From: Flectobacillus sp. BAB-3569
GTDB taxonomy: Bacteria > Bacteroidota > Bacteroidia > Cytophagales > Spirosomataceae
Direction: 5' to 3'
Assembly: GCF_002270355.1 (NCBI RefSeq)
Contig: NZ_NJFZ01000018.1
Location: 1-64,000 of the forward strand
Length of the DNA stretch: 64,000 bases
Position numbers and translations under genes: made by a program. Positions 1 to 64,000 of this stretch are shown piece after piece (position 1 is the stretch's first letter; each line of letters opens with the position of its first letter). The notes under the pieces were generated by a model that was given only the letters and a program-made list of their open reading frames with translations, was not told where the DNA came from and did not search any database.

Positions 1-65
1 GCCGTTAGCCGTTAGCCGTTAGCCGTTAGCCGTTAGCCGTTAGCCGTTAGCCGTTAGCCGTTAGC
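1..65. repeat. 7-bp tandem repeat (gccgtta), about nine units
   Basis: Nine perfect copies of gccgtta followed by gc run from the first base of the window, so the array may start further left. The unit is not a multiple of three and no gene covers it. It is a simple satellite, with no spacers that would suggest CRISPR. Confidence 0.95.
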
Positions 66-120
66 TAGAAAAATGGTTAGTGGTAAAATCTACTCATAAA
101 GTTGTAGATTTTCTTATCTG

Positions 121-145
121 GAGGCGCAAGGCATTGCGTCTCTAC
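121..145. repeat. Short dispersed hairpin of the gtagagacg type
   Basis: A 9-bp stem (gaggcgcaa against ttgcgtctc, one wobble) with a 7-base centre lies in the leader of the first gene. A related hairpin carrying the same gtagagacg core is at 18020-18043. It looks like a REP-type intergenic palindrome; no function can be assigned. Confidence 0.5.
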
Positions 146-198
146 CTTTATGATTTTTTAATTCACAATTCACTAAATCGCTCATTCACAATTTACAA

Positions 199-678
199 AT
201 GCCTCTGATTCAGCTTCAAACCGAGATAGCCTCCAGCCTTGAAATATGCTTTGATTTGGCCAGAAGCATCGATTTACATACGATTTCAACAGCACATACT
301 CATGAAAAAGCTATTGAAGGAAAAACCACTGGCTTGATTGGATTAGGTGAATATGTAACCTTTGAAGCGACACATTTTGGCATAAAACAACATTTGTCAG
401 CGCACATTACAGCCTTTGAACGACCATATTACTTTAAGGATGAATTGATTAAAGGAGCTTTTAAGTCCTTGACTCATATTCATCAGTTTGAATATGTAGG
501 AGAAAAAGTGCTTATGACAGATTTATTTGAGTTTGAATCACCATTGGGGTTTCTTGGGAAACTTGCCAATCATTTATTTTTGACAAATTATATGACAAAA
601 CTTCTTATCGAAAGAAATCGTATCATTAAAGAATTCGCAGAATCTGGTAGGTATAAAGCAGTTTTAAATCCGATGTAA
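199..678 (+). CDS. SRPBCC family protein (polyketide cyclase/START-like)
   Basis: A 159-residue protein with the layout of a small SRPBCC (Bet v 1-like) ligand-binding fold: an N-terminal strand (PLIQLQTEIASSLEICFDLA), a middle beta-rich part in which the predicted cavity strands carry paired charged residues, and a long C-terminal helix ending in a basic stretch (LLIERNRIIKEFAE). There is no signal peptide, so it should be cytoplasmic. It begins with an ATG. The next gene (a VOC protein) starts 70 bp downstream on the same strand, and the two could be co-transcribed. The ligand is unknown. Family assignment rests on overall pattern rather than on any catalytic residue. Confidence 0.7.
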   Translation: MPLIQLQTEIASSLEICFDLARSIDLHTISTAHTHEKAIEGKTTGLIGLGEYVTFEATHFGIKQHLSAHITAFERPYYFKDELIKGAFKSLTHIHQFEYVGEKVLMTDLFEFESPLGFLGKLANHLFLTNYMTKLLIERNRIIKEFAESGRYKAVLNPM

Positions 679-747
679 AATAAGTTTGTACAGATACCCA
701 ATTCTACACTCAGTCTTGAACTAGCACTTAAAAATTCAAAGACAATC

Positions 748-1584
748 ATGCAAAAGCCCATTTATTCTTGTATTTGGTACAATCACCAAGCCACAGAGGC
801 AGCCGATTTTTACACAAATCTTTTTCCCAATTCTCATATACTACAAAAGAACCCGATGGTAAGCTCATTTGGGCTTATGGGTACTAAGTTTATGGGATTA
901 AATGGCGGTCCACGATATAAGCCCAGCCCTGCTTTGTCACATTATGTGTATTGCGGAAGTGAGCAAGAAATAGAGCGATTGTACTCGGCGCTTTTGGAGG
1001 GTGGTAATGCCGTAATGCCTCTAGGAGAATATGATTGGAGTAAAAAATACGCATGGCTTTGTGATAAGTTTGGTGTGTATTGGCAATTAGATATTCAAGC
1101 AATAGAAGCTTCACAAAAAATCGTTCCTACCCTCCTTTTTGCCAATGATAAATTTCCAAGACTTAAAGAAGCTGTTAATCAGTACGTACAGATTTTCAAC
1201 AACTCTACCATTAAAATAGAATCCCTATATCCTGCTCATTTCAACTTTCCTGAAGAAAGGGTTATGTTCTGTCAATATCAATTGGGTAGTATTCTATTCA
1301 ATGCCATAAGCAGCCCAAACGCACACGACTTTGATTTCTCTCCTGGCAATTCATTCGTTGTTGAATGTGATACCCAAGAAGAGATAGATTTTTACTGGGA
1401 AAATTTAGGTAAAAATGGAAGATATGACCAATGTGGTTGGCTCGCAGATCAATATGGTGTTTCTTGGCAAATTGTACCCAGTATTTTACCTAAACTCATG
1501 AGTGACCCAGCAAAAAGCAAAAATGTAGTTCAAGCATTTATGAAAATGCAAAAATTTGATATTCAAACCCTACTCGATGCTTAA
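748..1584 (+). CDS. Two-domain VOC family protein (PhnB / 3-demethylubiquinone methyltransferase-like)
   Basis: A 278-residue cytoplasmic protein made of two VOC (glyoxalase/bleomycin-resistance fold) units, roughly residues 1-125 and 128-278. Both units keep the PhnB-type signature: an opening CIWYNHQATEAADFY followed by an F.L.G..F.GLNGG strand in the first, and in each a closing W..D.YG..WQ element (DKFGVYWQL near residue 115, DQYGVSWQI near 235). The second unit is more diverged, as is usual for the duplicated members of this family. PhnB-like VOC proteins are mostly of unknown substrate and no metal-binding set is certain here. The start ATG lies 70 bp after the SRPBCC gene. No terminator is obvious after the stop. 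Confidence 0.8.
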   Translation: MQKPIYSCIWYNHQATEAADFYTNLFPNSHILQKNPMVSSFGLMGTKFMGLNGGPRYKPSPALSHYVYCGSEQEIERLYSALLEGGNAVMPLGEYDWSKKYAWLCDKFGVYWQLDIQAIEASQKIVPTLLFANDKFPRLKEAVNQYVQIFNNSTIKIESLYPAHFNFPEERVMFCQYQLGSILFNAISSPNAHDFDFSPGNSFVVECDTQEEIDFYWENLGKNGRYDQCGWLADQYGVSWQIVPSILPKLMSDPAKSKNVVQAFMKMQKFDIQTLLDA

Positions 1585-1941
1585 TACTGAGTGAGAAAAT
1601 ACTCCTTGACCAGTCACAATACATTTCAACCACTCATCGCAATTTGTTGTGGTGTTCTCTACACATTTCAATATATTGTAGTTAAAACTCTTTCTAGGAA
1701 AGGATGTGATTTGATTTTTGCATACTTTTTCACAAAATCTTGCGTTTTAACCAACAATAATTTATCAATCGCAAATACTACAATAAGTCCGTCAAATGTT
1801 TATTTTTGTAGTTCTTATCAAGTCTATTCTAACATTTTTTTGAACACAAGGCTTGATTCTACTCCATCATTCTAGCCTGCAAGAGCAGTATAGTATTTGG
1901 AATAATCTTTTGCAAAATTGTAGTAAACATTAAATAAAATC
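1585..1941. other. Intergenic gap, no gene seen
   Basis: This 357-bp AT-rich stretch has an open frame at 1591-1875, but it lacks an ATG start, has no recognisable domain and reads as chance. No hairpin terminator is evident. The promoter of the FKBP gene should lie near its right end. Confidence 0.5.
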
Positions 1942-2687
1942 ATGAATCTAAAACACATAGTACTCTGCTCGGGCGTAGCGCTTACGTCATTTGCCACACA
2001 TGCACAAGTGAAAAAGTCGGCTACACCAGCATCAAAAGTTGCCACTAAACCAGCCGTTGCCAAAGTAGCAACAGACAACAAGGATTTGAAATTGACCAGC
2101 TTAGCTGACTCAGCAAGTTATAGCTTAGGAGTTTTAGTAGCTCAAAACTTCAAAATGCAAAATATTCCTATCAATTCTGAATTGATGGCAAAAGCTTTGG
2201 TGAGGTAATGAAAGGTGCTAGTACGCAAATTTCTGATATGCAAGCCAACCAAATCCTTCAAAAATTCATGATGGAGGCGCAAGCAGCTCAGTACAAACCA
2301 ATCAAAGAAGCAGGCGAAAAGTTCTTGGCTGAGAACAAAAAGAAGGAAGGCGTTGTTACTTTACCAAGCGGATTACAATATCAAATCTTGAAAGCAGGCG
2401 ACGGTCCAAAACCAACAGCTAACGATAAAGTAAAAACACATTACCATGGTACTTTATTAGATGGAACTGTATTTGACAGCTCTGTTCAACGTAACGAACC
2501 TATCACTTTTCCAGTAACTGGTGTAATTCAGGGATGGATTGAAGCGTTACAATTAATGCCAGTAGGTTCTAAATGGAAATTGTTTATTCCTCAAGAATTG
2601 GCTTACGGTTCTCGCGGTAGCGGTCCTGTAATCAAACCTTATTCAGCTTTAATTTTTGAAGTTGAGTTACTAAGTATCGAAAAATAA
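1942..2687 (+). CDS. FKBP-type peptidyl-prolyl isomerase, secreted (frameshifted)
   Basis: Two reading frames together make one FKBP-type PPIase of about 248 residues. The first (1942-2208) gives a signal peptide ending at THAQ, an Ala/Lys/Pro-rich linker and the start of the FKBP_N dimerisation domain ([15 protein letters not shown]). The second (from 2199) gives the rest of that domain and the FKBP catalytic fold, with [36 protein letters not shown] and [11 protein letters not shown]. Joining them needs one extra base in the T-run at 2196-2198, which restores AKAFGEVMKG across the junction. The protein should act in the periplasm as a proline isomerase/chaperone like FklB or FkpA. The prc protease follows 69 bp downstream, a sensible partner in envelope protein quality control. 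The indel is more likely a sequencing error than a disabling mutation because both halves are fully conserved. Confidence 0.88.
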
Positions 2688-2756
2688 TAAAGCGAATCAT
2701 AGATTGAGTGATTGGTTTTACCATCAATCACTCAATTACCTTCGCATCGAATCTCT

Positions 2757-4906
2757 ATGAAGAAATATCTCATTGCACTTGTTCCTGTTACGCTATTAGC
2801 AGTTATGGGACTTCGCTCGACCTCACATAGTGCCGAGAAAAACCTTACTGTGGCTTACAAATTTAGTGAAGACGACCTCAAGCCCACCGAAACACAGAAA
2901 AAAGTAGAAGAATTAGTGACACAAATCCTGACGAATTATCATTACAGAAGGGTTCCTCTCAATGATTCTTTATCTTCTAAAATCCTTGATAATTACATCA
3001 AGGAGCTTGACGGTAATAAAATGAACTTCACCAAACAGGACATTCAAGATTTCGAACAATTTCGCTATTCATTGGATGACCAGTTGCAAAAGGTGATTTG
3101 ACAGCCGCTTATCAAATCTATAATGTTTATCGTAAAAGAGCCAAAGAACGTTTTACGTTTGTGAATCAGCTTTTGGCTAAACCGATGAATTTCAATGTAG
3201 ATGAGGTTTATACGCCAGACAGAGAAAAAGCTGAATGGGCTTCAAACAAACAAGAGCTTGATGAGATTTGGAGAAAAGCTATCAAAAGTACTTTGTTAGA
3301 CTGGAAAATCAGTGGAAAAGCTGATACCTCAGCTGTCAAAGACTTGAAGGAGCGCTATTCTCGTAGTGAAAAGTATTTCGACAAAACTAAGAGTGAAGAT
3401 GTATTCCAACAATACATGAACTCATTCACCGAAAGTATTGATCCGCATACCAACTACATGATTCCGAAAGCTGCCGCGCAATTCAACCAAGAAATGGCAC
3501 AGTCTTTTGAAGGAATCGGCGCAACGCTTCGTTTGGATGGCGATTATGTAACTATTATCGAACTCATCACGGGTGGCCCTGCGTACAGAAGCAAAGCCTT
3601 AAAACCAAAAGATAGAATCGTAGCAGTAGCACAAGGTGAAAACGGTGCTTTTACAGATATTGTAGGTTGGATGACCGACGATGCCGTAAAATTGATTAAA
3701 GGCCCGAAAAATACCATCGTTCGTTTGAAAATTCTTTCAGGTGATGCAGCGGTGGGCTCAGTACCTAAAGAAGTTCGTTTGGTTCGTGAAAAAATCAAAT
3801 TAGAAGATGGTAGTGCGAAAAAGGATATTCTAGAATTTACTAACAATGGTCGTTCGTACAAATTAGGTTTGATTACGCTACCTGTATTTTACCGTGATTT
3901 CGAAGGTGTAAGAAAAGGCGAAGGCGATTTCAAAAGTACGAGTGCAGATGTAAAGAAATTCTTGACTGAACTAAAAGCTGAAAAAGTAGACGGTGTAATT
4001 CTTGACCTTCGCAACAATGGTGGTGGTTCGTTGGTAGAAGCTGTTAGTTTGACAGGCTTGTTTATTCCTCAAGGCCCTGTAGTTCAACGCAAGCATGCTG
4101 ATGGTGAAATTTCGGCTGAGTACGACCGTGACCCTTCTGTAACTTACGATGGTCCACTAGGTGTTTTAGTAAATCGCTTTAGTGCTTCGGCTTCAGAAAT
4201 TTTTGCGGGTGCTATTCAAGATTACAAACGTGGTATCGTCGTAGGTGAGCAAACTTACGGAAAAGGAACTGTTCAAACCTTAGTAGATTTGGGTCGTTTC
4301 TTGAAAGGTGAGCCAGACAACGTAGGTCAGTTGAAAATCACGATGGAGAAATTCTACCGAATTACTGGTAGTAGTACTCAACACAAAGGTGTAACACCAG
4401 ATATTCAATTGCCTTCAGGCTTCTCGGCAGAAGAATATGGTGAAAGCTCACAACCAAGTGCTTTGCCTTGGGATATGATTGCTACAAGCAAATACACTCC
4501 TTCGGCTGATGTAAACGAACAAATCGTTTCGTCTTTGAATAAAAAATACCAAGAGCACTTAAAGTCAGAAACAGATTTGAAAAAATTAGTCGCTGATTTT
4601 GATTATTGGAAAAAAGCAAAAGAACGCAAAACCATTTCTTTGAAAGAAGACAAACGTCGTAAAGAAATCGAAGAGCAGAAAAAACGCAATAGCCAAGACC
4701 TTGCCGAAGAATTAGCAGATGTTGAAAAACCAGAAACTAAAACTGAAGTAAAAACTGACTCTGTAAGTATTGCGCAAGCAAAACAAAAAGCAGCTAAAGA
4801 AAGACGTGAAAAAGACGCTTATTTGAAAGAAACAGAAAGATTATTAACAGATTATATCTTCCTAGCTCCTTCAAATGGTATCAAAATCACGCAGAATAAA
4901 AAATAA
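2757..4906 (+). CDS. prc: Carboxy-terminal processing protease Prc/CtpA, S41 family (frameshifted)
   Basis: A tail-specific protease of about 716 residues if one base is added near 3088-3093. The first frame supplies the signal anchor (MKKYLIALVPVTLLAVMGL) and part of the N-terminal domain; the second, open from 3092, supplies the rest, reading QLQKGDLTAAYQIYNVY over the junction. The PDZ domain (SFEGIGATLRLDGDYVTI onward) is followed by the S41 catalytic region: DLRNNGGGSLVEA, the Ser in FSASASEIFAGA and the Lys in EQTYGKGTVQ. The DUF3340-type charged C-terminus ends in DYIFLAPSNG. The function is periplasmic cleavage of proteins from their C-terminal tails. The ATG at 2757 is preferred over an upstream TTG because it begins the signal sequence. 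A strong terminator follows. Confidence 0.9.
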
Positions 4907-4917
4907 GAATGCTAAAT

Positions 4918-4951
4918 AAAAAAGCCGACTCATAACTGAGTCGGCTTTTTT
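4918..4951 (+). terminator. Rho-independent terminator after prc
   Basis: A perfect stem (aagccgactca against tgagtcggctt, extended by an A-run and T-run) with a taac loop is followed by six T residues, 12 bp after the prc stop. Confidence 0.92.
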
Positions 4952-5080
4952 GTTTAGCGCTTGTTTAAATTTTATAAGTTATCAAAATGCTGAATTTTAT
5001 ATTTATTTTAATGAAATCCTACTGTTTGAGCCGAAGGCGAGTTTAGGATTTCTTGACTTTCTTTTGCGGCCGCCGCGCGG

Positions 5081-5112
5081 TTACTTTTCTTGTGTCAAGA
5101 CAAGAAAAGTAA
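5081..5112. repeat. 12-bp perfect hairpin in a GC-rich intergenic element
   Basis: The arms ttacttttcttg and caagaaaagtaa pair perfectly around an 8-base loop. The hairpin follows a very GC-rich patch (cggccgccgcgcgg at 5067-5080) that contrasts with the AT-rich surroundings. It sits between the convergent prc and mutS2 genes. It looks like a dispersed intergenic element rather than a terminator, as no T-run follows on either strand. Confidence 0.7.
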
Positions 5113-5189
5113 GGTGTGGCGAAGGGATATTTTGTTTATATCACTAGTGTCAAATAACATTTTAAAATATTCTCCAAATAAGCATAATC

Positions 5190-7673
5190 TTACTTCATTT
5201 TCACAATCGTTACACCAGCACCACCACGGTCGGCGTGCTCATCTACCATTTTATCGACTTGCTTGTATCCTCTCAAATGTTGACGAATAAGCGTTCTTAA
5301 AATACCATCACCTTTCCCGTGTACAATTCTAATCTCATCATAACCAACCATAATGGCGTCATTCATAAAGCGGTCTACGTCTACCAAAGCCTCCTCTCCT
5401 CTCTTTCCTCTTAAATCAAGGTTGAATGAGAAGTTTTGCATTTTCTCATTCATATCAATTCCCGTTAGCTTGGCTTTAGGAGAAGCTTTTTGACGGAACT
5501 CTTTTCTTGAAATTTTCTCCAAACGATTAAGTTTTACTGTCGTTTTCAAATCGCCAATAGCAACTTCAATATCTTTACCACGAACGCCCAATACCTCCCC
5601 AATGGCTTCCTGTCCTTTGATACGTACCAATGAGCCTATCACAATATCGCCTCCTATTACCTCAATGACATCTTTTTCTTCTTCCTCTTTCTTCGGAGTT
5701 GGCTTATTTTTATTCTCAGGTACTTTTTCGATTACTAGAGATTCTTGAAAATCTTGTAAATCCTGACGAAGCTCTTTGGTAGCAGATTTATCAGCCTCTT
5801 GCTCACGTATCTCTTTAATCGTTGCCTCAATTTTCTGGTTAGCTGTTTTTACTAACTCTTTTGCTTGCAGTTTAGCGCTATTCAGAATGGTCTTTTTCTC
5901 CGAATCTAATAGGTTTTTCAGCGAGTTATATTGATCAAGTAATTGGTCGAGATGACGTTGTTTTTGGGCATTTTCTACGTTTTTATCTGCAAATACCTTC
6001 TTCTCAATTTCTAGCTCTTTTACCAATTTTTCAAAACTTACCTGCTGCTTACCCATCTTGTTTTTAGCACGATCGATTACATTTTTAGGTAAACCGATTT
6101 TGTACGCAATCTCAACGGCAAAAGAACTCCCTGGTTTTCCGATTTCAAGCTCATACAATGGCTCTAAGTGTTCTGCATCGTAACGCATCGCACCGTTGAC
6201 AAGTCCTTTGGTTCGGTCAGCAAAAGTTTTCAGGTTGGTATAGTGGGTATTAATCACACCATACGCGCCCGAACGATTCAAATCCTCAAGAATACTCTCC
6301 GCAATAGCTCCACCCAAAGCAGGTTCTGTACCAGTACCAAATTCGTCAATCAAAAATAAGGTCTTTCTGTCAGATTGAATCAAGAAATGTTTCATGTTTG
6401 TCAAGTGCGAACTATAGGTACTTAGGTCATTCTCTAAGCTTTGTTCATCACCAATATCAATGAAAATATTTCTAAACAAACCAATCGTAGAATACTCAGC
6501 CATAGGCACCAATAAACCGCATTGGTACATATACTGAATCAAACCAACAGTTTTGAGCGTAACCGACTTACCACCAGCGTTAGGTCCAGATATCAACAAA
6601 ATACGATTGTCTAGCTCCAAGGTAATTGACAATGGAACAACGCTTTTACCCATTTTCTTGAAAGAAGCATAAAGCAATGGGTGACGTGCGTTTTTCCAGT
6701 CTACTAGCTGTGTATTGACGCTTAAAGGCGCAATAGCACCTAGCTCGATAGCATAACAAGCCTTCGCACGAACAAAATCAATAATCCCAAGGAATGTGTA
6801 AGCTCGCTTCAAGACAGGTACGTGAGGGCGCAAACGTGTGGTCAAATCCATGAGAATACGGATAATCTCACGGCGTTCTGCCGATTCTAACTCACGAATT
6901 TCGTTATTGGCTTCAAGGACTTCGGTTGGTTCTAAGAATACCGTTTTACCAGTATCTGATTCGTCATGGATAAAACCTTTGATTTTGCGTTTGTGCTCAG
7001 CTGCCAAAGGAATTACCATACGACCATTACGCAAAGCCAAAGAAAAGTCATCTGTTACCCAGCCATTACTACGAGCATTGCGAAGAATACTATCTAATTT
7101 TTTACGTAAATCATTCTCTTGCGAAACCAACTGACGACGAATAGACTGTAATTCTGGGCTGGCATTATCTTTCAAACGTCCACGGTCATCAATTACTTTA
7201 TCTAAAGCATCCAAAATGCCTCTTATTTCTAATTTAGCATCTTTGTTGGTCTTTACTTCCTCTTGATTTTTATCGGTACGGGGCTGAAAAGCCATACCCA
7301 ATAATTCACGTAATTGAGGGTATTGCTCAGGTTCCTTGTTGTCAAAAAAACGAAGACATTCTTGAATGGTACGAAGGGAAAGTTTTACATCAAAAAACTC
7401 TGCTTCAGAAAGAAAAGCGCCTTCAATAGCCGCTTTGGTCAGTTGTTGATTAACATCGAGGTAGTTTTGAGAAGGAAATGCCTGTGGTTCATATTGCATA
7501 ATCTCACGCATTTCATCTACCTGACGAATCATTTTTTGGACTAAATCATAGTTATCCGAAAAGCGAACTTTCTCCACAAATGCCTTGCCGAGTGGACTAA
7601 TACACAATTCACTAAGTCGTTCTCTAATTCGGTCAAATCCTAATTTTTGTTCTATATTTTGAGGGTATAACAT
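5190..7673 (-). CDS. mutS2: Endonuclease MutS2 (MutS-like ATPase with Smr nuclease domain)
   Basis: MutS2 of about 827 residues from the ATG at 7673 (MLYPQNIEQKLGFDRIRERL). Upstream in-frame starts would only add a hydrophobic stretch that is not part of the family. The order is clamp/lever region, ATPase core with Walker A (SGPNAGGKSVTLK) and Walker B (TLFLIDEFGTGTEP), a long coiled coil (about residues 510-640), a KOW-like segment (GSLVRIKGQEAIGEVLG) and the C-terminal Smr domain with LDLRGKRGEEAL and RIVHGKGDGILR. MutS2 proteins lack the mismatch-recognition domain of MutS and act on branched DNA or on collided ribosomes, depending on species. The gene is monocistronic and convergent with prc. 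Confidence 0.96.
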   Translation of the reverse strand: MLYPQNIEQKLGFDRIRERLSELCISPLGKAFVEKVRFSDNYDLVQKMIRQVDEMREIMQYEPQAFPSQNYLDVNQQLTKAAIEGAFLSEAEFFDVKLSLRTIQECLRFFDNKEPEQYPQLRELLGMAFQPRTDKNQEEVKTNKDAKLEIRGILDALDKVIDDRGRLKDNASPELQSIRRQLVSQENDLRKKLDSILRNARSNGWVTDDFSLALRNGRMVIPLAAEHKRKIKGFIHDESDTGKTVFLEPTEVLEANNEIRELESAERREIIRILMDLTTRLRPHVPVLKRAYTFLGIIDFVRAKACYAIELGAIAPLSVNTQLVDWKNARHPLLYASFKKMGKSVVPLSITLELDNRILLISGPNAGGKSVTLKTVGLIQYMYQCGLLVPMAEYSTIGLFRNIFIDIGDEQSLENDLSTYSSHLTNMKHFLIQSDRKTLFLIDEFGTGTEPALGGAIAESILEDLNRSGAYGVINTHYTNLKTFADRTKGLVNGAMRYDAEHLEPLYELEIGKPGSSFAVEIAYKIGLPKNVIDRAKNKMGKQQVSFEKLVKELEIEKKVFADKNVENAQKQRHLDQLLDQYNSLKNLLDSEKKTILNSAKLQAKELVKTANQKIEATIKEIREQEADKSATKELRQDLQDFQESLVIEKVPENKNKPTPKKEEEEKDVIEVIGGDIVIGSLVRIKGQEAIGEVLGVRGKDIEVAIGDLKTTVKLNRLEKISRKEFRQKASPKAKLTGIDMNEKMQNFSFNLDLRGKRGEEALVDVDRFMNDAIMVGYDEIRIVHGKGDGILRTLIRQHLRGYKQVDKMVDEHADRGGAGVTIVKMK

Positions 7674-7910
7674 CATAAAAAAATAACAAATTACGTAAGA
7701 CATTTGTTCGCTGTCTTACCATAGATCATCAAAAAGGTATCGCTGAGTATCTATTTTAACAAAATGCTATCCCCAAATCGATTTATTAGAAACTCAAAGC
7801 CCTTATTTTTACAAATTTCAACTCTTTTTTATCGAAATCAAAACCTTCGTGAATATTGAGAAAAATGGTTATTGGATAGTGTTGGAAAAATAGGTTTTTT
7901 ATTCATAAAA

Positions 7911-7938
7911 ATAGCCCTCAGGTAATTCTGAGGGCTAT
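7911..7938 (-). terminator. Terminator of the leftward pair at 7.96-9.68 kb
   Basis: An 11-bp perfect stem (atagccctcag against ctgagggctat) is followed on the minus strand by a T-run (+ strand A-run at 7907-7911). It lies 22 bp past the stop of the gene ending at 7960. Confidence 0.9.
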
Positions 7939-7959
7939 GTACAATAAAGCCTTAACTTT

Positions 7960-8838
7960 TTATTGGCAATCTTTCCATTTACGTTCTATAAAGTCTTGCT
8001 TTTTTTCATCATAAATAAAACAGTGTTGCTCAAGTTTTACCATTTTGTTATTTGCCACCTTGTACAAAGTCGAGGTATATTGTGACCCTGCGCAACATTG
8101 GTTTACTTCGGTAATTCTTTTGGTTTTCTCATCAAATGTAAGCGAAACTCCTTCAAATCCACTGTCTTTGTATTGTCCGTTTGAGTCAAGCAAAAAGTAT
8201 TTTGAAGAAGTATTTGCTCCAGCATAAGATGATTCAAATAAAGAAATATCAGCTTGACCATCAAAATTAAAATCGCCCGTTTCTACGCTATTAATGCCCA
8301 TTGATTGGCAATCAACCGCAATGGTTTGAAGCAATTTGTCCGTCTTTTTTTCGAAGACCTTTAAAGCTTTTACACGTGCTTGATAATCATCTTTGGCTTT
8401 ACTAAGCACAATTTTAAAATATTGATTACCAGAAGTTACTTTTTGCAATAATTCACGATTACTCCAAGCTATACCTTCTCCATCATCAAGGTCGTATTTT
8501 TTTGTGAGTGCTATTTTAAAGCTTTTTGTACCAGTAGGGTTGGTCCAAGTTCCTGATAATTGTGTAGCCTTAGTCGAAAACTTATCAATTACCATTTTCC
8601 CTGTTACTTTCTCTTTGGCATCTTTTTCGAGAATAGAAAGCACTTTATTTTTGATAGTACCAGAAATATTTATCGGCTCATCATTGCTGGAATAAACATA
8701 AATACCTTGGATTTCGTCATCGGAATAGACGTTCAAAATTACCTCAATTGGGTATTTGTCAATTGTACCTGTATAGACAGACTGAGCAAAAGTGGAGCTA
8801 CTCAAGAGTGTACACAAAAGAAAAAATAGTTTTTTCAT
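7960..8838 (-). CDS. Secreted protein of unknown function
   Basis: A 292-residue exported protein starting at the ATG at 8838, which begins a typical signal peptide (MKKLFFLLCTLLSSSTFAQ); an in-frame ATG ten codons upstream would bury it. The mature N-terminal half repeats short beta strands (SVYTGTIDKYPIEVILNVYS, YVYSSNDEPINISGTIKN), and the C-terminal half contains DFNFDGQADISLFES, a calcium-loop-like DxNxDGxxD motif shared with FG-GAP/VCBS-type proteins. I do not recognise a named family. The gene begins 34 bp after the lipoprotein gene at 8873-9676, which has the same type of motif (DGDGIVDLVLD), so the two look like an operon of related cell-surface or periplasmic proteins. Confidence 0.75.
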   Translation of the reverse strand: MKKLFFLLCTLLSSSTFAQSVYTGTIDKYPIEVILNVYSDDEIQGIYVYSSNDEPINISGTIKNKVLSILEKDAKEKVTGKMVIDKFSTKATQLSGTWTNPTGTKSFKIALTKKYDLDDGEGIAWSNRELLQKVTSGNQYFKIVLSKAKDDYQARVKALKVFEKKTDKLLQTIAVDCQSMGINSVETGDFNFDGQADISLFESSYAGANTSSKYFLLDSNGQYKDSGFEGVSLTFDEKTKRITEVNQCCAGSQYTSTLYKVANNKMVKLEQHCFIYDEKKQDFIERKWKDCQ

Positions 8839-8872
8839 AGTCAATGGATATGCATAAGGTTTATTCAAAAAT

Positions 8873-9676
8873 TTAGTCTACTCCCGCTGTAAATCCACCT
8901 GCTATAGTTAGTCCTTGAGTTCCTTTGGCGATTTTTGACAGATATAAGGTACTGTTGATATCGTTGTAATAAGTGGCTGCATCTAACACTAAATCCACAA
9001 TTCCATCGCCATCAATATCTCCCGCAAACTGAACTGTAGGAATTTTTGTATCAAAACGTGGTTGACGAAGCAAGACGTTAGTGTAGTTTTTACCCTCTTT
9101 CGTAAACGAAATAGAGAGCGTATAATCTGTCACTAAAATCTGGTTAGGATCTTCTTTGGCAATTTCCTTTTTACCTACCGCAAATAGTTTATACTTCACG
9201 CCCAAATACTCAAATTCGACAGCATCACTGGGATAAAACTCTGTTTTGGACAAAGTCAACGGAGCTATCACATGATCTTTCAGATAAGACTGCGATTCAA
9301 TCAAAAGCAAACAAGTATCTTTTTGTGCAATGTTAATTTGAATACCCGTTTTCGCTTCAGGCGTTTCATCAATCATTTCATCATGAACCATTTCCAAAGC
9401 AATCTTTGTTGCTCTGAGCTCAAAGCCTTTACTTGTTTGGAAAATACCAACCCATGATTTTTTATCTGAATCCAAAGGAACTTGTCCTTGATGAAAGGTT
9501 CCTGGCATCTGAACAGTGATTTGATAATCAGTTTCTTTGGGAAACATGTTTGTAGAGTCAACCTTGACTTGAGCAATTGTGGAATCTGTTGTGGTTTGTT
9601 GTTCTTGTGATTTTTGCTTGCAAGAGGCCATAGCAAGCAGGCCTAGCAAGGCGCTAGTTTTCAAAAGTGAGTTCAT
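8873..9676 (-). CDS. Lipoprotein with a DxDxDG calcium-loop motif, unknown function
   Basis: A 267-residue protein with a lipoprotein signal (LLGLLAMASCKQK) whose Cys19 should be acylated. The next ~25 residues are a polar, low-complexity tether (QEQQTTTDSTIAQ). The body is mostly beta strands, and a GDIDGDGIVDLVLDAATYY stretch near residue 222 matches the Asp-rich calcium loop of FG-GAP/EF-hand-like repeats. It leads a two-gene leftward operon with the secreted protein at 7960-8838, and the shared motif hints at a joint role. No enzyme motif is seen. The start is an ATG and nothing better lies upstream. Confidence 0.75.
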   Translation of the reverse strand: MNSLLKTSALLGLLAMASCKQKSQEQQTTTDSTIAQVKVDSTNMFPKETDYQITVQMPGTFHQGQVPLDSDKKSWVGIFQTSKGFELRATKIALEMVHDEMIDETPEAKTGIQINIAQKDTCLLLIESQSYLKDHVIAPLTLSKTEFYPSDAVEFEYLGVKYKLFAVGKKEIAKEDPNQILVTDYTLSISFTKEGKNYTNVLLRQPRFDTKIPTVQFAGDIDGDGIVDLVLDAATYYNDINSTLYLSKIAKGTQGLTIAGGFTAGVD

Positions 9677-10037
9677 TTTGGTTCGGGTTTAAATGAGGTA
9701 TCTAATATAGCAAAAACAAAAGACACTTTCGATTGTGGATTTCAGATTTTTGATTGCAGAGTTTAGGGAGGTAATTTTCTATATCAGTGACAGACTCAAA
9801 CATGGCGTCTCTCCAGATGATTGCCTATTCTAATCTAAGGTTGTACGAAGGATTTCCAATAATTACGGATTTGGGATTTCTGATTTCGGAAATAAAGTAA
9901 AATACCTCTATTTTTTACAAAACATAAATGCTTACACTTCCGAAATCCAACATCCGATATCCGAAATAGACGGTTTTAGAATCCTTCGTACACTTTAAAT
10001 TCTAATCACTAAATCAGTCACTCACCAATCACTCAAT
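9677..10037. other. Intergenic gap with a 13-bp inverted-repeat element
   Basis: No gene is seen. The stretch holds an inverted-repeat element (listed separately at 9842-9992) and many degenerate gatttcgga/tccgaaatc words that occur again near 52.6 kb. The leader of the lipoprotein gene should lie at its left end. Confidence 0.6.
9842..9992. repeat. MITE-like element with 13-bp terminal inverted repeats
   Basis: The ends tgtacgaaggatt (9842-9854) and aatccttcgtaca (9980-9992) are exact inverse complements. The 125-bp interior holds further inverted gatttcgga and tccgaaatc words, so the whole 151 bp could fold on itself. No open frame is present. Mobility is inferred only from the form. Confidence 0.6.
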
Positions 10038-10074
10038 AAAAAATCCCCCAAGGCAAGCCAAGGAGGATTTTTTT
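10038..10074 (-). terminator. Terminator after pyruvate carboxylase
   Basis: The stem aaaaaatcc..cc / gg.ggatttttt (one imperfect pair) ends on the minus strand with six T residues, 18 bp past the stop at 10092. Confidence 0.8.
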
Positions 10075-10091
10075 ATAGTGTTTGATATTTC

Positions 10092-13000
10092 TTATTGATT
10101 CAAGAAATCACCTGAAGTAATTTGCTGTAAACCATCCAAAGGACGATTATACAAATACCCAAACGTAGCGTAGCTAGTACCATCTACCTCAACTTGGATA
10201 TCTTTACGCAAGAAGACCGAATCAGCTTCGTTTTCTGGATAGAATTCTTCGTATTCATCCAAAATTTTCACTAAACGAAGTGGATTTGTCAATTTGTATA
10301 GCTCACCAACCACTTTGTCAGAGGCATCATCAGAAGGAACAATACCTGGATATTCACCAATATTGAACATCTTTCCTTGGTAATTGGCCAAACCAATAAA
10401 CTCAGAGTTACGGGCAATTAATTTGTGTAATTCGTTACCATATCCTTTACGCAATGTTCCGTACACAAATAAGTATTCATCTTTGTCTGGTTCAGGAAGT
10501 TTTGCTTCCTCTACTGACAATACTAAGTCTTCTTGTTCCACTACAGTACCTTCGTTGAGCACGATACGAGAAACTACACCTTCGAATGGAGACGATACGA
10601 TCGATTCCATTTTCATGGCTTCGATAACATACAATGGAGCGTTTTTCTTCACTTCATCGCCCGGTTTCACCAAGATACGGCTCAAACGACCTTGAAGAGG
10701 TGCGCCAATATCTCCTTTTACAGAAGCTTTTACATGTTGTGGACGCTCAATTTTGATATTTCTATCTAAAATTTTGATACGACGAGCCTGACCATTCAAT
10801 TCGAAAGTAACAGTACGCAAACCTGATTCGTCTGGTTCTGAAGCATACAAGTATTTGACAATGATAGTCTTACCTTCGTCGATTGTGATTAAGATTTCTT
10901 CATCTTGCTTCAAGCCATAGAAGAATGCTGTCGTAGGAAGAGCTGATACATCGCCGTAGTTTTGTTGAGCTTTGTAATAGTCTTCATATACTTTCGGATA
11001 CATCTTGTAAGAAAGATAATCCAAGAAACCTTCTTGATTTTCTGGGAATTTAGCTTGGAAATCAGCAAAATCCTTATCAAAATCAATTGGCGTAATATTA
11101 TCGTTTGGACGACCTGTGATGGCTTGATCTCCTTTTAAGATAATTTCCTGTAATTGCTTAGGGAAACCACCGTAAGGCTGACCTAGACCACCTTTGAAGA
11201 AGTCTTTTACTGATTCAGGGAAAGAAAGCGTAGCGCCACGAGCATATACATCCTCAGCAGTCAAGCTATTGGCTGTCATGAAGATTGCCATATCTCCTAC
11301 TACTTTTGAAGAAGGCGTTACTTTTACGATATCACCAAACAATTTGTTTGCCTCTACGTAATTGTGCTTCATTACTTCAAATTTATCACCTACACCCAAA
11401 GCAATCGCCTGACCACGCAAGTTGGTATATTGACCACCAGGAATTTCGTTGTCATAAACCTCAGCAGTACCTGCTTTCAATTCAGATTCGAATGGATAAT
11501 AGATTTGACGAATATCTTCCCAATAGTTAGAATATTGGTTCAATAAGCCTAAGTTCAATGGACAATCACGCTCGTTGCCTTGCATCATTGCCACCACTGA
11601 GTTGAAGTTTGGTTGCGCAGTCAAACCAGACATAGCACCCAATGAACAGTCAACTACATCGACACCCGCTTCGATAGCTTTCAAATAAGTAGCAGCTTGA
11701 ATCGACGCAGTATCGTGTGTGTGCAAGTGTACAGGAATAGAAAGCGATTTTTTCAACTCTGTAACCAAAGTTTGAGCTTGGTATGGTCTTAACAAACCAG
11801 CCATATCTTTGATACAAAGCATGTGAGCACCTTCGTCTTCCAGCTGACGAGCCATGTCTAAGTAATACTGAAGTGTATACTTTTCGTTGTTGAAAATATC
11901 ACCTGTATAACAAATAGAAGCTTCTGCAATAGAGTTAGTACGCTCACGAACGGCACGAATCGAAACTTTCATCGCTTCAACCCAGTTCAATGAGTCGAAG
12001 ATACGGAACACGTCGATGCCGTTTTCAGCAGATTTTTCTACAAATTTCTCAATCAAGTTGTCAGGATATGCTGAGTAACCAACGGCATTGGAGCCACGGA
12101 ACAACATTTGCAACAACATATTTGGCATAGCCTCACGGAAAGCCTGTAAGCGTTTCCAAGGAGATTCGTTCAAGAAACGCATCGATACGTCGAAGGTTGC
12201 ACCACCCCATACTTCCATTGAAAATAATTCTGGAAAGCTTTTGGCAAAACCTTCAGCCACAGCCAACATATCACGGGTACGAACACGAGTAGCCAAAAGC
12301 GACTGGTGACCATCACGGAAAGTAGTATCTGTATAGAGGATTTGTTTTTGATCTTTTACCCATTGAGCAAACTTATCGGCACCCATCGATTCCAAACGTT
12401 GCTTATTACCCATAGGATATTCAGCATATTTGTCAAATGCAGGAACTACTGGCGTACGGAAAGTACGTTCGTTTTTCACTTTTACATCTGGGTTACCATT
12501 TACTACTACATCTCCTAAATAACGAAGAGCTTTTGTAGAACGGTCACGAGTTGTCGTAAAGTTGAAAAGCTCAGGATGTGAATCAATAAATTGAACCACA
12601 CATTTTCCTTGTTGGAAAATAGGGTGCTGGATTACATTACGTAAGAAAGGAATGTTGGTTTTTACCCCACGAATACGGAATTCGGTAAGTGCACGCAACA
12701 AACGTTCGGAAGCGCCTTTCAAGGTACGACCTTTTGCCGATACTTTTACAAGCATCGAGTCGAAATAAGGGGAGATTTTAACCCCAGGATACGATGAGCC
12801 TTCATCCAAACGAATACCAAAACCAGCTGCATTGCGATATGCAATGATGGTACCAAAGTCAGGTTTGAAACCATTGGCCGGGTCTTCGGTAGTGATACGA
12901 CATTGAATAGCATAGCCTCTCAATGGAATATCCTCTTGGCGAAGGATATAAATATTCGGGTCAGAAAGGCGGTAGTTTTGAGCAATCAAAATTTGGGTAC

Positions 13001-13952
13001 GCACAATGTCGATACCTGTTACCTCTTCTGTAATAGTATGTTCTACCTGAACACGAGGGTTTACTTCGATAAAGTAGATATTCTCGTCTTTATCTACCAA
13101 GAACTCAACCGTACCAGCGTTGTAATAATTTACTGCTTTACCAATCGATAAAGCGTATTTATACAACTTTTGTTTGGTTTCATCTTTCAAACCCACAGAA
13201 GGTGCTACTTCTACTACCTTTTGGAAACGACGTTGTACCGAACAATCACGCTCATAAAGGTGTACTAAGTTGCCGTGTTGGTCACCCAACAACTGCACCT
13301 CAATATGTTTTGGTTGGTCGATGAACTTCTCAATAAAGATAGTATCATCACCAAACGCATTTTTAGCTTCGTTTTTCGCTTCTGCGAAAGCTTTTTCTAA
13401 AGCCTCCTCTTCACGTACTACACGCATACCACGACCGCCACCACCGGCCGCAGCTTTTACCATTACAGGAAAACCAATACGACGAGCCTCTCTAAGTGCA
13501 ATATCATACGATACTAGCTCCTCTTTCGAGTCTTCAATCATTGGTACTTCAGCCTTACGAGCAGCATCTTTGGCAGCTACCTTATCGCCCAAAGCATTCA
13601 TCGCTTCTGGAGAAGGACCAACAAATTTGATTCCTTCTTCACGACAACGACGTGCCAATGTTACGTTTTCAGAAAGAAATCCATAACCCGGATGAATAGC
13701 GTCTATTTCTTTCTCCTTACATAACTTTATTAACCCCTCGATATCGAGATATGGTTTTAAAGGTTCGTCGTCCTTACCAATTTGATAAGCCTCATCCGCC
13801 TTGTATCTGTGAAGCGAATAACGATCTTCAAATGTGTAAACGGCAACCGTTCGGATACCTAACTCAGAGGCAGCACGCATAATACGGATAGCAATCTCAC
13901 CACGGTTGGCGACAAGTAAGCTATTAATCGTTTGAACGTATGGTTGTGGCAT
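10092..13952 (-). CDS. pyc: Pyruvate carboxylase fused to a gamma-glutamylcyclotransferase-like domain
   Basis: A 1286-residue protein. Residues 1 to about 1147 are a complete pyruvate carboxylase: biotin carboxylase (SLLVANRGEIAIR, the ATP loop KAAAGGGGRGMR, EVNPRVQVEHTITEEVTG), carboxyltransferase (TTFRDGHQSLLATR, metal ligands in HLHTHDTA), and a biotin carrier domain with EAMKMES, biotinyl Lys1114. It makes oxaloacetate from pyruvate, bicarbonate and ATP, refilling the TCA cycle. After a short linker (LPEPDKDE), residues 1160-1280 form a separate GGCT/AIG2-like fold, opening with YLFVYGTLRKG and carrying LDEYEEFYP with the usual acidic catalytic position. The usual length is about 1150, so this extension is abnormal. 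There is no in-frame Met or RBS-like start at the junction, so I read it as a real fusion. The gene stands alone with a terminator. Confidence 0.95.
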   Translation of the reverse strand: MPQPYVQTINSLLVANRGEIAIRIMRAASELGIRTVAVYTFEDRYSLHRYKADEAYQIGKDDEPLKPYLDIEGLIKLCKEKEIDAIHPGYGFLSENVTLARRCREEGIKFVGPSPEAMNALGDKVAAKDAARKAEVPMIEDSKEELVSYDIALREARRIGFPVMVKAAAGGGGRGMRVVREEEALEKAFAEAKNEAKNAFGDDTIFIEKFIDQPKHIEVQLLGDQHGNLVHLYERDCSVQRRFQKVVEVAPSVGLKDETKQKLYKYALSIGKAVNYYNAGTVEFLVDKDENIYFIEVNPRVQVEHTITEEVTGIDIVRTQILIAQNYRLSDPNIYILRQEDIPLRGYAIQCRITTEDPANGFKPDFGTIIAYRNAAGFGIRLDEGSSYPGVKISPYFDSMLVKVSAKGRTLKGASERLLRALTEFRIRGVKTNIPFLRNVIQHPIFQQGKCVVQFIDSHPELFNFTTTRDRSTKALRYLGDVVVNGNPDVKVKNERTFRTPVVPAFDKYAEYPMGNKQRLESMGADKFAQWVKDQKQILYTDTTFRDGHQSLLATRVRTRDMLAVAEGFAKSFPELFSMEVWGGATFDVSMRFLNESPWKRLQAFREAMPNMLLQMLFRGSNAVGYSAYPDNLIEKFVEKSAENGIDVFRIFDSLNWVEAMKVSIRAVRERTNSIAEASICYTGDIFNNEKYTLQYYLDMARQLEDEGAHMLCIKDMAGLLRPYQAQTLVTELKKSLSIPVHLHTHDTASIQAATYLKAIEAGVDVVDCSLGAMSGLTAQPNFNSVVAMMQGNERDCPLNLGLLNQYSNYWEDIRQIYYPFESELKAGTAEVYDNEIPGGQYTNLRGQAIALGVGDKFEVMKHNYVEANKLFGDIVKVTPSSKVVGDMAIFMTANSLTAEDVYARGATLSFPESVKDFFKGGLGQPYGGFPKQLQEIILKGDQAITGRPNDNITPIDFDKDFADFQAKFPENQEGFLDYLSYKMYPKVYEDYYKAQQNYGDVSALPTTAFFYGLKQDEEILITIDEGKTIIVKYLYASEPDESGLRTVTFELNGQARRIKILDRNIKIERPQHVKASVKGDIGAPLQGRLSRILVKPGDEVKKNAPLYVIEAMKMESIVSSPFEGVVSRIVLNEGTVVEQEDLVLSVEEAKLPEPDKDEYLFVYGTLRKGYGNELHKLIARNSEFIGLANYQGKMFNIGEYPGIVPSDDASDKVVGELYKLTNPLRLVKILDEYEEFYPENEADSVFLRKDIQVEVDGTSYATFGYLYNRPLDGLQQITSGDFLNQ

Positions 13953-14352
13953 TTTTTGAGTTTGTCAGTTTGGAGTTTAAAACAGTCAGGAATTAAAATA
14001 GATAAAAGGTACTCATTGAACTACGCAAAATTCGCAATCGTGATTTCTTCTATCATTTACAAGATTAACAGAATAAAGAATTATTAATTCATACAAAAAT
14101 CAAAAATAAATTGTGTATTTACCCAAACTTTCACAAGAAAATTTGGTCTATATTAGAAAGATGCAATTTTGTTTGGGTTAGATACAACTGATTAGTTGTT
14201 ATGCTAACTATTTTCATAACAAATCACCAATTTTTATCTTAAAAATAGTTAAATCGACAGCTCTCTCTAAGTACTTCTCTCTATTTGTCTGCAACCTTTG
14301 GTTAAAATCTTGCATCTTAAAGTTAAAATCTAAAAATCTCTTTGAACCGATT
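13953..14352. other. Intergenic gap between divergent genes
   Basis: A 400-bp AT-rich region holding the divergent promoters of pyruvate carboxylase (leftward) and the DUF418 gene (rightward). No gene and no strong hairpin are seen. A minus-strand TATTTTTG box (+ strand 14101-14108) fits the -7 consensus, but no TTG lies at the right distance. Confidence 0.5.
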
Positions 14353-15605
14353 ATGAACACAAGAACCTTCTCTTCCAACAGAATTGTTTTAGTAGATGGC
14401 TTACGAGGTATTGCCTTGCTAGGCATCGTCATTGCTCATGCCTTGGGCTGGTTTATTGCAGGCTTTATTCCTGAGTCAGTTTGGCTGTCTTATCAAAATT
14501 CTATCCCTACTACCATTGTCAATTATTTTGATGGTATTTTTATTTCAGGAAAATTTTATACCTTTTTTTCTCTATTATTCGGATTAAGTTTTTCGCTACA
14601 ATTTACCAATCGTAAAGCAAAGGATACTCATTTCGAGCTCCGATTTCTATGGCGTTTAATACTGCTTTTTGTCATTGGATTTATCCATCATATTCACTGG
14701 CGTGGTGATATTTTGGGCATCTATGCTTTTTTAGGGATATTTCTATTACTGGCTAATTTCTTTTCAAATCGTGTGGTATTGGCTTTGGCAATTTTTATGA
14801 TTCTTAATATCCCTATTTTGGTCGTTCGTACTATTGAATACTGGCATCCTGCACCAAAAGTGTCAGAAGCTGTAGCCAAAAAAGAACAAGAAAAGTCAAA
14901 TAAAGAACAGCTAAAAAACTTCCAAACCCTCAAGGCTGGAACTTATCCACAAATTATTCAACAAAACTTTAAAGACTTTGCCTTCAAAGCCGATTTTCAG
15001 TGGAGTTCTGGACGCATTTTTATTACTTATGGCTTTTTCTTATTGGGGCTATTAATCGGTCGTCTTCGTTTGTTTGATCATTTTCAAGAATATAAAAAAC
15101 AATTCAAGAAGACAGTCTGGGCTTGTTTTATACTCAATATTGTGATTGTTACATTTTTCATTACCCTTCAAGCGACTATCCCTTGGGACCAACTGCCTTC
15201 TTGGTTTGGCATTTTTTCAGAATTCTTATTCTCGATTCATTCTGCCACCATGACCCTAATGTATGTGGCAGGTTTTAGTTTATTATTGTCAAAAATCTCT
15301 TGGAAAGGTATCTTAGAACAACTTTCTTATGTAGGCAGAATGGCCTTGACGAACTATTTACTTCAAAGTTTGATTGGAATACTTCTTTTTTATGGTTTAG
15401 GATTAGGCCTGGCTGGCGACTTTAATCCTGCTTGGTGCTTGTTGGGGGCTGTGGTATTTTTTTATTTCAAATTAGGCTGAGTAAATGGTGGTTGAGTCGC
15501 TACTATTATGGCCCAATCGAGTGGCTTTGGCGTTCGGCCACGTATGGCAAGTGGCAAAAAATGCTACGCTCTTCTTACCCTTTACGTGATTCTATGACCC
15601 AATAG
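14353..15605 (+). CDS. DUF418 family membrane protein (frameshifted near the 3' end)
   Basis: A polytopic membrane protein of about 417 residues if the seven-T run at 15457-15463 is read as eight. The uninterrupted frame stops at 15480 right after VVFFY, whereas the shifted frame continues with a family-typical tail, LSKWWLSRYYYGPIEWLWRS, and stops at 15605. The N-terminus (RIVLVDGLRGIALLGIVIAH) is the diagnostic DUF418/acyltransferase-3-like first helix, and the closing helices GRMALTNYLLQSLIGILLFY and PIEWLWR are also typical. About eight or nine membrane segments can be counted. The family is of uncertain transport or acyl-transfer function. The next gene, pdxA, follows 106 bp downstream. 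Confidence 0.85.
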
Positions 15606-15711
15606 GTTTTTATTTACCTATCTTTTAAGTAAACTTGCAGGAATTTATCGAAAGTGTATCTGAGGATACCGAGCGTTTTCGGCAAAACCGAATCAAGAAT
15701 CTCAAAAGAAT

Positions 15712-16740
15712 ATGGAACATCAAAAACCTGTTATAGGTATTACCTTAGGTGACTACAATGGCGTAGGTCCAGAAGTAATACTAAAAGCCCTAGCCAGTAA
15801 CCGCATCCTCAAAATCTGTACACCCGTGATTTATGGTTCACAGCGTGTATTGAGCTATTACCGTAAAGTATTAGATTTGAAAGACTGGACTTTACATAGT
15901 ATTCCTGCGATTCAACAAATCAACTACAAAGTTACTAATGTGATTACGTGTTGGGACGACAAACAAACTGATGTAGAGCCTGGCAAAGTAACCCCAGAAG
16001 CGGGCGCTGCTGCTTTGGCTTGCTTACAAAAAGCGACTCAGGACTTGAAAGACGGGCACATTCAAGCGATTGTTACGGCGCCTATCAACAAGTATAATAT
16101 TCAGTCGGAAGAATTTAAGTTTCCGGGACATACCGAGTTTTTTACCAATGCTTTCGAAGCAAAAGACTCTCTAATGTTTTTGGTTTCTGAGCAAATTCGA
16201 GTTGGCGTAGTGACAGGACATATTCCTTTGGGTCGAGTGCGTTCGCAGGTTACTGCCGAAAAAATTTCTCAAAAATTAACGATGATGCTCGAATCATTGA
16301 CCAATGATTTTGGGATTCAAAAACCAAAAGTGGCAGTCCTTGGCCTGAATCCTCATGCTGGCGAAGATGGCTTGTTGGGTAGTGAAGAAAAAGACGTTAT
16401 TTCTCCTGTTTTGGAGCAGTTTAAACAAAACGGCAACTTGGTATTTGGCCCATTTCCTGCGGATGGTTTCTTTGGCAATATGCAACATCGTCATTTCGAT
16501 GCTATTTTGGCCATGTACCACGATCAAGGTTTGATTCCATTCAAATATATTGCCTTCGAAAATGGTGTAAACTTCACAGCTGGGCTACCAGTAGTGCGTA
16601 CTTCGCCCGACCACGGAACGGCTTATGGCATTGCTGGAAAAAATACAGCAAGCGAAAGTTCAATGCTTCAAGCGATTTATACAGCCATTGATGTTGTAAA
16701 AAACCGCAAAGAATCAGCAGTGGAAATAGAAGAAAAGTAA
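15712..16740 (+). CDS. pdxA: 4-hydroxythreonine-4-phosphate dehydrogenase PdxA
   Basis: A 342-residue, full-length PdxA, the NAD-dependent enzyme that oxidises 4-phosphohydroxy-L-threonine in the DXP-dependent pathway to pyridoxal 5'-phosphate. The family signature is seen throughout: IGITLGDYNGVGPEVILKAL at the N-terminus, VTAPINKYNI, FPGHTEFF, VLGLNPHAGEDGLLGSEE, MYHDQGLIPFKYI and the C-terminal RTSPDHGTAYGIAGK. The His residues in GHTEF, MYHDQ and SPDHG are the known divalent metal ligands. No pdxJ partner is adjacent. A terminator hairpin follows 30 bp after the stop. Confidence 0.96.
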   Translation: MEHQKPVIGITLGDYNGVGPEVILKALASNRILKICTPVIYGSQRVLSYYRKVLDLKDWTLHSIPAIQQINYKVTNVITCWDDKQTDVEPGKVTPEAGAAALACLQKATQDLKDGHIQAIVTAPINKYNIQSEEFKFPGHTEFFTNAFEAKDSLMFLVSEQIRVGVVTGHIPLGRVRSQVTAEKISQKLTMMLESLTNDFGIQKPKVAVLGLNPHAGEDGLLGSEEKDVISPVLEQFKQNGNLVFGPFPADGFFGNMQHRHFDAILAMYHDQGLIPFKYIAFENGVNFTAGLPVVRTSPDHGTAYGIAGKNTASESSMLQAIYTAIDVVKNRKESAVEIEEK

Positions 16741-16769
16741 AACTTTTTCTTACTTTTGAAACAAAATTT

Positions 16770-16804
16770 AAAATACCCATGAACGTTAAGTTGATGGGTA
16801 TTTA
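16770..16804 (+). terminator. Hairpin terminator after pdxA
   Basis: The stem aaatacccat against atgggtattt encloses a 13-base loop; the T-rich end is short (tttaatt), so termination may be moderate. Confidence 0.65.
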
Positions 16805-17051
16805 ATTATGAAGAGGTCAAGACCTCAAACTATCTATCCATTTATTAAGTAATCATGCAGAATTAGATTTAACTTGAGAGCTTTAGGCGCAAGCCAAAAG
16901 TCACACGGCAAAAAGTGTTTTATTGTTTTTTAGTAACAAATAGATACATTTTTTGCCGAATGCCCAAAGCTGATATCCGAAAGCTCAGTAATTAAATTTT
17001 ATTTTGCGTATTAACTTACCAATAATCATTTAACTTAATCAATTTAGAGCA
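16805..17051. other. Intergenic region with degenerate repeats
   Basis: No gene is seen. A word close to cccaaagctgatatccgaaa (from 16971) recurs in degenerate form near 18318 and, inverted, near 42210. It is AT-rich close to the next start, where a promoter is expected. Confidence 0.45.
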
Positions 17052-17933
17052 ATGTTGAACGAACAAACATCTCGTCGTGACTTCCTCAGAACTAGTCTTT
17101 TGACAACTGCTGGTGCAGCACTTCTTTCGAACGATTTATTCGCAAATATTAAAAAAGGTGAAAAGAGCCATATTGGTGTACAATTGTGGTCAGTACGTGA
17201 AGATGTTTCTAAAGACCCGAAAGCCGCTTTAGCTAAAATTGCTAAGATGGGTTACAAAAACGTAGAAGGTTTCGGATATTCAAATGGTAAATTCTTTGGC
17301 CTGACGGCAGACGAATATTTAAAAACCATGAATGACAATGGCTTAAAAATGCCATCTGCTCATAACATGATTACGTCAAAAGATGTCGTAAACGGTCAGC
17401 TTTCAGACAGCTACAAACGTATGTTAGAAGATGCAGCCAAAGTTGGTCAGAAATACACAATTGTACCTTATATGCTCGACGATGACCGTAATCAAGGTAA
17501 ATTGATGGCTGATATTTTCAACAAAGCTGCTGAGTATGCTAAAACGTTGAACTTAAAATTTGGCTATCACAACCACGATTTCGAATTCAAATCACCAAAT
17601 GGTGAAATGCTTTATACTACTTTGCTAGACAATACTGAAAAACATATCGTATTCGAAATGGACTTATATTGGGCAGTAGTAGCAGGTCAAAAACCAGCAG
17701 ATTGGTTCAACAAATATAAAGGGCGCTTCACACACGTACACGTAAAAGACCACGATCCAGTGAAAAACGTAAGTGTTGAAGTGGGTGAAGGAGATATCAA
17801 CTTCCAAGAAATTTTCAACAAAAAAGACGTAGCAGGTCTTAAATACTTTATCGTTGAGTTAGAAGCCTACAAGCGCACGCCAATGGAAGGTATTGAAATT
17901 AGTTTGAACAATTTGAAAAAATTGAAATTCTAG
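17052..17933 (+). CDS. Tat-exported sugar phosphate isomerase/epimerase-like protein
   Basis: A 293-residue protein with an N-terminal twin-arginine signal (SRRDFLRTSLLTTAGAALL), so it should be folded in the cytoplasm and exported to the periplasm. The rest is an AP endonuclease 2-like TIM barrel of the sugar phosphate isomerase/epimerase (IolE/Hyi-like) class: HIGVQLWSVREDV, GYKNVEGFGYSNG, the metal-ligand region FGYHNHDFEF, EMDLYWAV, THVHVKDHD and a closing FIVELEAYKRTP. The acidic and His residues in HNHDFEF, EMD and HVKDH are the expected metal set. Exported members of this family are common in Bacteroidota and often act on modified sugars; the substrate here is unknown. The gene is followed by a strong terminator. 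Confidence 0.88.
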   Translation: MLNEQTSRRDFLRTSLLTTAGAALLSNDLFANIKKGEKSHIGVQLWSVREDVSKDPKAALAKIAKMGYKNVEGFGYSNGKFFGLTADEYLKTMNDNGLKMPSAHNMITSKDVVNGQLSDSYKRMLEDAAKVGQKYTIVPYMLDDDRNQGKLMADIFNKAAEYAKTLNLKFGYHNHDFEFKSPNGEMLYTTLLDNTEKHIVFEMDLYWAVVAGQKPADWFNKYKGRFTHVHVKDHDPVKNVSVEVGEGDINFQEIFNKKDVAGLKYFIVELEAYKRTPMEGIEISLNNLKKLKF

Positions 17934-18019
17934 TTTTACTATTCTGAAAAAGGATATTTCAAATTTAGTGAATGGTGGTTGAGTAAATGAGTGATTATGC
18001 TCAAATCCGCATCATTACT

Positions 18020-18043
18020 GTAGAGACGTAATACTTTACGTCT
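18020..18043. repeat. gtagagacg-type hairpin repeat
   Basis: An 8-bp perfect stem (agacgtaa against ttacgtct) with a four-base loop, preceded by tgtag; it is related to the hairpin at 121-145. Confidence 0.55.
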
Positions 18044-18078
18044 TAAGCCAAATCAAACATAGCATAATAATATCCTCT

Positions 18079-18109
18079 AAGCGGTCGAAAAAATTTCGAC
18101 CGCTTTTTT
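18079..18109 (+). terminator. Rho-independent terminator
   Basis: A 12-bp perfect stem (aagcggtcgaaa against tttcgaccgctt) with a three-base loop runs into six T residues. It is 145 bp after the sugar isomerase stop and is the first terminator downstream of it. Confidence 0.9.
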
Positions 18110-18481
18110 GATTTATTGAAGATGCTCAGTTGAGCTCAATATATATTCAGTATTAAAGTAGTTCTTAACCAAGGCTTCCATTTAGCGGATGAATTTATTC
18201 CCCCGTGACAAAAATATTTAAACCGCTTCATTTGCAGGCTAGGAGATTGTATCTGTTTTCTCTATTATTCTCCCAAGACTCGAGATGACTTGCGCTTTTA
18301 TTGAGCCCTTACCTAAAAGCCCAAAGCCGATACCCGAAAGCCCCTTTCGCCCAACATATACCTATTTACCTACAAATATTTCGTTCAGAATGAAACCCAC
18401 CGTAACTTTGATTCGTTTTATAGTAAACTAGATTACAGTACATTTTAAGTTCTTTCTTTCTGACAGGACAAAGTAGATTAG

Positions 18482-19423
18482 ATGAAGAAAAATATTTTGA
18501 TTGCCGACGAAATGCACCTTAGCATTCATACAATGCTAACCGAAATCGGGATGACTTATGATTATATCCCCGAAATTACTCGTGCAGAGTTGTTGGAAAA
18601 ACTCAAAGACTACGATGGTTTGATTATTCGTAGTAAAACGAAGGTAGATATCGAAATGCTTGATACCGCACCTGAGTTGAAGTTTATTGCCAGAGCAGGC
18701 GCTGGTCTCGACCTCATCGACATCGCAGAAGCTGAGCGCAGAGGAATTATTATTTTTGCCGCCAATGAAGGTAATCGCGACGCCGTAGGCGAACATGTTA
18801 TTGGGATGCTTTTATGTCTTTTCAATCATATCAATACAGCAGACATCGAGGTTCGTCACAAAATCTGGAAACGTGAGGCTAATCGCGGAATCGAACTCAT
18901 GGGAATGACTGTTGGGATTATTGGATACGGCAATATGGGTAGTTCGGTTGCGAAAAGATTATCAGGATTTGGTGTAAAAGTATTGGCTTACGACAAATAC
19001 AAAAGCAATTTTAGCGACCAATATACCCAAGAAGCTACTTTGGAGGAACTATTCGAGCAAGTAGATGTCTTAAGTCTTCATGTGCCATTGACCTCCGAAA
19101 CTAAAATGATGGTGAATACAGACTTTATCAATTCGTTTCAAAAACCATTCTTTTTGGTCAATACGGCTCGTGGAGAAGTAGCCTCGGTTTGTAATATTGT
19201 GGAAGCCTTAAATTCGGGTCAGTTGCGAGGAGCTTGTTTGGATGTACTAGAAAATGAGAAAATGTCACAACTCAGTGCTGAGCAAGAAAGTTATTACGAA
19301 GCACTTTTTCAGAAAAAGAATGTCATTCTTACGCCTCACATCGGTGGATGGACTCATGAAAGTTATGTAAAAATCAATGAAGTATTGATTGAAAAGATTA
19401 AAAGAGCTCATCCTCAACATTAG
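18482..19423 (+). CDS. D-2-hydroxyacid dehydrogenase (3-phosphoglycerate dehydrogenase-like)
   Basis: A 313-residue NAD-dependent D-2-hydroxyacid dehydrogenase. It shows the substrate-binding N-terminus (LIIRSKTKVDIEML, FIARAGAGLDLIDI), the Rossmann dinucleotide loop (VGIIGYGNMGSSVAKRL), the catalytic Arg region (VNTARGEVAS), the Glu in CLDVLENEK, and the catalytic His in LTPHIGGWTHES. It lacks the C-terminal ACT domain of long SerA enzymes, so it is of the short type. It may serve serine biosynthesis or reduce another 2-oxo acid; no serC or serB is nearby to settle this. A terminator follows. Confidence 0.88.
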   Translation: MKKNILIADEMHLSIHTMLTEIGMTYDYIPEITRAELLEKLKDYDGLIIRSKTKVDIEMLDTAPELKFIARAGAGLDLIDIAEAERRGIIIFAANEGNRDAVGEHVIGMLLCLFNHINTADIEVRHKIWKREANRGIELMGMTVGIIGYGNMGSSVAKRLSGFGVKVLAYDKYKSNFSDQYTQEATLEELFEQVDVLSLHVPLTSETKMMVNTDFINSFQKPFFLVNTARGEVASVCNIVEALNSGQLRGACLDVLENEKMSQLSAEQESYYEALFQKKNVILTPHIGGWTHESYVKINEVLIEKIKRAHPQH

Positions 19424-19444
19424 TATAGCAATAGTATTGAAGTA

Positions 19445-19497
19445 AAAAATCTGAAGCATCCTCGCCAATTTATTCAAGTCGACGCTTCAGATTTTTA
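19445..19497 (+). terminator. Terminator after the hydroxyacid dehydrogenase
   Basis: A 13-bp perfect stem (aaaaatctgaagc against gcttcagattttt) encloses a 26-base loop; the 3' arm ends in T residues. Confidence 0.8.
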
Positions 19498-19573
19498 TTT
19501 TGAATAATATTTTCGGGATTACACCAAAGGAAATTTCCTTCAAACAATTTCAGCATAAATCAGTTAAAAAAGT

Positions 19574-20359
19574 ATGAAAACTTCATTAGCTGATTTTGAT
19601 TTTTTAGATCCAACTACATTTATCATTACCTGCATTGCTATGTTTTTTGTAGTAATGATTCGCTATTTTATTCTTTCAGGATTCTTCCATAGCTATTTCT
19701 ATTTATGGAAAAAAGAAGAATGGAAGCTTCGAAAAATCAATACAAAGGCATATCCACCAGAACAGTTCAAAAAGGAAATAACTTGGTCTACGCTTACAGC
19801 AGTCCTTTTTTCTGTAATTGGAGCACTTACGGCGGTACTCTGGCAAAAAGGCTATACCCAATTATATACAGACTTGCACTGGTATGATATAGTTTGGTTC
19901 CCGTGCAGCATAGTCATCTCAATGCTCATTCATGAAACCTATTATTATTGGATTCATCGATGGATGCATCATCCGAAAATCTACCATCTGGTACATAAAG
20001 TCCATCATGATAGTAAAATTACCTCCGCATGGACAGCCTTCTCATTTCATCCGATTGAGGGTTTACTTGAAGCGCTTATTATGCCAGCGATTATTTGTAT
20101 CATTCCTATGCATATATATGCCGCTACAGTTCATTTAACTATTATGACAATTACAGCAGCAATCAATCATTTAGACATAGAGATTTATCCTAAAACCAAA
20201 TGGGGGAACTGGTTAGGTAAGGTAATGATTGGAGCTACTCATCATAGTCATCATCATAAGTACTATCGTTATAACTTTGGTTTATACTTTACCTTTTGGG
20301 ATAAAATCGGCAAAACAGAAAGTCCCAAGTTTCAAAAAGAGTTTGATGAAAGAACATAA
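19574..20359 (+). CDS. Fatty acid hydroxylase / sterol desaturase family membrane protein
   Basis: A 261-residue integral membrane di-iron enzyme. The eight-histidine set of the fatty acid hydroxylase superfamily is visible as HETYYYWIHRWMHHP, HKVHHDS, an intervening FHPIEG and NHLD, and the final HHSHHHKYYRYNFG. About four hydrophobic segments precede and separate these clusters (for example TFIITCIAMFFVVMIRYFIL). Members insert hydroxyl groups or double bonds into lipid or carotenoid chains, and in Bacteroidota some act on sphingolipid or carotenoid substrates. No neighbouring lipid gene narrows it here. It is convergent with the RlpA gene, sharing a bidirectional terminator. Confidence 0.9.
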   Translation: MKTSLADFDFLDPTTFIITCIAMFFVVMIRYFILSGFFHSYFYLWKKEEWKLRKINTKAYPPEQFKKEITWSTLTAVLFSVIGALTAVLWQKGYTQLYTDLHWYDIVWFPCSIVISMLIHETYYYWIHRWMHHPKIYHLVHKVHHDSKITSAWTAFSFHPIEGLLEALIMPAIICIIPMHIYAATVHLTIMTITAAINHLDIEIYPKTKWGNWLGKVMIGATHHSHHHKYYRYNFGLYFTFWDKIGKTESPKFQKEFDERT

Positions 20360-20361
20360 AA

Positions 20362-20386
20362 AAAGGAGACGTTAAACGTCTCCTTT
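20362..20386. terminator. Bidirectional terminator between convergent genes
   Basis: An 11-bp perfect stem (aaaggagacgt against acgtctccttt) with a three-base loop, with A-run on the left, serves the minus-strand RlpA gene best and can also stop the plus-strand hydroxylase. Confidence 0.85.
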
Positions 20387-20420
20387 AATAGTGTGGTAAT
20401 AATAGTTGTAATATAAAATC

Positions 20421-21245
20421 TTAGTAATTGTAGTGCGTACGAACTAAACCTCTATAGCCTCTTTCTTGCAACCACATCACTTTTTCTAATGCTGATTCTT
20501 TTGTATGGAATTCTCCGAAAAGAATACGATACACTTTACCCATTTCTTTTTGACCAACTTGAACATAAATTTCATCTGGTGACAAACCTAACTTAATAAG
20601 TTCATCATACATATCATGAATTTTGTTTAAGCTTGTCAATGCTGTTACCTGTACAGCAAATCCTCTTGGAGATTTTACTGTACCGTTGATATCGTAAGTT
20701 CTATCTTCAGAGAATGCCGTCGAATAGCTACTTGGAGCCATTGAAACCGATGCTTGAGGCATTAATGAACTAGATTGTACAGGCACTCTTTCTTGAGTAC
20801 TTGCCGCGATATCGTAATCTCTATAAATATTTACCTGAGACGCAGGTCTAGCATTCAATACTTCAACTCTTACTTGAGCTTTTCCACTTGCAATCATACC
20901 CAGACGAGAAGCAGCCTCTCTTGACAAATTCAATAATTTGCCCTCTTCTTCACAACGACAATAATCATTTACGCGTACATCGACTGTACGATTATTTTCG
21001 AGGTTTGTTACTCTCAAAACCGTATTTAGAGGATACTTTGAATGCGAAGCAGTAAGTTGTGCATCGTCGTAACGCTCACCATAAGATGTTAAATTTCCAG
21101 TTAAATTTTTACCGTAATACTTTGCAATTCCTTCTTCTACTACATTATTTCCATAAGAACCACTATACTCAGAATTTTGAGCTTTTGTAACCATCAAACC
21201 ACCTTGAACTAAAATAAGGAAAGCGGATGCGATTAATTTTTTCAT
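20421..21245 (-). CDS. rlpA: RlpA-like septal protein with SPOR domain
   Basis: A 274-residue exported protein. A signal peptide (ending near VTKAQ) is followed by a double-psi beta-barrel RlpA domain (about residues 35-125: EGIAKYYGKNLTGNLTSYGE, TASHSKYPLNTVLRVTNLE, VDVRVNDYC), a Ser/Pro/Gln-rich linker, and a C-terminal SPOR domain (about 195-274; GFAVQVTALTSLNKIHDMYD, KVYRILFGEFHTKESAL) which binds denuded septal peptidoglycan. In proteobacterial RlpA the catalytic loop reads NDRGPF; here it is NDYCRCEEEGKLLNLS, so lytic transglycosylase activity is uncertain. The gene is monocistronic. Confidence 0.9.
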   Translation of the reverse strand: MKKLIASAFLILVQGGLMVTKAQNSEYSGSYGNNVVEEGIAKYYGKNLTGNLTSYGERYDDAQLTASHSKYPLNTVLRVTNLENNRTVDVRVNDYCRCEEEGKLLNLSREAASRLGMIASGKAQVRVEVLNARPASQVNIYRDYDIAASTQERVPVQSSSLMPQASVSMAPSSYSTAFSEDRTYDINGTVKSPRGFAVQVTALTSLNKIHDMYDELIKLGLSPDEIYVQVGQKEMGKVYRILFGEFHTKESALEKVMWLQERGYRGLVRTHYNY

Positions 21246-22026
21246 AATTGTTATTCAGATTATGTGTTTATTTTCAGATGTGTTTTAAGAAACGCAGTGC
21301 TAATACTCGATGAAACCTTCGAAATTTGAGATAAATGTATAAAGTGACTATTATAAAGTTTATACAATTCTTCACAAAAATCGTGCCAGCCTTAAAATAC
21401 TTTAGCTAAGTTTACGTTTTAATGGGCTTAATTGCCAAATTAAATAGACAAAAGCCATAAAAAACTTATGAATTGTAGTTTTATCTAACCAATTCAAGGT
21501 TTCTCTAGCATTTCAAAATCTATGTTTTGTCCAACTTTCAAACAAAACATTATACTTTATAAAGTGTGAAGTAAGGAGATATGAGATTTGAGTGGCTTAC
21601 TAAAAAGAATTTGTCTTTTTTAAAGATTTGTACTTACTCAGGCTTTTTATTCAAATTCTTTCTTTAAAATATTGTAAGTCCTTGACTATTTACTAGCTTA
21701 TATCGTGCCAAACTTTTGTAAAACTCAAAATTTTATCAAAAAAACTTGTTTTACTTTTAAATTTTAGATTTCGACAATTAGAAATATATTTGTGTAGGCA
21801 CTCTCAAGGTCTTGTTTATGCTATTCTTGAGTGGTACCCTACAATTAGCTAACATTTTTATAAACAAAAACATTCGTGTATCTATGGTAAGTTTTGGATA
21901 AGATAGTTGAGATTTCCGTTTCTCGAAATGATAATTATCAAGAAATCAATATTAAATCTCATCTCTCGCCATTCTTCATGCTCACTGTGATACCCAAACC
22001 ATTTTCCCAATTTAGAACAAATAGCT
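21246..22026. other. Intergenic gap upstream of glgE, no gene seen
   Basis: A 781-bp AT-rich stretch between divergent rlpA and glgE. No convincing ORF or RNA gene was found. A TATATTTG box at 21785-21792 matches the Bacteroidota -7 consensus but has no TTG at the expected distance. A long glgE leader would follow if that box were used. Confidence 0.5.
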
Positions 22027-24003
22027 ATGGCTAAGACGAAACAATCTTTAAAAAAACCGCAAAACGGACAGAGTCGAGTAATTATCGAACGTGTAAGCCC
22101 TGAACTAGACGGGGGGCGTTTTGCTATTAAAGCTGTACAAGGGGATTCTATTCATGTAGAAGCAGACGTTTTTTTGGATGGACACGATATTCTCTCAGCA
22201 AGATTGCTCCACAAGCGTAACAATGCCAAGGAATGGATTGAAACACCTATGTATTTTATCAATAATGACCGTTATGGGGCATCATTTAAGGTAGAAGATA
22301 ATGGTTTCTATGAATATACCATTGAAGCATGGGTAGACCATGCTGCTAGCTGGGAGCACGAAATCAGCATGAAAATTAAGGATGGACAACACGTCAATAT
22401 TGAACTGTTAGTCGGTGCGAATATATTGGACTATATGGCTTCAGTAGCTTCCGTATCAGACAAAGCACTAATTGAACATGCGGCGAGTATCTTCCGTAAT
22501 CCTAATGAATACCAACATGCTATAGAGTTTGCCACGGGAACTACCATGCACGATTGGATTCAGTTGTATCCGAATAAAAAGTATGTTAGTACTTACAAGA
22601 CACTCAAACTTTGGGTTGATCGTGAAAAAGCGGCTTTCTCTTCTTGGTATTCGATGTTTCCACGTTCTGCAGCATCAAAAAAAGGAGCACATGGTACATT
22701 TAAAGATGTTGAGGAAAATGTCATTCCGCGTGTAAAATCTTTAGGCTTTGATGTTTTATATATTCCTCCTATTCACCCAATTGGTCATCAATTTAGAAAA
22801 GGTAAAAACAATTCAACTACCTGTGAGCCAGGCGAACCTGGGGTTCCGTATGGTATTGGGTCAGACTTGGGCGGTCACACGGCAATTCTTCCAGAATTGG
22901 GCACCTTAGATGATTTAAAACATTTGATTCAGACTTGTCAAGATAATGGTATCGAACTGGCTATGGACTTAGCCATTCAATGTTCGCCAGATCACCCTTA
23001 CACTAAAGAACATCCAGAATGGTTCAAAGTACGTCCTGATGGTACGATTCAATATGCGGAGAACCCTCCTAAAAAATACCAAGATATTTACCCTATCAAC
23101 TTTGAGTCAGAAAACTGGGAAGAGCTTTGGGATGAGTTAAAAAATGTCATTATGACTTGGGCCGAATGGGGTATTCGCCTTATTCGTGTAGACAATCCAC
23201 ATACCAAATCATTTAATTTTTGGGAATGGGTCATTGCCGAAGTGCAAGCAGTATATCCAGACATGATTTTCTTGGCAGAAGCATTTACCAAGCCGAAGGT
23301 AATGGCACAACTTGCCAAATTGGGTTATGCACAATCATATACCTATTATACTTGGCGCAATAACAAAGCCGAATTGACCGAGTACATGATGGAGTTGACG
23401 CATACCGAGCAGAAATACTACATGCGTCCCAACTTTTGGCCGAATACCCATGATATTTTGCCTTGGTGCTTGCAAGGTGGTTTAGAACCGATGTTTATCA
23501 CACGTTATTTTATGGCGGCTACTCTTTCGGCAAACTATGGTATTTTTGGACCTGTATTTGAAAGCATGAACAATGAAGCAAATCCAGGGAAAGAAGAGTA
23601 TCGTAATTCTGAGAAATATGAAATCAAACACTGGGGTTGGTCATTTGAAAATAAGTTGACACAAATCATTCGTCTGACGAACCAAGCACGCGTCGAAAAT
23701 TCCGCTTTGCAACGTACCAATAATATTACTTTCTGTCAGATAGAAAATGATCAAGTATTGGCCTATCTAAAAACGCATGCCAATGGTAACCGAATTTTGT
23801 GCGTAGTCAATCTCGACCCTTATAATCGCCAGGGCGGAGTAGTGAGAGTACCACTTTCGCAAATCCATAAACACCAAGACCAAGAATATATTGTTCATGA
23901 TTTGTTGACGGGAGCCAAATATCACTGGAAAGGAGAATACAACTTTGTAGATCTTGACCCACATATTATGCCAATGCACTTATTTAGAATAGAAGATATT
24001 TAG
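22027..24003 (+). CDS. glgE: Maltose-1-phosphate maltosyltransferase GlgE
   Basis: A 658-residue GH13_3 enzyme that transfers maltosyl units from alpha-maltose 1-phosphate onto alpha-glucan. It has the N-terminal beta domain typical of GlgE (RVIIERVSPELDGGRFAIKA), the (beta/alpha)8 barrel with YIPPIHPIGHQFRKG, and catalytic residues Asp389 (IRVDNPHTK) and Glu418 (FLAEAFTKP). The 29-residue spacing between nucleophile and acid equals that of the characterised Streptomyces enzyme (Asp394/Glu423). The C-terminal beta domain ends in DPHIMPMHLFRIEDI. Its usual partners treS, maltokinase and glgB are not in this window, so the gene stands alone. A strong terminator follows. Confidence 0.95.
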   Translation: MAKTKQSLKKPQNGQSRVIIERVSPELDGGRFAIKAVQGDSIHVEADVFLDGHDILSARLLHKRNNAKEWIETPMYFINNDRYGASFKVEDNGFYEYTIEAWVDHAASWEHEISMKIKDGQHVNIELLVGANILDYMASVASVSDKALIEHAASIFRNPNEYQHAIEFATGTTMHDWIQLYPNKKYVSTYKTLKLWVDREKAAFSSWYSMFPRSAASKKGAHGTFKDVEENVIPRVKSLGFDVLYIPPIHPIGHQFRKGKNNSTTCEPGEPGVPYGIGSDLGGHTAILPELGTLDDLKHLIQTCQDNGIELAMDLAIQCSPDHPYTKEHPEWFKVRPDGTIQYAENPPKKYQDIYPINFESENWEELWDELKNVIMTWAEWGIRLIRVDNPHTKSFNFWEWVIAEVQAVYPDMIFLAEAFTKPKVMAQLAKLGYAQSYTYYTWRNNKAELTEYMMELTHTEQKYYMRPNFWPNTHDILPWCLQGGLEPMFITRYFMAATLSANYGIFGPVFESMNNEANPGKEEYRNSEKYEIKHWGWSFENKLTQIIRLTNQARVENSALQRTNNITFCQIENDQVLAYLKTHANGNRILCVVNLDPYNRQGGVVRVPLSQIHKHQDQEYIVHDLLTGAKYHWKGEYNFVDLDPHIMPMHLFRIEDI

Positions 24004-24084
24004 TATAAGATTTATACTTAGGTGTTGAGAGTCAAATCCCTCTTGGGAATTACTTATAATCACCTAAGTATATTAAGAAATTGT

Positions 24085-24127
24085 TAAGCCCAACTTCCTA
24101 CATGGAGAAGTTGGGCTTATTTTTTTG
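24085..24127 (+). terminator. Terminator after glgE
   Basis: A 13-bp perfect stem (taagcccaacttc against gaagttgggctta) with a nine-base loop and a following T-run. Confidence 0.92.
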
Positions 24128-24657
24128 TAAAATCATAAGCAAAAATACAGATACAGTTGCATAGAGTCGTTTTTTGAAACAATTCGTTTTACAATCGATT
24201 TCATAAAAATACTTGTTAAAAAATGATTTATTAATAAAAAAAATAATTAAATTTCTATTCCTAGGATACAATCAGGTTACTTTCAGCTGTAAAGTTATCT
24301 CCAAACCAATATGACCATTTGAATATGAACTCAACAAATACTCTTTATTCAACTCCATTTTTCTTACCCAAATCACCCTGTTTTTTCGGTAAAAAACGGC
24401 AATAGCTAGCCCTCTAATATTTCACTTTTTCTTAGAATCTCCATATTTTACTGTGTGAGAACAGATTTGTTTTGCCCAATGTTAAGGATAAATCATCTCG
24501 ACTTAATGATTTATTTACAGCCTCTCGACTTTGATAGGATAACTTGCGCCTCCAAATTAAGCATTGGTGAATGCTAGAGACAGGATACTCGTAATTTTCT
24601 TAAACTCAAAAAAGTATACAACATCCTGATACTCCTACTTATCAACCCAATTTTATC
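24128..24657. other. Intergenic gap upstream of the SusC gene
   Basis: A 530-bp AT-rich region presumed to carry the promoter and long leader of the SusC/SusD operon. No ORF for an anti-sigma factor, hybrid sensor or SusR-like regulator lies here or next to the pair. No clear -7 box was found. Confidence 0.5.
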
Positions 24658-27600
24658 ATGAACAAATTTTACTCTCTGAGTCTTACCAGTAAACTAACCG
24701 CTGGTTTGCTATTAGGTGTTTGTGTTGGGCTCTCGCCCACACCGCTTCACGCTCACAACCGTGCAGCATTATCTAATTACAGCTTGGAAACATTGATGAC
24801 GAGCGAAATTCCAGTAAAAGGAAAAGTCATTGATGCCACAACTAACGAACCATTAATTGGTTGTTCGGTTGCGATCAAAGGTAGCAAGCGTGGTGTAAAT
24901 ACCGACGCAAAAGGAAATTTTGCATTGAATGTTGACGAAAAGGCAACTTTGGTCATCACTTTTGTAGGATACGAAAGACAAGAAATAGCGGTAAATGGCC
25001 GTACACAAATAGAGGTTTCGTTAAAATCTACTGCATCTGACTTAGAACAAGTAGTAGTAGTTGGTTATGGTAGTACAACAAAGAAAGATGTTACTGGATC
25101 CGTAAAATCTTTGAAAAGTGCCGAATTTAACCAAGGTATCATCAACACGCCTGAATCTTTATTACAAGGTAAAGTATCGGGTGTAAACGTAACATCTGCA
25201 AGTGGTGAGCCGGGTGGTACTCAAAACATTACAGTTCGTGGTCCGGGTGGTGTTCGTACGGGTAGTACGCCATTGTTTGTAGTAGATGGAATGGCACTTG
25301 ATAATTCATCAACAGGTGGTGCAACCAACCCATTGACGTTTATGAACCCTCAAGACATCGAGTCGATCGACGTGTTGAAAGATGCCTCTGCAACTGCCAT
25401 TTATGGTTCAAGAGGTGCTAACGGGGTTATCTTGATTACTACAAAAAAAGGAAAATCGGGTTTCTCTTCACTCACTTACTCAGCTAGTTACGGTTTGTCG
25501 ACCATGGCTCGTCCGTTGAATGTATTCACAGCAGATGAATACCGTAAGCAAGTAGTAGCAGTAGGTGGTGTATTGGAAGATTTCAAAGGAAATACAGACT
25601 GGCAGAAAGAAATAAGCCGCACAGCCGTAACACAAAACCATAACTTATCATTCGGTGGTGGTGCTGACAAATTGACTTATTATGGTTCATTCGGTATTCA
25701 GAATCAAGAAGGTATTATCAAAAATAGCCAATTGAATCGCTATAGTGGTCGTTTGAATGTGACTCAAAAATTATTGAAGGATCGTTTGACTGTAGATGTA
25801 AACCTAAACGCCACACAAACATATAACGAACGTCCTCCGATCGGGTCAGTATTGGGTAGTGCTATTTCAACGAACCCAACAATTCCTGCATATGACGCCA
25901 ATGGCAATATCTATTTGTATCAATCAGGTACAAACCCATTGTTGGCGTTAAAATTGGAAAAAGATGCAACGACTACAACAAGAATTTTAGGAAATATCTC
26001 TCCTTCCCTAAAAATTACAGATCATTTAACATACAAGCTCAATTTTGGTATTGACTATTCAAACGCACATCGCGACCTACAATCATTGGCAAATGCTGTA
26101 CCACAACAGGATGGTCGTTTAGAATCTATTGACACATGGAATACCAACCGACTGATTGAAAACTACTTAACTTACAATAGAAGCATTGGCAAAGACCATA
26201 ATTTATCTATGTTGGTAGGTCACTCTTATCAAAGATTCTTCTTGCAAGGTCGTGGTTATAGTATCAACAAATTTCCTATTACTGACCTTGAGCCAATTTA
26301 TAACCCAGGCTTAGGACAAGAATTGACATTGGCTAACAACAAACCTTATGGTTATGCCACTATCAATGAATTACAATCGTTCTTTGGGCGTGCCAACTAT
26401 ACATTCAAAGACAAATACTTGTTAACAGCCACAGTTCGTGCTGATGGTTCATCAAAATTTGGTGCTAACAATAAATACGGTGTATTCCCTTCGTTCTCTG
26501 CAGGTTGGAGAATTTCTGAAGAAGAATTCATGAAAGGTTCAGCAGTAAGCAACTTAAAGTTAAGAGCTGGTTGGGGTAGAACAGGTAACCAAGAAATTCC
26601 TTCAAAAATTACCCAAGCACGCTTTACTTCAGTAGTTTCGGGTACGACATCATATCCTTTGAATGAATCATCGACTTATCCAGCAGGAACTTCTTATACA
26701 CGTTTGGCTAACCCAAATATTCAGTGGGAACAATCTACTCAAACTGACTTAGGTTTAGATTTTGCCTTCTTAAATGGTGCTTTGAGCGGTACAATCGATG
26801 CCTTCCACAAAGTTTCTGGAGATATTTTGTTAGAAGTAATTCCTTCTGACCCAGTACAACCAGCGGGTACTTTCTGGACTAATGTTAAAGATATGACTAT
26901 CACTAACAAAGGTTTAGAATTAGAATTGAACTACCGTCATTCTACACAACAAGGTTTGACTTATGAATTTGGTGGAAACATTACTTTCATCAGCAACGTA
27001 GTAAACAAATCACCTTACTCAGTAATTCCTTCAGGTTCGGCTTCTGGTTCTGGTTTGACTTCAGCTACTATCAATGGTTACGTAAATGGTCAACCTATTG
27101 GTACATTTTTCTTGAAAGAATTTATTGGTTTAGATGACAAAGGTTTGAGCCAATACAGAGACGTTGATGGTGATGGAATCGTTACTGACAACGACCGTGT
27201 TGCAGCAGGAACCGCTTTACCAAACAAACAATACAACTTCTTTGGTCGTGTAAGCTATAAAGGGTTTGATTTGGTAGCCAATTTCAATGGGGTATCTGGA
27301 AACAAACTTTACGATAACACAGCTAACTCTAACTTCTATAAATTACGTCTTTCAAAAGGAATCAACACTACTCCTGAAGTATTAGCATTCCCGAATGAAT
27401 CTGTTAATAACTCAGCTCCAGTATCAACAAGATTCTTGAAAGACGGTGCATTTTTACGCTTGAATAACCTTGCACTAGGTTATACATTCGATACCAAAAA
27501 GCTAGGAATTAACGAGTGGATTTCAGGCTTGAGATTATCAGTAACTGGGCAAAACCTATTCGTAATTACAAAATACAATGGTTATGACCCAGAAGTAAAT

Positions 27601-27699
27601 ACTGACCGTACAATCAACGGTATTACTTCTTATGGTATCGATTATTTAAGTTATCCAAAAGCAAGAACAGTTGTATTTGGGCTTAACGTAACATTCTAA
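24658..27699 (+). CDS. SusC/RagA family TonB-linked outer membrane protein
   Basis: A 1013-residue TonB-dependent transporter. After the signal region (about 1-33) comes a carboxypeptidase-D regulatory-like domain (VKGKVIDATTNEPLIGCSVA to VTFVGYERQEI), the SusC signature with TonB-box-like EQVVVVGYGSTTKKDVTGSV, and the plug (GKVSGVNVTSASGEPGGTQN, DVLKDASATAIYGSRGANGV), then a 22-strand barrel ending in ARTVVFGLNVTF. A DGDGIVTDNDR calcium-like loop lies in a late extracellular segment. It should take up a glycan or peptide across the outer membrane together with the SusD lipoprotein encoded 14 bp downstream. No glycosidase, sulfatase or peptidase is in the same operon, so the substrate cannot be inferred. 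Confidence 0.96.
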   Translation: MNKFYSLSLTSKLTAGLLLGVCVGLSPTPLHAHNRAALSNYSLETLMTSEIPVKGKVIDATTNEPLIGCSVAIKGSKRGVNTDAKGNFALNVDEKATLVITFVGYERQEIAVNGRTQIEVSLKSTASDLEQVVVVGYGSTTKKDVTGSVKSLKSAEFNQGIINTPESLLQGKVSGVNVTSASGEPGGTQNITVRGPGGVRTGSTPLFVVDGMALDNSSTGGATNPLTFMNPQDIESIDVLKDASATAIYGSRGANGVILITTKKGKSGFSSLTYSASYGLSTMARPLNVFTADEYRKQVVAVGGVLEDFKGNTDWQKEISRTAVTQNHNLSFGGGADKLTYYGSFGIQNQEGIIKNSQLNRYSGRLNVTQKLLKDRLTVDVNLNATQTYNERPPIGSVLGSAISTNPTIPAYDANGNIYLYQSGTNPLLALKLEKDATTTTRILGNISPSLKITDHLTYKLNFGIDYSNAHRDLQSLANAVPQQDGRLESIDTWNTNRLIENYLTYNRSIGKDHNLSMLVGHSYQRFFLQGRGYSINKFPITDLEPIYNPGLGQELTLANNKPYGYATINELQSFFGRANYTFKDKYLLTATVRADGSSKFGANNKYGVFPSFSAGWRISEEEFMKGSAVSNLKLRAGWGRTGNQEIPSKITQARFTSVVSGTTSYPLNESSTYPAGTSYTRLANPNIQWEQSTQTDLGLDFAFLNGALSGTIDAFHKVSGDILLEVIPSDPVQPAGTFWTNVKDMTITNKGLELELNYRHSTQQGLTYEFGGNITFISNVVNKSPYSVIPSGSASGSGLTSATINGYVNGQPIGTFFLKEFIGLDDKGLSQYRDVDGDGIVTDNDRVAAGTALPNKQYNFFGRVSYKGFDLVANFNGVSGNKLYDNTANSNFYKLRLSKGINTTPEVLAFPNESVNNSAPVSTRFLKDGAFLRLNNLALGYTFDTKKLGINEWISGLRLSVTGQNLFVITKYNGYDPEVNTDRTINGITSYGIDYLSYPKARTVVFGLNVTF

Positions 27700-27713
27700 T
27701 TTTCTAAAGAAAC

Positions 27714-29399
27714 ATGAAAAAACCAGTTATATTCCTTTCATTGTTAGCCTCTTTGATTGCAGCTCAGAGTTGTACTAACCTCGAAGAACAAGTACTAGAT
27801 GAATCTTTTTCTCCGAGTATTTCTTACGCAGATATCGCTAATGGTACTTTAGCTCCTGTGTACGCTTTATTACCAAGTATTTTCTTACATACCAACTATT
27901 TTACACTTCAAGAAATCTCTACAGATGAGGCTATTTTGCCATATCGTGGAGGTACTGACTGGGGCGATAATGGTATCTATTTGGCCATGCACCAGCATAC
28001 GTCTACAAGTACAGATCCAAACTTGAGAAATACTTGGAATTTTATTTTACAAGGAATTTCTCGTTCGGTATCAGCCATCAATGAGTTCCAAGGCAAAACC
28101 GATGCAACTTCACAATTATATTTAGCAGAATCACGTGGTATGCGTGCCTATTATTCGATGCTTACGTTGGACTTGTTCGGGGTAGTTTTTGTAAAAAATA
28201 CCGTTGGTGAAACTTCAAAAGTAATTCGTGGTGCTGAAGCCGTAGAATACATCAAATCAGAACTATTAGCCGTAGAACCAAATCTTTCTACGACAGTAGG
28301 TCCAGGTCGTTTGAACAAAGCAGCAGCTTGGGGTCTTTTGGCTCGTTTGCACTTAAATGCTGCGGTTTACCGTAATGTTACGGCACAAACCGTTACTTTC
28401 TCAAACGACGATTTAGACAAAGTAATTGAGTATACAGACAAAATCATTAATTCTAATCAATACCAGTTGTCGCCAGAATATTTCTCAATTTTTAATAGCG
28501 ATAACCATAGCAACAAAGAAATTATCTTTGCTGTAGACCAACGTGCTGAGTTGAATGGTCACAACCGTTTGGCTTACTTCTCGTTGTCGGGCGACCAATT
28601 CCCATTGCCAGCATTCCCTGCGGCAAATGGTACTGACGGTCCAGCGATTACGTCTGACTATTATCGTACTTGGGTAAATGCTTATGGCTCACAAGACCCT
28701 AGCGTTGACCCTCGTTTTTACAAGCAAAACCTTTCGATTTATTCAAACCCAGCTGACTCATGTGTAACAGCTGAAAGCTTCAATATCAACCGAGGTATTT
28801 TGCGTGGTCAGCAGTATGGTTTGATTCGTAAAAATGGTGTTTTCTTGAAATGTCCAGATGGAAAAATGAAGGTTGGTAAACTTTTCAATGACACTCGTAA
28901 CCGTCCGACTACTCCAGTAATCTTTACCGAAAAAGTAGACTTTAGTGTAACTGGTTCTGACTACTCTACAGGCTACCGTGTTGAAAAATATGAGTTCTCG
29001 AAGAAATCTACATCAGGTCGTAACCTTGGAGACGCAGATATCGTAATCTTACGTTTGGCTGATGTATATATGATGCGTGCAGAAGCAAAATTGCGTAAGA
29101 GCAACGACGCTGCTTCAGCTTTAGCAGATGTTAATACCGTTCGTGCTTCAAGAAAAGCGACAACGCCTCCTCCAGCATTGACAAGTATGTCATTAGACTT
29201 ATTGTATCGTGAAAGAGGTTTTGAGTTTTACTGGGAAATGCTTCGTCGTACAGATATGATTCGTTTTGGTAAATACGAAGATACTTGGACTGAAAAAACT
29301 ATTACAGACCGTAACAAACGTATTTTCCCAATTCCACAAACAGCCATCGACGGTGCGTCTAACCTTCCAGGCTACTTAGTGCAGAATCCATCATATTAA
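27714..29399 (+). CDS. SusD/RagB family nutrient-binding lipoprotein
   Basis: A 561-residue outer-membrane lipoprotein with lipobox LIAAQSC (Cys20). The SusD N-terminal region includes ESRGMRAYYSMLTLDLFGVV and GRLNKAAAWGLLARLHLNAA with the TPR-like helices, and the RagB/SusD C-terminal part has ADIVILRLADVYMMRAEAKL and LLYRERGFEFYWEMLRRTDM, ending in IFPIPQTAID. It caps the SusC barrel and binds the substrate. It overlaps no gene and is separated from susC by 14 bp, so the two are translationally linked in one operon, closed by the terminator at 29420. Confidence 0.96.
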   Translation: MKKPVIFLSLLASLIAAQSCTNLEEQVLDESFSPSISYADIANGTLAPVYALLPSIFLHTNYFTLQEISTDEAILPYRGGTDWGDNGIYLAMHQHTSTSTDPNLRNTWNFILQGISRSVSAINEFQGKTDATSQLYLAESRGMRAYYSMLTLDLFGVVFVKNTVGETSKVIRGAEAVEYIKSELLAVEPNLSTTVGPGRLNKAAAWGLLARLHLNAAVYRNVTAQTVTFSNDDLDKVIEYTDKIINSNQYQLSPEYFSIFNSDNHSNKEIIFAVDQRAELNGHNRLAYFSLSGDQFPLPAFPAANGTDGPAITSDYYRTWVNAYGSQDPSVDPRFYKQNLSIYSNPADSCVTAESFNINRGILRGQQYGLIRKNGVFLKCPDGKMKVGKLFNDTRNRPTTPVIFTEKVDFSVTGSDYSTGYRVEKYEFSKKSTSGRNLGDADIVILRLADVYMMRAEAKLRKSNDAASALADVNTVRASRKATTPPPALTSMSLDLLYRERGFEFYWEMLRRTDMIRFGKYEDTWTEKTITDRNKRIFPIPQTAIDGASNLPGYLVQNPSY

Positions 29400-29419
29400 G
29401 AAGTGATGAGTTTTGAATG

Positions 29420-29449
29420 AGGAGTGATGAGTTTCATCACTCCTTTTTT
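29420..29449 (+). terminator. Terminator of the SusC/SusD operon
   Basis: An 11-bp perfect stem (aggagtgatga against tcatcactcct) with a three-base loop and a six-T tail. Confidence 0.9.
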
Positions 29450-29501
29450 GTTTTAGTATATCTGCCCTTTCCGCACTCCACACTCAAAACTCATCACTCT
29501 T

Positions 29502-29933
29502 TTACTGGTTGTTATAATAAGTAAAATCCTTTGTGATTTTTCCATTTTGTAGGGTAAAAATCGTACAAATTGGAAGCTCGAACTTACTGCTTGGCATAGA
29601 GCCTTTAGAAATAAACTCTACAATGATATGATTGGTATCGGATGGATATATGCTGATAACGCTGTCTCGAAGATCAGGAAACATCTTGGCGAGCTCGGTA
29701 TATTTTACGACGGTTTGTTGTTGAGACTGTCTCACTATACCAGTACCAAAAGAAGGGTCTTTAAACTCCGCAGAATCGACATACATGGCTGCCATTGCCT
29801 TAAAATCATGGCGATTGAAATGTTCAAAATAGGTTTTGACAAATACTTCCGATTTTTGTTTGTTAGCATCTTCTTTCTGAGATTGACAGCCCCAAAAAGC
29901 ACTCAGTGATAAAATTACAAATAGATTTTTCAT
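29502..29933 (-). CDS. SnoaL/NTF2-like lipoprotein
   Basis: A 143-residue lipoprotein (lipobox LSAFWGC, Cys16) whose mature part has the cone-shaped NTF2-like/SnoaL layout: a long first helix with YFEHFNRHDFKAMAAMYVDS, the AEFKDPSFG strand, and closing strands HIIVEFISKGSM, FELPICTIFTLQNGKITKDF. The FNRHDFKAMAAMY and ITKDFTYYN patterns are the usual family marks. Members range from polyketide cyclases to pure ligand-binding proteins, and this one is anchored in the envelope. No partner is indicated by its neighbours; the Amj gene upstream (30033-30833) reads the same way with a 99-bp gap. Confidence 0.8.
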   Translation of the reverse strand: MKNLFVILSLSAFWGCQSQKEDANKQKSEVFVKTYFEHFNRHDFKAMAAMYVDSAEFKDPSFGTGIVRQSQQQTVVKYTELAKMFPDLRDSVISIYPSDTNHIIVEFISKGSMPSSKFELPICTIFTLQNGKITKDFTYYNNQ

Positions 29934-30032
29934 AGCAATAAAGGTTTATGTGGAGGGTATGTGAATGATAAAATGAAGATATTATCTAAGAAGTTTGTAA
30001 CTAAAATACCTGATTATCAATACTATTCCAAA

Positions 30033-30833
30033 TTACATCTGATTACTCACAAACGCAATGACCTGTGCGGCGGGAATCAAAAGTGCTTGCGCCAATACGG
30101 TGCCCAGTAACCTTGAAATCATCATAAAAGAGATATTGAATCGAAATCTGCTTTCACCTATTTCTTTTGACATAAATTGGTCAGTCAAAATAGATAAGTA
30201 AGGGTCGATAAATACAAACAAGATGATCGTTGAAAAGCCATTAATCAAAGCTGATAAATTACTGGCTGTACTCCTATAAGTTGGGTTCAAATAGCCGGCA
30301 TAAACGGAAGCAATTACGCCAACAGAAAGAATGGCGGTAGCTAGCATATTGAGAATAAAAATCTTCCAAGGATAATTTTCTTGTACTTGCAAGATCCTCC
30401 AATTAGTCCATTGTGGCAGAACAGAATAAGATTTGACCTTTTGCCAAAATTGCTCTTTTCTAAGAAAACTTCCCATCATTTTCCCAAAAGTCTTTACCTG
30501 ATAAAACTCCAAAATAGCTCTATGGAAAATTCTTTGCACACTCGGCGTTAGTACTATGCCTACTGCTGTGGCTATGGTAAACGACAACAATATCATCCTA
30601 AAAATAAGTGTCGTATTCTCCATATCGGCATCAATGGTTTTCTCCACATAGTTTGCTAATAAAGGCGCCTGAAATCCATTGGCGGTTCTCGAAATTACAT
30701 TGAGGATATTGAAGAGCGAAAATGCTAAAGCTATCTTGCCTGTACGGATGCCTGCAATACGGGCTGCAAAAGAAAAAGTGGCAATGAGATTAATAACTAG
30801 GTTTAAAACTAAAATGATTATTACTATTTTCAT
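30033..30833 (-). CDS. amj: Lipid II flippase Amj-family membrane protein
   Basis: A 266-residue polytopic protein with about six membrane segments, matching the Amj (DUF2837) family: a first helix IILVLNLVINLIATFSFAAR immediately followed by IAGIRTGKIALAFSLFNIL and NVISRTANGFQAPLLANYVE, and a C-terminal RFRFNISFMMISRLLGTVLA. Amj is the alternative lipid II flippase known from Bacillus subtilis, where it backs up MurJ under envelope stress. It lies directly downstream of the blaR1-blaI pair, but the terminator at 30856-30900 separates them, so co-transcription is doubtful. Functional linkage to envelope stress is an inference from position only. Confidence 0.82.
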   Translation of the reverse strand: MKIVIIILVLNLVINLIATFSFAARIAGIRTGKIALAFSLFNILNVISRTANGFQAPLLANYVEKTIDADMENTTLIFRMILLSFTIATAVGIVLTPSVQRIFHRAILEFYQVKTFGKMMGSFLRKEQFWQKVKSYSVLPQWTNWRILQVQENYPWKIFILNMLATAILSVGVIASVYAGYLNPTYRSTASNLSALINGFSTIILFVFIDPYLSILTDQFMSKEIGESRFRFNISFMMISRLLGTVLAQALLIPAAQVIAFVSNQM

Positions 30834-30855
30834 CAGAAGAACTTGTTAGAAATTT

Positions 30856-30900
30856 AAAAAAGGATTCGAAAGGAAAATTACTCCTTTTCGAATCCCTTTT
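30856..30900 (-). terminator. Terminator of the blaI-blaR1 operon
   Basis: A long hairpin (aaaaggattcgaaaggag-like left arm against ctccttttcgaatccctttt, near-perfect) ends on the minus strand in a T-run, 9 bp after the stop at 30909. Confidence 0.88.
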
Positions 30901-30908
30901 CAAGTTTT

Positions 30909-32276
30909 TTACTCTTTAATCAATTCTATTCTATACTGCTCTTGATTAGCACCCTTCCCAACTGTATACACAATAAAAGGATTTTCTAATGCTTTCTTTT
31001 TGTAGACATTTTCAAAAAAATCGTTAGTCATTAAATCTATCTGATATCGGCGCTTACCAACTTGAGCATTTTTGGCAAGTCTACTAACGAAATAATGAGA
31101 AAAATCCTTTGATGTATATTTTTTTAAAGTTTGATAAGGGACATGTTTTTCATTAATCCAAATACCACAGCGAGGATGCGTCCATATTTTCAGCATTTCG
31201 TCGGTGGGTCGTTCAAAAGTAAACATAAGAGGATGTTTTAGTGCCTCTAGCTCAACACTAGTCAACTCAGCATAGCCTTTTATCACTGTGGGATTTTTCT
31301 CGCCCTTTGCAAAGAATATTTTACTGATCTTGTATTTTACAGTTTGATTTGCTGCATCAATTGGTATTGGCGCTGGTTTTTGCGTTTTTTTCTCAATTTT
31401 TTGCCCTAAAGACCAGTCTGAAAATCCAGCAATCAATACCAAAATTAAAGGCAAACAAGCCACGCCACGCAAGATACGGGCGGTTACGGAGGTGTGATGT
31501 GTCATCATAAGAAATCGTTTTTTTGTAATAGAAAAGGTTGAACTGCTTGTTAAATAAAGAGCATTCCCTGTGGCATTTTGAAGTAATAGTTGTTGATAAA
31601 TCGGCACTTGTGTATGAGCAAGAACTTCTTTGTCAGCCAAAAATTCATGATTTAATTGTATAGCTTTTTTGTACAAATACAAGATGGGATTCCACCAAAA
31701 AACGATCAGAAATAACTCTACAAAAAGAATATCCCAAGTATGTTTTTGTTTTACATGAGTTAATTCATGCAAAAGAATATCTGATTCAATTCCTTTGGTT
31801 TGATAAATTGACTTGTTTAAAAAGATGTATTTCCAAAAACTAAACGGAGCGATTTTTTCCTCAATTAATACCAAATGAGCATTCTGGTGTACTAGCTTTT
31901 CATTCATCACTGCTTTGCGAGTAATCAAATAAAGTCCTCGCAAAAATCTTGTCAACAACACTCCTAGTATTAGACCATAGATGTAGAACCAAATGGGCAT
32001 TTCGACTGTAGGATACTCATTCGGTTGAATTGGCTCAATCGAAGGTATTTTCCCATCAATCGGATTTGCATTTTTTATAGGTAGAACTATTTCCATAACA
32101 TGTTCTTGATACCATGGAATCTCGAAAGAAACCAATGGAATTGTTGTGCTCAATACAAGCCCTACCAATAGAAAGTAGCGCTTGAACAAATGAAAGTTTT
32201 CATTTTCAAGACATAGTTTATAAAATAGGTATATCAAACCCAGACAGGCTGAAAATTTGAGTAGGTAGAGTGTCAT
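30909..32276 (-). CDS. M56 family metallopeptidase, BlaR1/MecR1-like sensor
   Basis: A 455-residue membrane protease. Four membrane segments (about 1-20, 34-55, 95-115 and 270-290) flank a cytoplasmic zinc-protease domain with HELTH at residues 170-174 and the third ligand in NHEFLADKEVL (Glu211). The C-terminal about 160 residues lie outside the membrane and do not look like a penicillin-binding beta-lactamase fold; no SxxK of that type is seen. It should sense an envelope signal and trigger cleavage of the partner repressor BlaI. It overlaps blaI by four bases (ATGA), so the two are translationally coupled. The signal cannot be named. Confidence 0.9.
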   Translation of the reverse strand: MTLYLLKFSACLGLIYLFYKLCLENENFHLFKRYFLLVGLVLSTTIPLVSFEIPWYQEHVMEIVLPIKNANPIDGKIPSIEPIQPNEYPTVEMPIWFYIYGLILGVLLTRFLRGLYLITRKAVMNEKLVHQNAHLVLIEEKIAPFSFWKYIFLNKSIYQTKGIESDILLHELTHVKQKHTWDILFVELFLIVFWWNPILYLYKKAIQLNHEFLADKEVLAHTQVPIYQQLLLQNATGNALYLTSSSTFSITKKRFLMMTHHTSVTARILRGVACLPLILVLIAGFSDWSLGQKIEKKTQKPAPIPIDAANQTVKYKISKIFFAKGEKNPTVIKGYAELTSVELEALKHPLMFTFERPTDEMLKIWTHPRCGIWINEKHVPYQTLKKYTSKDFSHYFVSRLAKNAQVGKRRYQIDLMTNDFFENVYKKKALENPFIVYTVGKGANQEQYRIELIKE

Positions 32277-32644
32277 TGCTGTTTTTGTTGAAGTTGAGCA
32301 TCAATGATTTTTTTCAATTCTTCCAATTCTTCTGTACTCATTTCGCTTTGCTGAGTAAAAAAGGACGCAAACTGACCCACCGAGTTGTTAAAGAAATTCT
32401 TAATCAGTCCCTTAACATGCTTCGTAAAATAGTCGTCTTTAGACACAAGCGGATAATACTCCCTCGAATTACCATATTCACGATACGCCACAAAACCTTT
32501 ATCAATCATTCGTTTCAATAAAGTTGCCACCGTTGTCGTAGCTGGTTTGGGGTCGGGATATGCCTCTAACAAATCTTTCATAAAGGCCTTTCCCTTCTGC
32601 CAAAGGTATTCCATGAGTTTTTCTTCAGTTTCTGAAAGCTTCAT
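32273..32644 (-). CDS. BlaI/MecI/CopY family transcriptional repressor
   Basis: A 123-residue winged-helix repressor: LSETEEKLMEYLWQKGKAF, then the recognition region KPATTTVATLLKRMIDKGFV, the wing YREYGNSREYYPLVS, and a C-terminal dimerisation helix ending in Gln/Lys-rich QLQQKQQ. BlaI-type repressors bind TACAnATGTA dyads and are removed by proteolysis when the M56 sensor is active. Exactly such a dyad overlaps the promoter just upstream of its own start, predicting autoregulation. Start is the ATG at 32644. Confidence 0.94.
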   Translation of the reverse strand: MKLSETEEKLMEYLWQKGKAFMKDLLEAYPDPKPATTTVATLLKRMIDKGFVAYREYGNSREYYPLVSKDDYFTKHVKGLIKNFFNNSVGQFASFFTQQSEMSTEELEELKKIIDAQLQQKQQ

Positions 32645-32666
32645 TTTCTACATATTTAGAATTAAC

Positions 32667-32680
32667 TCTACAAATGTAGA
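32667..32680 (-). promoter_or_regulatory. BlaI-type operator (TACAnATGTA dyad)
   Basis: The perfect dyad tctaca-aa-tgtaga contains TACAAATGTA, the core that BlaI/MecI repressors recognise in firmicutes. It overlaps the -7 box of the promoter listed at 32671-32700. A weaker half-site (tctacatattta) lies at 32648-32659. Confidence 0.8.
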
Positions 32681-32700
32681 ATAAAAATTTATATCGACAA
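32671..32700 (-). promoter_or_regulatory. Bacteroidota-type promoter of blaI-blaR1
   Basis: On the minus strand a TTG (+ strand 32698-32700) is followed after 19 bp by TACATTTG (+ strand 32671-32678), fitting the TTG-N19-TAnnTTTG consensus. The predicted transcript starts about 20 bases before the blaI ATG. The repressor dyad covers the -7 box. Confidence 0.82.
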
Positions 32701-32820
32701 GATAAAGTTGATTTTTTGAAAAAATGATGGGATATTTTTGAGGATACTATTATCTAGTTAGAAACTTAGTCTCGGACTGGTGTTTGTTTCAGCTTACAAA
32801 CTGTTTAAAAAAATAAGTCC

Positions 32821-32846
32821 AAGACTAAGTCTTGAACTAGTAAAAT
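32821..32846. repeat. Dispersed intergenic word (aagactaagtcttgaactag)
   Basis: The near-palindromic word aagactaagtctt followed by gaactagtaaaa lies after the LRR gene. Related copies are at 711-724, 33621-33646 and 38591-38617 (the last inverted), all between genes. Unknown function. Confidence 0.5.
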
Positions 32847-32850
32847 GGCA

Positions 32851-33591
32851 TTATTGACAATTAACATAGTTTGTGGTAGTCATTTTTTCCCATCCACTCG
32901 CAGGAATTTTATCTATGGAAGCAACGCAAATAGATTTAAGTCCATAAATCTGCAACTTACATTTTTGAAGCTTGGTATTTTGTCTTAAATCAATAGACTC
33001 CAACCTGTTATACAAAATCCATGAAGCGTAAAGCTCTTCTAAATTTGTTAGCTGAGATACATTCAACGAGCTCAGACTACTTCCTGTACAGTTTAGAACC
33101 TTAAGTTGTTGAGGCTTAATCACAAAGTCTAAAGTTGAGATATTGGTGTAGGCACAATGAATGGTTTGCAGATTGGCGAAAGGGTTTAATATTATGGACT
33201 GGACTTGTTTATAATCGGTCACACCAGCAATTAACTCTTGAATACCTGAGCATTTTAAATAAGTAAGTTTAGCGTTTTTGCTCAAATCCAGAACGGATAA
33301 AGTATTGTAGGAACAATCAAGATAACTTAAGTTCTCAAATGCTTCTATGCCTGCGAGATTCGAAATGGTGTTATTGATATTTGAAACATCACCTTGAATC
33401 AACAAGGTATCCACTTTCATAACATCTAATTTTGCTATTTTCCCATTTACTTCCTTGTCGGAGTCAATCCCTTGGGCGACCAGCATTTTTTCAAAGATAG
33501 GGTCTTTAATTACGATTGATTCAGGAATATCTTCTGATTTTTTACAGCTTAGAAGAGCAATGAATAAAAATAAGTATAGTAGATTTTTCAT
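32851..33591 (-). CDS. Leucine-rich-repeat lipoprotein
   Basis: A 246-residue lipoprotein (lipobox LFIALLSC, Cys16) made mostly of irregular leucine-rich repeats of the Bacteroidota internalin-like type: AFENLSYLDCSYNTLSVLDL, AKLTYLKCSGIQELIAG, LQTIHCAYTNISTLDF, LKVLNCTGSSLSSLNV, NLEELYASWILYNRLESIDL. The asparagine-ladder and Cys positions repeat about every 21-24 residues. A short segment before the repeats (DPIFEKMLVAQGIDSDKEVNGKI, shown in part) is common in such surface LRR proteins. It is probably a surface-exposed binding protein with no enzymatic role seen. It ends in a conserved-looking NYVNCQ. It is flanked on both sides by the dispersed word near 32.82 and 33.62 kb. Confidence 0.8.
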   Translation of the reverse strand: MKNLLYLFLFIALLSCKKSEDIPESIVIKDPIFEKMLVAQGIDSDKEVNGKIAKLDVMKVDTLLIQGDVSNINNTISNLAGIEAFENLSYLDCSYNTLSVLDLSKNAKLTYLKCSGIQELIAGVTDYKQVQSIILNPFANLQTIHCAYTNISTLDFVIKPQQLKVLNCTGSSLSSLNVSQLTNLEELYASWILYNRLESIDLRQNTKLQKCKLQIYGLKSICVASIDKIPASGWEKMTTTNYVNCQ

Positions 33592-33655
33592 GTGTTTGAT
33601 GGTTTTAGAACTGCACTGGGCTCGACTAAGTCTTGACCTAGTAAAACATTACTCT

Positions 33656-34657
33656 TTATTTCCCTCTAAACTCGCGATAGGTATCAGCTACAATTTTATG
33701 AATGATATGATCAAGTGATTCCACTTCTTGCTCAAGATAACTCCAGTTTGGAATAGATTGTACTGCTTCATAATCCATATTGATTAGATCTATCAAGCCT
33801 TTGATATTGGCAACTGGTCGGCGTATTTCATGAGAATGTTGCCAAGCGATTTTTTCCAAAATCTGCACTTGCTCTTTTAGCTGAATTTCGTTTTGTATAC
33901 GGGCGGTCACATCCTGAATCATGGCTAAAACCAACTGTTTTCCATTGACAATAAATGAGTTAAGACTCACTTCCACAATTAACTCTTTGCCATCTTTGGT
34001 GACAGATGGGATAAATCTGCCTGCTCCCATTTGGTACATTCGTGGTGACTGTAGATATTCTTCGGTATGTTGATGGTGATTTTGTTTGAAGCGAGCAGGA
34101 ATCAATAAATCGATGTGTTGATTTATCATTTCTTCGTGATTATACCCAAAAATCTTTTCAGTTTCGGGATTACACAAGGTAATTGTCATTTGACTGTCTA
34201 CTATCAAAATGGCAATGGGTGCGGTCTCGATAATACGACGAAATTTCATCTCACTCTCATATCGTGATATTTCTGCTCTTTTTTGAGCATTAATATTTTT
34301 GATATATAATGCAATCCCAATCAATTGATTATTAACATCGTAAACTGGGTTCATCTTATATTCAAACCAGACAGTAGTATTACCTACTACAGCCTCGTCT
34401 TGAATAATAATAATTTCTCCTTCTAAGGCTTTTTGAAAACTTTCTGCATAGAGATTCTGTGTGGATTCGAGTACATAGTTTCGATAATCATCACCAATCT
34501 GGATATCGGTGTTAAAGTAACCAGATATCATTTCTTGAAGGGTACGATTAAATAATAAAATAGTATGATTAGCAGAAATCAATACAAAATTTTCAGGCGA
34601 ACTATCTAGTATTGCCTTTAAAGTATCAATTAATGGTATTTCAGAAGTGTTTAGCAT
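33656..34657 (-). CDS. PAS domain protein with histidine-kinase dimerisation region but no ATPase domain
   Basis: A 333-residue cytoplasmic protein. Two PAS domains are seen: about residues 15-125 (FVLISANHTILLFNRTLQEM, then GNTTVWFEYKMNPVYD) and 135-255 (APIAILIVDSQMTITLCNPE, EKIFGYNHEEMI, with a PAC segment VSLNSFIVNGKQLVLAMIQD). They are followed by a DHp-type helix with the H-box-like HSHEIRRPVANIKGLIDL. The protein stops about 45 residues later and no N, G1 or G2 boxes of a HATPase domain follow in any frame read here. It may be phosphorylated by another kinase or act as a dimerising sensor. Such DHp-only proteins occur in Bacteroidota but are poorly understood. The start ATG and upstream AT-rich leader are unremarkable. 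Confidence 0.8.
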   Translation of the reverse strand: MLNTSEIPLIDTLKAILDSSPENFVLISANHTILLFNRTLQEMISGYFNTDIQIGDDYRNYVLESTQNLYAESFQKALEGEIIIIQDEAVVGNTTVWFEYKMNPVYDVNNQLIGIALYIKNINAQKRAEISRYESEMKFRRIIETAPIAILIVDSQMTITLCNPETEKIFGYNHEEMINQHIDLLIPARFKQNHHQHTEEYLQSPRMYQMGAGRFIPSVTKDGKELIVEVSLNSFIVNGKQLVLAMIQDVTARIQNEIQLKEQVQILEKIAWQHSHEIRRPVANIKGLIDLINMDYEAVQSIPNWSYLEQEVESLDHIIHKIVADTYREFRGK

Positions 34658-35031
34658 TAGATAGGTATATACCCTAAAGCAGTAAAAGCGTTAGCAGTGG
34701 TTTAATATTGGTGGTATTTGTTAGCTAACAAATTTACACAGATTTCTAATTTTCTACTCTCTTTTCGAAAATAAAGCTTTCAAATATATTGTGTTAGTCA
34801 AATTGAGTAACACAATACACTTGAAAGCTTTAATCCTAAATTATAAATAATAAAACTTTAATTATCAATATTTCGCAGACAATGCTTCTTAATTGAAAAC
34901 TTATAAGTCTGTTTTGTTGGGTAAATGAATAATACTATTCCATTTGGTATTCCGCTAAACCAACATTTGTTCATCCGAACTAGATATAGGTAGTATCGGA
35001 TAATGATTTATCATAGCAAAAACCTAAGAAA
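34658..35031. other. Intergenic gap, no gene seen
   Basis: An AT-rich stretch between two leftward genes. It contains a 20-bp scale inverted pair (aaagctttcaaatatattgtgtt near 34773 and its partner aacacaatacacttgaaagcttt near 34807, imperfect), which may be the terminator of the FN3 lipoprotein's upstream transcript or a regulatory hairpin. No ORF is supported. Confidence 0.45.
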
Positions 35032-36858
35032 TTACGGGATTTTCACAACTTCAACTGCTGTAGAACCCGCATTTAATGCTGTTCTACTCAAGGATATAAT
35101 ATTATTTCCTTTCACAAATATTTTGTAGGGAAATCCTTTGCAGAGTATTTCGTTGGTACGAGTTAGTTCTGGATATTTTCCTATTTGTATAGACTGTCTG
35201 TTGCTCGTTGCTCCATAAAACACACCCCCATCAGCATTGAATGCAAAATCTGAATAATTAAGTACATCATTACCTCTTACTGAACCTAAGTACTTCATAG
35301 TTTCGTTCGCTAAATAAGCAGCACCACTTAAAGAGGTTAAGACATAATTTCCCTTGGGCGAAACACAAAAGATATTAGGATCTAAAGGGAAATCACCGTG
35401 TTGAGAATCCTCCTTACAACTTGTCAATTTTCCTTGGCTATCATAAAAAATCAAATCCATATCCGTTGGTGAAATACTTGTACTAATAGCCATTAGCGTA
35501 TTTTGATTCGGTAATTTTCTTAATCTTGCTCCGCCGTAAATACAACTATAACTATATGTTCCTCCATTTATCAAACCAGTTCCTTCATTAAAGGAAACAA
35601 TAGGATTTGTCCATTGATTATTTTGTGTCACAAAAACATCACCTGTTCCACTGACAGCAACATCTGTGGCTGGTGCAGTGGTCAACAAGCTCTTTTTGAG
35701 CTCAAAGGTATTGGCATCAAAAATATTCACGGAATTGTTATACGATGGAATGTAAAGGTTTAGTCCATTACCATTATTCGCAACCAACAAGTAGCCTGAG
35801 TGTCTAGGCGTGGCAACTTCAGTCACCACTTGAGATTTTTCATAGTCATAAACAACCACAATTCCTTTATCTTGCTGTGAAAGGTACAACCACGGTTTTG
35901 TAGGATGAATCGCTACATCTTTGGGCGTATAATCAAAAAATAAACCTGCAGGATACTCTACCTGTTGTTGATTACTTCTCCTAGTTCTTAATGTATTGGT
36001 AATAATTTCAACAAAATAACAAGACTTCGTACTGAAAGGGGGACGAGTATCTGTAAAAGTATTTTTTGACGCATCTTGAACTACTCCAATTAGTGATTTT
36101 GAATATTCGTCGCAGTTTTCGTTCGCTCTGTAAATTCTATATTCTTTAAAGTCGCTTTCAGTAGATTTTGACCAATTCAATACGATACCACCATCTAATT
36201 TACTAGGTGTTTCTAACTTAATTTCCTTAGGAGAAAGTGTAGAAACAAGGATGGAATCTCGACCGATATTACCCGATTGGTCTTTTACGATCAATCTAAT
36301 AATATGGTTATTTGCTGATAATTTTGTGGTTGAAAAAGTACTAATACCGTCTTTATCAGCACCAATTTCGCTAATAAGACCGTCCAAACTACTCTCCCAT
36401 CTCATGGTTAATTTTTCAAAAGGGGTATCATTATCCTTTATATAAGCTTTAAACAAAATGCTCTCTCCAACTGCATAGTTAGCAGGCTGAACAGGGAATT
36501 CAATCTTTACTATTGGAGCAAAAGAGGCAAAAATCCCATACTCTAGATTGATATTTACAGAGGTAACATCGTTACTTTTCACCACCGCGACAGCCTTTCC
36601 ACTTCCATATTGGGCTTTATTAGCTATAAGTTCATAAGTACCTACATTTAGATTTTTCACTAAAATAGAGCCAAAATTATCTGTATTAGATTGAGGTATA
36701 ATGGGATTACCTGTGATTTCTGCTCCACTTACATTTCTTCCATACTGATCTTTAACAGCAATAAAAAGAGAACCTTGGTCTGGTATAATTTCTTGAGTTT
36801 TACAACTGAGAACTATGATAGAAAGGAATGAGGTTAAAATTAAAAGTGCTTTTTTCAT
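35032..36858 (-). CDS. Surface lipoprotein with Ig/FN3 domains and a propeller-like C-terminus
   Basis: A 608-residue lipoprotein (lipobox SIIVLSC, Cys19). The order appears to be a carboxypeptidase-regulatory-like domain (SLFIAVKDQYGRNVSGAEIT), an Ig/PKD-like domain (about 118-208, with IRLIVKDQSGNIGRDSILVS), an FN3-like domain (about 213-300; GIVLNWSKSTESDFKEYRIY), and a C-terminal half of repeated short beta blades (HPTKPWLYLSQQDKGIVVVY, DVFVTQNNQWTNPIVSF, FAFNADGGVFYGATSN) that suggest a YVTN-type beta-propeller. The function is unknown; the architecture suggests a surface adhesin or binding protein. It stands alone between two long intergenic gaps. Confidence 0.8.
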   Translation of the reverse strand: MKKALLILTSFLSIIVLSCKTQEIIPDQGSLFIAVKDQYGRNVSGAEITGNPIIPQSNTDNFGSILVKNLNVGTYELIANKAQYGSGKAVAVVKSNDVTSVNINLEYGIFASFAPIVKIEFPVQPANYAVGESILFKAYIKDNDTPFEKLTMRWESSLDGLISEIGADKDGISTFSTTKLSANNHIIRLIVKDQSGNIGRDSILVSTLSPKEIKLETPSKLDGGIVLNWSKSTESDFKEYRIYRANENCDEYSKSLIGVVQDASKNTFTDTRPPFSTKSCYFVEIITNTLRTRRSNQQQVEYPAGLFFDYTPKDVAIHPTKPWLYLSQQDKGIVVVYDYEKSQVVTEVATPRHSGYLLVANNGNGLNLYIPSYNNSVNIFDANTFELKKSLLTTAPATDVAVSGTGDVFVTQNNQWTNPIVSFNEGTGLINGGTYSYSCIYGGARLRKLPNQNTLMAISTSISPTDMDLIFYDSQGKLTSCKEDSQHGDFPLDPNIFCVSPKGNYVLTSLSGAAYLANETMKYLGSVRGNDVLNYSDFAFNADGGVFYGATSNRQSIQIGKYPELTRTNEILCKGFPYKIFVKGNNIISLSRTALNAGSTAVEVVKIP

Positions 36859-37320
36859 TTGATATAATTTACTGTAGGAGTTTATTACATAGTATTCTTG
36901 AATAGGCTACTATACTTTCAAAAAGATAAAAGCACAAATATATAAACAAGTAAAGAATTTAAGTGAAGATTATACTTTTTTTCATACTTTTCCATCTAAA
37001 TCCTAAGTTCAATTGTAGCAAAAAATAAACCAACGATGTCGTTAAGTATGAGCTTTGAGTATAATTTTATGATAACAAGCATTTTACCTCATTAATCTAT
37101 TTACGCCCTAGCTGGAGTTTCCTCCAATTAGCCTAGCGATAGCAACACTTTCCTATAAAAAGCTAAAAACTAATACATTACACTTCGACAAGGCTTGGTG
37201 GAGATCACTCCAATAATGGCGCCAATAGCTATTTCAATGTTAAATTAATGTTAAGGGCATATTTTGAGCTATCGGTCTTGAGCTGTCAGCTATCAGCTTG
37301 GGGCTATCGGCAATCAAACT
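36859..37320. other. Intergenic gap, no gene seen
   Basis: A 462-bp AT-rich stretch. A minus-strand TATATTTG box (+ strand 36935-36942) could be the -7 element of the FN3 lipoprotein gene, though no TTG is at the usual spacing. Near 37261-37314 the sequence repeats gagct.tc.g.tat words related to the dispersed intergenic words at 16.97, 18.32 and 42.21 kb. Confidence 0.45.
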
Positions 37321-37374
37321 AAAAACCTTTTCAAATTACCAAATCCTCAAATTTTCAAATTTGAAAAGGTTTTT
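37321..37374 (-). terminator. Terminator of the ars operon, overlapping the last MFS codons
   Basis: A 17-bp arm at 37321-37337 (aaaaaccttttcaaatt) pairs perfectly with 37358-37374. The right arm includes the last codons of the MFS gene (stop at 37355-37357 lies in the loop side). The minus strand ends in a T-run. Confidence 0.75.
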
Positions 37375-38566
37375 CAACGCGAAATAAAATAATGAAAGAC
37401 GAAATAATCGTAAGGATACCAATCATCAGAATGGACATATCTATTCCGAAATGATCAGCCAAAATGCCTGTTAACAATGCTCCTGTTGCATAGCCCAAAT
37501 CACGCCAAAAACGGAATGTACCCAAACTTTCGGCTCGTTGTGAAGGATGTGTATAGTCAGCAATAGCATTGATGAAAGTTGGATATACTAGCGCTGTACC
37601 AAGACCTAAAAGGGCGCCAATAAGCCCAAAAGTTTCAAATGAATTGGCTTTAATCAAGGCTACGATGGCCATTCCTTGAAAGAGCATTCCTCCAAAAAGC
37701 AACATCTTTTTGGAATATACATCAGAAAGTTTTCCTGTAAAAAGCTGGCTCAATCCCCACACCATCGGGTATATTGCCGTAAGAATACCAATATGAGTTT
37801 GGGAAAATCCTTTATTGAGCAATAATATGGGCAACAAACCCCACATCATCCCATCGTTGAGATTGTTGACCAAACCTGCCTGCGTAATACCACTCAAAGA
37901 TTTATGCGTAAAAGAAGTATTCAGAAAAATATTTTTGAGTAAAGGAATAGTGCTTTGGGTGCTTTCTTGCCCCACGTGTAGACGAGTATCTTTGACAAAA
38001 AGTATTGAAAGTAATAAACCCATGATCGAAAAACCTATACCCAGATAAAAAGGATATGGTCTAACTCCGTAGGTATTGGCAATGTATCCTGTCAAAAATG
38101 CTACAATCCCGACCGACACATACCCTGCAAATTCGTTGATTCCTACCGCCAAACCTCTTTTTTGACTACCTACTAAATCTATTTTCATAATCACCGCCAT
38201 ACTCCAAGCCAAACCTTGATTAATACCCAATAAGATATTTGCCAAAACAACCCAATTCCAGCTGTTGGCATAAATCAAGATAAACGGTACAGGCAAAGCA
38301 AATACCCATCCAATCACTAAAAGATTTTTGCGACCAATAAGATTAGCCAGTTTTCCTGTAAAATAATTACAGATTGCCTTCGTGATACCAAAGGCAATGA
38401 TAAATGAAAACACAGCTGTTTTGGAAGAAATCCCAAAATCTTTCTCAGCCAATTGAGGCAAAACCGAACGCTCCAAACCTATCATACCTCCCACAAAGGC
38501 ATTGATCATAACAAGAATGGAAAATTGCTTCCAGTTTTCTTTTAAGCCCAGCTGTATTGTATTCAT
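37355..38566 (-). CDS. MFS transporter of the arsenic operon
   Basis: A 403-residue major facilitator with 12 predicted membrane helices. The cytoplasmic loop 2-3 motif is present as GKLANLIGRKNLLVIGW, with a second half equivalent GKLSDVYSKKMLLFGGM. It is the last gene of the leftward ars operon, 88 bp after acr3, and closes with a terminator. MFS genes in ars clusters can export arsenicals, but this one has no diagnostic residue, and its substrate is inferred only from position. It resembles general drug-resistance or sugar-type MFS transporters in length and fold. Confidence 0.85.
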   Translation of the reverse strand: MNTIQLGLKENWKQFSILVMINAFVGGMIGLERSVLPQLAEKDFGISSKTAVFSFIIAFGITKAICNYFTGKLANLIGRKNLLVIGWVFALPVPFILIYANSWNWVVLANILLGINQGLAWSMAVIMKIDLVGSQKRGLAVGINEFAGYVSVGIVAFLTGYIANTYGVRPYPFYLGIGFSIMGLLLSILFVKDTRLHVGQESTQSTIPLLKNIFLNTSFTHKSLSGITQAGLVNNLNDGMMWGLLPILLLNKGFSQTHIGILTAIYPMVWGLSQLFTGKLSDVYSKKMLLFGGMLFQGMAIVALIKANSFETFGLIGALLGLGTALVYPTFINAIADYTHPSQRAESLGTFRFWRDLGYATGALLTGILADHFGIDMSILMIGILTIISSFIILFRVEKPFQI

Positions 38567-38590
38567 CGGTTGATGTCTGAAAATTAATTT

Positions 38591-38617
38591 CTAGTTCAAG
38601 ACTAAATCTCGAACTAG
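38591..38617. repeat. Dispersed intergenic word, inverted copy
   Basis: The word ctagttcaagactaaatct is the reverse of the copies near 32.82 and 33.62 kb. It sits in the acr3-MFS gap. Confidence 0.45.
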
Positions 38618-38654
38618 GCAAGGACAAAATAACACTCAAAACTCAGCACTCTAA

Positions 38655-39716
38655 CTAAGTGTACCATTTTTTTCTAAACCAAAAAGCTAAATTGACCAAT
38701 CCAATCAAGGCTGGCACTTCTACCAATGGTCCAATAACACCGGCAAAAGCTTCACCACTATTGATGCCAAATACGCCAATTGCTACGGCAATCGCCAATT
38801 CAAAATTGTTTCCAGTTGCGGTAAAGGCGATAGAAGTACTCTTGGCATAATCTGCTCCAAAGTTTTTACCAATAATAAAACTCACTACAAACATTACTGC
38901 AAAATATATCACCAAAGGAATAGCAATACGTACCACATCCATCGGAATCTGTACGATAAGTTGACCTTTGAGACTAAACATAATCACAATCGTGAACAAT
39001 AGGGCTACCAACGTAATCGGCGAAATCATGGGCACATACTTTTCTTGAAACCACGTTTCGCCTTTGGTTTTTATCAAAATCCATCTACTAAAAAGTCCTA
39101 AACCAAAAGGAATTCCAAGATAAATTCCTACACTCTCAGCAATCTGACTCATTTTTACCTCAATATTCAATCCTTGGATACCGAAATAAGTAGGCAATAT
39201 TCCAATAAAAATGTAGGCATAAACGCTATACAAAAGCACTTGAAAAATACTATTCAGTGCAATGAGTCCAGCGGCATATTCACGACTTCCATCGGCTAAA
39301 TCATTCCAAACTACCACCATGGCAATACATCTGGCTAGTCCAATCAAAATCAAGCCAACCATATAATGTGGGTAGTCTTTCAGAAAAGTAATCGCCAATA
39401 AAAACATGAAAACAGGTCCGATAATCCAATTCAGTATCAACGAAGCCGACAATACTTTGAGGTTGGAAAAGACTTCTCCCATTTTTTCATATTTTACTTT
39501 TGCTAAAGGCGGATACATCATCAAAATCAAGCCAATGGCCAATGGAATATTGGTGGTTCCACTCGAAAATGAGTTAATCCAATTGGAGGATTCAGGATAA
39601 AAATGCCCGATTCCAACGCCAATCGCCATCGCCAAGAATATCCAAAGAGTCAGATATCTATCTAAAAAACCTAGTTGCTTGCGTTCTACAACTGGGGCAC
39701 AATTATTTGCAGACAT
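38655..39716 (-). CDS. acr3: Arsenite efflux transporter Acr3 (BASS/ACR3 family)
   Basis: A 353-residue, ten-helix arsenite antiporter when started at the ATG at 39716 ([20 protein letters not shown]). An open frame extends 41 residues upstream, but that part is basic, lacks homology to the family and lies beyond the natural N-terminus. ACR3 marks include [52 protein letters not shown] with the essential Cys, and [17 protein letters not shown]. It pumps arsenite out of the cytoplasm. The DUF6428 gene ends 132 bp upstream in the same operon. Confidence 0.94.
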
Positions 39717-39848
39717 TTCGTATTGTTTTTGCTCTAGACTATAAGCTTTATGCCTTAAGCCAAAATATAAATTGTTTCTTATCAATCTTGTTAACCTCAA
39801 TGCCAAAGACTTAGTCCTGATCTTGCGAAGAAGTCTCATTAAACATTT

Positions 39849-40322
39849 TTAACAACATCCGCCCCCAGGCGTGCAGCATGCTGATTGACTCGCTTGCAAA
39901 TCGTTCAAACGTACTTTAGGCTTTTCGGCAGGGATACCACAAGCATCTTGCGCCAAACAAGCTGTTTTCTTAGATAACAATTGGAAGTTTGTGCCATCAA
40001 ATCCTAAGCCATATTTCCCAATCGTATCTGACTGATATTCAACCTCTACCTCCAAATCTCCAATCCCCAGTCTGCTTTCGGACAAAGCGATAATGTTCAA
40101 CAACTTTTGTGGCTTTAAACGGTGCTCGTAATCATTGGCATCCCACAACTGAAAGTTAATTATCTTCTCGATACGCTCGACCCCACCACAATCAATAAAA
40201 TGTCTGGTGATTAGTCCGACTTCTGTTACATGAAAATGTTCTGGTACAAAAGTGCCATTCGATAATTGAAAATTCACTGCTTCGGCAGTAGCTAAATGTT
40301 GTTTTACTTCTGAAAGTTTCAT
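39849..40322 (-). CDS. DUF6428 family protein (ars-operon associated)
   Basis: A 157-residue cytoplasmic protein found typically in Bacteroidota ars operons. Its body (HFHVTEVGLITRHFIDCGG, INFQLWDANDYEHRL) has several conserved Cys and acidic residues, and the C-terminus is Cys-rich, ending SACCTPGGGCC, which could bind arsenite or another soft metal. No catalytic function is known. It starts 39 bp after the arsR stop. The Cys-rich tail next to the arsenic transporter supports a metalloid-binding or chaperone role, as inference. Confidence 0.85.
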   Translation of the reverse strand: MKLSEVKQHLATAEAVNFQLSNGTFVPEHFHVTEVGLITRHFIDCGGVERIEKIINFQLWDANDYEHRLKPQKLLNIIALSESRLGIGDLEVEVEYQSDTIGKYGLGFDGTNFQLLSKKTACLAQDACGIPAEKPKVRLNDLQASQSACCTPGGGCC

Positions 40323-40361
40323 GGTTTTATGCGTTTTTGATGAGAATAATTGGCTAATTTT

Positions 40362-40693
40362 TTATTCACAACAACCTTTACGGCTATTGAGCGTGGAAAG
40401 AATATTTCCGAAATAACTTTGAAGTTTTTCCACTCCTTTTTCGTCAATACAATAACATACGGCATTCCCTTCAATGGCTCCTTTGATAAGCCCTGCATTT
40501 TTGAGTTCTTTCAAATGCTGAGAAATGGTAGGTTGTGCCAAAGGCAATTCATTCACAATATCTCCTGTGATACAAGCATTTACCTTTAAGAGATAGTCCA
40601 ATATGGCTACCCGAGCAGGATGACCAATTGCCTTAAACATCGTGGCTATGTCATTTTGCTCCTCCGAAAAAAATCTGTTTTTGTAATACCCAT
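40362..40693 (-). CDS. arsR: ArsR/SmtB family repressor (frameshifted near the start)
   Basis: A metalloid-responsive winged-helix repressor of about 110 residues. The uninterrupted frame begins only at MFKAIGHPARVAILDYLL. The family N-terminus (MGITKTDFFSEEQNDIATMF) is encoded just upstream from the ATG at 40693, but is out of frame unless the seven-base A/T run at 40667-40673 is one longer. HTH LPLAQPTISQHLKELKNAGL and wing GNAVCYCIDEKGVE follow, and the C-terminus has a vicinal Cys pair (RKGCCE). It should repress the operon at the palindrome at 42078-42101 until arsenite binds. The short frame alone would be missing part of helix 1, so the indel is most likely a sequencing error. Confidence 0.9.
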
Positions 40694-40717
40694 ATTGGTT
40701 GAGTGATTGAATAATTT

Positions 40718-41338
40718 TTATTTTACTAAAGAAAAAACATATAGCGTCTCCAAAGCGATTTGCTTGCTTCGGGCTTCGTACATGGCGGATTCCTCTGGAG
40801 TGCCATCAAAGGCCTTGGGGTCTTCGTAAGGCGTTGCCACTCTTGCACTCGCGCCAAATACCACTGGACAATTTTTGTCGGCACTATTGCAGGTCATTAC
40901 AGCACAAAATCCAGCTTTGGGATTAGCATCGCTATCATACTTTTTAGAAAAAGCTGTTACAGGTGCTACATCATCAGCAAAATAGACTTGATAGACAGGG
41001 TTCGTTCCTTCCGTCGTTTTCTCAATGTTAAAACCTAATCGTTCGGATGCCGCCACTGCTCTTTCGTTAAAAGCTGTTTCTTCAGTTCCACCCGAATAAG
41101 TTTCCACATGTGGAATACCATAATAAGCAGCCGCCACACCTGCCCAAATTTGTCCATAATGACTCCGACGCGAGTTGTGGGTACAGATATATACCAACCT
41201 CACAGGTTCTTGATTAGCTACCTGTGCGCTTATATAGGTTGAAATTTGTGCCAGAAGAGCTTTTCTTTCTTCTGAAATCGTATCAAATTGAGCAATTGAG
41301 GCTTCAATTAAATGTTGAATTGGACTGAAAATCATCAT
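40718..41338 (-). CDS. arsC: Arsenate reductase, low-molecular-weight phosphatase type
   Basis: A 206-residue protein of the LMW protein-tyrosine-phosphatase fold used by thioredoxin-coupled arsenate reductases. The P-loop CTHNSRRS gives Cys52 and Arg58 (CX5R), and the second part has the acidic loop VATPYEDPKAFDGTPEE and Cys residues in AVMTCNSADKNCPVVFG that could act in the disulfide relay. An N-terminal helical extension of about 45 residues is unusual for the family but common in Bacteroidota versions. It reduces arsenate to arsenite for export by Acr3. It precedes arsR by 78 bp on the minus strand. Confidence 0.9.
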   Translation of the reverse strand: MMIFSPIQHLIEASIAQFDTISEERKALLAQISTYISAQVANQEPVRLVYICTHNSRRSHYGQIWAGVAAAYYGIPHVETYSGGTEETAFNERAVAASERLGFNIEKTTEGTNPVYQVYFADDVAPVTAFSKKYDSDANPKAGFCAVMTCNSADKNCPVVFGASARVATPYEDPKAFDGTPEESAMYEARSKQIALETLYVFSLVK

Positions 41339-41396
41339 TAGAAATATTGGTTAAAATAAAAATTCTGAATGTTGAGTGATGACGTAAAATAAAACT

Positions 41397-41461
41397 GATG
41401 TAGTGGTAACTCTTGCAGTTACCGCCTTCAAAATGGCAACTGCAAGAGTTGCCACTACATC
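41397..41461. repeat. 27-bp imperfect hairpin inside the ars operon
   Basis: The arms at 41397-41423 and 41435-41461 match with only two mispairs (gatgtagtgg.aactcttgcagtt core). It sits between the GNAT and arsC genes. On the minus strand a T-rich stretch (agttttatttta) follows, so it could attenuate transcription or protect mRNA ends. Confidence 0.8.
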
Positions 41462-41523
41462 AAAAAAGGCTAATGGTAAGAGCTCTTTTGAAAGAAAATC
41501 CTTCGTAAACCCTAATTCATCAT

Positions 41524-42045
41524 TCACAATTCACCACTCACAACTCCATAAGGGCTTCTTCTTTCGAGGATATGCGTATTGCGCCAACGCCCGTTTCTTT
41601 GTGCGATTTTCTCGCGATACCCTACAATTCTGAATCCTGACTTTTGATGCAAATGAATGCTAATAGTATTTTCTGAAAAAATACTTGACTGGAGCGTCCA
41701 TATACCTACCCTTTCGCTTTCCTCAATTACTCGGCTCATTAGCATACTTCCAAGACCTTTACCCTTGGACTTGGTAGCCACATATATACTCAACTCAGCT
41801 ACTCCAGCATAGACTTCTCTCGTCGAAACAGGGCTTAAGGCCGCCCAAGCAACCACTTTATGATCTTGCTCAACAACCAAACGACAGACTTTCAAATGTC
41901 CTAAATTCCATTTCTCCCACGAAGGCACTTGCGTTTCGAATGTAGCCATATCGGTATCCATTCCCTCCTGATAGATTTGAGCAACACTTTCCCAATCATT
42001 TTCTTGCATTGCTCGGATGACGAGATTTTTGGAAATATTAGTCAT
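41524..42045 (-). CDS. GNAT N-acetyltransferase, ArsN-like, first gene of the ars operon
   Basis: A 173-residue acetyltransferase from the ATG at 42045 (MTNISKNLVIRAMQENDWES); an in-frame TTG four codons earlier is less likely. Motifs of the phosphinothricin/arsinothricin acetyltransferase group are present: IYQEGMDTDMATFETQVPSW, the acetyl-CoA loop KSKGKGLGSMLMSRVIEE and SIHLHQKSGFRIVGYREK. ArsN1 enzymes acetylate arsinothricin-like organoarsenical antibiotics, and its place right behind the ars operator supports that role here, though other substrates are possible. It is the first gene of the leftward operon. Confidence 0.85.
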   Translation of the reverse strand: MTNISKNLVIRAMQENDWESVAQIYQEGMDTDMATFETQVPSWEKWNLGHLKVCRLVVEQDHKVVAWAALSPVSTREVYAGVAELSIYVATKSKGKGLGSMLMSRVIEESERVGIWTLQSSIFSENTISIHLHQKSGFRIVGYREKIAQRNGRWRNTHILERRSPYGVVSGEL

Positions 42046-42072
42046 GCGAATTGACAAATTTTAATGACACAA

Positions 42073-42103
42073 CAAAAGTATATCGCAATATTGCGATATA
42101 CAA
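42073..42103 (-). promoter_or_regulatory. Promoter of the ars operon
   Basis: On the minus strand a TTG (+ strand 42101-42103) and the box TACTTTTG (+ strand 42073-42080) are 20 bp apart, as in Bacteroidota promoters. The predicted start is about 20 bases before the ATG at 42045. The operator palindrome fills the spacer. Confidence 0.78.
42078..42101. promoter_or_regulatory. ArsR-type operator palindrome
   Basis: A perfect 24-bp palindrome with core atcgcaatattgcgat. This cgcaatattgcg type is recognised by many ArsR-family repressors. It lies exactly between the -33 and -7 elements, so bound ArsR would block RNA polymerase. Confidence 0.82.
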
Positions 42104-42124
42104 ATTTAACGATATGTTTTTTCA

Positions 42125-42160
42125 AAAAAAATCTTGCCCGCTTTATTCAAACGAGCAAGA
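42125..42160 (-). terminator. Terminator downstream of the GH3 gene
   Basis: A 9-bp stem (tcttgcccg against cgagcaaga, with one wobble pair on the minus strand) is followed on the minus strand by a T-run. It lies about 190 bp after the GH3 stop and just before the ars promoter. Confidence 0.7.
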
Positions 42161-42352
42161 CGTAAAAACTAAGTTAGTACGCAAAATAATGTTTAAGATT
42201 GTGCCTTGAGCTTTCAGGTATCGGCTTTCGGCGGTGGGCTTTGAAAAAGCATTTCTGTGGTTATTTAAAAATATTTTAACACTCTTTGCCTTGTGCCTGT
42301 TGCCTAGTGCCTAAACTGATAAATAAATCTTATTCAGCATTCATACTTAACC

Positions 42353-44383
42353 TTATTTCAATGCTTGTAAGCCATCCCCAGATTTGTAAAGGGCATACTC
42401 TCCTTTTTTCATAAAGCCTGGCACATCCGAAAGATTTTCTAACACTGCTTTAGATGATGCTGGAATAGAAAATGGAAGTTTACCTGAAGGTTTAAATTTC
42501 CCTAAAACTATATCTAAAACAGCCTCAGGGGTTGTGCCGAAAGTAGCTAACAAGGCATTACTTGGCGCCAATTCTTCCATCACCCAAGGACTTGTAAAAT
42601 TGATACAAAGCGTACTTGATTTACCTGATTTTAAAATTTTGTTGACATATTCGACATCAACCAAGTTTTTAGAAAGACGTAAATCAATCGGTGCTCCTGT
42701 TGAGCCAAATAAGCCCCCTGCTGTGCCTGGCATCAACCAAACAATGACTTGATCAGCTTCTTCAGGCGTTTTTACAAACTCAACGGCATAGTCGGCCGAA
42801 GATTTTGGTTGATACACATAGTGAGGATTGTTTTTTCCACTCTCCAAATAAGTTTCAAAATACACCTTAGTTTTAGCTTTGATTGGCAAAGTCTGTTTTT
42901 CATTTTTCAATACCACAATCGATTTTCGTAAAGCGATATCTGCTACTTTTTGAAAATTGGCATTTCCAACAATTCTTTGAGCTGCCTCTGCGTCTACATA
43001 CGGATTTTCAAATAGCCCTAATTCGAAACGTTCTCTCAGAATTCTTGTTACAGATTCGTCTATCCGTTTTTCACTAACAAGTCCTTTTTTAACAGTTTCT
43101 ATCAATAAACTCGGATCAGCAGAACCCGAATATAAGTCAACCCCAGCATCTAGGCTCTTCTGATAACGTTCCAAAATCGAAAGTCCTTCTACGCCCCAAG
43201 GCATCATTTCGATAGGGCCTGTATCTGAGTTGACAATACCTTTAAAACCTAGTTTTTTTCTCAATAAATCTGTAATAATAGCTTTGCTGTAAGCAAAACC
43301 AACTTCTTCAAATTCAGTTTTAATAGGTTTGGCGTAATAGGGCATCATCGAAGAAGTACCCGCTTTAATCGCCGCAATAAACGGTTTGAGATGATATTCA
43401 AACATTCCTCCAGGATAATGTTGGTCTTTCCCAAAATCAAAATGCGGGTCTTGACCTTCCACTTGTGGACCACCTCCAGGGAAATGTTTAGTCGTCAATG
43501 CGACAGAATTAGTATTGAGTTTTTTTCCTTGAAAACCTTGCACCACTTCAAACATCATACTGGCAGCCCAGTCGGCATCTTCGCCAAAAGTGCCTTCTAT
43601 TCGCTGCCAACGAGGTTCAGTAGCTAAATCGGCCATATATTGATAACCCTTGCGAAGTCCGACAGCTTTCCATTCTTGAGCGGCAATTTCAGCAAACTGA
43701 CGCGTTAATTTCAAATCATGCATAGCTGCCAAACCAAGTTCTCCCGGCCATTTAGAGAACACGGTTGTACCTACACTCAAGCCCACGGAATTGTCTCTAG
43801 TAATATGATTACGAGGATTGGATGCCACAATCGCTGGGATACCCAAACGAGTATCTTCGGTAAGTGCTTGCAGATTGTTAGACCATTCGGCAATGGTTTT
43901 GGCGTCGGTATTGGCACGTAAAATAAAATTTCGCAGGTGTTTTTCTTTTACACCTTTAGTCGTTCCCGATGCTGAAAGCAATGGATATGGCAAAGGTTTT
44001 CGGCTAAACATATTGATATTTTGAACCAAATCTTCCTCATTAAAACCATTAGTGATAGGTCCTTTCGGCTTGCCTTGTTCGAACGCAAAATCGCCAGCCA
44101 TACGGGTAGTACTAATGAGCATCATACCAGCCTTTTCGTCTAAAGTCATTTGGCTTACGAGATCTTGTATGCGCGTGTTGACAGGTAGGCGCCAATCTTC
44201 GTATGGATCTAGCTTACCATTTTTGTTAAGGTCTTTAAACTTCAACTTCCCAACGGTCAGGATTGATACAGTACGATGACCAAGCTCAGGCTGTTTGAGG
44301 GTTTGCGCCAAAGAAGCGAAAGAAATTACTACCGAACCAAGGGTCAATAGTGCTTTTATGGAATAAGGTATAATATTTTTCAT
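42353..44383 (-). CDS. Glycoside hydrolase family 3 protein, secreted
   Basis: A 676-residue exported beta-glycosidase. A signal peptide (ending near ASLAQ) is followed by DLNKNGKLDPYEDWRLPVNT, an EF-hand-like calcium loop common at the start of Bacteroidota GH3 proteins, and the GH3 barrel with TKHFPGGGPQVEGQDPHFDF and the nucleophile Asp387 in GIVNSDTGPIEMM. The C-terminal alpha/beta domain (SIVVLKNEKQTLP to FGTTPEAVLDIVLGKFKP) is complete; the fibronectin-like third domain is very short. It probably trims beta-linked oligosaccharides in the periplasm. It is divergent from the AraC gene at 44518, which is likely its regulator. Confidence 0.92.
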   Translation of the reverse strand: MKNIIPYSIKALLTLGSVVISFASLAQTLKQPELGHRTVSILTVGKLKFKDLNKNGKLDPYEDWRLPVNTRIQDLVSQMTLDEKAGMMLISTTRMAGDFAFEQGKPKGPITNGFNEEDLVQNINMFSRKPLPYPLLSASGTTKGVKEKHLRNFILRANTDAKTIAEWSNNLQALTEDTRLGIPAIVASNPRNHITRDNSVGLSVGTTVFSKWPGELGLAAMHDLKLTRQFAEIAAQEWKAVGLRKGYQYMADLATEPRWQRIEGTFGEDADWAASMMFEVVQGFQGKKLNTNSVALTTKHFPGGGPQVEGQDPHFDFGKDQHYPGGMFEYHLKPFIAAIKAGTSSMMPYYAKPIKTEFEEVGFAYSKAIITDLLRKKLGFKGIVNSDTGPIEMMPWGVEGLSILERYQKSLDAGVDLYSGSADPSLLIETVKKGLVSEKRIDESVTRILRERFELGLFENPYVDAEAAQRIVGNANFQKVADIALRKSIVVLKNEKQTLPIKAKTKVYFETYLESGKNNPHYVYQPKSSADYAVEFVKTPEEADQVIVWLMPGTAGGLFGSTGAPIDLRLSKNLVDVEYVNKILKSGKSSTLCINFTSPWVMEELAPSNALLATFGTTPEAVLDIVLGKFKPSGKLPFSIPASSKAVLENLSDVPGFMKKGEYALYKSGDGLQALK

Positions 44384-44420
44384 AGTAAATTTTATTCAAA
44401 ATTTTCTTTAAATATTTACA

Positions 44421-44428
44421 CAAATGTA
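44421..44428 (-). promoter_or_regulatory. Possible -7 box of the GH3 gene
   Basis: On the minus strand TACATTTG matches the TAnnTTTG element 38 bases before the GH3 ATG. A TTG at 19-21 bp is not seen, so support is partial. Confidence 0.35.
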
Positions 44429-44517
44429 TCAAAGTAATACAAGTAATTATTTACCTATTCTTTTAATTTTTAATACTTTTTTGACAAATTCAACTTGAAA
44501 TATGTAGAATCAATACC

Positions 44518-45378
44518 ATGAAACCACAATTACTTAAGATTAATAAACCATCGGGCTTGTCGTTCAACATATTTGAACAATCCTGCCAATTTTTTCCAAC
44601 GCCTTGGCATTTTCATCCAGAAATTGAGATAGTTTGGATGAAATCAAGCACGGGCAAAAAATATATTGGTACCAGTATAGAGGATTTTGGTCCCGATGAT
44701 TTAGTCATCATTGGTTCTTTCGTACCCCATTTTTACAAAAATGACCCTGATTTTATAGAAGGAAAGTCTTCGGAAATGGCACAATCAACGGTCATTCATT
44801 TCACAGAGGATTTTTTAGGAAATGATTTTTTCTTAAAACCCGAAAATCAAAAAGTATTCGATCTGTTTGAAAACGCCAAGCGAGGAATTCAGTTTAGTCA
44901 TGAATTTTGTCAGAAAATTAAACCAACTTTGGCCTCTTTGAGTCGACTAGAAGGTATGGATAGAGTTTTAAGTGTTTTGTCGATTCTGAATCAAATGAGT
45001 AAAGAAACTGCCGTCAAATATTTAAACTCCTACACCATTACCATCAATAATTCGGAAGAATCTGCTCGAATTAAGCAGGTATTTGCGTACATGATGCAAA
45101 ACTTCCAACAAGAGATTCATTTGGAGCAAGTTGCCAGCTTAGTAAATATGAGTGAATCGGCCTTTAGTAGATATTTTAAACATAGAACCCGTGAGACTTT
45201 TAGTCATATTTTGACCGAAATCAGAATAGAACACGCTTGTAAAATGTTACAGGATAAAGATATTTCTATCGCAGATATCTGCTTTGAATCAGGTTTTCAG
45301 AATGTTTCAAACTTTAATAGACAGTTTAAAAAGATGAAAAAAATGACGCCGCTAAACTATCGACAATTATTTCATTAA
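44518..45378 (+). CDS. AraC family transcriptional regulator
   Basis: A 286-residue regulator with an N-terminal cupin-like ligand domain (TPWHFHPEIEIVWMKSSTGK, PDDLVIIGSFVPHFYKND) and a C-terminal AraC DNA-binding domain with two helix-turn-helix units (HLEQVASLVNMSESAFSRYF and ISIADICFESGFQNVSNFNR, followed by KMTPLNYRQLFH). The cupin is of the sugar-responsive type. It is transcribed divergently from the GH3 glycosidase across a 134-bp gap, which suggests that it activates that gene in response to a sugar. The start ATG is well placed. Confidence 0.92.
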   Translation: MKPQLLKINKPSGLSFNIFEQSCQFFPTPWHFHPEIEIVWMKSSTGKKYIGTSIEDFGPDDLVIIGSFVPHFYKNDPDFIEGKSSEMAQSTVIHFTEDFLGNDFFLKPENQKVFDLFENAKRGIQFSHEFCQKIKPTLASLSRLEGMDRVLSVLSILNQMSKETAVKYLNSYTITINNSEESARIKQVFAYMMQNFQQEIHLEQVASLVNMSESAFSRYFKHRTRETFSHILTEIRIEHACKMLQDKDISIADICFESGFQNVSNFNRQFKKMKKMTPLNYRQLFH

Positions 45379-45919
45379 GCACTTTCTGATCAGCCCTTTA
45401 GGTATATTTCAAAGTCAAATTTTACAGTTTCGCAGTTTTTGAGAAAAAATCTCATTTTTTTCACCTTCCTATTAAACCTTTACTAATAGAATGCATCTCA
45501 ACAAACAAAAGCTTCTTAAATTGACTCAAATATTGAACAAAAACGAGATTTATGTTCTTTTTGAGAGCAAGTTCAGATTGGACAAATCCAAGATTTAAAA
45601 AATTTTGGAAGAAAAACTAAGCAAAATTAAAGAGCGACCACAGCATACAGATTGAATTAATAGTGCCACATACAAAAGTCAACTCACTATATTTCAAACA
45701 CTTAAAAGCTTCGCTTTTTACTCCTTTGTGTTTTAGTCCATTTAGCTCAATTTGAAGTTTTTGTAGATACTGAAAAAGTACAAAAAAATCAAGCTAACTT
45801 TTTATTTTTAGAAGAAATAAGGATATAATATAACTAATACAAGATTCTTGTTTCCTTTATATAAATTTTGGGTTAAAACATTTGCAAGTGTTATTTCAAC
45901 ACACTACTTTTCGCCTCAA
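45379..45919. other. Intergenic gap with a small interrupted reading frame
   Basis: A 541-bp AT-rich region. At 45491-45598 a 35-codon frame (MHLNKQKLLKLTQILNKNEI onward) ends at a TAA, and the same frame then stays open for about 20 more codons to a TGA near 45655. This could be a decayed gene of about 57 codons or chance. No homology is recognised. The promoter of the next gene should be near the right end. Confidence 0.4.
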
Positions 45920-46339
45920 ATGAACAAGACATTTGTAAAATATCTCTTCTCTCTCGTTTTCCTCGTGTTGAGCTTCTCGAACCAGTTGATGGCTCGCTCT
46001 CACAAGGAAGGGGATATTGTTGCGTCTTCTTCAAACACCAATTCGACTTTCCACAACACACTTCTCGAGTCGCATCAAACTGCTATTTTCTCTGTACCTG
46101 TTACTGAGAGAGGAGAAAAAGTATTTTTTGATGCCAACGAAAAAGAAGTGGAAGAAGATGAAGCGACTCTTGCTTCATCAGAACATATTCAGGGTGGCCA
46201 TGCCATTGCATCTCTTTTCTTTAGTTGGTACCAGAACTTAATCCAACTTCGCAGCCCTCAGTTTTCTTCTTACAGTAAAAATCTTTTACAACTTTCTCCC
46301 AACAAATTATTTATCGTTTTCGGTGTATTCCGACTATGA
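45920..46339 (+). CDS. Small secreted protein of unknown function upstream of RND efflux genes
   Basis: A 139-residue protein from the ATG at 45920, chosen because it begins a clear signal peptide (MNKTFVKYLFSLVFLVLSFS, cleavage near LMARS); the open frame extends 24 codons further but that part would hide the signal. The mature part is polar and acidic (NEKEVEEDEATLASSEH), with an aromatic C-terminus ending in KLFIVFGVFRL. No family is recognised. It lies 246 bp upstream of the RND operon on the same strand. Its short length and acidic linker suggest a regulatory or binding accessory protein, but this is inference. Confidence 0.6.
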   Translation: MNKTFVKYLFSLVFLVLSFSNQLMARSHKEGDIVASSSNTNSTFHNTLLESHQTAIFSVPVTERGEKVFFDANEKEVEEDEATLASSEHIQGGHAIASLFFSWYQNLIQLRSPQFSSYSKNLLQLSPNKLFIVFGVFRL

Positions 46340-46585
46340 GATAATGTCTATTGGGATTCAAAGTCCCATCTCCATTCCAAATATTGTTACAGCCCTCTAG
46401 GTAGTGATTTTCAGGTAGCAGATGCTAGTGTCATGTTGATTGAATACACTTTTCAGTTTACTCACTAGTCGTTTAAATCAAAAATATTATCAATATAATA
46501 TTGTGATTTATCATTTTTCTGTTTCCAAAAATCCCTTCAGAGCTGTTTGGCAGTAGTCTATCTCACAATTTCACAATACAAAATC

Positions 46586-47671
46586 ATGAAAAAAATTCTC
46601 ATCCTGATGGGTGTGGCTGTTATGCTATGCCATACTAGCTGCGATTCTAAAAAAGAAGAAGAAAAGAAAGAAGAGATTAAACTTCTTGTAACCAGCCCGC
46701 TAAAAAAAGACACAACCGCCATTCACGAGTTTGTGAGCCAGATTCGAGCAATTCAGCACATTGAGTTGCGTGCCTTAGAAAAAGGTTATTTAAAAAAGAT
46801 ATATGTTGATGAAGGTCAGTTTGTGAAGAAAGGACAATTAATGTTCCAAATCCTTCCTTTGCAATACCAAGCGGAGTTCCAAAAGGCACAAGCTGAAGCA
46901 AATTTTGCTGAAATTGAATACCAAAACACCAAATCGTTGGCAGAAAGCAATATTGTTTCTAAAAACGAATTGGCCTTGGCAAAAGCAAAGTGGGATAAAG
47001 CAAAAGCCGAAATGGACTTGGCAAAAGTACACTTAGGCTTTACTGAAATCAGAGCGCCATTTGACGGTATCATGGACCACTTCGCTGTACGTGAAGGTAG
47101 TTTGTTGGACGAAGGTGATTTGTTGACAACCCTTTCAGACAATAGCAAAATGTGGGTTTATTTCAATGTGCCTGAATCTCAATATCTTGACTTGAAAACA
47201 AAAGCCAAAGGAACAACCTTACCAATTGTAAAATTGAAAATGGCTAACCAAGATATTTTCCCTCATACAGGTGTGATTCAAACGATTGAGGCTGACTTCA
47301 ACAACGAAACGGGTAACATCGCTTTCCGTGCTACGTTTCCAAACCCTGAAAAATTGTTGAGACATGGTGAAACTGGTAGCATCTTGATGGAATCGCCATT
47401 GAAAAATGCTGTCATCATTCCACAGAAAGCTACTTTCGAAGTACTTGAGAAAAAATATGTATTTGTCGTAGATAAAGACAATACTGTAAAGTCACGCGAG
47501 GTAACCATCGGAGCTGAATTGCCAGATATTTATATCATCAAATCGGGCTTGAAAGGCGATGAAAAAATACTTCTTGAAGGTATTAAGAAAGTGAGAGACA
47601 ACGATAAGATTAAGTTTGATTATGAAGACCCACAAAAAGTGATTTCGCACTTAAGAGTGTATGCTGAATAA
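46586..47671 (+). CDS. RND efflux periplasmic adaptor (membrane fusion protein)
   Basis: A 361-residue lipoprotein adaptor from the ATG at 46586 (lipobox MLCHTSC, Cys17); an upstream frame start would displace the signal. It has the adaptor order of barrel-sandwich hybrid (IELRALEKGYLKKIYVDEGQ and LGFTEIRAPFDGIMDHF), a helical hairpin with FQKAQAEANFAEIEYQNTKS, a beta-barrel region (MWVYFNVPESQYLDL) and a membrane-proximal part (IIPQKATFEVLEKKYVFVVD). It bridges the RND pump and outer membrane channel. A 180-bp gap with a hairpin (47714-47749) separates it from the pump gene. Confidence 0.93.
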   Translation: MKKILILMGVAVMLCHTSCDSKKEEEKKEEIKLLVTSPLKKDTTAIHEFVSQIRAIQHIELRALEKGYLKKIYVDEGQFVKKGQLMFQILPLQYQAEFQKAQAEANFAEIEYQNTKSLAESNIVSKNELALAKAKWDKAKAEMDLAKVHLGFTEIRAPFDGIMDHFAVREGSLLDEGDLLTTLSDNSKMWVYFNVPESQYLDLKTKAKGTTLPIVKLKMANQDIFPHTGVIQTIEADFNNETGNIAFRATFPNPEKLLRHGETGSILMESPLKNAVIIPQKATFEVLEKKYVFVVDKDNTVKSREVTIGAELPDIYIIKSGLKGDEKILLEGIKKVRDNDKIKFDYEDPQKVISHLRVYAE

Positions 47672-47713
47672 TCTAAGAAACTGCAAGAGTTAATTATTGT
47701 GCTTGAGTGAATT

Positions 47714-47749
47714 ATCAATGAGTGAGTTTTGGAATTCGCACTCATTGAT
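47714..47749. repeat. Hairpin in the adaptor-pump gap
   Basis: An 11-bp perfect stem (atcaatgagtg against cactcattgat) with a 14-base loop lies between adaptor and pump genes. There is no T-run, so it may act in mRNA stability or partial attenuation rather than termination. Confidence 0.55.
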
Positions 47750-47851
47750 CTATGGATGAGGTGGTTATGACTCATAGCCACCAATCACTCAACACCTACT
47801 CTTTCAGTCCAGACTTCAATCACTTGTGTATTCAAAAACTTCAAGAAGAAC

Positions 47852-50800
47852 ATGTTTAGTAAATTCATACAAAGACCGGTATTAGCGATAGTAATATCGA
47901 TCGTCATCGTTTTCATGGGGATTTTGTCCTTGAAGACACTCCCTACTTCACAATTTCCAGAAATTGCACCACCAGTAGTAATGGTAAGTGCCTCTTATCC
48001 TGGTGCTAGTGCCAAAGTACTAACCGAGTCGGTGCTTATTCCCCTTGAGCAGGCTATCAATGGTGTTTGGGGTATGCGCTACATGACTTCCGATGCCACT
48101 TCGGCGGGTGAAGCCAACATTCAAATTGTTTTTAACTTAGGAACTGACCCTGACCAAGCCCTCGTACAGGTAAATACTAGGATTGCTCAAGTACTAAACC
48201 GTTTACCAACGTTGGTACAACGCGAAGGGGTCGTGGTAAACCGCGTTATGAACAGTATGTTGATGTACGTGAACCTTTATTCGAAAGATAAAAACGCAGA
48301 CATGAAGTTCTTGTTCAACTTTGCAGGGGTGAACATGATTCCAGAGTTACAGCGTTTGAATGGTATCGGACAAGCACGTATATTGGGCAGCCGTCAGTAC
48401 GCTATGCGTATTTGGTTGAACCCAGACCGTATGCGTGCGTACAACGTTTCGGCAGACGAAATCATGGAAGCTTTGGGTGACCAAAGTGTGATTGGTTCGC
48501 CAGGACGTATTGGTCGTGCCGATGGTAAACGTGCCGAAGCGCTCGAATATGTATTAACCTATCAGGGACGTTTTAACAAACCTGAACAATATCAAGATGT
48601 AATTATTCGCTCGAATCCTAATGGGGAAATCCTTAGGTTGAAAGACGTTGCCAAGGTAGAACTAGGTAGTGAATATTATGATATTTACTCCAACCTAAAT
48701 GGTTATCCTTCGGCGGCGATTGTCTTGAAACAAACATATGGTTCCAATGCCAGTGATGTAATTAAGAGTGTTAAAGATAAATTAGATGAACTGAAAAAGT
48801 CTTCATTTCCTCCAGGGATGGACTACCAAATCAGTTATGACGTATCTAACTTCTTGAATGCTTCTACCGAAAACGTAATTCATACCCTTCGCGATGCCTT
48901 CATTCTCGTGGCATTAGTAGTATTTGTGTTCTTGGGAGACTGGCGCTCAACGTTGATTCCAACGCTTGCAGTACCTATTTCATTGATTGGGGCATTCATC
49001 TTTATTAAGATGTTTGGTTTGACCATCAACATGATTACCTTGTTTGCCTTGGTATTGGCTATCGGTATCGTAGTAGATGACGCCATCGTCGTCGTCGAGG
49101 CCGTCCATGCCAAGATGGAAGAGGAACACCTGTCCCCTTATAAGGCCGTAAGAAAAGTATTAGGTGAGATTAGTGGTGCCGTTATTGCGATTACTTTGTT
49201 GATGACAGCGGTATTCGTACCAGTAGCATTTATGAGTGGTCCTGTAGGTATTTTCTACCGTCAGTTCTCCATTACGATGGCTAGTTCAATTATTCTCTCG
49301 GGGGTAATTGCCCTTACGGTAACACCAGTACTTTGTGCCATGATTTTGAAAAATAATCATGGAAAACCTAAGAAGAAAAATATCCTAGACAAAGCCTTGG
49401 ATGTTTTCAATGCTGGTTTCGAAAAGTTGACAAACTTCTATGTAAATATCCTGAAGGTAATCGCTCATCGTAAATTAGTGACAGTTGTCCTATGGATTGT
49501 ATTTGTGGCAGGTATCGCAGGTATTGCATCAAACCTCCCTTCTGGTTTTATTCCAAGTGAAGACCAAGGTATGATTTATGCCATTATTCAGACACCTCCA
49601 GGCTCAACGTTGGAGCGTACCAACGATATTTCACGTAGACTACAAGAAATTGCTGAAAAAGTAGAAGGTATCCAATCAGTATCAGCTTTGGCTGGTTATG
49701 AGGTACTTACCGAAGGTCGTGGTTCGAACGCGGGTACTTGTTTGATTAACTTAAAACCATGGGATGAGCGTCATCATTCAGTTTCTGAAATCATTTATGA
49801 ACTAGAAGAAAAAGCACATGAAATCCCTGGAGCGACCATCGAATTCTTCGATCCACCAGCAGTTCCTGGTTATGGTGCAGCAGGTGGTTTTGCCCTACAA
49901 TTGTTGGATAAAACGAACTCAGGTGACTACAACCAATTGGAAAGCGTGAAAAATGATTTTATGAAAGCCCTAGAAAAACGTCCTGAACTTACAGGTTTGT
50001 TTACTTTCTTTAGTGCAAACTATCCTCAGTACGAACTTGAAATCGACAACCAATTGGCTATGCAAAAAGGCGTTTCTATTGGTAATGCCATGAACACTTT
50101 GTCTATCTTGATTGGTAGTACTTACGAACTAGGTTTTATTAAATTCCAACGTTTCTTTAAAGTATTCGTTCAGGCTTCGCCAGAGTTTAGACAGTTACCA
50201 GAAGATGTCATGAAATTGTATGTGAAAAATAACCGTGACGAAATGGTTCCTTTCTCATCTTTCATGAAAATCAAAAAAATGCAAGGGCCAAACGAAATTA
50301 ACCGCTATAACATGTACACTACTGCCGCTATTCGTGGTGGTGCTGCAAAAGGTTACAGTTCGGGTCAGGCGATTGCTGCGGTACAACAAGTTGCCAAAGA
50401 AACATTGCCACACGGATTTGATATTGACTGGGCTGCCCTTTCTTACGATGAAGTTAGACGTGGTAACGAAGCTATCTATATCTTCCTTATCGTATTGGCC
50501 TTCGTTTATGTAGTATTAGCTGCTCAATATGAAAGCTTTATTATTCCATTGTCGGTAGTATTATCGTTACCAGCAGGGGTATTTGGTTCATTCTTAATGA
50601 TTAAATCAATGGGATTAGCCAACGATATTTATGCACAAGTTGGTTTGGTTATGTTGGTTGGTTTGTTAGGTAAAAACGCCGTATTGATTGTAGAGTTTGC
50701 CATGCAAAAACACCATCAAGGCGCAACAGTACTTGACGCTGCTATCGAAGGAGCTAGAGTTCGTTTCCGTCCAATCTTGATGACCTCATTTGCCTTCATT

Positions 50801-51058
50801 GCAGGTTTGATTCCATTGGTATTGGCACATGGTGCAGGGGCAATTGGTAACAAAACGATCGGTGCTTCGGCCTTGGGCGGTATGTTATTCGGTACCATCT
50901 TTGGGGTAATCATTGTGCCAGGCTTGTATTATATCTTTGGTTCAATAGCTGAAGGTCGCAAGCTCATCAAAGATGAAGAAAACGACTCGTTGACAGAAAA
51001 CCTTGTTCACCAATTAGATTCATTCCCTCAACCAGACGACAGTAACGACGATGAATAA
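47852..51058 (+). CDS. RND family multidrug efflux pump, inner membrane permease (HAE1 type)
   Basis: A 1068-residue AcrB-like proton antiporter with 12 membrane helices. The N-terminus MFSKFIQRPVLAIVISIVIV, PTSQFPEIAPPVVMVSASYP and, in helix 4, LVLAIGIVVDDAIVVVEAVH with the proton-relay Asp pair, plus VALVVFVFLGDWRSTLIPTL and the second-half GLLGKNAVLIVEFAMQ, are all canonical. The length fits HAE1 pumps that export hydrophobic drugs, bile salts or solvents. The C-terminal tail is acidic (QLDSFPQPDDSNDDE). The outer-membrane gene overlaps its end by eight bases, so the two are translationally coupled. Confidence 0.97.
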   Translation: MFSKFIQRPVLAIVISIVIVFMGILSLKTLPTSQFPEIAPPVVMVSASYPGASAKVLTESVLIPLEQAINGVWGMRYMTSDATSAGEANIQIVFNLGTDPDQALVQVNTRIAQVLNRLPTLVQREGVVVNRVMNSMLMYVNLYSKDKNADMKFLFNFAGVNMIPELQRLNGIGQARILGSRQYAMRIWLNPDRMRAYNVSADEIMEALGDQSVIGSPGRIGRADGKRAEALEYVLTYQGRFNKPEQYQDVIIRSNPNGEILRLKDVAKVELGSEYYDIYSNLNGYPSAAIVLKQTYGSNASDVIKSVKDKLDELKKSSFPPGMDYQISYDVSNFLNASTENVIHTLRDAFILVALVVFVFLGDWRSTLIPTLAVPISLIGAFIFIKMFGLTINMITLFALVLAIGIVVDDAIVVVEAVHAKMEEEHLSPYKAVRKVLGEISGAVIAITLLMTAVFVPVAFMSGPVGIFYRQFSITMASSIILSGVIALTVTPVLCAMILKNNHGKPKKKNILDKALDVFNAGFEKLTNFYVNILKVIAHRKLVTVVLWIVFVAGIAGIASNLPSGFIPSEDQGMIYAIIQTPPGSTLERTNDISRRLQEIAEKVEGIQSVSALAGYEVLTEGRGSNAGTCLINLKPWDERHHSVSEIIYELEEKAHEIPGATIEFFDPPAVPGYGAAGGFALQLLDKTNSGDYNQLESVKNDFMKALEKRPELTGLFTFFSANYPQYELEIDNQLAMQKGVSIGNAMNTLSILIGSTYELGFIKFQRFFKVFVQASPEFRQLPEDVMKLYVKNNRDEMVPFSSFMKIKKMQGPNEINRYNMYTTAAIRGGAAKGYSSGQAIAAVQQVAKETLPHGFDIDWAALSYDEVRRGNEAIYIFLIVLAFVYVVLAAQYESFIIPLSVVLSLPAGVFGSFLMIKSMGLANDIYAQVGLVMLVGLLGKNAVLIVEFAMQKHHQGATVLDAAIEGARVRFRPILMTSFAFIAGLIPLVLAHGAGAIGNKTIGASALGGMLFGTIFGVIIVPGLYYIFGSIAEGRKLIKDEENDSLTENLVHQLDSFPQPDDSNDDE

Positions 51059-52493
51059 TATAAGAAAAATCAATTATTTAGCAACGGGCTGTGTACTGAT
51101 GTTGGTAGCGGCCTGCGTACCAAAGTCTTTGGTACCTGTGACTAAAACAGAAAACCGTAATACACCTGCTACTTATAATGGCGGTACAAGCGACTCGACC
51201 AATGTGGCTAAAATCAAGTGGAAAGAGTTTTTCACTGATCCAAAATTGGAAGCCTTGATTGATACAGCTTTGTTAAACAATCAGGAATTGAATCTTACTT
51301 TACAAGAAATTGAAATTTCGCGCAACGAAATCAATGCTCGTAAAGGGGAATACCTTCCTTTTGTAAAACTTGGCGGTGGCTTAGGTGTAGACAAAGTTTC
51401 GAGATATACCAGTCAAGGTGCGGCAGACGATATGTCTGAAATTCGCCCTGGCGTAAGAACTCCAGAGGTTTTGCCTGATATGATGGTGGGCGCAAGAGCG
51501 AGTTGGGAAGTGGATATTTGGCACAAATTGCGTAACGCACAAAAAGTAGCTGCACAAAACTATTTCGCAAGCATTGAGGGCAAAAACTTTCTGGTAACCA
51601 ATTTGGTAGGAGAAATTGCTAATTCATATTACGAGTTGTTGGCATTAGACAACCAATTGGCTATTATCAAGCAAAACATCGAGATTTTGAGCAATGCCTT
51701 GAATATCATCAGACAAGAAAAACAAGCAGCTAAAGTTACTGAACTAGCTGTGCGCAGATTCGAGGCTGAGGTATTCAAAACGCAAAGTTTACAGTATGAA
51801 ATTCAGCAGAAAATTGTTGAAGCCGAAAACAAAATCAACTTCTTGGTGGGACGTTACCCACAACATGTAGATAGAAGTTCTGACAATTTCAACACTTTGG
51901 CACCAACAAAGATATATGCTGGCTTGCCTTCGCAATTGATTATCAACCGTCCAGATGTAAGAGCAGCTGAGTTGAAACTTTCGGCTGCGAAACTAGACGT
52001 AAGTATTGCGAGAGCCAACTTCTACCCTTCTTTGGGTTTGAGTGCTGGTTTGGGCTTTAGATCTTACAATCCTTTGTATTTGGTCAATCTACCTCAAGCA
52101 TTGATTACCTCATTGGCTGGCGACATCGCTGGTCCATTGGTAAACAAATATGCCTTGATTGCTGGCTATAATATCGCAAGTGCCAAGCAAATCAAAGCAA
52201 TCATCGAGTTTGAAAGAACAGTGTTGAATGCTTGTATTGAGGTAACCAACCAATTATCAAACATTGATAACTTGGATAAGAACTTCAACATGAAGTCTAA
52301 TCAAGTAGATGCACTTACACAATCTACGGAAATCTCTATCAAACTCTTCAAGTCGGCTAGAGCAGATTATATGGAAGTGTTGTTGACCCAACGTGATGTA
52401 TTAGAATCACGTATGGAATTGATTGAAACAAAAATGCGCCAAATGAATGCTTTTGTAAATGCTTACAGAGCACTCGGCGGCGGATGGAATTAA
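51051..52493 (+). CDS. Outer membrane efflux lipoprotein, NodT/OprM family
   Basis: A 480-residue TolC-type channel protein with lipobox VLMLVAAC (Cys22). Two structural repeats of the OEP domain are seen: one starting near LEALIDTALLNNQELNLTLQ and the other near LPSQLIINRPDVRAAELKLS, the latter being the hallmark RPDVRAAE of NodT proteins. Long helices (ALDNQLAIIKQNIEILSNAL) form the periplasmic tunnel. It completes the tripartite efflux system with the adaptor and pump and overlaps the pump gene. A terminator follows. Confidence 0.95.
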   Translation: MNNIRKINYLATGCVLMLVAACVPKSLVPVTKTENRNTPATYNGGTSDSTNVAKIKWKEFFTDPKLEALIDTALLNNQELNLTLQEIEISRNEINARKGEYLPFVKLGGGLGVDKVSRYTSQGAADDMSEIRPGVRTPEVLPDMMVGARASWEVDIWHKLRNAQKVAAQNYFASIEGKNFLVTNLVGEIANSYYELLALDNQLAIIKQNIEILSNALNIIRQEKQAAKVTELAVRRFEAEVFKTQSLQYEIQQKIVEAENKINFLVGRYPQHVDRSSDNFNTLAPTKIYAGLPSQLIINRPDVRAAELKLSAAKLDVSIARANFYPSLGLSAGLGFRSYNPLYLVNLPQALITSLAGDIAGPLVNKYALIAGYNIASAKQIKAIIEFERTVLNACIEVTNQLSNIDNLDKNFNMKSNQVDALTQSTEISIKLFKSARADYMEVLLTQRDVLESRMELIETKMRQMNAFVNAYRALGGGWN

Positions 52494-52518
52494 TTTGTAT
52501 TGTGTAATCGTTAGTGCA

Positions 52519-52557
52519 AATAACCCCATTTTACCGAGTAAGATGGGGATTATTTTT
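52519..52557 (+). terminator. Terminator of the RND operon
   Basis: The stem taaccccat against atggggatta (one bulge) is followed by a T-run, 26 bp after the outer membrane gene stop. Confidence 0.75.
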
Positions 52558-52650
52558 AATTATGAGTTTTGAGTGATGAATTGTGAAACTATTGTAGATT
52601 TGGGATTTCTGATTTCGGATTTCAGACGTTGGTGCTGGCTTCTTGCGCTG

Positions 52651-52789
52651 GTGCTGGCTTCCTAGGCAGTACCCTTTTTTTCTCTGGATTCTATCCAGAA
52701 GCTTTTTTTAAAAACTTTACTATTGAATTGATTTTTATAGTAGGATTGGAATCCTTAGATTGAGTTAGTACTGGCTTGAAAGCCAGCAC
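52651..52789. mobile_element. MITE-like element, copy A (139 bp)
   Basis: The left end (gtgctggcttcctaggcagt) and right end (actggcttgaaagccagcac) form about 22-bp terminal inverted repeats with a few mismatches. The interior contains the tctggattctatccaga hairpin and ggattggaatcc, both conserved in copy B. No coding capacity. A partial duplicate of the left end lies just before it (52631-52646). Confidence 0.75.
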
Positions 52790-52802
52790 TAGCAGGGGGG
52801 CG

Positions 52803-53281
52803 TCACTTTTTGAATACTTTTTTAGTTAACATCTTTCCATTACCCCATTTTTCTTGTTCCGTTAATACACCATTATCATCGTAATAAAACCAATCACCTA
52901 TTTTTTGTTATCAAAATATATCCCCTTGATGGTTTGAACCCCCTTGTCACTATAACACTCAAATTTACCCCTAAATTTACCTTGATGAACTTCTGCCTTT
53001 TGAACAATTATGCCGTGTTCATTATAAGTTACTGTCTCACCCTGTACTAAACCATCCACGTAAGTCTCAATATTTTGTAAAAACCCTATACTATTGTAAT
53101 TAATCCATAATCCTTGTTTTAACCCATTTACTTCTATTCCTTGTGGAATGGTATATTTTTTTTCAAACGTTGTGTAATAAACTTTAACTTTTTGTGTTTT
53201 TGAGTCCGTACAAGAACCTAATATAAAACATACTAAGTTAAATATTAGGATTATATTTATTATTACTTTCAAATTAACCAT
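52803..53281 (-). CDS. MORN-repeat-like lipoprotein (frameshifted)
   Basis: A lipoprotein of about 159 residues (lipobox LVCFILGSC) from the ATG at 53281. The uninterrupted frame stops at 52898 after GIYFDNKK; one extra base in the six-T run at 52901-52906 continues it with IGDWFYYDDNGVLTEQEKWG to a stop at 52803. The mature part consists of MORN-variant/toxin-antitoxin-MORN-like repeats (NGLKQGLWINYNSIGFLQNI, VQGETVTYNEHGIIVQKAEV, GKFECYSDKGVQTIKGIYFD). The shifted tail continues the same repeat, so the break looks like a sequencing error or a recent mutation. A surface or periplasmic binding role is likely, the ligand unknown. It lies between two MITE copies. Confidence 0.75.
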
Positions 53282-53388
53282 ATCTATCACTATTTAAACT
53301 AAAAAATAGAATATTTTTTATTGTTGTCCATATAATATCCTGGCATTATCAATTATAGTTTTTTGAGCTTTCATATCTTCACACGCTG

Positions 53389-53528
53389 GTGCTGGCTTCC
53401 TAGCCAGTACCTATTTTTTCTCTGGATTCTATCCAGAAGCTTTATTTCCAAAATTTTACAATTGAGTTGATATTTATAGTAGGATTGGAATCCTTAGATT
53501 GAGTTAGTACTGGCTAGGAAGCCAGCAC
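53389..53528. mobile_element. MITE-like element, copy B (140 bp), best preserved
   Basis: The terminal inverted repeats at 53389-53410 and 53507-53528 are 22 bp long and exact. The interior is nearly the same as in copy A, with the hairpin tctggattctatccaga and ggattggaatcc. It has no ORF and thus would need a transposase from elsewhere. It separates two hypothetical genes. The flanks do not show a clear target duplication. Confidence 0.8.
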
Positions 53529-53537
53529 TAGTGGTGA

Positions 53538-54254
53538 TTACCAAAATTTATACTTGGACCTTTCGTTATAAACCCAAAATTTACCGTTGTAATCTATTCT
53601 TATTGAAATTTCTTCTTTTGTTAAAGGCTTTTTTTGTTGAATCACTCTATCATGTCCTTTTCTGCAAAAGTTTTTGACAATTCCACGAAAAAAAATAGAT
53701 GTCTTTTTTTCATTATCAAACAAAAGTCTTTTCGGATAATATTCAACGCACTCGTCATCTCGATAATACCCTATTTTAACTCCTGTTTTTACTTTTCTAC
53801 TGTCAAAGGTTCGCGTCAACTGTTCGCCTATTATATCGTATATAAAATAATAATCAAATTCTCTATAATTATAGATTCCTCCGAGCATCATTTTATCATC
53901 GATGTCGCTAAACTGAATAAACTCTATTGGTAATAGAAAACTGTTTTTATTACGAATAGTAATGAAAGTATAGTCTCTACGGACTGATGTAGCCAGCTCT
54001 CCTTTAACGCTGATTTTGAAAATACTCACTTCTTTTACAGTTTTCACTAAATCAACATGAAGTTTTCTCCCAAAAAAGTAATTATCAATAAGCCATTTTG
54101 TTATTGTAGAGATATCTAACTTCCTATTACTGTTGATAGGAAGCCTCCCTACAGTGTCCCCAAAGATGTCAATTGTTTCTGATGGTTCAAATTTTCCTGA
54201 ATTCGTAAAGCTTAACATTGCTAAACTCACCAGAATAATAGTTTTGATTTTCAT
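53538..54254 (-). CDS. Secreted protein of unknown function
   Basis: A 238-residue protein from the ATG at 54254, which starts a signal peptide (MKIKTIILVSLAMLSFTNSG); in-frame upstream starts at 54269 and 54338 would add a cytoplasm-like leader (the ORF is open to 54338). The mature part is basic and beta-rich (YTFITIRNKNSFLLPIEFIQ, IFFRGIVKNFCRKGHDRVIQ). No family is recognised. It lies 10 bp after MITE copy B, inside the AT-rich accessory block. Confidence 0.6.
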   Translation of the reverse strand: MKIKTIILVSLAMLSFTNSGKFEPSETIDIFGDTVGRLPINSNRKLDISTITKWLIDNYFFGRKLHVDLVKTVKEVSIFKISVKGELATSVRRDYTFITIRNKNSFLLPIEFIQFSDIDDKMMLGGIYNYREFDYYFIYDIIGEQLTRTFDSRKVKTGVKIGYYRDDECVEYYPKRLLFDNEKKTSIFFRGIVKNFCRKGHDRVIQQKKPLTKEEISIRIDYNGKFWVYNERSKYKFW

Positions 54255-54410
54255 TTTGCTCAATGGCATTATAGATATGTAATACTGTTTGTAAATAGGT
54301 AAGCTCTTATTAGCTTGTCCTATATTTTTGTATCCCATTTTGCAAACTCTGAAAGTTTTTGTTTTCCAGCTTCAACATCTTTGACGTTATTATCATTTTA
54401 TACTACCCTT

Positions 54411-54500
54411 GCTGGTGCTAACCTCCTAGCCAATACCCACTTTTTCTCTGATTCTATCCAGAGTCTTTCTTAGCAAAACTTCATTATTGAGATGACCTGA
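54411..54500. repeat. Truncated MITE copy C, left end only
   Basis: The left end (gctggtgctaacctcctagc) and the ctattctatccaga-like interior hairpin are present but the right end is absent; the sequence runs into the 3' end of the lipoprotein gene. The same arrangement is repeated in copies D and E, so the truncation predates the gene duplication. Confidence 0.7.
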
Positions 54501-54513
54501 GCTAGTATTGTAA

Positions 54514-54879
54514 TTATTTAATCCGTTTAAAAAACCTTGACATAAAGATGGCATTTGCATGAACATAGTCTAATTGCATTGTATCTTCATAAAATACGCA
54601 TTTATAGGTAGTTCCGCCTGAATTCAGAAATCCATTATTTTCCCAAAAGTATTTTTCTACACCTAAATTGCCCGTAGTATATTGCTGGTGTAGTAGAACA
54701 CTATCCTCAAGATATTCATCATACCATTTTACACCAGTTGGCGCTTCTATTCTTCCATTACCGATACCAACGAATTCCCATTTTCCTAAAATCGCTTTTT
54801 GTGGAGAAACCTCATCGTCTTTACAGCTTATAGAAAGCGTAAATAACAACAGTAAAATAAGTCTAGATCGTGTTTTCAT
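54514..54879 (-). CDS. Lipocalin-like lipoprotein, paralogue 1 of 3
   Basis: A 121-residue lipoprotein (lipobox LFTLSISC, Cys19) with the lipocalin-like opening AILGKWEFVGIGNGRIEAPT and closing strands TYKCVFYEDTMQLDYVHANA, ending FKRIK. It differs from paralogue 2 (55043-55408) at about five of 121 positions and more from paralogue 3 (57196-57561). Lipocalin-like lipoproteins of this size are frequent in Bacteroidota, with unknown ligand. The gene lies on a duplicated segment together with a truncated MITE end at its 3' side. Confidence 0.75.
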   Translation of the reverse strand: MKTRSRLILLLLFTLSISCKDDEVSPQKAILGKWEFVGIGNGRIEAPTGVKWYDEYLEDSVLLHQQYTTGNLGVEKYFWENNGFLNSGGTTYKCVFYEDTMQLDYVHANAIFMSRFFKRIK

Positions 54880-54939
54880 TTTTATGTAAGTAAACGATGA
54901 AAATTTAAAATATAACCCCGTAAAAATCTAATTCACAAG

Positions 54940-55040
54940 CTGGCGCTAACCTCCTAGCCAGTACCCACTTTTTCTCTTGATTCTATCCAGAGTCCTTCTC
55001 AGCAAAACTTCATTATTGAGATGACTTGAACTAGCATTGT
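54940..55040. repeat. Truncated MITE copy D, left end only
   Basis: The same left end as copy C (ggcgctaacctcctagccag) with the interior hairpin, then the 3' end of paralogue 2. Lacks a right end. Confidence 0.7.
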
Positions 55041-55042
55041 AG

Positions 55043-55408
55043 TTATTTAATCCGTTTAAAAAAGCTTGACATAAAGATGGCATTTGCATGAACATAATCT
55101 AATTGCATTGTATCTTCATAAAATACGCATTTATAGGTAGTTCCGCCTGAATTCAGAAATCCATTATTTTCCCAAAAGTATTTTTCTACAACTATATTGC
55201 CCGTAGTATACTGCTGGTGTAGTAGAACACTATCCTCAAGATATTCATCATACCATTTTACACCAGTTGGCGCTTCTATTCTTCCATTACCGATACCAAC
55301 GAATTCCCATTTTCCTAAAATCGCTTTTTGTGGAGAAACCTCCTCGTCTTTACAGCTTATAGAAAGCGTAAATAACAATAGTAAAATAAGTGCAGAGCGT
55401 GTTTTCAT
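55043..55408 (-). CDS. Lipocalin-like lipoprotein, paralogue 2 of 3
   Basis: A 121-residue lipoprotein, almost the same as paralogue 1 (changes are near residues 6, 22, 72-73 and 115). Lipobox LFTLSISC. The upstream DNA (55409-55530) is nearly identical to that of paralogue 3 (57562-57680), so paralogues 2 and 3 share a longer duplicated unit including the leader. No frameshift or stop is present, so all three appear intact. Confidence 0.75.
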   Translation of the reverse strand: MKTRSALILLLLFTLSISCKDEEVSPQKAILGKWEFVGIGNGRIEAPTGVKWYDEYLEDSVLLHQQYTTGNIVVEKYFWENNGFLNSGGTTYKCVFYEDTMQLDYVHANAIFMSSFFKRIK

Positions 55409-55776
55409 TTTTATGTAAGTAGAAACGATGAAAATCTAATTCTCGTTAAATTTTAAGTTTAATGATAAGATTAAACCAAAGATACTTCTTTAACAAAAAA
55501 GGTTGTAAGTAGCTTTCACTTTTATAGGCTTTACACACGCAACGCGGGTACTAGAAAAATAATTGTACTTTTCTTAATCCAACACAGCTAATATTTAGTT
55601 AATACTGTATGCGTTGGAAATGTTTTTCATTTCTAATAAATTTTTATTGCTTGATAGCAACAATATAATCCTTTGATAAACAATATATTAATCCTTATTC
55701 TGTTTATTTTCCCGCTGCTATCATTCTAATAAATAGCATATTTAATCATTAATAAATACATTATTCAAAAACTATT
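55409..55776. other. Intergenic gap containing a duplicated leader
   Basis: The left 120 bp is the leader shared with paralogue 3 and ends in acacgc plus a remnant of a MITE end (cgcgggtact near 55538). The rest is AT-rich and should hold the promoter of the rightward gene at 55777. No gene is seen. Confidence 0.55.
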
Positions 55777-57015
55777 ATGAATCACATCCTTACAAGCATT
55801 AGTTCAATGCTCTTATTTTTTTGTGCCTTAAATACTTCATTTGCTCAAAAAGATCTTACACACCCCCTACCTTCTAGTATTGTTTATGTGGACGCACTCA
55901 GTGACTTGCCCAGCCCTCAAAATGGCGTAATAACCCTCAATTCTGCCAAGGTATATATCATTTCGGGTTCTGTTGACCTAGGACAGAATAGTATAAACTT
56001 AAATGGTGCAGGCTTACGAGGCTTAGACCCAGGAAAAGACCGAATTATTTCAGCTACTAAAGGAGCTGTACTCAGAAGTTTAGATGTCGATGTTTATTTG
56101 GAAAAGGTTTGTGTTATCCCATTAAGTGCTGCTACTACAGCATACGATTTTGAGGATAATACAGGTACTAAAGCCCTCAATTTATTAGCAGGGAATTCAG
56201 TAGTAGAAGCTCCTAGAGTTGCTAGCGGAGGTGTAGGAAGATTTAGTGGGTTCAACTCAATGTTTATTACGACCAACTTTTGGAGATGTAAAGATGGATT
56301 GAAGGTGACAGGAACAACAGGTAAGTTTTGTAGTGCCTACAATTACATTACTGGAATATCTTCAGGGGTTGGCATTGAGTTTTTAGCCGATTTTGAAGCA
56401 AATGACATTGATATGTCGAATAACTATTTCGTTTTTTCAGGAAGTACTGCTATAAAATTTCATGAGAAGGCAAAGGTCGATCAGGCAAGGATGAATGGTA
56501 ATTTATTTAGAGGACCAGCCGTGCTTATTAGTGGATTTGATTCTCACACACCTGGTTGGGAAATGAGACAAAATGGGGCTGGTTTACCTGATACAAAACC
56601 TTACGCCTTTCTGTACATGAATGAAAATACGGCTGTAACGAAACTAATTTCTCCTAATTTATTTACGAAAATAGCAGGCGAGACAACAACCATGAAAGCT
56701 GATGGTTTTGTTGCTACAGCAAATCGAGTTACCTACACGGGTAAAAGAACATTGAATGCTCGCATTTATGCCAATGTAGGAGGAAAAACACCAGAAGCCA
56801 ATTCTGATTTATCAATAGCAATTTATAAGAATGGTTTACTCCAAATAGCGCCTAATTCATCTATAGCTGTAGGAGGAAAAGGGGAAGGATTTCAGTTAAC
56901 CTTAGAAACCATCTCTGAAATTAACCAAGGAGATTATTTAGAAGTATTCATCAAAAACAATATCAATTCAACTCCTATCCTTGTAAAGGACTTGCAATTG
57001 AGAATTAGTGAGTAG
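55777..57015 (+). CDS. Secreted protein with beta-helix-like body and phage-fibre-like C-terminus
   Basis: A 412-residue exported protein (signal peptide ending near TSFAQ). Residues 60-270 repeat short strands with Asn/Gly turns (GVITLNSAKVYIISGSVDLG, DIDMSNNYFVFSGSTAIKFH) as in right-handed beta-helices. The C-terminal about 130 residues (YMNENTAVTKLISPNLFTKI, RVTYTGKRTLNARIYANVGG, IYKNGLLQIAPNSS, EINQGDYLEVFIKNNINSTP) resemble a jelly-roll seen at the ends of phage tail or head-fibre proteins. No other phage gene is nearby, so it may be domesticated as a surface or secreted adhesin. The call is from pattern memory only. A 29-bp inverted repeat follows the stop. Confidence 0.55.
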   Translation: MNHILTSISSMLLFFCALNTSFAQKDLTHPLPSSIVYVDALSDLPSPQNGVITLNSAKVYIISGSVDLGQNSINLNGAGLRGLDPGKDRIISATKGAVLRSLDVDVYLEKVCVIPLSAATTAYDFEDNTGTKALNLLAGNSVVEAPRVASGGVGRFSGFNSMFITTNFWRCKDGLKVTGTTGKFCSAYNYITGISSGVGIEFLADFEANDIDMSNNYFVFSGSTAIKFHEKAKVDQARMNGNLFRGPAVLISGFDSHTPGWEMRQNGAGLPDTKPYAFLYMNENTAVTKLISPNLFTKIAGETTTMKADGFVATANRVTYTGKRTLNARIYANVGGKTPEANSDLSIAIYKNGLLQIAPNSSIAVGGKGEGFQLTLETISEINQGDYLEVFIKNNINSTPILVKDLQLRISE

Positions 57016-57079
57016 TTTTTTGTTAGTATTAGAGAGCGTTTATCCCAAAAGATAAACGCTCTCTAATACTAACAAAAAA
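57016..57079. repeat. 29-bp perfect inverted repeat after the beta-helix gene
   Basis: The arms at 57016-57044 and 57051-57079 are exact inverse complements with a six-base loop (ccaaaa). The outer six pairs are T/A. The first arm begins right after the stop codon. No unpaired T-run follows on either strand, so it is not a textbook terminator. Confidence 0.9.
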
Positions 57080-57096
57080 ACATCATGCACACGCTG

Positions 57097-57190
57097 CTGC
57101 TGGCTTCCTAGCCAGTACCCACTTTTTCTCTGGATTCTATCCAGAGTTCTTCTCTCCAAACTTCATTATTGAGATGACTTGAACTAGCAT
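57097..57190. repeat. Truncated MITE copy E, left end only
   Basis: The left end (gctgctggcttcctagccag) and interior hairpin precede the 3' end of paralogue 3. It is closer to copy B in its end sequence than copies C and D are. Confidence 0.7.
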
Positions 57191-57195
57191 TGTAA

Positions 57196-57561
57196 TTATT
57201 TAATCCGTTTGAAAAAGCTTGACATAAAGATGGCATTTATATGAACATAGTCTAGCTGCATTGTATCTCTGTAAAATACACATTTATAAGTAGTCCCTTC
57301 TGTATTCAGAAACCCACTATTTTCCCAATAATATTTTGTTTTAACTATCTGACCAGTGGAAGATTGATAGTGCAAACGGAGGCTATCTTCAAAATATTCA
57401 TAATACCATTTTACGCCAGATGGCGCTTCTATTCGTCCATTACCGATACCAATGAATTCCCATTTTCCTAAAATAGCTTTTTGTGGTGAAACCTCCTCGT
57501 CTTTACAGCTTATAGACAGCGTAAATAACAATAGTAAAATAAGTGTAGATTGTGTTTTCAT
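57196..57561 (-). CDS. Lipocalin-like lipoprotein, paralogue 3 of 3
   Basis: A 121-residue lipoprotein, the most diverged of the three (about 20 differences from paralogue 2, such as GVKWYYEYFEDSLRLHYQSS). The lipobox LFTLSISC and the closing SSFFKRIK are kept. It is separated from paralogue 2 by the rightward gene at 55777, so the duplication was followed by, or spanned, an insertion. Ligand unknown. Confidence 0.75.
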   Translation of the reverse strand: MKTQSTLILLLLFTLSISCKDEEVSPQKAILGKWEFIGIGNGRIEAPSGVKWYYEYFEDSLRLHYQSSTGQIVKTKYYWENSGFLNTEGTTYKCVFYRDTMQLDYVHINAIFMSSFFKRIK

Positions 57562-58240
57562 TTTTGTGTAAGTAAACGATGAAAATTTAATTCTCGTTAA
57601 ATTTTAAGTTTAATGATAAGATTAAACCAAAGATACTTCTTTAACAAAAAAGGTTGTAAGTAGCTTTCACTTTTATAGGGTTTACACACGCGGATGCGGG
57701 CTTCCTAGCCAATACCCATTTTTTCTCTGAACTTTATCCAGAAGCTGACTTTCATTGTAGGTTTACCCTGCAATAGTAGTGTGATAAAAAGGATTAGAAG
57801 CCTTATATTGAGTAAGTACTGGCTAGAAAGTCGGCACTGGTGAGTGGTCAAATTTCGATCATAATACCCTAATAAACACCATCCTTCACTCTTGGTATTG
57901 TTCGAGATTCTTTATGCAAATACAACTTTAGGCCAAGCAGAATTTAGCGTGTTTACTCAACACGAAATTCAATTTTTATTTTTGTACCTCAAAACCTGAT
58001 TCAGTATGACAATTTATTGTCACTTGCTTAAAAACAGTAACAAAGAAGATTCAGGTGACATTTTATTTGATAGTTGAACTAACTGGTATAAAAAGTAAAA
58101 CCGTCTTTAAGACTCATTCAGTACCCATTTATGTCTTAATTGATAAGTCTGGAATCAATTCATTTGCTTATTCTCCCTACTTTTCCCATCTTTATCTTAG
58201 AAATTAATAGCCTTATCCTTAAAAACTAATCATTCATTTC
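57562..58240. other. Intergenic gap with MITE copy F, no gene seen
   Basis: A 679-bp region. The left 120 bp duplicates the leader at 55409-55530. MITE copy F occupies 57694-57837. The remaining 400 bp is AT-rich and should carry the promoter of the C1 protease gene; no confident box is found. Confidence 0.6.
57694..57837. mobile_element. MITE-like element, copy F (about 144 bp)
   Basis: Left end tgcgggcttcctagccaata (57694 on) and right end gtactggctagaaagtcggc (57816-57837, in part) are diverged inverted repeats. The interior has the tctgaactttatccaga hairpin, diverged from copies A and B. It looks like the oldest full-length copy. Confidence 0.65.
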
Positions 58241-59824
58241 ATGAAAAAGAGCTACTTCCTTATCGCATTCTTAGTCATCTGTTCATCAACAATAAGTCTC
58301 ACCTTTTCACAACAAAAAGGGACTGGGGCTAATTTCGACCTCTCTACAATTGCCGCTACTCCTCAAAAAATAGAACTTTCTTTACGCAGTTTTAGAGGGA
58401 TGCCTGCAGCTCATTCACTAGAAAAATATTGCCCTACTCCTGGCGACCAAGGGAATCATGGTACTTGTGTGGCATTTGCCAATGGCTATGGAATTGCTAC
58501 TATTTTGTATGCCAAAACACATAATCTTACCGATAAAACACTGATTGACAAATATGCTTTTTCTCCTACTTTCTTGTATGAACAAATCAAGAAAGCAGGT
58601 GATACTGACTGTCAAAACGGTGCAGATCCAATTAAGGCCTTGCTCACTATGATTGAAAAAGGTGAAGCATTGATGAAGAGTGTTCCTTATAAATGTGGAT
58701 TACCCATCACCCCAGAAATATCTAAAGAAGCCATTAAATATCGTATTGCCGATGCTGCGATTCTTTACGCTACTGGTATCAAAGAGTACGAAAAACCCGA
58801 ACAAGTAAGAATTGATTTGACGAAGAAAGCACTTTTAGAAGGTTCGCCCGTTTCTACAGGTTTTAATTTGCCAGAAACATTTTTCAAAATAAAGTCAGAA
58901 GTTTGGGAACCTTCACCCAATGAAGTACTAAATGATTGGAAACACAACGGACACGCCATGGCCATTGTTGGTTACGACGATAACAAAGCTGGCGGAGCAT
59001 TCAGAGTACTAAATAGCTGGGGTGCTAACTGGGCAGACCACGGCTATGTTTGGATCAAATACAAGGATTACGCTAAGTGGTGTATCGTGGCAATTCAGGT
59101 TTTTGGAGCGACTGACACTCCTGCTCCTGTAGAAGTAAAACCCACACCCAAACCTCAACCAAGTCCTGAGCCACAACCAAAACCAAGTCCGATACCCGAG
59201 TACACGTTCAGTTTGAGTGGTAACATAGAGTTCAAACTAAATACAGGTGAAAATATGGATGTTGGGAAAACCTCCACGAGAAATTTAACCGTTGAAGAAG
59301 AAATTCAAGGGCCTAAAGAAGATTTAGTAGCTTATACAATGGCAAATGCCTATACGAGTGGTACAGCTTTTCGTTTCTTTATGAATGTTGATGCCGAAGC
59401 ATATGTATATGCTTTTGCCACGGATTTAACGGGACAAGTAAATCGAATTTTACCTTTTAATGACAATACTTCAACTCATGTTGGGGCAAACAGTACCATC
59501 GCTTTTCCTTCAGACACCAAGGTTATCAAGTTGGATAATCAAAAAGGTACAGACTATCTTTTGATTTTATACGCTGCTGAAAAATTGGATGCTAAAGCCA
59601 TTGCCGAAAAAATGAACGGTATGACAGGTGCCTTGAGCACCAAAATCAAAACAGTATTAGGGAATAAACTGATTGATAAGGCTAAAATTACGTATGATAC
59701 AAATCGTGTTGCTTTTAGTACGAAAGGACATTCAACACGAAACTTAACGGTTGCTGATGATGATCCCGCTACGCCAACTACTGGTAGCGTTGTGCCTTTA
59801 ATGATTGAAATTAAACACAACTAG
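58241..59824 (+). CDS. C1 (papain-like) cysteine protease with DUF4384 domain, secreted
   Basis: A 527-residue exported protein (signal peptide ending near LTFSQQ). The papain-type domain (about 45-290) has the oxyanion Gln70 and Cys76 in PGDQGNHGTCVAFAN, His238 in NGHAMAIVGYDD and Asn258 in VLNSWGANWADHGYVWIKY, so it looks active. A Pro-rich linker (KPTPKPQPSPEPQPKPSP) leads to a DUF4384 domain (about 363-490; YTSGTAFRFFMNVDAEAYVY, KGTDYLLILYAAEKLD). Residues 346-351 and 499-504 are TRNLTV, one on each side of that domain. The same hexamer is in the WD40-caspase gene that starts 31 bp downstream, and the two almost surely form an operon. There is no obvious propeptide. Confidence 0.88.
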   Translation: MKKSYFLIAFLVICSSTISLTFSQQKGTGANFDLSTIAATPQKIELSLRSFRGMPAAHSLEKYCPTPGDQGNHGTCVAFANGYGIATILYAKTHNLTDKTLIDKYAFSPTFLYEQIKKAGDTDCQNGADPIKALLTMIEKGEALMKSVPYKCGLPITPEISKEAIKYRIADAAILYATGIKEYEKPEQVRIDLTKKALLEGSPVSTGFNLPETFFKIKSEVWEPSPNEVLNDWKHNGHAMAIVGYDDNKAGGAFRVLNSWGANWADHGYVWIKYKDYAKWCIVAIQVFGATDTPAPVEVKPTPKPQPSPEPQPKPSPIPEYTFSLSGNIEFKLNTGENMDVGKTSTRNLTVEEEIQGPKEDLVAYTMANAYTSGTAFRFFMNVDAEAYVYAFATDLTGQVNRILPFNDNTSTHVGANSTIAFPSDTKVIKLDNQKGTDYLLILYAAEKLDAKAIAEKMNGMTGALSTKIKTVLGNKLIDKAKITYDTNRVAFSTKGHSTRNLTVADDDPATPTTGSVVPLMIEIKHN

Positions 59825-59855
59825 TATTCCTATCAAACTTATCAAATAAAACATT

Positions 59856-62800
59856 ATGAAGAAGTGCTTAATCTTATTACTCTTGTTTCCATTGATACTT
59901 TTTGCTCAGAAACCTCAATTGGTTATCAAATCGGGCTTGCAAAGTGAGGTAATGATGGCTTCGATTTCGCCTGATAATAAAGTTGGTTTAACGGTTGAAG
60001 AAAACGAAGTGCTGATTTTATGGGAATTAAGTACGGGAAAACAACTACAAAGTTTTCCCAATATAATGGCCGCTGATTTTAGGCTGGATAATAAAACGAT
60101 TGACATCGTAACGAACCAATATAAATTCCAAACAATAGACTATAATGGAAATGTGGTCAGCCAAAGTCCAATTAATAATACGGGTAAAGATAAACATAAC
60201 CGCCTGAATTGGTCTTATCACCGAAAATCAAGTCTTTTGTTAAGTAATGCCAGTATTTACACTCGTGAAAATGGCTTTAGAGGAACTATTAGAATCAACA
60301 AATTTGGGGTTGAACAAGACTATTCGGATGAAAGAAATGCAATTTCGATTCCGTTCGGAAATGATGTGACATTATGTAAAGTACCAAGTGGTGAAATCAT
60401 CAAAGAACTCAATTTTAATTTAGCAAAAAGCGGTTATGCAAGTGATCCGATTCTTGAAATAAAATTCACTCGATTTTCGCCCGATGGACGCTACTTGATG
60501 GCAGGCAACAATAACTCATTGGAAATATTGGATATCAATACAGGTCAACGTATTTATTCATACATTCATCCTAATGAATACAAAACCAAAATATTAAATC
60601 TTGCAGGTTTTTCGCCAGACAGCAAGAAAATCTTTATTCATACGTCTAATGAAATAATCTTAGTCAACCTTGAAACTAAACAAGATATTTGGCGTATAAA
60701 GCAAGCTGATTTCCATGTCAGTGAATATGGAAGTAGAAGGGGTGTAATCCGTTTTTCGGATGATGGGAAAAAGATCCTACTCGGAACACAAAAAAATCTT
60801 AGCCTTCTCAGTACAGAGAATGGCCAGACTATTACTAAGCTAGTCGGAGTTACAAAAGAGGAAGTTTTTTATCATCATCTTTCTGAATCTTCTAATCAAT
60901 TACTCATCGAATTTGATAAAAAAGCAGCCATTTGGGATTTGTCTTCTGGTGCAATGCGAAAAGTAATTCAGACCAACCAACCTGCATTTGAATATCATTT
61001 ACAACTTAATCAAAAAGGGAGTAAATTATATGATTTCTGGACTGAAATAGATTTAGCAAATAATGCTCATAAAGATTTTCTTTACGAAGCAGGAGGAGGC
61101 AGGCCAAGCAACATGGGCTTATCTTTCGATGATAAATATCTTTTCCATGTAGCGTATTACAGAGACCCAAAAATTGAAGATCAGTATAGTGTCAATCAGG
61201 ATAAATTGGTTGTAGCCGATGTTACAACGAAGAAAATTTTATGGCGGAAAAAAGCAGTTAATCAAGCTGTTTTTGCTCATACTTCTAAACAAATCGCCAC
61301 AATCAATACCTTTGGAGAATTTACAAGTATAGACTTACTAGACGGAGCTACAGGGAACTTAGTCAAGAAAATTACTTTACCCAAAAAATATGTTGGTGGC
61401 GGAAGGCTGACATTTTCAATGAATGATAAATACCTTACTTGCCAGTCGGGTAATGGACAAATAATCGTTGAAGTCAGCACAGGAAAAACAATAGATATCC
61501 CAGAGCTTTTACCCAATGGCAAAAAAACTTTTTATTCAGCTACTTTCACAGCCGATGAAAACTATTTGATTGCTAGTAACTATGATGGAGAGTTACATTT
61601 TTACAATATCCAGCAACAACAATGGGATATGGCTAAAACAATAAAGGCCTATACCGATGCCGTGGCAGGGGTAACTCTCAGTAAAAACAATCGTTATTTA
61701 TTCACAAACGCTCGTGAAAACAATATAAAACTTTGGGATTTACAAACCCGTGAACTCTTAGCGACTTTATACCCAGTTCCCTCGACTGGCGAATGGGCGG
61801 TTGTTACGCCTAATGGGCAGTTCGATGCTTCCGTAAATGCTCAAAAAGATTTATACTTTGTAAAAGGAGTGAACTCTTTTCCCTTAGAAATACTTTACGA
61901 AAAATATTATACGCCCAAATTATTGCCCCGCATTTTAGCTGGCGAACGTTTCCCTGCCGTAGATGCTGATTTTGATGATTTGCACAAAGCACCAATTTGT
62001 AAGATTTCTTATGAACAAAAAACAAGAAACCTCACCGTTGAAGACGATAGCAAGCCAATTTACGAAAACACAACAGGACTTGCAGAAATAACCGTAAATG
62101 CTACTGCCGAAAATGATAAAATTGATGAAATCAGGTTATTTCATAACGGTAAAATCGTGAATTTGGCTACTCGTGGTTTATTCGTAACCGACAATACAAC
62201 GGGAACAGATACTAAGAAATATACCATTAATCTATTAGCTGGTCAGAATGTTTTCAGAGCCATCGCCCTGAACAGCCAAAGAACAGAAAGTCAGCCCGAT
62301 GAAATTATTGTGAATTACAAAGCTGGAAACCAGCCAAATAACAAACCAAACGTTTCAAAAGATGGCGGTATTATCGACGCTGTTGATAAAAATGCAACCC
62401 TCCACTTAGTTGTTGTTGGCATCAATCAATATCAGAATGAGAAATTATCGCTCAACTATGCCCTTGCAGATGCAACCGCCTTTAAAGATGAAATAGAAAA
62501 AGATGCGAAAACGGTTATTTCAAACGTAAAAACCTATTTCGTCACTGATACAAAGGCTGATAAAAATGGGATTATAAATGCATTGACAGAAGTACAAAAA
62601 ACGGCGAGAGCACAGGATGTGTTTGTATTTTATTATGCGGGTCACGGCGTAATTTCGGATAAAAACAAAGAGTTTTATCTAGTGCCAACCGATGTATCTG
62701 ACCTGAAAAATGTAGATGAAATACTTTTACAGAAAGGTATTCCTTCGAAGCAATTACAAGGATATGCTGTTAATATTCAGGCACAAAAACAAGTATTTAT

Positions 62801-63152
62801 TTTGGATGCCTGTCAAAGTGCTGGTGCTTTCGAGCAACTAATTGCGGCGGATGCCAATCAACAAAAGAGTTTAGCCGTCGTGGCAAGAAGTACAGGAACT
62901 CATTGGATGGCGGCATCGGGTTCTAAGCAATTCGCCAATGAATTTGCTACACTCGGTCACGGTGCTTTTACGTATGTGTTACTTCAAGCCCTAAAAGGAC
63001 AAGCAGCCAACAATAAAATGATTACGGTAAATGGACTCAAAAACTTTATTCAGGTACAAGTACCCGAACTCATGAAAAAGTACAGCGGAACACCGCAATA
63101 TCCAGCTAGCTATGGACTAGGGAACGATTTCCCCGTGGAAATGATGAAGTAA
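59856..63152 (+). CDS. WD40-repeat caspase-like protein (peptidase C14 family)
   Basis: A 1098-residue exported protein (signal peptide MKKCLILLLLFPLILFAQ). Residues 25-640 carry repeated WD40-type blades (FTRFSPDGRYLMAGNNNSLE, KNNRYLFTNARENNIKLWDL). A short Ig-like segment (about 735-822) precedes a caspase fold (848-1095) with His930 in YYAGHG and Cys986 in DACQSAG, both catalytic residues of C14/orthocaspases. TRNLTV occurs at 723-728 in the linker between propeller and Ig/caspase part. Orthocaspases cut after Arg/Lys, so this could be an autocleavage site. The propeller may be a sensor. It lies 31 bp after the C1 protease gene. No family of this exact order is known to me by name. Confidence 0.88.
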   Translation: MKKCLILLLLFPLILFAQKPQLVIKSGLQSEVMMASISPDNKVGLTVEENEVLILWELSTGKQLQSFPNIMAADFRLDNKTIDIVTNQYKFQTIDYNGNVVSQSPINNTGKDKHNRLNWSYHRKSSLLLSNASIYTRENGFRGTIRINKFGVEQDYSDERNAISIPFGNDVTLCKVPSGEIIKELNFNLAKSGYASDPILEIKFTRFSPDGRYLMAGNNNSLEILDINTGQRIYSYIHPNEYKTKILNLAGFSPDSKKIFIHTSNEIILVNLETKQDIWRIKQADFHVSEYGSRRGVIRFSDDGKKILLGTQKNLSLLSTENGQTITKLVGVTKEEVFYHHLSESSNQLLIEFDKKAAIWDLSSGAMRKVIQTNQPAFEYHLQLNQKGSKLYDFWTEIDLANNAHKDFLYEAGGGRPSNMGLSFDDKYLFHVAYYRDPKIEDQYSVNQDKLVVADVTTKKILWRKKAVNQAVFAHTSKQIATINTFGEFTSIDLLDGATGNLVKKITLPKKYVGGGRLTFSMNDKYLTCQSGNGQIIVEVSTGKTIDIPELLPNGKKTFYSATFTADENYLIASNYDGELHFYNIQQQQWDMAKTIKAYTDAVAGVTLSKNNRYLFTNARENNIKLWDLQTRELLATLYPVPSTGEWAVVTPNGQFDASVNAQKDLYFVKGVNSFPLEILYEKYYTPKLLPRILAGERFPAVDADFDDLHKAPICKISYEQKTRNLTVEDDSKPIYENTTGLAEITVNATAENDKIDEIRLFHNGKIVNLATRGLFVTDNTTGTDTKKYTINLLAGQNVFRAIALNSQRTESQPDEIIVNYKAGNQPNNKPNVSKDGGIIDAVDKNATLHLVVVGINQYQNEKLSLNYALADATAFKDEIEKDAKTVISNVKTYFVTDTKADKNGIINALTEVQKTARAQDVFVFYYAGHGVISDKNKEFYLVPTDVSDLKNVDEILLQKGIPSKQLQGYAVNIQAQKQVFILDACQSAGAFEQLIAADANQQKSLAVVARSTGTHWMAASGSKQFANEFATLGHGAFTYVLLQALKGQAANNKMITVNGLKNFIQVQVPELMKKYSGTPQYPASYGLGNDFPVEMMK

Positions 63153-63361
63153 AAGCAATCATATTTGATGATTGTAGGAAGGTATAGCGAAGCGGTTCTT
63201 CTTGAATAAACATCAAAGGTCGTAGGGTATTCCTATTGTGTGGAAATAGCAAATTGAAAGCAATTGCCTAGTTTTTTAAATATTTTGACAATAAGGATGT
63301 CTACTTTATAAATCCTAACAATAAACAAGTGGTATTATTTTTGGGAAAGTTTACAATTTGC

Positions 63362-63830
63362 ATGATTTACTCCTTTCGTTATACTACGGCACTATTAGCA
63401 GTACATTCAAAAAAAAATATCGATGTTGATGATTTAACAACATGTGTAATCAATAGCGCTATCAAAAAAAATTAACTTTAATATACATTATTATAGAAAT
63501 ACGGATGAAAATGAATTTGAATACGAAGTTTTTTTTCAAAAAGATAGCATCCCATACGAACATGAAATGAACGTGGATGGACATTCCCTTTCTTTTAGCC
63601 ATGTGCAACTAGCAAAATACAAACTAAACGGGGAGTTATTGGATAGTAATTACAAATATTTTATGATAGATTATTGGAGTAACGGATTAGGGACAGTTGA
63701 TTTGCTGTTACATGAAATTTTATTAGTGTTGGCCAATACATCTAATGACATGTATTTTGAATTTTATAATTTTTCAGAATCTACGATATATTCCAGTGAA
63801 GATTTGAAAAAAAGCTTAATGAGTTTGTGA
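63362..63830 (+). CDS. Hypothetical protein (frameshifted)
   Basis: Two frames give one protein of about 155 residues if the eight-A run at 63464-63471 is read as seven: MIYSFRYTTALLAVHSKKNI onward joins INFNIHYYRNTDENEFEYEV and ends ...SEDLKKSLMSL. The first frame is also open about 30 codons further upstream (to 63272) without an ATG, so the true start is uncertain. The protein is acidic and AT-rich in codon use, without signal peptide or recognisable domain. Unlike the other five frameshifts in the window this one needs a base removed. It may instead be a decayed gene. Confidence 0.5.
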
Positions 63831-64000
63831 ATATATTCAGTTTATGAGATTTGGCAAAAAGTGAACGAAATCATCCCCCTGTAAGCTTCCCTACAAAATA
63901 AGGTAGGCATAATTCATGTTCAGAGGGAGGTAAAATCATTTCTCAGTCAATAAATGATGTTGTTAAAAAGGTTTTTTCTAATCCCAATAAACTTCATCAT
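63831..64000. other. Right end of window, no gene seen
   Basis: AT-rich sequence with no supported feature; a gene could begin beyond the window. Confidence 0.4.

Follow-up and report, generated by a model that had tools for sequence, protein, structure and literature searches.

Two adjacent protease genes in the window (the whole 64,000-nucleotide stretch of Flectobacillus DNA that was analysed), encoding a papain-type protease and a caspase-like protein with a WD40 propeller, carry the same short motif, R-[NG]-L-x-V-x-[DE]-[DE] in its longer homologue consensus, in flexible loops of both proteins. The motif is kept up in many distant bacteria and its wording tends to change in step in the two partners, and therefore it probably serves both proteases as a common signal for cutting or recognition. 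The best reading, and on balance a favoured one, is that the operon's caspase would recognize it as a basic-residue processing signal.

The two protease genes

The first gene, P0001 (58241..59824, + strand, 527 aa), encodes a putatively exported C1 (papain-type) protease with a C-terminal DUF4384, as assigned by Pfam. The Peptidase_C1 domain (residues 69-287; 58445..59101, + strand), located by profile search, matches PF00112 with an E-value of 2.1e-13 and 51.3 bits (curated cut-off 20.7), and the match with PF14326 (DUF4384) is also above its cut-off (E 1.2e-10, 41.7 bits, cut-off 27). The catalytic residues Q70, C76, H238 and N258 are all present, matching conserved columns of the homologue alignment, and the catalytic Cys, His and Asn columns are invariant or nearly so among the window-type C1 partners (44 aligned sequences). 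The top Foldseek fold match of the P0001 model is xylellain (PDB entry: 3ois; E 6.4e-16), and this match spans the protease part. A Pro/Lys-rich linker (approximately residues 298-322; 59132..59206, + strand), recognized from the sequence and from its reduced pLDDT, connects the C1 domain to a β-sandwich with DUF4384 (residues 326-527; 59216..59821, + strand), which is defined by Pfam and by the model.

The second gene, P0002 (59856..63152, + strand, 1098 aa), starts 31 bases 3' of P0001 on the same strand, and this adjacency suggests a single operon. It encodes a putatively exported WD40-caspase, as assigned by Pfam (WD40, E 2.1e-07; PF00656, E 1.2e-14, 55 bits, curated cut-off 21.4); the putative signal peptides of both proteins are by-eye calls from the sequence. 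Between the propeller and the caspase domain there is a β-sandwich (approximately residues 713-823; 61992..62324, + strand), delineated from the strand pattern of the model and the homologue alignment, which is called Ig-like by eye. The caspase (C14) domain (approximately residues 848-1096; 62397..63143, + strand; Pfam and alignment) contains a His-Cys dyad, His930 and Cys986, that is invariant in 29 aligned sequences. P0002 scores below the curated cut-off of caspase_w_EACC1 (NCBIfam NF047832; 88.2 bits, cut-off 140). In PADLOC, searched with these two proteins, P0002 matches just the generic caspase model and P0001 matches none. A sequence search for a solved relative of the P0002 caspase domain found none.

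Motif copies and their surroundings

The earlier note had reported TRNLTV at residues 346 and 499 of P0001 and at residue 723 of P0002, each in different codons, and this is confirmed in the sequence. Site A (P0001 residues 346-351; 59276..59293, + strand; ACG AGA AAT TTA ACC GTT) is in a loop between early sandwich strands, and site B (P0001 residues 499-504; 59735..59752, + strand; ACA CGA AAC TTA ACG GTT) is in the loop preceding the last strand. Site C (P0002 residues 723-728; 62022..62039, + strand; ACA AGA AAC CTC ACC GTT) is in loop 1 of the Ig-like domain, and so lies between propeller and caspase domain, as had been stated. The count of three TRNLTV copies holds, but it is incomplete, as a related fourth copy, TRGLFV (site D; P0002 residues 772-777; 62169..62186, + strand), had been overlooked in loop 2 of the same domain. 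The motif unit extends past these six residues, being followed by EEE at site A, ADDD at site B, EDDS at site C and TDN at site D. Neither P0002 copy is in the p20-p10 linker, where an autoprocessing site would be expected; both precede the caspase domain.

In the AlphaFold2 models, the pLDDT is below 50 at all four copies, within otherwise folded β-sandwich domains: at residues 347-355 of P0001 for site A, at residues 501-504 and 506-508 for site B, with Arg500 just ahead, and at residues 722-731 and 771-780 of P0002 for sites C and D. The P0002 model, built from 29 sequences, reaches a mean pLDDT of 70, which is moderate. Every copy thus coincides with a low-confidence loop, in agreement with the expectation of exposed loops. 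When the homologues and the model are considered, the copies in the C1 protease do not bracket DUF4384, as had been thought, but are both within one C-terminal β-sandwich. A single cut in such an intradomain loop would therefore nick the sandwich rather than simply release DUF4384, and the proposal that the caspase frees its own domain and DUF4384 is doubtful, the sites being within domains and not between them.

Recent DNA duplication is rejected as the origin of the copies because their synonymous codons differ, as had already been argued. Chance is rejected because three copies stand against none for the reversed control genome-wide and because the motif recurs in distant homologues. An N-glycosylation sequon (N-L-T) is likewise rejected, since the homologues read NLVV, NLQV or RGL.

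Conservation in homologous gene pairs

One set of homologous loci comprises the best 80 among the matches listed, ranked by similarity to P0001, and window-like pairs are therefore over-represented in it; the motif definitions were adjusted after the homologues had been viewed. In the alignment of 38 WD40-caspases, the window's among them, the Arg motif occupies site C in 33 sequences and site D in 32. Among the six without it at site D, two retain TRGFKPV and one is interrupted by a contig end. Site A is found in 21 of 26 window-type C1 partners (20 of 25, plus L217, added by eye, whose caspase ends at a contig edge). This count includes L228 (RNLITEDD) and the truncated L229 as present, and excludes L225 and L239, because their caspases are of a different kind. 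The remaining five of the 26 pairs lack site A, and such pairs had been named beforehand as counting against a shared processing site. Among 79 aligned C1 rows, one of them the window's, only 9 have site B, all of them close relatives. The expected basic residue at the same places is thus present in most pairs for sites A and C and is not general for site B.

In its strict form the motif gives 48 matches in 32 of 37 WD40-caspases, 27 matches in 20 of 94 C1-DUF4384 proteins, one match in 12 short C1 ORFs, and matches in 2 of 992 remaining neighbouring ORFs; ORFs were called mechanically (longest non-overlapping, at least 110 aa), so some of the 992 are not genes. Both of the latter matches are in a 339/340-aa DUF4384 protein, encoded between the C1 and caspase genes, where the motif heads a Pro-rich linker. 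Four control motifs (one reversed, three permuted) give no match in any ORF class. The conserved letters are mostly C-terminal of the Arg (N/G, L, V and the acidic residues), and the preceding letters are variable. For plain caspase recognition, conservation is expected before the cut residue, and prime-side conservation is unusual.

The co-presence of the motif in the two partners is loose. The core motif is present in both the C1 protein and the neighbouring caspase at 37 loci, in the C1 protein only at 10, in the caspase only at 13 and in neither at 13 (Fisher p 0.018, uncorrected for descent). With a broad regex, which admits chance matches such as one outside the loop in the L239 C1 protein, the numbers for 28 loci are 21 both, one C1 only and six caspase only. 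By a broad definition, the C1 motif occurs in 46 of 75 proteins with a caspase within 6.5 kb and in 10 of 19 without, which is no clear tie; four of these ten adjoin contig ends. The C1 homologues L111-L114, whose genes lie in T6SS-like gene sets or next to them, are without the catalytic Cys and His and without a caspase in the surrounding 6.5 kb, yet they retain TRDLKVV-like and TRSLTV-like strings. Among six WD40-caspases without a C1 neighbour, the insertion at site C is missing from three, and two have TRGF at that place.

The wording of the motif covaries between C1 and caspase partners. With unpicked strings, the observed agreement was reached in 0 of 20,000 permutations at n=46, in 0 of 20,000 at n=18 (below 60% C1 identity) and in 178 of 20,000 for the nine most divergent representatives (below 45% C1 identity), descent being handled by these identity thresholds alone, without a tree. 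The own partner is best or tied best in just 9 of 46 rows. The 46 rows are what is left of 95 C1-DUF4384 proteins, window included, after dropping 21 without a caspase within 6.5 kb, 26 without a loop motif and two without a caspase 8-mer. A separate comparison of 47 rows, for which 8-letter strings were chosen by eye and from which, for example, L197, L225, L229, L246, L248 and L254 were omitted, is an illustration and not a test.

A second operon type

A different family of short caspases also adjoins C1-DUF4384 genes. Operons of this kind include Dyadobacter and Siphonobacter types. These caspases have a looser form of the motif, [RK]-G-[IL]-x-[VL]-T-x-D, in the p20-p10 linker, between the catalytic Cys and p10, and a conserved basic residue is present there, being K or R in 28 of 29. 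Several of their C1 partners have similar wording. The approximately 200-aa proteins of these operons have the motif near the N-terminus, after a putative signal peptide, in 6 of 28; a seventh regex match, in L182, lies in the hydrophobic start and was discounted.

In caspases without WD40, the strings RGLKVV and RGFKIVK open an Ig-like stretch. RGFEVV-like strings are found in a 708-aa caspase whose C1 neighbour is without the motif.

Interpretation of the motif

The caspase-like protein, with its WD40 propeller, Ig-like and caspase domains, is most likely a zymogen with basic-residue specificity. It would cut after the Arg of the motif both within itself, at sites C and D of the Ig-like domain, and within the papain-type protease, at sites A and B of the DUF4384 sandwich. 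One activity would then switch both proteases upon target sensing by the propeller. The strong conservation of the residues following the Arg makes it probable that the N-terminus created by the cut (NLTVEDD or GLFVTDN) is itself functional, for example by binding a partner or a pocket of the same domain. In this explanation, the cutting of the motif, the identity of the cutter and the effect of activation are what we infer. The shared processing site of the earlier note survives in part: the mostly retained basic residue, the loop positions and the form in the p20-p10 linker speak for it, and the gaps at site A, the narrow distribution of site B and the prime-side conservation speak against it.

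The prime-side conservation would fit a functional new N-terminus or docking. It is possible, but rather unlikely, that the motif is an uncut docking peptide, with loops of both proteases binding one groove, owned by the caspase, the C1 protease or a third partner, in a single complex with the DUF4384 proteins. The conserved letters extend from the Arg through the acidic pair, each protein has multiple copies, and covariation of partners requires a common reader rather than cleavage. What speaks for processing instead is the short-caspase motif, which is in the p20-p10 linker, the classical processing place, and shows the R/K interchange expected with a basic-residue protease.

It is improbable that the motif is a structural turn and edge strand of the Ig-like and DUF4384 sandwiches, retained for folding. 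The Ig-like openings in the caspases without WD40 and the strings of the 708-aa caspase would agree with such a role, but the window copies have a pLDDT below 50, many C1 homologues lack the entire insertion while the flanking strands still align, and the matching wording in non-homologous partners is left unexplained. Equally poor prospects attach to reading of the processing site by the C1 protease, or by another exported Arg-specific protease, in place of the caspase. The window-type C1 partners do retain their catalytic residues; however, five motif-bearing C1 homologues (L110-L114) lack the catalytic Cys and His, and a basic P1 suits the C14 family. Papain-type enzymes select chiefly at P2, which is variable in the motif.

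Relation to known systems

Like P0002, orthocaspases and metacaspases (C14, PF00656) have a caspase domain with a His-Cys dyad. According to published work, these enzymes cleave after Arg or Lys, and in one metacaspase of Candida glabrata the cuts follow K263 and R307, which lie between p20 and p10 (PMC3501461, PMC9622860, PMC6426788). Maturation cuts of metacaspases, as described there, fall after Lys/Arg between p20 and p10, whereas the P0002 copies are in the upstream Ig-like domain, and, unlike in orthocaspases, a papain-type partner bears the same motif.

Bacterial caspase-like proteases activate neighbouring gasdermins by cleavage. P0002 is likewise caspase-like with a neighbouring partner, but here the partner is itself a protease, and both proteins have apparent signal peptides, unlike in the gasdermin systems. 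In the CRISPR-linked cascades (Craspase, CalpL, SAVED-CHAT/PCaspase), caspase-fold proteases act on operon partners, sometimes protease on protease; P0001 and P0002 differ in being putatively exported and in that loops of both partners bear a motif that covaries. No paper on the R-[NG]-L-x-V motif or on the C1-DUF4384/WD40-caspase pair was found in the open-access literature.

To our knowledge, the substrates and switching of bacterial orthocaspases are known for few cases. The present sequence points to candidate sites and partners, as the same word is present in the caspase and in the neighbouring papain-type protease, so that substrate and activation become testable through a few point mutants, and the motif can serve as a search string for more partners. 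Tentatively, and with somewhat less confidence than for processing by the caspase, we envisage a network of exported zymogens that would be widespread, chiefly among Bacteroidota. Its caspases, papain-type proteases, DUF4384 proteins and approximately 200-aa partners would be wired by a single cleavage word, [RK]|[NG]-[LIF]-x-[VI]..., which is lineage-specific and covaries, the cut freeing a functional new N-terminus. Such a network would be an operon-encoded bacterial counterpart of an animal caspase or clotting cascade.

Occurrence of the motif elsewhere in the genome

A wider motif search of the own genome (6.62 Mb, 183 contigs) gave 21 matches, compared with 17 in the reversed control, and no convincing further partner proteins. 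Seventeen of the 21 were inspected, the other four having failed a residue filter. Three are known sites and two are strict matches in seemingly unrelated ORFs, RNLPVFDD (188 aa) and RNLIVGEE (409 aa), without any indication of a link; the remainder are in short ORFs or are weaker variants, one with an internal stop. A degenerate DNA pattern covering TRNLTV, which also admits Ser for Arg and Phe for Leu, gave four matches in the same genome and none in the reversed control. These are sites A, B and C and, on another contig, the C-terminus (...TTRNLTVNK) of an exported-looking protein of 131 aa. This protein is kept in two genomes of the same genus, but it is without the acidic tail and was not linked to the two proteases.

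The gene pair and its motif copies

The pair consists of a papain-type C1 protease with a C-terminal DUF4384 domain (58241-59824, + strand, 527 aa) and, after a spacing of 31 bases, a protein that combines WD40 propeller repeats with Ig-like and caspase domains (59856-63152, + strand, 1098 aa). Both proteins are exported, as judged by eye from their N termini, and their catalytic residues seem intact when aligned with homologues. The sequence confirms the three TRNLTV copies of the earlier note, with their differing synonymous codons, at residues 346 (site A) and 499 (site B) of the C1 protein and 723 (site C) of the caspase; a fourth, related copy, TRGLFVTDN, is present at caspase residue 772 (site D). 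A degenerate TRNLTV pattern has four matches in the whole genome, and its reversed control has none.

The sole other TRNLTV match in this genome is a 131-aa exported-looking protein ending in ...TTRNLTVNK (L004, contig C34:102117 of G000), which is retained in two genomes of the same genus (L077, L078). Three ORFs of 121 aa, nearly identical and lipoprotein-like (MKT.S..LILLLLFTLSISCKD; 54514-54879, 55043-55408 and 57196-57561, - strand), flank an unrelated 412-aa ORF a short way upstream of the pair; this trio is probably a recent local duplication.

Predicted structure at the motif sites

In the C1 model (mean pLDDT 89, built on 44 sequences), the only segments of at least three residues with pLDDT below 50 are 347-355, 501-504 and 506-508, corresponding to sites A and B, with Arg500 directly preceding the segment 501-504. 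Several segments are weak in the WD40-caspase model (29 sequences, mean pLDDT 70); within its Ig-like domain (about 713-823) these are limited to 722-731 and 771-780, which are sites C and D. Because pLDDT falls below 50 at sites A-D within the C1 and Ig-like models, the motif copies seem to be flexible segments inserted into beta-sandwich domains. Low-confidence, flexible-looking loops are predicted at all four window copies, as the earlier note anticipated for its three. Its topology is not reproduced by the models: the C1 copies do not bracket the DUF4384 domain, and the caspase copies lie inside the Ig-like beta-sandwich and not in a bare linker.

Conservation and specificity of the motif

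The aligned homologues extend the motif to [TSx]-R-[NG]-L-x-V-x-[DE]-[DE]. The expectation of a basic residue at the same places in homologous pairs is borne out at three sites: C in the first Ig loop, where 33 of the 38 WD40-caspases aligned (window included) have the Arg motif; D in the second Ig loop (32 of 38, window included); and A in the first sandwich loop of the C1 protein, which 21 of 26 window-type pairs keep (20 of 25 counted plus the contig-truncated locus L217). It is not borne out for site B at the end of the C1 protein: of the 79 C1 rows aligned (window included), 9 have this site, and all of them are near the window's type. Site A is absent from the Paraflavitalea, one Chitinophagaceae and three Pelagicoccus/Puniceicoccaceae pairs, and the motif is still found in at least one caspase of each of these loci. 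In a Lewinellaceae genome (L227), G replaces N at sites A, C and D simultaneously.

The strict motif R[NG]L.V.[DE][DE], counted per protein class, has 48 matches in 32 of 37 WD40-caspases and 27 matches in 20 of 94 C1-DUF4384 proteins, these matches not being independent since the proteins within each class are related. It occurs once among 12 short C1 ORFs, in a C1 ended by a contig edge, and is absent from 38 short caspases, 28 members of the ~200-aa family (small proteins of related operons) and 30 other caspases. One reversed and three permuted controls of the strict form have no match in any class. The 992 other ORFs give two matches, one from a Saprospiraceae and one from a Chitinophagales genome. 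In both, the gene lies between those for C1 and caspase, and its product is a DUF4384 protein of 339/340 aa that looks exported (Pfam was applied to the first of these) and has the motif at the start of a Pro-rich linker. Two further, apparently unrelated ORFs of the window's own genome also have the strict motif.

Related wording in a second operon type

A different short caspase, with a catalytic DCCN sequence, adjoins other C1-DUF4384 genes, and its p20-p10 linker often has a looser form of the motif, [RK]-G-[IL]-x-[VL]-T-x-D. The basic position (n = 29) is K in 18, R in 10 and D in 1, the next position is G in 24 of 29, and a gap falls mid-motif in 6 of 29. Loop A of several C1 partners resembles the caspase wording (RGIDVTND versus RGIDVSKD, KGIQVTPD versus KGIGVTQD); other C1 partners in these operons, for example that of L198, have no matching wording. 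The core motif is also found near the N terminus of 6 of 28 ~200-aa proteins (for example TKGLEVRDD). In flavobacterial and Mucilaginibacter C1 proteins accompanied by further kinds of caspase, RNFNIVK is paired with RGFKIVK, and RGLKVV with RGLKVV.

At loci L183, L193, L194 and L201, caspases cluster with a C1 protein and a protein of ~200 aa that looks exported; the L183 cluster also encodes a LamG-domain protein, another caspase, and DUF4384-like and Sigma70_r2-like proteins (both below the Pfam cut-off). One stretch of G164 (L110) encodes a caspase, a ~200-aa protein, a dead C1-DUF4384, a DUF4384-like protein, a WD40-caspase and a ClpV-like AAA protein, and [RK]NL.V is common to three of its proteins (VRNLVVED, TKNLEVVDE, LRNLEVDN).

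Covariation between protease and caspase

When every regex 8-mer of the neighbouring caspases is used, without picking, the C1 strings agree with those of the caspases more closely than permuted pairs do: none of 20,000 permutations reaches the observed value at n = 46, none after thinning to <60% C1 identity (n = 18), and 178 after thinning to <45% (n = 9). Strings chosen by eye give 0 (n = 47), 0 (n = 19) and 6 (n = 8) of 20,000. In only 9 of 46 cases is the own partner the top match or tied for it, partly because whole clades have one wording. Linkage by motif presence alone is looser than by wording: the motif is in both proteins in 37 cases, in neither in 13, in the caspase only in 13 and in C1 only in 10 (Fisher p 0.018). 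The broad C1 loop motif is not clearly commoner with a caspase within 6.5 kb (46/75) than without one (10/19).

Possible roles of the motif

Metacaspases and orthocaspases cleave after Arg or Lys, and maturation of one fungal metacaspase involves cuts after K263 and R307, between p20 and p10, plus R54 (PMC3501461, PMC6426788, PMC9622860). The conserved basic residue in flexible loops, the p20-p10 wording in the other caspase family and the covariation with the neighbouring protease make it somewhat probable that the motif is a processing signal, which would be read and cut by the caspase of the operon; processing by another reader appears improbable. The residues after the Arg are also conserved, which suggests that the new N terminus generated by a cut is important, or else that the segment serves for docking; docking as the role of the motif is possible, if rather unlikely, and a structural element is quite doubtful. 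The open-access literature searched contains no paper describing the C1-DUF4384/WD40-caspase pair or its motif.

In four genomes, at T6SS-like loci (L111-L114), the C1-DUF4384 homologue is without the catalytic Cys and His and retains TRSLTV or SRSLTV near the N terminus and a TRDLKVV-like string in a DUF4384 loop, which argues that the motif does not serve C1 activity itself. Among the neighbours of L111, TssG and TssN pass the Pfam cut-off and TssF narrowly misses it; the neighbours of L112-L114 resemble them by eye.

Distribution of the pair

The pair is patchily distributed, since no full-length match to the WD40-caspase is found in the four same-genus genomes searched, yet a genome from a different genus in the family has a close copy of the pair, 88% identical in nucleotides and about 92% in protein, in which the four motif copies are intact and the flanking genes differ; this probably reflects transfer or repeated loss. 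Among the best 80 homologous loci from the scan of named genomes, 28 have the C1 protein and WD40-caspase together, with hosts including Mucilaginibacter, Flavihumibacter, Saprospiraceae, Flavobacteriaceae and Neolewinella, and also three Pelagicoccus/Puniceicoccaceae genomes (Verrucomicrobiota). The C1 family includes decaying copies, as seen from the in-frame stops in two homologues (G011:C1 and G019:C11).
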